30,504 nt of DNA from Ectocarpus siliculosus (lineage: Eukaryota; Sar; Phaeophyceae; Ectocarpales; Ectocarpaceae), in assembly GCA_000310025.1 (NCBI GenBank), contig FN648340.1:10515-41018 (forward strand), read 5' to 3'. Shown one piece after another: positions 1 to 30,504 of the stretch. The notes under the pieces were generated by a model. It did no database searches. It was not told the DNA's origin and was given only the letters and a program-made list of their open reading frames with translations. Made by a program: the position numbers and the translations under genes. Each line of letters begins with the position of its first letter. The first letter of the stretch is position 1.

Positions 1-356
1 GGGACTATTGCATGGGAAGGTTTTATTGGTGCCAGTTATCCCTGGTCTTCGCGCTTGTGTTAACATCGTCACCAGGACGGCGGTTTCCTACTTTCACCCA
101 CCACCCTGCTCGGCAAGTTCTTTCTCCGCCTCCCCCCCATACGGCAAGAGGCCACCTTGACCAGGCTACGACCATGGCAACAAAACACTCAACCACCCCC
201 TCCAACTTGCCACAGCAGCAGCAAGCTGTCTCTTGCGCACATGCACCCATCCTGCTAACGGCTGGCTGCGCACGGCTGGCTGGCTGTACACACTCAGTAG
301 ATACCCCGTGGCGGTGGTTCTGAACTTAAAAGCTCTACTAAACGCGGGTGTTCTTT
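1..356 (-). other. Probable 3' untranslated region of the FKBP gene
   Basis: This follows the FKBP stop codon on the minus strand. The plus strand is C/A-rich, so the transcript strand is T/G-rich, as in the other presumed 3' regions of this window. Short overlapping frames on both strands show no domain and are treated as chance. No clear polyadenylation motif was recognised, so the end of the transcript cannot be placed. Confidence 0.4.
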
Positions 357-3300
357 CTATTGGTCGTCGAAGGCGTTGCCCGAGAATGTGTCGCCGGTTC
401 GCTGTTCGACGATATCCTCCTCCTTTCCGGGCAGGGCTACCAGCTCCAGGGTGTACTCCACGTCTGCGCCCGGAGGGATCCTGCGGCAATCAGGCGGCGG
501 GTACGAGCGGTCATACTTAACGTCAGCATGCGTTCGCTGGCCGGCCCAGTGTATCGGAAGCTCTGTGTCGCCTCTCTTGTCCTGTGGCGGTGGCCACAAC
601 CACATTGTGAAAACAACGACGAACGACCATAAGCAATGAACGAACAAGCAGGAGAAACTCCGTCGAAGAGGACAACGAACCCCCTCCCCCCCCCCTGGTA
701 CCCCCCCCTCCCCCGCCCCGGTGTTTGCCATCGGGGTTGGGTTTTCGTCGCTTGGCAACGACGTAGTAAAACAAGCCGACCACTTAATGAGCTCGGCAAC
801 CAGGTCACCGCTTCTTTTTTTGCCTTTGTTTCTTTTTTGCGGTAACCGTAAATGGTTGTCGAGTAGACTATGTTGTGCGGGGTCGAGAACCCTCACTCCC
901 TGCGAAGAGGATGATCGCACCACGTTGTGTCAAATTGGTCAAGTACCCTCGAGGCAGTTACACAGGGCTTACAACTGTCTCTGGAAGTAAAAGCATCAGA
1001 CAAAAAATTGAGTCATTCACAGCTGTCATCCGTACGCAAGGAAGTAAGCACAAGATGCCGAACACCCTTAGCAGGATGCAACCCAACCTTCAGGCGACTC
1101 GCCGAATACCTCACGGCACTTTGCGCTTGGTGATGTAAGAGCCTAGTCCGGTGAGAACCCGGCGTGTTCCGTCCCGGCTTTGTAGGGATGCGAGGTCAAC
1201 GGTCTATTGTAACGACTACGGCATGCACGTCTATGAGTACACCCCCCCCCCCCCCAGTGGAAAACGTGAAACGTCTTCTTCTGTGTTCGGGCTGAGGGGC
1301 TTCATCCCCTTCTGACAAATCATTTTTCACTCACCACTCGTGGGGTTCATCTCACGCCTCTAAATATTCTTCGTTGTGCTACAGGCGTGAGATATCAAAG
1401 ACTGCACGCTGAACGCGCTCTGCAGGCGACAGCTCTTCCGTTCCACGACCCTACTAAATGTCGATGCCTTAAGAAACACCAGTAAATAGCCTGTCGGGCG
1501 CAGTCGTTGCAACTCCCAAGGCCTACTGTAGATACGATAGCTCGTACATCTCTCCGAGGGCACAGCCATCTGTAGCTGTCGCATGAAGCAATAATCGCGT
1601 CTACGCCAAATATGCTACCGGAGGGACCCGGCCAAAAGTAAAAGTCTTGCTTTCTCACCTAGGCCTTCCGGGGCTCGGTGGGCGGCCCTTGTTTCCGAAG
1701 GCGAGGTTAGCCGGGCACGTGAGCTGCCACTTGTCGCCCACCCTCATCATTAACAACGCCTCCTCCACGCCCTTTTCTCGCACACAAACGAGAAACAGGA
1801 GAGAGTAAAGAAATTCATCGTCACCTCATCGTTACCAAGGCCTCTTTGACAAGAATGAGCGACACGAAAGTCAATAAATTCATCACCGTGTCATCAGTAA
1901 CAAGGCCTCCTTGCACACGCACGAGAAACAGAAGGAGTCAACAAAATCATCATCGCCTAATCGTTAACAAGGTCTCATTGACAAGAATGACAAAACAGAA
2001 AGGAAACTATCGCCGCCTCATCATTGGCGAGGCCTTCTCGACGCCCCCGTACGAGATACACAGCACACAAGAGTCAAGGAAACTATTTATCGTCACATCC
2101 AACTGACCTTTACGAGCGTCCCGACCCCCGCGCGCATGTAGTACGGCTCCGCCGTGTTGAAGATGTTGTCGAACTCGTAGGTGCCGTAGTTGCCCTTGAA
2201 GCGGACGCCGATGAGGTCCCCTTGCTCCGCCACGGGACCCTTGCCCTGCACCAGCTTGTTGATCTTGAGGCCACTCGCCGTCGTCAGGGAGTCCTGTTCC
2301 GTCGCAGCAGGCGGTGTATGTATGGGGCCGGGAGCAGATGAGGAAGACGTGAGCATCTCGATTGATGAATCAATCCCAAAATAGTGTCTGCTTCTAAAGC
2401 TTTCAACGAACGAAGAACCGCCCTTTGGACTGTGGAGGGGGGCCTTCGGGAAATTGATTCTACAAGGGGTGTGGAGGGCCGCTCTGTTAGAAGTCGTGGG
2501 ATTTTGCGTCAGTAGACACACAGAGCCCATTTCATTTCCTCGCAGAAAAACACACATTCATCTCTACTATTAGCCACAGACAACAGGGCAGGACTTAAAT
2601 TCGCGCCAACGTAGTTTTGTGTGTGTGGCAGCGTTCACGCTATTTGACACGGGTCGTGGAAACAGAGGACGTCGAGAACTTTCCAGGCAAGTTATCCGAG
2701 TGTGGCTCGGAGGTTTGAAAATGACTGTATTCTAAAACCATGGTTCACGCCTCAGGTCGCACCCGTGGGATACATATCATATCAGTGGAAGCCTTGAGGA
2801 CGAGTCTTTCGATTCGTTCTTTAGCCGGGTAGGGCTTCATACAGATAGCACCCGCACTCAAGAACCTCTAATTTTCGCCGAGGCTGGGGTTTTCAGTTTC
2901 CTCTTGTGGGTTATTGTACAATCGGCCGTTACACAGGTTCTAATTTTCTATTATAGTGCAGCGGTTCTTAACCGGGTTCACGTACGCTAAATTGTTTTGC
3001 CGAGGCTGGGGTTCTCAGTTCCTCTTGTGCGTTACAATCGGCCGCAATACAGGTTCTATTTATGGTTCTTTTATAATGCAAGGGGTTCTTAACCGGGTTC
3101 ACGCATGTTAAATGGTTCTCAAATTCTTGTGTTTTGAATATAATGTTGAGCATCGAGCTAGTATCTACCGAGTTCTCAGGTGCGGGCGCTAGGTGTAGTG
3201 TTTCCTCGTGAGTCAAAACAAATCTCCACAAAAAGTGTGGATCGGAGAAAGGGGGCTGACGGGGGCTCGCAGAGGAAACGTGGGGGGTGTCGTAGGGAAA

Positions 3301-4924
3301 TGAAGACGCATTCTGCGAAACCCCCGCTCGCTACGAGAGCGACTAGAGAGGAGAGGCTGGATTGGGGAATAGAAGGAATGGAACAAGCGATTAGCATCAA
3401 AATCTCACACAACAATATGGTAAACCTCTCAATCCGTCGCTATGATGGCTAGCAGCAGAGCATAGGCGACGGGGTTGGGACTGGGAAAATGCCGCAAGCG
3501 TTATCTTATTTCGTAAGCAACATCCCAAGACTCTTCAGAACACAGATAAAAGGATGCGAGTCATTGCACCCCCGTGCGATCGTGTTGTTGAATAATTTGG
3601 TGCACAGTTCGTTTCTTCTCGCACCCGTGCGAATTTTCGGATAAATTTATGTGCAATGACTCCGATAACGTGTGGAAATCGAATTGTGAAAAACTTGGTT
3701 CTTGCCTCTTTTTTCGCAGCCCCGTGCGATGACTCCCATATCCATGCGACGACCCGCATCCTCGCGGTATTGTACATAATCCATGTTAAATGGTACTGCT
3801 GTAAATACGAAAAAACTATTTACGGCTGTGCACCAATGCTCTAGTTAGGCTATATAGGCGTTGTCCAGACGCTGTAGCTGTCGGGGAAGAAGTAATTAGT
3901 GTAGACGCTGGTTCGATGAGCCAGGAAGTCTCCACTCCGCGACAGCGACTGACGCACGCGGTGTGTGTCGGCAAGGGTAAAGATGTTACTACTACAGCTG
4001 CTGTTGGTGGTGGTGCTGCCTGAACGGCGATCTTTTACAACGCGTGCTTCGTGAGTCATGTGCTCTGAACAGCAGTTCTCGCGCAAAAAAAAAGAAATCC
4101 TTCACACAGGCGGGGGATTGATTCAACATATGCACAGACATTACCCTCACAAGAGTGTAACCCAAAAATTCGCGGACGCTACATACTGCTGTGCTCTGAC
4201 CAGATTTATGGACGATTCGATTCTCGAACTTGCTCATTCGGTGAGCTCTCCCATATGCGACCGACCGGGACACGTTCGAAATTCGAAATGACCACCCTGG
4301 ACGTTTCATGCCAGAGAGAGTCAGACACCTGTGTGACGTTTGATGATTCTCGTCCGGAAACAAAGTAGTCTGCGCTGTTTTCTCGCCTCGCTCACCTCTG
4401 CCAGGACCGAGGACGCGAGCAGCGTTTGCGCGGCGCCCGCTGTCAAGGCTGTCTTCCAAACCGTCTGCAGCAGCTCCCCCCTGCTCTGCCCCTGGCCCCC
4501 CTCCGGGCTAAGGGCCATGCGCGTTGTAGCAGAGGATACCTGCTGCCTGGTAGAAAAGTGATGTTGAACGCAGCAGCAGACATGTTTCATCGCGGGACGT
4601 GGGAATAGATTTGAGAGGGACCTTCGGCATTATAGTGGTTGTTGAAACGAAGGGGGGAGGCGAGAGTCGGGCAGCAAAGAGCTACGGGAATTCTGGTCGT
4701 GGGTTGCATTGCGAGGGTACACGTTGGCTGCTGTGTTTCGCGAGAAAGATGCAGCATGAGCTGCTGCTGTGTACACAGCGATATGCATAGCTCATCATCT
4801 CATCACCATCACACCTGCTGCTTGAGGAGGACGGACGAGGTGCTAGTCCCGCCGGCATGAACCCAGAAGCCGCCGGCGCATGGGCAGCCGCAAGCAACGC
4901 GCACAAAAACGCTGATTGCATCAT
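357..4924 (-). CDS. Plastid (thylakoid lumen) FKBP-type peptidyl-prolyl cis-trans isomerase, 5 exons
   Basis: The exons, read on the minus strand, are 4924-4815, 4546-4396, 2293-2108, 1771-1659 and 480-357 (stop TAG at 359-357). All four introns are GT-AG and join in phase to give 227 aa. Residues 1-24 are a signal peptide ending in an ASAFAP-like AASGFMP motif. Residues 25-87 are a Ser-rich transit segment and then a hydrophobic lumenal signal (LLQTVWKTALTAGAAQ) ending SSVLA. The mature protein starts near Glu87 and carries one FKBP domain: TASGLKINKLVQGKGP, VRFKGNYG, EFDNIF (the conserved Phe-Asp), GVEEALLMMRVGDK, LAFGNKGRPPSPGRPRIPPG and VEYTLELVALPGKEE. Several FKBP12 pocket residues differ: the first Tyr is Phe, the pocket Trp is Val (in GVEEA) and the Tyr of the AYG-type motif is Phe. 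Lumenal FKBPs often diverge in this way, so catalytic activity is uncertain and a chaperone role is possible. No twin Arg precedes the lumenal signal. The acceptor at 482-481 was chosen because it fuses GRPR directly to IPPGADV, the normal family spacing. A tandem duplication sits inside intron 2. Confidence 0.86.
679..721. repeat. C-rich low-complexity tract in FKBP intron 4
   Basis: This nearly pure C stretch is broken by single T, G and A bases. It lies in the intron that precedes the last FKBP coding exon. It accounts for the glycine-rich chance reading frames on the opposite strand. Confidence 0.85.
1242..1255. repeat. Homopolymer run of 14 C in FKBP intron 4
   Basis: This is an uninterrupted C run inside the intron between 1658 and 481. 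Its length is likely to vary between individuals or reads. Confidence 0.9.
1742..2107. repeat. Degenerate tandem array (about 6 units of 60-82 bp) spanning FKBP intron 2 and the start of exon 4
   Basis: A core resembling cctcatcgttaacaaggcct recurs at about 1742, 1824, 1889, 1956 and 2016, with a partial sixth unit reaching the splice donor at 2107. The first core lies inside coding exon 4 (EALLMMR codons on the minus strand). The array therefore runs from the exon, across the 3' splice site, through the whole intron to the donor. The unit at 2016-2060, read on the minus strand, would encode GVEKASPMMR, close to the true exon start GVEEALLMMR, but it lacks the AAAAG acceptor and soon meets a stop. 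Confidence 0.8.
2877..3113. repeat. Tandem duplication, 2 copies of about 120 bp, in FKBP intron 3
   Basis: Copy 1 starts at 2877 and copy 2 at 2999, giving a period of 122. Both begin gccgaggctggggtt and both contain caatcggccg and ggttcttaaccgggttcacg. The array is entirely within the 2.1-kb intron between 2294 and 4395. It holds no coding sequence and no splice junction. Confidence 0.88.
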
Positions 4925-6622
4925 GTTGACTTCTCTTTGCTTCTGTTGCGTGGATGGTTTAGTGCGTCGTCCGCTCTCTGTGTCGTGCATGAGATCGGCT
5001 CAGAGCTTTGTGGTTTGTTGTTTTGCGCGGCCTCGCTGCAGTGCCCCCCCCCTAATTTTCATTGGCGTGCCCCCCGCTCCCGGCCCATCACGTACACATA
5101 CACGCCCACGGCAGCGCCTTTGACCCGGCGCGGGCGCTAGTGGCTTTGGCTACGACTTTCCAGTAGCCTCGGGGCTTTCCATGGTACGGCGAGATAGACT
5201 CCGAAGGGTGCCGGGGGCCACGCTGGCGAGCTCCGGCGTAGAGGGGGCGGCGTCTACAACAACAGCATCACGAAGAGCGACCGCTGCCGACCGAAGCACG
5301 CTCTGCGCTGGCAGGCCAGGTGGGTGCCTGTGTAGCCTTTTGGCTTGGCAGAGAGAGGTGATGTCATGATGTCGGCTGGGCGCACGGCATGGTACGCGCA
5401 CCGGCCGCTGTGCGGCCGCCTGCCGCGTTATCGGCCCGCTGAAAATATGTGACATGAAGCCTGGTTGCACTACCAAGATTGCGCCGCTTCCAGCTTGTTC
5501 GCGCGAGCTCTGAGTATACATGAGCGAGAGACATCACTTCGTTTATAGCCAACGCAGACATGCATTGCGTCGGTTTTGCATCTGACCGTGGGTTATTGCG
5601 CCCTCCACGTGCCTTGTGTTTGGGCTCGCCGCCTCAACGCGTGCGCCTGCAGTCCTGCTGGTGCATGTGCTCTCAAGGATGGTGTAAACATCGGTCGCCC
5701 GCAGCAGCAGCAAGCAGTCAGTCTAATTGCGTTGCATTCTACATTTGCTGTTCTGGCGTGCTGTCAGGTATCCCTCCAGCAGCTGACGTAAGGTAGCTGC
5801 GTATTTTTTTACGGTAAGGCATGAACTAGACCCACTTTTCTATGTAATAGCTTCCCTTTGCCTGCTGCTGATTTTCTGATTTTTTTGCGCAGCAGTCGAA
5901 CCGAGCATTTTTGTCCGCCAACACAATCGCGGGGTCTCTCACGCCCGCGCTGCTTCATGCATGTGCTGGGTAGGGCAACTCTTGGCTAAACGATCACAGA
6001 CACACGCACTCGGCTAAACGACCATGACCACGACAACAGCCGCACTGCTGTTCCCAGGCATCAGGCATGAGCAGAAGGTCGCACCTCGAATCGTTTTTAG
6101 TATGTTGTTGTTCAACCAAGTCTTGCAGCAACAAGGAGCAGCGGCAACATAGAGCAGGCGCAGCTTCCATATCTCCGGGAGCAGACTCCGACGGGAAGAA
6201 CAACAGCCGTAGTGATGCTGATCTTTTTCGAATTCCGTTTGGTAAGCAGCTAGCATCTGCGAGACGTCAGCCACTCTGTACTCGGTTCGTGTCACTCTGT
6301 CAGCTCGTTTGCCATGACGAGAAAAATGGGTGCGCGAATCACACGTGCGGATACATACTGTAGCAGTTGTACTGCATTTGATGCACGGGTCCCCTCGCCC
6401 CCACTTCAGTCTCTCCCCGCCGCACCCCCTTTATCTGTACATGCCATCTTTCATTGGAGATGGAGCGACAACGTGCAGGGACTCATCGAACTTTCAAGAA
6501 TTCCGAATTATCTCAACAGCAACCACAGGAAGCAAGCAAGCTCTTCGATAGTTGGGATCATTTTCTTAAGACATCCTACAGTACCCATAATGTTTATTCC
6601 CTCTTCTCCCCCCCCCGCCATC
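4925..6622. promoter_or_regulatory. Divergent intergenic region between the FKBP and MBB1-like genes
   Basis: The two start codons point away from each other across 1.7 kb, so this stretch must hold both 5' untranslated regions and promoters, possibly shared. ATTGG pentamers (CCAAT on the minus strand) occur at 5061-5065, about 137 bp upstream of the FKBP ATG, and at 6453-6457, about 166 bp upstream of the MBB1-like ATG. They may be CCAAT boxes, but a pentamer is weak evidence. No TATA box is convincing. Several CAG/CTG clusters occur. Frames of 60-120 codons here show no recognisable domain. Confidence 0.5.
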
Positions 6623-6957
6623 ATGTCCTCAGCTCGCCCGCTCCCGGCGGGGCTGATCCTGGCGATGGCAGCGACGGCGGGGGGAGGCAACGTAGTCTGT
6701 GCTTTCGCCCCAATCGCGTCAATAGACTGGCCAGGGGGCTTAGCGGGAGGGGGGGGTCGGCCCGATGGGAGTTGCAACACCAATCTGGCGGACTCGCGTG
6801 GTTGGTGGCCTCAGTTAACGGCGGTAGTAGATCGCGGGGGGCGAGGCGTGGCGGCGAGAGTAGGGGAGGGGCGGCGGAGTTACGGTGCGCGGAGGCGGGA
6901 GAGAAGCGGGAGGCGGCGAGGGCAGGTGAGGGTTGTTGTTGCTTGTATGCGTACGAA

Positions 6958-6988
<31 letters not shown>

Positions 6989-9900
6989 TGTTGGTGTCGC
7001 TACAACGTTCTGCTGGGGCCATGCGGTCTGGTAGACGTATCGACCCATCGGCGTCTATCTCACTCCTGCGGCTTGCTGTATATGCAACATAGCCTTTTGA
7101 ACACTCGCAGAGTAGGTCGGGATTCGCTGCCGCCTCACTACTCCACGGTGTAGGAGACCAAAACTACTACTGTACTTGTCTTTTTTCGTCTTTTACGACA
7201 ATCATGCCTGTTGCAACCTCCGCACGGAGCCTCAGGCATGCCGCAATACGGTCTCCACACCCCTTGTTACTCTCAGCGGCAACTCACGCGTCTGCTACCA
7301 GCTCCTCTTCTCGGTCTCACTCGAATCGAACCCCTTACCCCGCGTGCTGCATCGGCCTATTTCCACCGCCGCAGACTTGGCTAGCAAACGCGCAGCCGGG
7401 AGGGGAAGTGGGGAACCCAAACGGAGACGCGGGACCCTCACAATCGGCCAATGGACCAGCCACAACAGAACAGGCGGGCAGAGAGCCGCAGGCTCGAGGT
7501 CCGCCAGTAAGACAAGGGCGAGGAGTCTCGAACGGCAACTCTACGCCACCGAGAGCGTCTCAGTCTAGAGCCTTTTCTAGGGGGCGGAACCCCAGGGGGT
7601 GGGGGGCAGAGGCCCGGCCCCGAACAACTGTTTTTAACGGCGTTCGGCGGGGGGGAGGGAAGAGGGGGACCGGCGGACAGGGCAGGGGGCGGGGGGGGCA
7701 GGGTAGAGATAGCGGCGGGGCGGCGGAGATGGAGGGCCAAGGGAAAACGCTCAAGGAACTCGTCATGTTCGACCAGATCCTTTCACAGGTATAGCGTCAT
7801 CTTGGTCGGGATGGATTCGATGGTGATTATCATAGCAGTAACGTTCGCAGGTTTTTTGTATTAAGTTGTAATAAACATGTTGGATAAGGCTTGCAATCGG
7901 GGAAGTTGGGTTAGGGTTTGGCGTAGGGTCTACGTTCCCTTCCTGTTCTATCCCCTCATAAACTTCGTTTCGAACGAAGGCGGGCCGATGGCTGGCAGGC
8001 GTTGTGGCCTTCCTGTCATCCCCCCACCCCCCCCCCACCCCCGGTAGATGGGGGTGGGAGGCGGGTCGGTTTACGCAAGAGGTTCATGCATCCCTCGAGC
8101 AGCTGGAGGGCAGGGGGGGGGGCAGGAAGCTGCGGAGCCTTAACCTAAAAAAGCTGACAGCACCGGTTGATGTGAGGCAAAGTGCACCGTGGTGCTAAGG
8201 CACTTGATCGTGCTGGGGGTGGTGGTCTGCATTATTCCGACATGGAGACCACCATATGGGAAACTCACCAGTTCGACCGACCGAGTGGTAAAAACCACTA
8301 AGTTACTGAAGCTGCGGGTGACAACGGTTAGAATATTTCTTCCGGCCGGCCCCCCACGGGGTGAAGAAACCGAACGTATCGCCTGCACTTTTGGTAGTCC
8401 CTGTTTAAGGCCGCTTGGTGCAAAGGGATTTGGCCGGCCGCATACATACTGGGCGCCCGGGGCACTGAAATGTTCCATCTGCGGCACGCGGACTCGCCTG
8501 CCTTTCTCAGGGCGACCGTCCTTCTGCGTGGGGCCGTATTCAGGGACCGCTACTGCTGTGATCCCATCCCTAATACACAGGAAATGCTTTTTTGTTGCAT
8601 TGACATTTCTGCTTGGAGAGACGCTAGGACATGTCAACTTGCTGTACGGTTGCCGTCGCGGTTTCGACATTTTTTGGAGCTCTTTTTTGTTTTGGGTGTC
8701 TATGTGGAGTATTGTTGTATCCTCGAATTTATTCAACCAAATTCCGCCCCTCGGCTGTTGATTGTATATTAGATGCGCTACCTACGGCTGTATCTGCCTT
8801 CCAATGACTCCCACCTCTATTTTGTTTGGTGTCAAAACACTGCTGCCTGTGCATCCTTCACAATCCGCCCCCCCACCCCCTTTGGCACTACTACTGCTGT
8901 ACCGCAGAAACCTACTACTTCAGTACCGCTTTTATCCTCACATCATTTCCAACAAATTTCAGCTCTCTTATCGTTCAGTTTCAACGCACCGCTTCCTTCC
9001 TGCCTCCCAGTAGTCTAGGCAGCAAAATTGATTATTAAGCAAACATATGGGATAAAGTATTCAATCCGTGCTTTGGGGTGAGGGTTAGGGATAGGGTCTG
9101 CGTGCCCCCTCCCTCCCTCTTCTTTTCCCTAGATACTCTTAATCCTGCGTAGGCGGTCCCGCATCCCATTCACCTCCACCTCCACCCCCTACTGCTGATT
9201 GCTCATTGCTCATTGCTCATTGCTCATTGTACCGCAGAAGTCGCCGCCTGCGGGGTCCGCGGCAGCGAGCAACAAGACGGAGCTTAGCGCCAAGGTGGAG
9301 GCGGAGCTCTTCGAGGAGTACGACGCTATGGTGCCCGGTCCGGCCGCGTCTGCTGTGGGCAACAACGCGGGGGGGGACGGGGCCGGGCAGGAGCGGACGG
9401 GGCGACCGCTCAAGATCAACCTCGACCTGCTGAGCTACCAGGCCAAGCAGAAGAACATGAAGGTAAGGCGTGGTGCGGTGTGTCTGTCGTGTGGACGTGA
9501 GGTTTGATGTAAACCTTTCGGCAGGTAGGTTTTGTGGAACGCGGCAGCCGTACATGTAGCTGTTCAATCTTTGGCGTGACATACGGACGGTACAGCGGTG
9601 GAGGTTCATGGTGTAAATTTAAAATTTGGTCACACATGTGCGAACTTATATGGCACACCTGTTTAGTGTACGATACGTGGAATGGATTTTTTTTTTTCTG
9701 GTTTTGTTTATTGGGCAGATAATGGGCATACGTATATATTTGATTTTAGTGTATAAAGTACCAGCAGTATGAATGGGTGTGAAGCTGCGGTGTGAGACAT
9801 CAGTGTTGTTGTAGTACGCATACAGGCATAAACTTTATCGAACAGCAGTATTGTATGGTATGAAGTTGCGATGTACAACGTCTGTGGAATGATACCACAA

Positions 9901-12900
9901 TGCCGTGATACGAACAAAACAGGGGAACTACCGGGAGGCGCGGCGGCTGTACCGCACGTGCGTCGAGCTGGACCCCCGGGACGGCCGGGGCTGGCTTGGA
10001 CTAGCGAGACAGATGCAGAAGATTCACAAGTGAGACTTTGTATGCATCAAACAATAAAAAAAACTAGTCCAACGGGTACGCCAAAAGTATGCCATGGCTT
10101 TGACGTGGTAATCTGTTGGTATGGTATTCCCATCCCATATGAGATGGGATTCCTTAAGTCTTGACAATCGTTCCGGTCTCTAAGGGCCTTCTATTATATC
10201 CGTGCTGGTCCATCTGACTTGGGCGCCTTCCGTGGTCACACGTCTTCGGAAACCGTTGTTGTCGTCCCACCACCAGCTACCATCCCGTCACCATCACCAA
10301 CATGTGGATTTTTCTTTGTGTAGTAAGGGGGTACGATGGATGGGACCATGACGGGGGGTGGGCTCCGGATTGGCCTTGCTTACAACGTTGCGACACGTCT
10401 CCCAATCCTTCTCCCTCTAGGTTTTCACGTTAATAAAAATGACTATTCAACCGCACGTGCGCGTTTGTGTTTGGCGCCCAAGGTACGACAAAGCCCAGCG
10501 TTTGTTCGAAGCCGGGCTGGAGAACTGTGCCGACAACCCTTACCTCCTGCAAGCCTTCGCGGTGATGGAAGAACAGAGGGGGAACCAGGCCAAGGTGTCT
10601 ACCTAGGATACTACCGTCTTGTTGCATATCTGGTTACTGTAGCATGTTGCCGTTTTATCTACCACGTTTTTTGTTTCCTCGCACCTATATTTCCTGGGCG
10701 AAAGCCTATCTGATCACCATGTTACTGCCACGTTAAAAGAAAATCGTCTCATGTGCTCTGGACGACGGTTTTACCTTTCTTTCGGTGTGTGTGTTTGCCG
10801 GCCGGGGTTGTTGCCCTGGGTTATTGACGTTTTTTTCCTCCTGAGGATAGGCAGTGAAAAAATGGGGTTAGCTGTTGCCCCGGCGCTGATTTATTCAAGT
10901 GATGAAGAAATATTCCTCCGCCAAACACCTCTCAACCGTTTTTTATTTCTCACGATGATTTTTGCTCTCGCTTGCGCCACGTGGGAAAGGCCCTGACGCT
11001 GCTCAACCGGTCGGTTCGCATGCACCCGGAGCATACGGCGTCGTGGGTGGCGTTGGGTCTACTGAACGAGCGTAACAAGCGAATCGACGAGGCCAGGGGG
11101 TGCTTCCAGACGGCCACTAGGAACGATCCTAGGAACCACTACGCTTGGCTGGTGAGTGGTTAAGATACTGCTGCTGCTGTCACAAGCAAGAGATTGCGAT
11201 GCTGCCGCTGCTGGTGTCACAAGCTAGAGCTTGCGATGCTGCCGCTGCTGCGGTCACAAGCTAGAGATTGCGATGCTGCTGCTGCTGCTGGTGTCACAAG
11301 CTAGATATTGCAATGCTGCTGCTTCCGTCACAAGCTAGAGATTGCGATGCTGCTGCTACTGTCACAAGCTAGAGATTGCGATGCTGCTGCTGCTGGTGTC
11401 ACAAGCTAGAGATTGCAATGCTGCTGCTGCTGCTACTGTCACAAGCAAGAACAAGCGCCTGGTTCGCGCCTCTGTGCAATCTACCCACAGCATCTAGTTG
11501 GACAGCAGTGTGTCATGTAGTTCGACAAGATAACTGATCGTTTGTAGGGGGGAGCGTGGGACTTTATGTGGAGCTTTCTTGAGGTTGTCAGAGAGTTGTT
11601 CGTTGAGTCAAGATTTTTGGAGGTTTCCTGAGTATCTCATTCACGTGGTCCGCCAGTCGCAGTCGCAACGCCCAACGTCTACCTATCAGATTATTCACCG
11701 TTTTTGGCATCGCTAAGGGGACTACTGGTACGTAAAATGAATTGAACGCATCCAGGCGGGAGACGAGGGTAGGGCATGTGGCGAGGCACTGCGGGTGCGG
11801 TGTCTGTCTTCTTCTGTCTCTGTCTCTCTGTCTCACTGTGTGCGTGTCTCTCTGTCTCTCTATAATAGTGATGAAGATGTCGTGCTACGCTATCTACCAG
11901 CGTACAACACTTGTCCACCAACGTACAACGCTATCCACCAACGTGCACGATCGATGCTGAGCTTGAACGATACCGACTTTCTAAAAAAGTTGTCAAACTC
12001 CTTCACTGGTGTATGCGCGCGCCCACGGCCAGGTGTGGGCGATGCTCGAGAAGAGGATCGGCTCCATCGACGTCGCGAGGGAAAAGTTTAAGATGTGCCT
12101 CAAGGTCAATCCGAGGAACGCCAAGGTTTACCAGGCGTGGGGGGTGCTGGAAGCTTCCGAGGGAAGCATCGCGCTCGCCACAGAGCTGTTCCGTGCAGGG
12201 CTAGAGCAGAGGCCAGACAACACCTACATCATGCAGGTACGGTCCGTTGATAAGTGCTTGTTGTTATAGTGCGGGGTGCCCGCTAAAAGCGCGGATGAAA
12301 TTGGCCGGCACAGATGGAAGTATATTAGGAACCATAAATACAAACACAGAAAGACTACCCATTCGAGATATGGAATTATATCAAGGTGGTTGAGCTACTG
12401 GATGGTGCGGGTGATCGCTATACCGCCGGTGAAAACGCTTGGCACTATAGAGGGTCCCCAACTGTGTTTGGTATGTCGTTGCAAAGTCTCTGGCTTGCAT
12501 GAGATCTGTTCAGGGCGGGACCGGAGCAGAGGCCAGACAACACGTGGAGTGTGTCGTTGAAACCCCCCTGGCTTGCATGAGCGAAGCTGTATTGGGTTGG
12601 AAGTTGGAAGACGGTTGTACCCTTGAATTGACTTGTAGTGAAACTTAAACTACCCCAAGAGGTTGGTGTTGGTGTAGGTGTTGGTGATGCCCCACATGAT
12701 GATGATGCTTGACGACTTTGTGTGTGTGGCGCGGAAACCTTACGATCAGGCGTGGGCCTTGATGGAGGCGAAGCAGGGCAACACGGATGCGGCCATCAGC
12801 CTCTTCAAGGAGGCCATCCTCAAGAGGCCCAGAGACGGAGCGGTGTGGCAAGCCTACGCCCTTCTGCTTAAGGTCAGTGACAGAGCCTACCACGCTCAAA

Positions 12901-15900
12901 CGCTGCTTGCGTTGGCGTTAGCTGTCCCTTTGGGGTGGTTCTTTTCTCGCCGTTTTGATTGAATCGTGGTGTTGTGAGCTCTGCCGAGGCAGTGGAGAGT
13001 TTGGCCTAGTTAGCCCGGATCGCGCTCTAGACGTGCGTTTGTTTGCCCCGCTGTGGGGTGTGCGCTGTACTGCTTGTTGTGTGCAGAAACACCAGCGTAC
13101 GTAGTGCAGCGCAGCAGCGCTGAGTTGGTCCACAGCGAACTTTGGGTAGGGCGAAATATGAACCTTTGTTAAGGATAATTCCTCGTATCTCAGGGTAGGA
13201 ACGACGCTGTAGGTTGCTTTTTTAAGTTGTCCATGAATCTGCGGAGCCCCGCCGTTCAACATGCACGGCACCCCCACGGCTTACCCTCGCTACCGCACCT
13301 TTTGTGGCTACGGCTTGAACAGGACATGGGGGACGTTGCGGGAGCGAGGGCGCTCTTCAGCAAGGGGACAACGCAGTCTCCCAAGCACTGCCCGACGTGG
13401 CAGGCGTGGGGTATGCTCGAGTGGGAGCTTGGACAGATTTCTAGAGCCAGGTATGTGGTATGTGCAGTGCCCGTGTCTCGATCGACTTGTGGCTCCACTT
13501 TCTTCGTGCCCGTGTCTCGATCGATTCGGCGATTTCATCGCTTCGTTGGCTCTCCACTCTGTTCTTGTCTAATGCTGTCGTGTGCATACATAGGTCGGGA
13601 TAGAAACGGCGAAGCCTCTCTTCAACCCCTTGACCCCTTTTAAGCTGTGTCGATCGGAAAGAGTGTGCGTGGCGTATGAAGTGCTTTGGGTCGAAACTAC
13701 CGCTATCCTGGCTCAGTACTTGTTGTTGCCCGGAACCGTTGCTCGGAACCCGTCTCCAAATACCGATGGCATGTTTGTCTGCAATTTTCTTCGCTGCGAT
13801 TGCCTTGTAGACCAGCCGTTCTATCTTGTGATTACGGAGTTTATCTTCTGTTCCATGGCAACGCCTTTTTCTCCTCGCTATTTCTTTTTTGTTTCGAAAA
13901 TCTGATGTACTGTATGTGTGTGCATGCTTTCAATTCAACAGGAAACTGTTCCAGGAGGGTGTGTGGGGAAACCCCAAGGGGCCCTACGTGGTTCGCATCT
14001 TGCAGGCTTGGGGCATCCTTGAGGCCACGCAGGGGAACTGGGACGATGCTCGCAAATATTTCGGGTGAGGGATTTGTTTTTTATGTTGTTGATGTTTTGG
14101 TGTTTTGGTGTTTTCGCGTCGACGGAGTTACGCGCATCATGACTGATCTTAATTGCCTGTTGCTCGCAAGTAGTTCGGGATAGGAATTTGTTGATGTTGG
14201 TGCTGGTGGTGGTGGTGGATGTAATATAACAACTAATTTCCTTTGGTGGTCGTAGTATACGTCGACCGAGCTATGCGCATCGTGTGCGCTCGTTTGTCTG
14301 TTTGGTATGCTAGCCCCGTGGGCCTTCGGCACTTCCGTCTTGTCAGCCCTTAGGCGAAGGAGAGGAAACGGCATGAAAAAAAAAGACAAAATCGCGTGCC
14401 AGGACATTGTTCTCATGCCCAAGGAGTGGGGATGATAGCATGACTTTTCGCGCACCTCCAGCCTTCATGTCGGAAGTCTCGTGGGATATGGGCGTTACGT
14501 TCTTGCCGAGACACGGAAGGAATTAGGAGTGCGAGCGTGTGTGCACAACTGTACGTCTCTCTCTCTCACGCCTCCTGCGGCACATTTCGTACCGTTTCGG
14601 TACAGGTTTGCGCTGGCGAGGGACCCGTATTCCCTCCCGGTGATGGTGGCGTGGGCCCTCATGGAGGAGTACGTGGGAGACATCGGCAGAGCGCGACAGC
14701 TCTTCGAGATCGCTACCACCACCCAGGCGGACAACGCAGACATTTGGAACGTGAGTGTACATGTACGGTGGTGTTGTGACGCCAAGCCTTTCGGTGCAGG
14801 TGGTTCGCTCGGTGAGTCTGTGGAGATGAGACAAGAAAGGATTTGCAGCTGCTGACAGTCAGTCCGGTCAAAATGACACAAGGGTGGTAGCCTTTTTGGG
14901 GGAACCGCGCTTGTCGGACGCGACAGCAGTTGGGTGTTTTTATCAAGGAGAAATAAAAAGCAAGCGTCGAACTGTCGTAGAAAACAAGGCGGTACTACGG
15001 GTAGTGGTGGTATCCGTCCGAAACAGAGCAACGTGGACATATGCCCTTGGGTTTTGGTCTCCGCCCCTCCAACCATCGACATGGCCGCGGACGCAACAGG
15101 CGGTGAAATGTACGGTGGTGGTCCCGATATTTTGCCGGTTCGTGTCAAGTCGATTTAGCCGGCATTATTTTTCCGGGAACCCCGGCATTATTCAGGACAT
15201 TATACACATTTTTTATCTGTGTCACGCGATTTCCCCGGCATGACCGATACCCGGCATTATACCGGAACCAACCACTGCATCGAATTACATTCTCTGCGTT
15301 GATGTTTCGATGATTTTGTCTAGTCGCGCGCGCGCTGCCGTCGTGTTTTCATATTGTGTGGTGGTGATTTCCCATACAGCAGTGCCGGCTATGCATACGA
15401 CAATAAGAGTGTTGGACAAGCCGAAATAGTTCTCTTGTATCCGGCTTTCTCTCTGCTGTTCGTATTTCTCAAGGCCGTAATTTCTTTTTTTAGGTCGACT
15501 CTTTTATATCCTAGCCGCTACCACTATATTTAGAAAATTATTTGGGGAAAGCATACTACCCGTTCGAGATATAGCCACAGCAGTTGAAAGTCAATTTATT
15601 GTGGCTGTCTTCTCCTCACACGTCAAAAATCGTTCCGGTCTCTGATTTGCTCAATCCACGCCCTCAAACAACAGGTGTACGAACAGGTGGAGATGAGGGC
15701 AGGGTTTCCAGAAGAGGCGGTGGCCGTGTACCAGAGGGGGGTCGTTGCCGTCATGGCCGGCAAGAAAGAACCACCGCCGAAGGAACGAGGGCCCTCTCTT
15801 CTGGACCCGGCGACAGCCAGAGGTGCGGTGCGATCAAGCTTCTGTCCTCGTAAGGGGCGGGAGCGAGACGAGTTTTCTGATTGGCTGTGTGTTGCCGGTC

Positions 15901-16722
15901 GGTTGGTCAAGTTCCTTTTCATCGTAGAGGTGCGGTGCAATCAAGATTCTGTCTCATCACGGGCAGGAGCGAGACGCAAGTTTTTTTTTTTTTTCTTGTG
16001 TGTTGCGGGCCGGTTGGTCAAGTTCCTGCCATGGAAGAGGTGCGGTGAAATCAAGGTTTCTCTCCTCATCAGGGGCAAAAGCGAGGGGCATTTGTTCTGA
16101 TTGGTTGTGCGCTGCTGGTTGGTTGGTCAAGTTCCTGTTCATCGCGGCTGCTCAAACGGCAGTGCTGGCCTGGCTTGCGAAATGAGTGTATGACTTGGGG
16201 CATTCCAATGCAGGGACCACTGCAAGCGGGGTTGTTGGTAAAAACACGCACCCCATTTTTTTTTTTTTGTCAAACACCTTGCAACATTTCGACCCTGTCG
16301 TCCCACTCTTTTTCTTTCCATCTGTTCTTCCACCCCGTATGTATTTGGTTTGAGAACCATGTTCCATATTTTTCCCGGCGAGGGATATGTCTCGAAAAAT
16401 AAAAGTACCGCGGTCACCACGGTACATACAGCAAGCGACACCGGTATGGCGGATCACCCTCGCATGCTTGGTGGTACATTACGCATACGGAACGGACGTT
16501 AAATGGTGCCGATCTTCTCTTGTTCCACTTTTTTGTTTTGTTTGTTTAGGGCCGTCCTTGCTGGATGAGGCTTCGCGGTCTTTGAGCATGTCGAGCACGG
16601 AAATGGCTCTCGAGGTCAGCCGCATCATCGGAGGGGTGCAGTGGGCGAGCGACTACATGACCTTCAGCGCGCTCAACAGCAGCTCCAAGACCGGCGGGGA
16701 GAGGATGGCCTATGAGCCGTGA
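6623..16722 (+). CDS. MBB1: Plastid HAT/TPR-repeat RNA maturation factor, MBB1/HCF107 family, 13 exons
   Basis: The exons are 6623-6925, 7375-7788, 9238-9462, 9923-10029, 10483-10594, 10990-11151, 12033-12236, 12750-12872, 13323-13450, 13942-14064, 14606-14750, 15675-15822 and 16550-16722 (TGA at 16720). All introns are GT-AG and phases agree throughout, giving 788 aa. Residues 1-30 are a signal peptide followed by VCAFAPI, an ASAFAP-type plastid motif. About residues 35-240 are a low-complexity Gly/Arg/Pro-rich linker. About residues 300-710 are some eleven HAT/TPR helix pairs, for example GNYREARRLYRTCVELDPRD, AWALMEAKQGNTDAAISLF and WQAWGMLEWELGQISRARKL. The tail ends ERMAYEP. In Chlamydomonas MBB1 and Arabidopsis HCF107 this family binds the 5' region of plastid psbB-cluster transcripts and protects or processes them; the same role here is inferred. 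The ATG at 6623 was chosen because it directly starts the signal peptide. The acceptor of exon 2 is the least certain junction. Introns 7, 10 and 12 contain copies of their own junctions. Confidence 0.86.
6957..6986 (+). repeat. GTT trinucleotide microsatellite, about 10 copies, in MBB1-like intron 1
   Basis: This perfect GTT run lies about 30 bp downstream of the exon 1 donor (GT at 6926-6927). Being intronic it should not affect the protein, although it is close to the 5' splice site. Confidence 0.9.
7861..7979 (+). repeat. Dispersed repeat family R, copy 1 (MBB1-like intron 2)
   Basis: This shares gcaatcggggaagttggg, then ttaggg, tagggtct, ccctccctgtt-like and cctcataa segments with a copy at about 20001-20111, in the same order. 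A more diverged copy lies at about 9030-9135. It contains telomere-like ttaggg words but no tandem array. Copies 1 and 2 lie in direct orientation in the same intron. Confidence 0.75.
8140..8761. other. Intron-internal island open on both strands and rich in short hairpins
   Basis: Within MBB1-like intron 2, a minus-strand frame of 198 codons (8736-8140) and a plus-strand frame of 190 codons (8189-8761) overlap almost completely. Neither translation shows a domain I recognise. The DNA between 8170 and 8370 contains several inverted repeats: caaagtgc/gcacttg, ggtggtct/agaccacc, agtggt-aaaa-accact and ttcttc/gaagaa. It lies between two direct copies of repeat family R. It could be a small non-autonomous mobile element, a relic, or a structured intronic RNA. 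No function is assigned. Confidence 0.35.
9030..9135 (+). repeat. Dispersed repeat family R, copy 2 (diverged; MBB1-like intron 2)
   Basis: Segments gggataaag, gggttaggg, atagggtctgcgtgccccctccct and the following pyrimidine-rich stretch align in order with the copies at 7861 and 20001. It lies about 1.1 kb downstream of copy 1, in the same orientation. Confidence 0.6.
9198..9229 (+). repeat. Heptamer tandem repeat attgctc, about 4.5 copies
   Basis: This short perfect array ends only a few bases before the exon 3 acceptor (AG at 9236-9237), so it forms part of the polypyrimidine/branch-point region of MBB1-like intron 2. Confidence 0.9.
10150..10240 (+). repeat. Dispersed repeat family B, copy 1 (MBB1-like intron 4)
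   Basis: Segments aatcgttccggtctct, ccttctattatatccgtgctggtcc and a GC-rich ggtcaca tail align with about 21998-22080, which reads aacgatccggtctg, ccttctaatatacccgtactggtcc and ggtcaca. A 16-base core also occurs at 15626-15641. All copies are intronic and on the plus strand. Confidence 0.7.
11168..11452 (+). repeat. Minisatellite, 8 units built on gtcacaagctagagattgcgatgctgctgc, in MBB1-like intron 6
   Basis: The heptamer tcacaag recurs eight times at intervals of about 36-48 bp, each usually followed by ctagagattgcgatgctgctg with variable CTG number. The array begins about 15 bp after the exon 6 donor. Unit-length variation comes from the CTG microsatellite inside each unit. Confidence 0.88.
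12469..12583 (+). repeat. Partial copy of MBB1-like exon 7 end plus a local about 79-bp duplication in intron 7
   Basis: The sequence ggagcagaggccagacaacac at 12523-12543 repeats the exon 7 sequence at 12204-12223, with similar ctgtt and caggg segments before it. This is a copy of the exon end shifted by 320 bp. Around it, tatgtcgttgcaaa and ctggcttgcatgag at about 12471-12503 recur at about 12550-12582. The intronic exon copy lacks the CAG|GTACGG donor of the real exon. Confidence 0.75.
14047..14275 (+). repeat. Tandem duplication (period 114) across the exon 10/intron 10 donor of the MBB1-like gene
   Basis: Copy 1 starts in the coding exon with gctcgcaaatatttcgg and continues through the donor into gtgagggatttg, gttgatg and gtcgacggagttacgcgcatc. 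Copy 2, from 14162, reads gctcgcaagtagttcggg, then ataggaatttgttgatg and gtcgaccgagctatgcgcatc. The donor GTGAGG has become GATAGG in copy 2, so only copy 1 can serve as a splice site. Confidence 0.85.
15621..15641 (+). repeat. Dispersed repeat family B, short copy (MBB1-like intron 11)
   Basis: The core aatcgttccggtctct is identical to that at 10163-10178, and the rest of the element is not recognisable here. It lies about 35 bp upstream of the exon 12 acceptor at 15673-15674. Confidence 0.55.
15821..16148 (+). repeat. Three tandem units of 107-110 bp beginning at the exon 12 donor of the MBB1-like gene
   Basis: The units start at the donor (GT at 15823), at 15930 and at 16040. Each opens with ag|aggtgcggtg and later contains gggc, gagcgag and ggttggtcaagttcctg segments. 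Every unit therefore carries a copy of the splice donor AGAG|GTGCGGTG. The exon 12 frame stays open through the array to a stop at 16100. Use of donor 2 or 3 instead of donor 1 would lengthen exon 12 by 107 or 217 bases and shift the frame into exon 13. Confidence 0.88.
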
Positions 16723-18260
16723 GCCGAGGGGAGACGGCGTGGGAGACGCCGAACGCCGGATTGCTGTTGGTCCTTTGGAAAGGAATAAGTAAAGCAAGGT
16801 TAGTGCCTCTCGCCTTCGGTCGGCGATGATCGCACCTTGTGCTTAGGGTGTGTGCCGAGCTCCTTCTCTTACGCTGCCCCTGGAGTTTGATGCAGTTGAC
16901 GATCTCCGTTGGCGATCTACGTTGACGATCTCCGTTGACGATCTCCGTTGGCGACCTCCGTTGACGATCTCCGTTGGCGATCTCCGTGTTCGCGTCTCCG
17001 AAGATTCAATAGTTGATGAGTCAAGTCGTTGAATCGGATTTGCACCGCACTGCTGTGCATGTGGCGCTTTGTTTTATTCCGAATTCCCGGCTGAGCATGC
17101 TGGGTGTGTTTGCTGGGATTTCGTGTGCCGTATTTTTTGTGTGTTTTGGTGTGACACGTGTGTGTCTTTTTGACCCATCTATCCAGCAGGCGTACAAGAT
17201 TTGTTTTCGGAAGGTCGCGGAAGGAAATCGGAACAATTGCACGATGCTAGACACGGGAGTAGTCGTCTAGTTTGTGCGGGGGGATTTCTGTGTTTTGGTC
17301 TCTGCAATGATGTACCGTGTGCAAGGCCCCAAAAAACGTGCACGTGCTGTGGGGACCGACTGGGTGTCACCTTGGGGAGGGAAAAGCGAAATAGATGGGG
17401 ATGGAGGTGTGGGTGGGGCTTGATGCTCTTGGGGAGACGACAGCAGAGAGGCGTTGGCAAAGCCTTGTTTTGTTGGTCGTCGAATGCTTTGCTCCGGAAT
17501 GGAAAGAACAAAAAACACGCTTCTAGATGCGGTATTTGTTCCCACGGGACTGTTGCTGCTGCTGCTGCTGCCGCTGTGCTAAGCGGTGATGCTTCGAGTC
17601 GTAGAGTTAAACAAGTTGTCCTGAGGGTGGCAGTATGAATTATGATATGGCATTTTGGTTCTCGGATCAACAGTAGTGTGGTTTTGGGGTGGTGAGAGCT
17701 CTTGTATTCAATTGTAGAGGCTTTTTTCTTTTTTCATATGAAGACCATGGGTCTGGAGGATTTTTGGAATAGTTTTACGGGAGAGAGAACACGCAGTAAG
17801 ATGCAACCGAGGTGCTCTCGTTGCGCCCTGTTTCAAGCACCTCGAGAAGCGACGCCGTTGCCAATGGAACTGCTGGTGCGTAGTGGGTTCTGATGTGGCC
17901 AAGTGGTGTTTACGTTTGAATTAAGAGAAAGAACGTGAGGATACAGCTTCTTTTGCTGTGAACCATTTGTGAGAACCGTCGTCAAGGACAGGCTTGCTTC
18001 CAGTCTCTCTCGTCCATGATGTCCTCGGTGGCAACTCGTGTACCATTTGTTTTTGGTGGAAAGCTTTTCCGCGAATTACCGGGCATCATTCTCCTCCTGC
18101 TGTCATAGGCAGAAGGAAAGAGCGACCGTTGTCTCCCTTTTGGCCAATGACAGACAGGAATCCTACCATTGCGGTGAAGCCCACACTCTGTTGCAACGGG
18201 TAAGGTTGAAATCACACTCATGCACACGGGTTCTTGAAAAACCAAAGATACATGTGCCAC
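16723..18260 (+). other. Probable long 3' untranslated region of the MBB1-like gene
   Basis: The 1.5 kb after the stop codon has no supported coding frame and is T/G-rich on the plus strand. At about 18260 the composition flips to C/A-rich, which fits a second transcript arriving from the other strand. Long 3' regions are typical of brown-algal genes. It contains the 13-mer array at 16895-16985 and a short CTG run near 17553. The end cannot be placed from sequence alone. Confidence 0.45.
16895..16985 (+). repeat. Seven perfect-length copies of a 13-mer, gttgacgatctcc / gttggcgatctcc
   Basis: This array is contiguous and without length variation. Alternate units differ mainly at the fifth base (gttgacg or gttggcg). 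It lies about 170 bp after the stop of the MBB1-like gene, probably in its 3' untranslated region. Confidence 0.92.
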
Positions 18261-18269
18261 GACCACGGT

Positions 18270-19234
18270 AAGCCCACGAATAACGAGCAGGCAAGCAATT
18301 GGCCAATTCTCAAGCTTTGTGTCCTTTCAGCTGCCGGACGCACCGCATGCTGTTCTTGTATTCTGCGGCCTTAGTAACCGCCAGTTGTTGTTGTTGTTGT
18401 TGACATTGTTGTTGTCTGCGTTCCCCAACTGCAAGTTGGCGGTCTCAGCCAGCAGTAAAAACAGCAGTAGTCACAGGCCAACTATGCATACGTCCATTTC
18501 TGCTGCGGACTTCACGCTAACCCGTTGTCTCTCTATTGCATGAACCTCCAATCCCCAAGCCACAACAAACACACATACATGCCTGCTTTTCCCGTCACGA
18601 ACACCTGGTACACAACCCACCAAAATTATTGTTGGTTCTTTCTCTGCGTACCACCATATCTCCATAAGGTCTTTCTTCAAAGCCTACAAAAATCATTTCC
18701 CATTTTGCCCGAATCTCTTATTAGGGTCACGGAAACAAGGTATAAGCTGCTCTCTCATTTGGCGCTATTGTTTTGTCGAGCGAGAAATCGGCAACTTTCG
18801 CACAAGACTTACGCCCGCTGTAGATACCACTAGGCGGTGACATATAATCTGCGCCCCTGACCCTCCTCTACATAAAAAACAAAAAGCATTGCCCACGAAG
18901 GCAAGTACCGCAGGATGAAGGGGGGGGGCAATGACAATAAAGTTCCGGTTTGGAAACCGGGGTAAAGCTTCACGTGTGAACATGGCAACTCAGAAATGTA
19001 GACCGAGAGGAGTTGACTGGCGCCCGACTAGAGCGGGACGAACAGACACAGACGACGCGCCACGTTAAAGTACGTCGTCGCCGGTCTCTCGCCCTACCTT
19101 TAGGGAAAGGCGTGGTTTTTTTCCGGAGGGTAAAAATATACCACTCTTTCCGACCATAGAAGGGTCATTCGTATACAAGCGCGAATACCACAACGGTCCC
19201 TATATTTCCGGACAGAGAGGCGGTCATCTTTTGC
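18270..19234 (-). other. Probable 3' untranslated region of the dual oxygenase gene
   Basis: This follows the oxygenase stop codon (19237-19235) on the minus strand. The plus strand is C/A-rich (for example the stretch from 18541 to 18680), so the transcript would be T/G-rich. No domain or conserved frame was seen. A TTG microsatellite on the plus strand at about 18383-18412 interrupts the skew. Confidence 0.4.
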
Positions 19235-22200
19235 TCATTCCGCGACCCCGATTGGAGGGTAGGGCGCCCATTCGGCGTATGGCGATAGGCCCTCCGTAGC
19301 CTCCTCGTCATCAACTCTCCCGTTAGGGTACGGCAGTGGATGTATCCACTTCGTCGCGATCCACTTGTCCCCTCCCTCGACGGCTAGCCCCGAATGCGCG
19401 CTCCTCTCGTCTGGCCGCATCGAGTCGGCATCCTCCTCCACCGGCAGCTGTGGTGCACGCGACCGACCGTTTCACCAAACATGTATTTTGTGATTAGCAC
19501 TGCTGCTGTACACTGTACATGTAGCTGGCACCACTGACAGCAATTCAGTGTACAGGCTTAGATAGACGGTATCCTCTTCCACGGGCAGCTGTGGTGCACG
19601 CGACCGACCGTTTCACCAAACATGTATTTTGTGATTGGCACTGCTGCTGTACATGTAGCTGGCACCACTGACCGCGATTCAGTGTACAGGCTTAGATAGA
19701 CGGCATCCTCTTCCACGGGCAGCTGTGGTGCACGCGACCGACCGTTCCAAAAAAATAAGAAGGGCCCACCGAGAGGTTCCCGCCGGTCCATGTCAAAAGA
19801 CGACGGCGTGCGCTTGACGACAACCGGCCTGGTTGATTTGAGGTGACGCATATTGATGATGCAATATGCATACGTACGACCTTTCATACAAAAACACGAA
19901 CACGATGGCACTACTTCTTACGTGCGGTATCGACACACCCTGCAAGTCAATACACCCACGCATATGCAAAGGAACCAGTTGCTCTCGCAGGGTTTTTCGG
20001 TTTAAGTAAGCGCGTTGGGTAAAGCATGCAATCGGGGAAGTTGGGTTAGGGAATAGGGTCTGCGTACCCCCTCCCTGTTCAATTTCCTCATAACCTTAAT
20101 GTCTCGCGAAACAGGCAGTCCACAGGAACATATCGTTCAGAACCACACAAGACAACACACCCACATAAGATAGCACCACCCACGCACGCAACACACCCGG
20201 TCATGGTAGAAGCTACATTGTGTGTGCTAACCAAGGCTTTATTTCTTGTCTTCTCGCGTCGTGGGGGGTATCCTACTCGTACGTACCTCCACGCTGTGGA
20301 AGTAAATGGCGTCTCCCGCAAACGGCGCTACAGCCACATGCACGAACGGAAAGTCGGTCTGGCCGCCGGTGAAGTCATCGTTGAGGTACAGGATAAGGGT
20401 GCCGAGCCGCCCGCCGCACACGAGTCTGTTGAAGTCTTCCACGTGGTCGGTGTGCAGCTTGAAGTAGCCGTCAGGCCGGTATCGTGCCACCTTCGTCAAC
20501 GACACAAGCGTCGGCCAATCAAGCCAGCGTAAGTAAAATAGACGCAAAAATTGTGCCTACATTTGTATAGGTGTTTACGTATGCATAAACGCTACTCTTT
20601 CGTTTGGTGAGTTAGTGTCACGTATTGTACACAAAAATTGTAGTCGTAATTCGTACCAACGTTTTCCATCAGAGTGTCAAGTTTGTTCACTCATTTTCTA
20701 AGCGACTGTCGCCAATCTAGCGTTGCGTTGTTGGTGGAAGAATGCATCATCAGGATGACTACAGCAAAATCGACACCAGCAAGCCGGCGATACTTGTCTT
20801 GCGTGGCCGGAGACAGGGAGGCCTAGCTTACCCCCGTGCTGTCATTTCCTTGCCCCAACCGCCGGAAAGCTGGCGGCAGCACAGGGCTCGCGAAACCTCA
20901 TACCTCGTACATGCGAAGGAGCCACCAAAATCCGCCGTCGCGGATTTGTCGCGTCTCAGCTTATCACAAATAACGGCCTCACCCAAACTCCCCCCGCCCC
21001 ACCCCCACCCCCCCGGTATACTAACACCTGCCACTTCTCCATGAACGCCGAGGGCAAGCCGGACATCCCACTAACCCTCTCCGTCAAGCGTCCGAGAAGC
21101 GGCGCCAGGCAGTCGTCCGCTAGCCAGGTGGTTGCGCTCCTTCTAAGGGCGTCCGACTCGGTCTGAGCGCCCGCGCCGCCCCACGTCGTGGATTCCTCCA
21201 AGCTCTCCATGCCTTGGTCGATGATCGCCGAGCATTGGCCCGGGGACGCGAAGCCGCGCAGCCGGACCAGGAGGGGGTCGACGCTCAGGACAGCGACGCC
21301 ATCCCGCGCGTACGGCTCAAAACACTCTCGGATCTGGTCGGTGGTCTTCGTCTGGGCGAGCGGCGGCGGGGAAGAAACGCTGTCCGAGATCTCGCCGCCC
21401 CAGCCATCGCCGCCACCGCTGGACTCCGGCGTCGCGCCTCCCCTGAACTGCAGAGCCGCCCACAGGTCCGTCATGTTCAGCTCCCCCGCCTCGTCGCCTT
21501 CCTCCGAAGATGATCCTCCCGCCGCCCTCCTTATCTCCCGCCGTGTCTGCTTCGCTTCCTCTGACCTTCTCTCAAGTCTCGCCGCAACCGCTGGCGGGAG
21601 CATCGAGCCTCGAATGGCAGCCCCGGCAATCCCGCGGAGCAGCAACGGGGTCGACACACGGGGTTCCGTACTGCCCGCGGGCCGCACCACGCGGTGCACG
21701 GCGGCTTGGTACCGGCCTCTCCCGAACACCTGCAGCAGCTCTCCGGCGAGCAGCATAACGTCAGAGCCGGGCCGACAGTCCCGTGATGCTTCCGGCCGCA
21801 CCCAGCGACCCGTCGATGGCTGGATGATCTCCAGCCCCGGGGCTGAAGCGCACGGGATCACGGTCAGGAAGGTTGTGTCGGTGTGGGTGCCTGCGTGGGG
21901 GCGTGGGTCCAAAACCCGGGCGTTAGTTAGGGCGGCAACTTACAGCATACAGCAGGCTTGTAATTTTCTGGGTGTGTACGGATGTGTTGTTCTTACTCAC
22001 TAAAAACGATCCGGTCTGTTCTCAGCACCTTCTAATATACCCGTACTGGTCCAAACTGATGCGGACGGTCACAGGCCACCTACGCCAAGAGGGTGCACAC
22101 CCACTGCCAGAAATCAAAGAACGGAAATAAAAACGTTCGCGGCAAGAAACGGAGCAATACGGGATAGCCTTAAACACCGCGTGCTGGAAGCGCAGGGGAA

Positions 22201-24368
22201 CAACATCGCTACCGTCCCCTCGTTCTTCCCCTCCCTGGTCGCTGCTGTTGCTGCTGCACGCACTGACAAAAAAAAAAAAAAACACGCGTTTCGTCGAAGA
22301 CTGTGTGAGCGCTCACCGAAGGCAACGCCATCTCCGCCGCCGGCGTAGCGGCATATCCTCAGAGGCGAAGCGGACATATTTGGGGAGGACCCTCCCACGC
22401 CCTGTCGGCCCTCTCCCGGATCGACGAGGCCGAGGAAGGCGGCGGGGTCGATCTCGGGCAAGCTCTGGCGCAACACGGCTTGCAGAATGCCGCCTGAAAT
22501 CGCCGTCAGAGCCCGCTGATACATGGCGTCCACGTCCGATGGGATCGGAAAAATGAGTGAGCTCGTAAGAGGGATTCGCCGTCATGGTCCACGGAAGCCA
22601 AGGGAAACAGTACGGGGATCAGCTGGGGGGCTTCATAGGCGGTTTGGTGGCACATGACAGAAGAGAGGCGGGCGCATCTGGCGAGATCATGAGGCAAGGG
22701 GAAAGAACAGAACTCTTTCACCGCTTCTTGCGGGTTCATTGTGGCCACGGCACACAAAGTAGACCATGGTAGGAAGCTGTCCCTCTAAGCTCTGCCGTCA
22801 CGGCGTACTCACCCTGCCCTCGATCAAACCGGCTGCGGCATCACCATCAACGTGAGGGACAATCTCATCTCCGCCGATGCCCCTTGTCTCCAGAAACTGA
22901 CCAGAACCGTAGTCTCCCCCTCCCGCATATCCCGACACGAATTGTCCCTCGGCTCTGATCGGGCCGAAAGCCGCCACTTTCTCTTCAACCGTACGCGACT
23001 CCCCCAGAAGCTGCTCCGCCACTCTCCCCAGCCTCCGGAGACACGCCCTGGCCGGTTTGGGCCGGACTCGCACGACCTGAGGGGAACGGGGATTCGGAAC
23101 AGAAACCGTAAAAAAACTGATCAAATATTGGCATGAGGTTAGGGGAACGTGGGGATATCGCGGGCTCCACGCAATACAGCATGCAACACGGACCCTCCTT
23201 AGCCCCTGATGCACCCGAGAGGTAGAAAGTTTGGGGGGAAAGTTAGTTGCCACAGCAATCAAACGGTTTCCTCGGAAACGAGACTCTGTTGAAAACATTG
23301 TCTTAGCCCTCTCAATCCTTGGTCACGCCCCGCGCTGCGCCACTTTCATCCTCCCCGTGCTCCTCACGGAGACCACGCATGAGCGCTAGGTTTGGATCAC
23401 CACTATGTTCAACCAGCATTGCTACGTAACCATGACAAGCAGCTGGATCCCGGAGAGCCGAGAACTCCTATTTAGCAAGCACTTCCATTACCGAAGGATG
23501 AAGATATTTTCGGGGCTAGGCTACAGCAGTACACCACAGGTGGTGGAACGCTACAATTTGAATTTTTTGTCCTTGTATATTCGACAAGGTAATCTCGTCG
23601 TATGCATCACACGCACAAGTGGTTGTATCCAGGCTACTGCTGCTGTACAGCACCACAAGGGTGGGTCGCTATATACACACGTGGTTTGTGTTGGGCCTAT
23701 GTATTTGTATCGCAGACGTAAGCGGGACCATGCAATGCCGTCATGTCATACACGTCACTTAAGACTAATGTACCAATGGTTTTCTCCGGACAATGTACAT
23801 CACCGGACCCCAGGTTGAACTTTGTTTTGTCTCCGTGTGATCATTTTTTGTCTGTCGAACCATGCGTTGGCGTCAGCCAACCGGCTGCTACTGTTGTTGC
23901 CGTCTCTCTCACCACAAAGGTATCCAGAGACAGGGCCCTTGTAAGTCGGAGCTCTTGCCCCTCGCCGCCCAGCAAGTTCCCGTCACAGTCGACTTCGAAC
24001 GTTGTTGAGATAACCCTGTCGGCATGCCGTTGAGACTCTCTATTCCCTTCCAAGGGCTCCGGTGCTTCCACGATCCTTGCTCGCAGTTCTTGGATAATGG
24101 GGTTTAAGGCGGCCTCAGGCGTGACAGCAGCGGTAGTGGTGGTGGTGCTAGCCGGGGCGGTGCTCATCATGAGGACGGTAGTGTCGCCGCTTGAAGCCGT
24201 TCGTGCCCACGGCAGTTTTCGTGGGATCGCGATATTGCGGAGCGGGATTGAAGCACGCACATGGAAGGCATCCGCAACGGCGAGGATCACCGCCGCGATT
24301 GCTAGCACGAAGCGAGCGTTCACGACACGACTGCAACCGGTGCGCAGCAGTAGGGCGAACGTCATCAT
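19235..24368 (-). CDS. Dual 2-oxoglutarate/Fe(II) dioxygenase: IPNS-like domain fused to prolyl-4-hydroxylase-like domain
   Basis: The exons on the minus strand are 24368-23913, 23076-22813, about 22561-22317 (start uncertain), 21890-21028, 20490-20287 and 19447-19235, giving roughly 750 aa. The N-terminus has a hydrophobic signal (VLAIAAVILAVADAFHVRA) with Phe after the likely cleavage site, which suggests plastid or secretory targeting. Module 1 is IPNS-like, with Fe ligands His and Asp in GTHTDTTFLTVIP (His at 21885), distal His in YQAAVHRVVRP (21696) and the 2OG-binding RVS (Arg at 21660). A Ser/Gly-rich linker follows. Module 2 is P4H-like, with VRLRGFASPGQC, SATTWL, ARYRPDGYFKLHTDHVEDF (His 20454, Asp 20448), LGTLILYLNDDFTGGQTDFP, distal His in SAHSGLAVEGGDKW (19396) and Lys (19366). 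Both metal triads look intact. A missing short exon or an error in 22562-22812 prevents an in-phase join of exons 2 and 3. The substrates are unknown. Confidence 0.75.
19429..19746. repeat. Tandem array (2.3 copies, periods 141 and 134) duplicating the last 3' splice site of the dual oxygenase gene
   Basis: On the minus strand, cgcgtgcaccacag|CTGCC and the following GTGGA(A/G)GAGGAT occur three times, with exon starts at 19447, 19588 and 19722. Only the first leads into the coding sequence with the distal His and Lys. The upstream copies read LPVEEDTVYLSLYTE or LPVEEDAVYLSLYTE and reach stop codons after about 40-55 residues. The 7-bp difference between periods comes from an extra cactgta-type word near 19520. 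Confidence 0.9.
20001..20111 (+). repeat. Dispersed repeat family R, copy 3 (dual oxygenase last intron)
   Basis: Almost colinear with the copy at 7861: tttaagt, gttgg(g/a)taa, gcaatcggggaagttggg, ttaggg, atagggtct, ctccctgttc and cctcataac. It lies in the intron between 19448 and 20286, antisense to that gene. Confidence 0.75.
21998..22080 (+). repeat. Dispersed repeat family B, copy 2 (dual oxygenase intron)
   Basis: It aligns with the copy at 10150-10240 through ccggtct, ccttctaatatacccgtactggtcc and ggtcaca. It lies in the intron between 21891 and 22316, antisense to the oxygenase gene. Confidence 0.7.
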
Positions 24369-27084
24369 GTGCCGCTCGCAAGTTCGAATTTCCAAAATGC
24401 AAAGCCTTGTGTGTGCGTGTCCCTCTCGCTCTGCGCTCCTCTCCTTTGTACTGGAAGACTCTTTTTGAAGAAGAACGCCACCGCACCACCACACTGCACT
24501 GCAATGATCTTGATCTAAACCCGTTGGGGTTACCCCCCACCCTCCACCTTCCGTGCTTGGCCGTCTGCGGCGGTTGGTGAGTTGTTTGAACAAAACAGAG
24601 GGGGACTCCAACTAGGAGCGCGGCACAATCATACAGCCCACATACCCGTTGTGGGCCATATTTTGAATTTCATGGGGAGGGGGGGGAGGGAGTGATGATA
24701 CATTTCCGACCAATCAGAGTGGCGCATTTGACGCGTCGATCTGCATCAATAACAATAGTTGGGACCGTTGCTCGACCGCCCGTCTCCTCCACACTCTCTC
24801 GCTCCGGACGAAATCAACGCTAGGCCTCGTACCTCAGGTTCCCTCTTCGAACCTGGACCAGCTCACGAGAGGAAGACAGGGGGACAGAGACAGGGAGCGA
24901 ATAAATTAGGTGAGTGTTCGTGTGCAGCAAGGGGATTTACTGATGATGTGGTGATCGTGTGCGTGACACGTGAGACGTGATTCGTTCGTTGGCACAGGAG
25001 AAGCCAACGGGTCCCCCCCTCGCCCTACAGCAGCAGTAGCACGGATACCCTAGAGCGTGGGAGCGTTGCCGTCTTACCGCGCGATCACCTGTGTTGAGTC
25101 GAAGTGCCGGAGCACGGCGTATCACGGTGTGTGTGGTACAGCAGGAACAACATTTGTGGCATCAATTTTTCTTGTAGATTTGAATTTGAAGTCAACGCGT
25201 ATGTTTATCGCGGGACCGCAGCACTACTACTTCTGCTGTGACTGGTGTACCATGCTTCGGCTGACGCTATGATGGTAAACAGCTCACACACCTTGCGCCC
25301 TTGTCTACACGGAGGCGAGATTGGTTCCAGAAGTGCGGTGTGGTGGAAAGGCACACAGACAAGCGAGTTCACCAAGACACCACGACACCCACGCTTCGAA
25401 ATACGAATGGCGTGTCATATGCATATGATTCTCTCCGCACCGGAACCGGAACCGCCGTCACTGCCGCATGTGGCGCTCGGCCCGACTTGCTCGTTGTGTT
25501 GGTTCTAGATCACCTCTGTCCGACCAAGCCCGCTGTTTTCTTTGTAATATATGAGGTCTGGTCTTCGTACTGTTGTACTGGTACTACTCTACTGGTGTCT
25601 ACCGTAAGCAAGAACCCTGGTTGGCTATTTTCTTCAGCGGGGGATTGTCATGCATTGTCATCCGGTCCGTTGGAAGGAATGTTTTTTTTTTCTTCTCATC
25701 AACATACAACGAGTGATTTATACTCTTTTCTTCGATAGAGATGGATTCGTTGGGTCATATTGATGAAATAAAGTATCGTAATTTCGTAATTTCGTAATTT
25801 CTGGTCTTGGCGAAAGAAAAGAACATGAAGCGGGGTTCTTCATCACACACACTCGTCACACACGTACGTACGTACGTGAGTGAGCACTGGTTGGTTGGAC
25901 ATGATGATGACACGACCGAAAGATTCTGGCCCTATGGATACGCTCCTTCAGCGCTCGTCACCCCCCCGTTGGTCGTTGTCTCAGAATTCGCTCCTGTATA
26001 ACGAACAACGTCTGAACAAAATCCCCCCCCTTTGGCCCTGGTGCCTGCCGCTCCATCGGATAACCAGGAACTACACTCACTACAGAGAGACAGACAGGGG
26101 CCATCTCCGCCATATACTTATACACAAGCTCCGAGCGTGCTGCGGATCTCATCTCGGAGAAAATGACTTTCACGGCTGTGTCCATTGTGATGTCGACTCT
26201 CCTTGCGTCTCCGAGGGTAGAGGCGCTTGTGCCTTCATTCGCTGGACCAGGTCGAGGTGAGCCTGAGTCCGGGGGGTTTTGCTTCGTGTTGTACAATGAT
26301 GTGCATATAACGAAGAAAGCAAAAGTGTGATACATAGTAGTAGTGTTGATTCAACGGAAGCAGTCAACCACTCTCGAGAACGCCAATGACCGGTCCGATG
26401 TATATGTCTACTTTTACCACTGGTAAGCATCCGTGAAGGTTGATTGTTTTTCTTGTTTTTCTGCCGTTTTTTTAAATGGGGTATACAAACCCTTGCAGTT
26501 GTCCGCTCCTCCCGATATCGTCTCGGACAGCAGTTTGCTGATTTTCGGTGCTTGTTAGACCACACCCCGCGCGGGCAGCCGCAACCCTTGCTGACCAACC
26601 TAACGGTATCATCATGTTCTTACGCTTTCGGCACCTACTGCAGTTTTTTTTTCTTTCTTTTGTCAGTTGGAAGAACGATGATGACGCACTCTCCTCAAGC
26701 CAACAGTATTCGACGCTACATTGTATCTGTATTTTGAAAAACGGCAAATGGAAAGCACTGGCTGATCGTTTCACACTCGGTGTTGCTAACCATGTCTGTG
26801 TGGACGGAGGTACGGAGTCCATGACGTGTCCGCAGACAGCAAGAAGATACAAGGGCCTGTCTTACAGGATGTCTTGTTTCTCTCAGATGATGAACTTTCG
26901 AGTCAACGTGCTCTGAAAACCACACCACAGGAAGCGCCAGCTGAACGTTGGTGGCGCCACTGGCTGCACTTTCAATCCAGCAGTAGTCTTGGCGTCGTAT
27001 CCATCGATCGCCCATCACATCCTGATCCCTTTTTTGCGACCCCCTCCGCTTCTCTACCCCCACCGCAACGGCGTAGGCGTCAGC
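24369..27084. promoter_or_regulatory. Divergent intergenic region between the dual oxygenase gene and the gene at 27085
   Basis: Nothing with a recognised domain was found in these 2.7 kb. A CCAAT box (gaccaatcag) lies at 24710-24714, about 340 bp upstream of the oxygenase ATG. A plus-strand stretch ending at 24909 followed by GTGAGTG could be an untranslated first exon of the downstream plus-strand gene, but no matching acceptor can be proved. A minus-strand frame at 26335-25958 contains a peptide with coding-like composition and is listed as a finding. Simple repeats include cgtacgtacgtacg near 25863 and three atttcgta words near 25780. Confidence 0.4.
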
Positions 27085-27747
27085 ATGGTGAGCGCCTTGA
27101 TCCCCTCGCAGGGCAGGGCAGCAAACAGCATCCCCTCCACCACCGCCGCCGGCACGCCGACGGGCCCGGCCCGAGTCTTCGACGGGTCGCGCGGCCACCC
27201 GAAACGTTCACCAACAGGCACTGCTGCGGCTGCCCCCCCCCCCGGAGATGCCGATGACGCTCGCCGAGAGCAGCAGCACCACCCCGCATCGGCGGTATAC
27301 TTTACCGACGACGACGACGGCCTCGCCAAACCCTCACAGCTTCCGGGCTCCCTGTACGACCAACGAGATCTATCCGCGGGCCCCCCAGAGCCCGGCGGCG
27401 GCGTCGACCACCGCCACCGCGCCCAGCAGCTTGAGTCCTCCCAGCGTAGCGGCGCCTTGCCGGCGGCCTACCACCGTCCCTGGCGGCAGCGCGCCCGCGA
27501 CGCGAGACGCCAGACGGTTTTCGAGAACAACCCGGAGGAGGGCTTTGGGGCCGAGGAGGGCGGGGGGGGTAGCCTGGTGGGCGCTAGGATGAGGCGGGCT
27601 TCGGAGAAGGAGGAGGTTGTGGCGTCGCGGAGGGACTCCCAGCAGAAGGCCATCAACAGGGCGGCGCTACCCATCGTGGATCTCGTGGGCCTTGTCTCGC
27701 CGCTTGTTCTGATCGCGGGGATGACCATGGTGCACATCGTGCCGTGA
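27085..27747 (+). CDS. Unrecognised protein with a single C-terminal membrane helix
   Basis: This is a 220-codon frame from ATG at 27085 to TGA at 27745-27747. I do not recognise the family. Residues 1-100 are rich in Ala, Gly, Pro, Ser and Thr. Next comes an acidic patch (YFTDDDDG), then a charged region (FENNPEEGFGAEEG, RMRRASEKEEVV, SRRDSQQKAINR). The last 30 residues form one hydrophobic helix (PIVDLVGLVSPLVLIAGMTM) ending HIVP, as in a tail-anchored protein. Codon use in the last 250 bases resembles the neighbouring real exons, with mostly G or C third positions. The frame is open upstream to 26989 without a better start, and an upstream exon spliced near 27080 cannot be excluded. Competing frames on both strands show no such pattern. 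Confidence 0.5.
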   Translation: MVSALIPSQGRAANSIPSTTAAGTPTGPARVFDGSRGHPKRSPTGTAAAAPPPGDADDARREQQHHPASAVYFTDDDDGLAKPSQLPGSLYDQRDLSAGPPEPGGGVDHRHRAQQLESSQRSGALPAAYHRPWRQRARDARRQTVFENNPEEGFGAEEGGGGSLVGARMRRASEKEEVVASRRDSQQKAINRAALPIVDLVGLVSPLVLIAGMTMVHIVP

Positions 27748-29930
27748 AGTTAAAAAACTTGTTGCGTTGAGTGCCTCAAGAAGCAGAGGGCTGGTTTGTC
27801 TTTGACTTATGCTGCTAAACAAGTAACGGAGTCGGTCGGTGGCGTGTGATAACTGCATGGATGGATGACACCGTGGGAAGTGGTGCTTTTCGTGGGGGTT
27901 TGGTGTGTGCGTGCATATATCGGCGCAACAGTGGTATTCTTGGGCGCAATTTTGACACGAGAAGCTGAAAAGGTTGGATACCAGAGCTACTACACGAAAC
28001 GGCTACTACGCCCTGGTGTAGTATCTCCTCCTGGAGGTGATGTAGCGGTATAGGTACAGGGGGTTGGTCTTCCATGGAACGAGACAAGGCGACCCGTTTG
28101 TATGACGGAAGAGTATGTCCGCGGGATACCCGCGGCGGTGTGGAACGTGCTCTTTTGCTGTTTTTTGTTGTTGTTGTGATGATGTCGTCCGTCCCTCGTG
28201 CTGTTTTTCGCAATTTTCTGGTTGTTTTGTTGAGGTCCGTCTCCCGCGCTGTTTCAAAATTTTGTGTTTGTTGTAAGACTCTTATGTACTTGTAGTGGTG
28301 TCCGTCAATGATGTTTCATGTCGGGGGTGAGGGACGGACCGTCCGTGACGGAGGCTAGCAATAGCGGGCGTTGGCAAAGGTTGTGCTATTTGGCTTTGTA
28401 TCGGGTGATGAGTGGTTTGTAACGCCTCTAGGCCAAAGTAGATGGCCCAAGTTTTGTTTTATGGAAATCGATTTTGGATATGTTGACGTTGTGGTCCCCA
28501 AGGGTATTTGGGGGTTTGTCTTTGCATATGCTGTTTCTCTCATACTATTAGTGATGGGGCAGACTCCATAAGGGTCTCTGCCGCAGTACCAACGTTGGAC
28601 GGAGGATTTGGATGTAAAATTGACGGAGGCTTCGATGGCCGCAATTTTGAGATTTTCGAAAAGAAAAAAGACAGGGAGAAGGTTTGGAGTATCTCTGGGC
28701 AGCACGGGGTAGTTGCTGCGTCTTGTATGTCTTGGCTTGATTGCGGCAGTCACACAGTGGTGGGCACCAACGTGTGGGTTGGGTGTTGCGCCCATGTAGG
28801 TGAAAGACTGCTCTCTGGTTTTTCGTGCTGCTTTGATCATATGTATACAGCTGGTGGGTGGTTTTCGTGGGATGACGTGAAGTGTGTGTGGGTGTGTGTT
28901 GCGTGCGTTGCGTATGTATGTATGTGTTGTTCGGGTCGAGAGGCAATGCGAGCTCCTCGGCGTGTCTACCGAATTGCGTCGTGATCATGTCTCGATTGTT
29001 ATTTTCCTTTTCTTCTAGCCTACACACCACATGCTTCCTTGTTCTTGGGGTGTTTTTGATACTGCTGGCTGACTTCCTCCCGCCTTGGGGGGGGGAAGAA
29101 GAGGCAACGTTGGCGACGGTCTTGGATGGGGGGGAGGGGGGGGGGGTATAGGTGGATGCTGCTCTACAGCTCCATCATGCATATTATTTCGTTGTTTCCT
29201 TGGTTTGGAATGTTTGGGTTTGGGGGATGTGTGACTTGCGCTTTCCGCCCCCCGGGGCGTGAGGCGGACTTGGTTGCGGCCTTGTGTTGCGTGTCTTGCT
29301 TGATGGAAGTAGCCTACGTCCTTATTGTTGTCGTCTATAATAGCTTCTCTGCAATGATGGCGGAAGTTTGTTGTTGCACAGTATTTTTTTATGTTTTTTC
29401 AGTTTTTGCGGTGAAAACAGTATTCTAATCTCTTGGTCGAATTTTGCTCAAGGAAAGGAGGAGAACGTTGTTGGGAAATCTGATCGTGTGGTGGTGTTTC
29501 GTGTACAGCGAGTGGATAACTTCCGTCGTTTCCCATGTGTGTGTGTACGGTTTCCGTTTCGATCAAGAATGGGTGGAGGAGAAACAGCTCGCGTGCTGGT
29601 GCAAATTTTGATAGTCTCAATTGTGTGTGCGTACGGTTTCGGTTTCGATCAAGAATTGGTGGAGGAGAACCAGCTCGCGTGCTGGTGCAAATTTTGATAT
29701 TTTCGAATGAATGTTGGGGACAGGATGCTGGGCGTATGAAGAATGTGGAAGCGTGAAGCGAGAAGGGAGGAAGGAGTGGAAAGGTTTGATTGCAAGGTTT
29801 GGTTGGAAGGAGGGAATCGGTGCTGCACGATACTATGCACATCCGGCGCGGTGCGGCAGAGACGTGTTCGCGGGAGGAACGCTTCGTTTGTTCGGAGTTA
29901 AATCAATTGAAGGAAGTGGACGGGGTTGAC
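27748..29930 (+). other. Probable 3' untranslated region of the 27085 gene and following non-coding DNA
   Basis: The plus strand is strongly T/G-rich for about 2 kb, like the presumed 3' region of the MBB1-like gene. Frames of 100-160 codons occur (for example 28508-28984) but consist of low-complexity Cys/Val/Gly-rich sequence from TG repeats and show no domain. No gene is called. Confidence 0.4.
29536..29700 (+). repeat. Tandem duplication, 2 copies of about 83 bp
   Basis: Both copies contain gtacggtttc, gtttcgatcaagaat, ggtggaggagaa, cagctcgcgtgctggtgc and aaattttgata in the same order. Copy 1 begins near 29537 and copy 2 near 29621. The array lies in the T/G-rich region downstream of the 27085 gene and contains no recognised gene. 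Confidence 0.88.
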
Positions 29931-30504
29931 AGCTTGGTGGGGCAAGCGAGGAAAAGCCCCAATGTTGCCGTAAATCGATTGTGTCATGACGCTGCTAGCG
30001 TCAAGGCAACTGGCCAAGGCCATGCTTGCCCTTTTTTAGCCAGTACGAATGCTGCTCTCACGTCCGTGCGGCCATGGGTGCGAGCTGCCTCCCACAACCG
30101 ACGTTGCATCTAAGCTGATTTACGAAAATATATTTCTGTCTGCTGCAGCCGTGGGTGCAGGCACGAACGTGGACCATCCCTTCCTCACCGCGCACGAAAC
30201 TCCCAAGAGTCAATTAACACCACGAGAAACCAAGCAAGCTTTCTTCACTGACAGAAAATAAGTCAACACTACTTGCTGTACACCATGCAACAGGAAACTC
30301 ATCAGCCAGCCAACTCAGTCATCCAAGATAAACGGAGCGTTCCGCCTCATTGATCGACAAAGCCGTGACGCGGGATTTGAACCCTTGCCACAACGTCGTT
30401 CTGTCGTTCACATTCATTCCCGACAGTGCAGTCCCTCCCCCTCTCCTTCTCAACCTCTCTGTGGCCATCAGTTGCTACGATCCCCCCCCCCCCCCCCCCC
30501 CCCC
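29931..30504. other. Non-coding right end, terminated by 23 C
   Basis: No gene is supported. The plus strand becomes C/A-rich after about 30150, which could be the 3' region of a minus-strand gene beyond the window. The word ggatttgaacc at 30373-30383 is a polymerase III B-box-like sequence on the minus strand. The window ends in an uninterrupted C run at 30482-30504, which may mark a sequencing or assembly edge. Confidence 0.35.

Follow-up and report, generated by a model that had tools for sequence, protein, structure and literature searches.

The window analyzed here is a 30,504-nucleotide stretch of Ectocarpus siliculosus DNA (contig FN648340.1, positions 10,515 to 41,018 of the forward strand), and all positions below are counted from its first letter. 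Its minus strand holds, from 24368 to 19235, a predicted six-exon gene whose introns are all GT-AG (exon phases 0, 0, 0, 1, 0, and 0) and whose product would comprise 732 residues, followed by a stop codon. Exon 1 (23913 to 24368; aa 1 to 152) encodes a leader and the start of a first oxygenase module; translation would start at the earliest Met codon in the open frame that runs from 24611 to 23841, and the exon ends at the donor GTG/gtgaga. Exon 2 (22813 to 23076; aa 153 to 240; GT-AG, phase 0) covers the N-terminal half of module 1, where the alignment with bacterial IPNS-family oxygenases is weak, and exon 3 (22317 to 22515; aa 241 to 306) carries Tyr297 of the same module. Exon 4 (21028 to 21890; aa 307 to 594) contains the core of module 1 (H309, D311, H372, R384, and S386), a linker, and the start of a second module (R556, S558, W562, and E591). 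The core of module 2 (Y598, F604, H607, D609, R622, and T639) continues in exon 5 (20287 to 20490; aa 595 to 662), and exon 6 (19235 to 19447; aa 663 to 732 and the stop) supplies its end, with H680, K690, and W696. Joining and translating the exons reproduced the coordinates and motifs of the original prediction; the splice junctions are predictions, and the transcript is presumably spliced according to this model.

By inspection, the leader opens with a signal-peptide-like segment (aa 1 to 34; 24267 to 24368, minus strand), in which the 11-residue Kyte-Doolittle mean peaks at 3.1 over aa 22 to 32. A supposed cleavage site, ADA/F, places Ala at –3 and –1 and Phe at +1, matching the motif given in the accessible text of PMC2567999. 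The following segment (aa 35 to 80; 24129 to 24266, minus strand) resembles a transit peptide, being rich in Ser, Thr, and Ala and holding five Lys or Arg residues against one Asp or Glu. Plastid pre-sequences of heterokonts are described with an ASAFAP-type site in the available portions of PMC2567999 and PMC4329603, and the leader is compatible with such a pre-sequence; plastid targeting is suggested by this inspection. The signal/plastid-like leader proposed earlier is thus supported by the hydrophobic segment, the ADA/F site, and the basic, S/T-rich stretch behind it.

The catalytic core of module 1 belongs to the family of PF03171, which matches aa 305 to 390 with 37 bits in the whole protein and 29.4 bits when aa 1 to 402 are searched alone (cut-off, 23). 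All of its motif residues, H309/D311, H372, and R384-V-S386, are encoded in exon 4, and a solved relative of the core by sequence is 3on7 (2.1e-6). Y297, H309, D311, H372, R384, and S386 are invariant in all five aligned sequences, namely, module 1 and four bacterial IPNS-family oxygenases. The core HTD...H, the RxS motif, and the Tyr ahead of HxD are common to module 1, 3on7, and the IPNS-family or plant-type 2OG oxygenases, including those annotated as bacterial “isopenicillin N synthase family oxygenase.” The N-terminal half differs from these relatives: aa 86 to 307 gave zero Pfam matches at E up to 10, PF14226 (which we take to be the N-terminal DIOX_N domain) included, and the GFFYLxNHG motif is missing, though the alignment with bacterial IPNS-family oxygenases locates its place. 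At the other end, the linker to a second oxygenase stands where the bacterial relatives have their C-terminal tail. The label “IPNS-like” holds for the catalytic core, with PF03171, HxD...H, and RxS; the N-terminal half is diverged. No match to module 1 was obtained among phages.

Module 2 is a P4H-family oxygenase by homology. PF13640 matches aa 594 to 698 with 45.8 bits in the whole protein and 45.7 bits in the C-terminal 339 residues alone (cut-off, 27), and the solved relatives found by sequence are 5iax (1.5e-21) and the Chlamydomonas enzyme 2jig (8.2e-14); the alignment with 5iax starts at about aa 510, within exon 4. H607 and D609 lie in exon 5 and H680 and K690 in exon 6, and the metal triad is accompanied by the Lys, Tyr, and Thr of the 2OG site. 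Conservation was scored at 14 positions picked by the analyst. Among the matches listed, the metal and 2OG residues (H607, D609, H680, K690, Y598, and T639) are the same in 80/80 bacterial relatives; depending on the position, 77 to 82 of the 82 viral relatives have them as well. R556, E591, R622, and W696 likewise have the residue of all 80 bacterial relatives listed, and S558 that of 79/80; the invariance of K690 and W696 is partly built in, because one of the two patterns used for the search includes both. Three positions vary more among the matches listed: W562, which agrees with the Chlamydomonas enzyme, is Trp in only 2/80 bacterial and 30/82 viral relatives; the position of H698 is His in 1/80 and 38/82, respectively; and that of Phe604, corresponding to Tyr325/Tyr140 of P4Hs, is Phe in 2/80 and 45/82.

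Module 2 thus shares PF13640, the HxD...H and Lys ligands, the 2OG Tyr and Thr, and apparently the substrate residues Arg/Trp/Glu/Arg/Trp with the prolyl 4-hydroxylases (Chlamydomonas Cr-P4H, Bacillus P4H, the catalytic domain of human C-P4H, and P4H-TM). Six residues for substrate binding and catalysis are named for P4H-TM in the accessible part of PMC7948501 (R273, W279, E312, Y325, R358, and W457); five of the six appear to be kept, as placed through the Chlamydomonas alignment and motif spacing rather than by direct alignment, and Y325 becomes Phe604. The proline-contacting Tyr is replaced by Phe; most substrate residues appear to be retained. Unlike these enzymes, module 2 also sits behind another 2OG oxygenase, follows a plastid-type leader, and has no equivalent of Cys230 of the Chlamydomonas P4H (PMC9676403); in an alignment read by eye, Leu683 occupies that position.

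No homologue carrying both modules was found in the bacterial, viral, and phage collections among the matches listed. In a scan of neighboring ORFs of at least 80 codons, with flanks reaching as far as 4 kb if the contig was long enough and 2 kb for two loci, an IPNS-like ORF beside a P4H-like ORF occurred at 0 of the 162 loci listed (82 viral or phage, 80 bacterial; E ≤ 1e-4). Neither module, used on its own as a protein query, matched anything in viral_contigs, and the NCBIfam and Rfam searches were likewise empty. Some ten bacterial P4H matches resembled fusions, with 493 to 872 codons from stop to stop, but were not counted as such; of nine matches inspected by eye, the long ones appear to owe their length to chance open frame upstream of an ordinary P4H in G+C-rich DNA.

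Because of these apparent chance frames, the linker between the modules of the present gene (aa 394 to 506; 21292 to 21630, minus strand) was subjected to a codon-usage test. The metal ligands and RxS motif of module 1, some 113 codons, and the start of module 2 follow one another in a single open frame of exon 21890-21028. The openness of this frame alone is weak evidence, because 68 of 5,000 dinucleotide shuffles of aa 394 to 594 were also stop-free. Measured against the rest of the gene, however, the linker scored +18.5 in the joint frame and –28.9 and –9.8 in the other forward frames (stops skipped), and none of 1,000 stop-free shuffles reached its score; the five introns gave negative scores in all three frames of the minus strand. 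Fusion within one uninterrupted exon, as originally proposed, is accordingly supported by a linker that is coding in the frame of both modules. An alignment-free structure prediction of exon 4 alone had a mean pLDDT of 37.7, too low to be informative, and was not used.

The joint could also mark the boundary between two neighboring or overlapping genes: a P4H gene with its start at an internal Met of exon 4 (M403 or M446, both in frame) and an upstream IPNS-like gene splicing out of the exon. Two donor-like sites lie within exon 4, at 21566 and 21076, each with 7/9 matches, compared with 6 for the donor used at the exon end; the first, aag/GTCAGA, scores above three of the five donors of the model. 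The coding signal is also weakest in the first third of the linker (aa 394 to 430), where 65/1,000 shuffles reach the observed score, but aa 431 to 468 and aa 469 to 506 have strongly coding usage in the joint frame (0/1,000 shuffles each). In addition, the exon 4 frame is open from 21939 to a stop at 20956, which would leave a separate module 1 without a stop codon ahead of the intron. We regard two separate genes as quite improbable.

Both oxygenase families, both ligand sets, and a single frame across the joint are evident from the sequence itself. Each Pfam domain exceeds its cut-off even with its half of the protein alone, which supports the presence of two 2OG oxygenase modules of different type on one chain, and the alignments likewise uphold intact ligands in both (HxD...H and RxS in module 1; HxD...H, Lys, Tyr, and Thr in module 2). 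We consider it probable that the 732-residue protein is the product of one nuclear gene and that it combines two 2OG/Fe(II) oxygenases of different kinds, each competent by itself, with a coding linker of about 113 residues between them. The IPNS-family module (His309-Asp311...His372, Arg384/Ser386) and the P4H-family module (His607-Asp609...His680, Lys690) would each bind their own Fe(II) and 2OG and perform their own oxidation.

Although 2OG oxygenases rank with the most common oxidative enzymes, chains with two 2OG oxygenase sites have hardly been described, and the pairing of two unlike iron oxygenases in one chain looks unusual. Among the papers listed in a literature search covering few subscription journals, the only tandem 2OG oxygenases found were the uS12 prolyl hydroxylases, which a 2015 structural paper, in its available text, treats as the sole tandem cases known, with one domain metal-less (PMC4396695). 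These uS12 prolyl 3-hydroxylases (OGFOD1, Tpa1p, and Ofd1) likewise have two DSBH 2OG-oxygenase-type domains per chain, an arrangement suggested by homology for the protein described here. In the accessible account of PMC4396695, catalysis is confined to the N-terminal domain, the C-terminal one having no metal site, whereas the Ectocarpus protein combines modules from different families and has both ligand sets, the second module being P4H-type with its ligands in place. That precedent, the only one found in print, and the divergence of the N-terminal half of module 1 would suit a fused chain with one active site, in which catalysis falls to module 2 while module 1 serves as a scaffold or binds substrate, or vice versa; with metal and 2OG ligands in both modules, we find such an arrangement unlikely. 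The two-site protein, assembled from known families, is likely new. Two intact unlike sites, if true, would offer a good setting in which to ask whether fusing them channels a substrate, shares a 2OG supply, or couples two hydroxylations.

In the reading that we consider probable, the P4H module would act on a peptide-like substrate, the IPNS-like module on a second position of that substrate or on a small molecule, and the leader would direct the protein to the plastid. More tentatively, and with well under even confidence, we propose a plastid enzyme in which two active oxygenases of different families may oxidize one peptide-derived or protein substrate successively. This would place a prolyl-hydroxylase-type reaction in a secondary plastid; to our knowledge, prolyl-hydroxylase chemistry in a plastid would be new. 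In algae, plants, and animals, the ER is where P4Hs work, and the signal-peptide-like segment of the leader could serve a fused P4H of the secretory pathway (ER/Golgi) with wall or extracellular proteins as its targets, a reading that concerns location only and is compatible with the fusion. The Phe at +1 and the basic S/T-rich stretch behind it, however, make the leader look plastid-type rather than ER-only, the C terminus lacks a KDEL-like signal, and Leu683 stands at the Cys230 position. A wall role, part of the initial suggestion that proline together with a side chain in wall or plastid proteins might be the target, fits less well with these features, and we hold a secretory location to be possible but doubtful.

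The plastid-like leader on a 2OG oxygenase also brought the chlorophyll c synthase (CHLC) into consideration. According to the available text of PMC13297055, this 2OG oxygenase has been identified in a diatom and a dinoflagellate, and chlorophyll c is used by brown algae as well. CHLC has one 2OG site as described; in its dinoflagellate form the oxygenase is fused to a chlorophyll-binding domain. The model residues printed for Phaeodactylum tricornutum CHLC (H216, H298, and R312) are spaced by +82 and then +14, whereas the corresponding intervals are 63 and +12 in module 1 and 73 and +10 in module 2. Such spacing is no defining trait of the family, and it was compared through the printed residues; since it fits neither module, a plastid pigment oxygenase of the CHLC kind is kept as a weak rival, and a highly improbable one.

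A viral origin of module 2 was considered and set aside. Viral relatives share 24 to 39% identity and bacterial relatives 29 to 41%, among 80 matches listed for each; because bacterial relatives are as close and two introns interrupt the module, no viral source is claimed. At the 3′ end of the gene, a 134-bp tandem repeat (19426 to 19746, minus strand) places two further copies of the exon 6 acceptor upstream, at 19722 and 19588; it lies mainly in the last intron and duplicates the acceptor along with the first bases of that exon.

The gene on the minus strand (24368-19235) was resolved into a six-exon model with GT-AG introns (phases 0, 0, 0, 1, 0, and 0) encoding 732 residues up to the stop, and its exon 4 has the very coordinates, 21890-21028, of the original prediction. 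Two unlike 2OG/Fe(II) oxygenase modules had been proposed for this polypeptide, and both match Pfam families above the respective cut-offs: PF03171 at residues 305 to 390 (37 bits in the whole protein and 29.4 bits with the half scanned alone; cut-off, 23) and PF13640 at residues 594 to 698 (45.8 and 45.7 bits; cut-off, 27). In sequence searches, the core of module 1 (residues 304 to 392) matches solved IPNS/plant-type 2OG oxygenases (best, 3on7, 2.1e-6), and about 190 residues of module 2 match prolyl 4-hydroxylases (P4H; 5iax, 1.5e-21; Chlamydomonas 2jig, 8.2e-14). The homology of module 2 begins at about residues 503 to 510, inside exon 4 and roughly 110 to 116 residues past the end of module 1.

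The frame of exon 4 runs without a stop from 21939 until the stop at 20956. Dinucleotide shuffles of residues 394 to 594 were stop-free in 68 of 5,000 cases, and those of the linker alone (residues 394 to 506) in 623 of 5,000; the open frame by itself is modest evidence for the joint, and codon usage is better evidence. The codon-usage model was trained on the remainder of both modules (507 codons), with stop codons skipped in the other frames (a first version penalized them). The linker scored +18.5 in the joint frame, matched by none of 1,000 stop-free shuffles, versus -28.9 and -9.8 for the two remaining forward frames; the five introns scored negative in all three frames of the minus strand. 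Within the linker, the thirds at residues 431 to 468 and 469 to 506 have strong coding usage (0/1,000 shuffles as high for each), and usage is weak at residues 394 to 430 (-2.2; 65/1,000 as high). It is improbable that there are two separate genes, the first splicing out of exon 4: donor-like sites do lie within the exon at 21566 and 21076 (7/9 each, versus 6 for the donor at the exon end), as do two Met codons in the joint frame (403 and 446), but such a first gene would lack a stop of its own and would have to leave exon 4 by splicing. The fusion of both modules in one polypeptide is likely real, and its predicted position inside one uninterrupted exon agrees with the open frame and coding linker.

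In an alignment of module 1 with four bacterial IPNS-family oxygenases (from L001 to L004; 24 to 27% identity), Y297, H309, D311, H372, R384, and S386 are invariant in all five sequences; apart from Y297, these are the predicted metal and 2OG ligands. Tyr297 presumably helps to bind 2OG, as in plant relatives. The N-terminal half of module 1 aligns in outline at best; its GFFYLxNHG-type motif is replaced, and it has no Pfam match at E values up to 10.

The module 2 alignment drew on 80 relatives from bacteria and 82 from viruses or phages (a local BLAST identified one at 162 of 166 loci), taken as the best 80 of a longer list from each search, and 14 positions picked by hand were scored. Among the best 80 bacterial relatives, R556, E591, Y598, H607, D609, R622, T639, H680, K690, and W696 are the residue of 80/80 and S558 that of 79/80, a constancy partly built in because relatives were found by short patterns covering some scored positions (T639, K690, and W696 among them). 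In the viral set, H607, D609, T639, H680, and K690 are kept in 82/82, R622 in 81, Y598 in 77, E591 in 73, W696 in 43, R556 in 40, and S558 in 9. The metal triad and 2OG Lys predicted to be intact (H607, D609, H680, and K690) are kept throughout both sets. Trp occupies position W562 in just 2/80 bacterial and 30/82 viral relatives, and His occupies position H698 in 1/80 and 38/82. S95 and H245 are the position labels that we assume for the Chlamydomonas P4H (Cr). The available part of PMC7948501 names six substrate or catalysis residues for P4H-TM, of which five are kept in module 2, with equivalences set via the Chlamydomonas alignment and motif spacing. The sixth, the proline-contacting Tyr (Tyr140 of the Chlamydomonas enzyme touches the hydroxylated proline, according to excerpts of PMC9676403), is Phe604 in module 2; Phe is found there in 2/80 bacterial and 45/82 viral relatives.

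Residues 1 to 34 open with a basic segment, continue through a hydrophobic core, and end in ADA; F35 and then a basic stretch rich in S/T come next. By inspection, this fits the signal/plastid-like leader originally noted: in PMC2567999 (by the HECTAR authors), heterokont plastid proteins carry Ala in positions –3 and –1 and a Phe that hardly varies at +1, and PMC4329603 describes the motif likewise. Together with the intron-rich DNA, the leader makes a stramenopile source plausible. No KDEL-like C terminus was found in the 732-residue protein, whose cellular location we would infer from such sequence features.

Members of the 2OG/Fe(II) superfamily oxidize a target and release succinate and CO2. 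In the function that we infer for the fused protein, each module would bind one Fe(II) together with one 2OG and oxidize its own target, and two active sites in one chain appear plausible. Because most P4H peptide-binding residues are kept, a peptide or protein would be the likeliest substrate of module 2; module 1 resembles small-molecule oxygenases. Such a pairing points to a single substrate worked on in two steps, or else to a common location. No IPNS-like neighbor accompanied the P4H-like open reading frame at any of the 162 loci (E ≤ 1e-4, within the flanks examined). Several bacterial P4H-like loci (L088, L090, L100, L101, L133, L134, and L163) are G+C-rich genes with same-frame upstream open frames of hundreds of codons, which by eye appear to be chance occurrences that could be mistaken for fusions.

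PMC4396695 was the only literature found, in the text accessible, on two such domains in one chain; unlike its tandem 2OG oxygenases, the E. siliculosus protein combines modules of two different families, each with its ligand set in place. Among the matches listed, titles and the opening lines of abstracts gave no relevant P4H or 2OG oxygenase fusion in brown algae or plastids, and the same architecture may already be present, unremarked, in annotated algal genomes. Chlorophyll c synthase is disfavored, as the residue spacing printed for a model of that enzyme in the accessible part of PMC13297055 differs.

On the minus strand, a 134-bp tandem repeat (2.3 copies, 19426-19746) lies in the last intron and the start of exon 6 and carries three copies of the exon 6 acceptor and of the exon's opening bases. 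With splicing to the acceptor copies at 19722 or 19588, the reading frame would end 54 or 38 codons on, and module 2 would lose its distal His680 and Lys690. Elsewhere in the window, a minus-strand open frame at 2093-2557 is weakly like FKBP-type peptidyl-prolyl isomerases (PDB phmmer, 1.4e-3) and has no Pfam match, and plus-strand open frames at 13179-14855, with TPR_14 at 17 and 14.9 bits (below the cut-off of 23.5), are possibly exons of a TPR/HAT-repeat gene.
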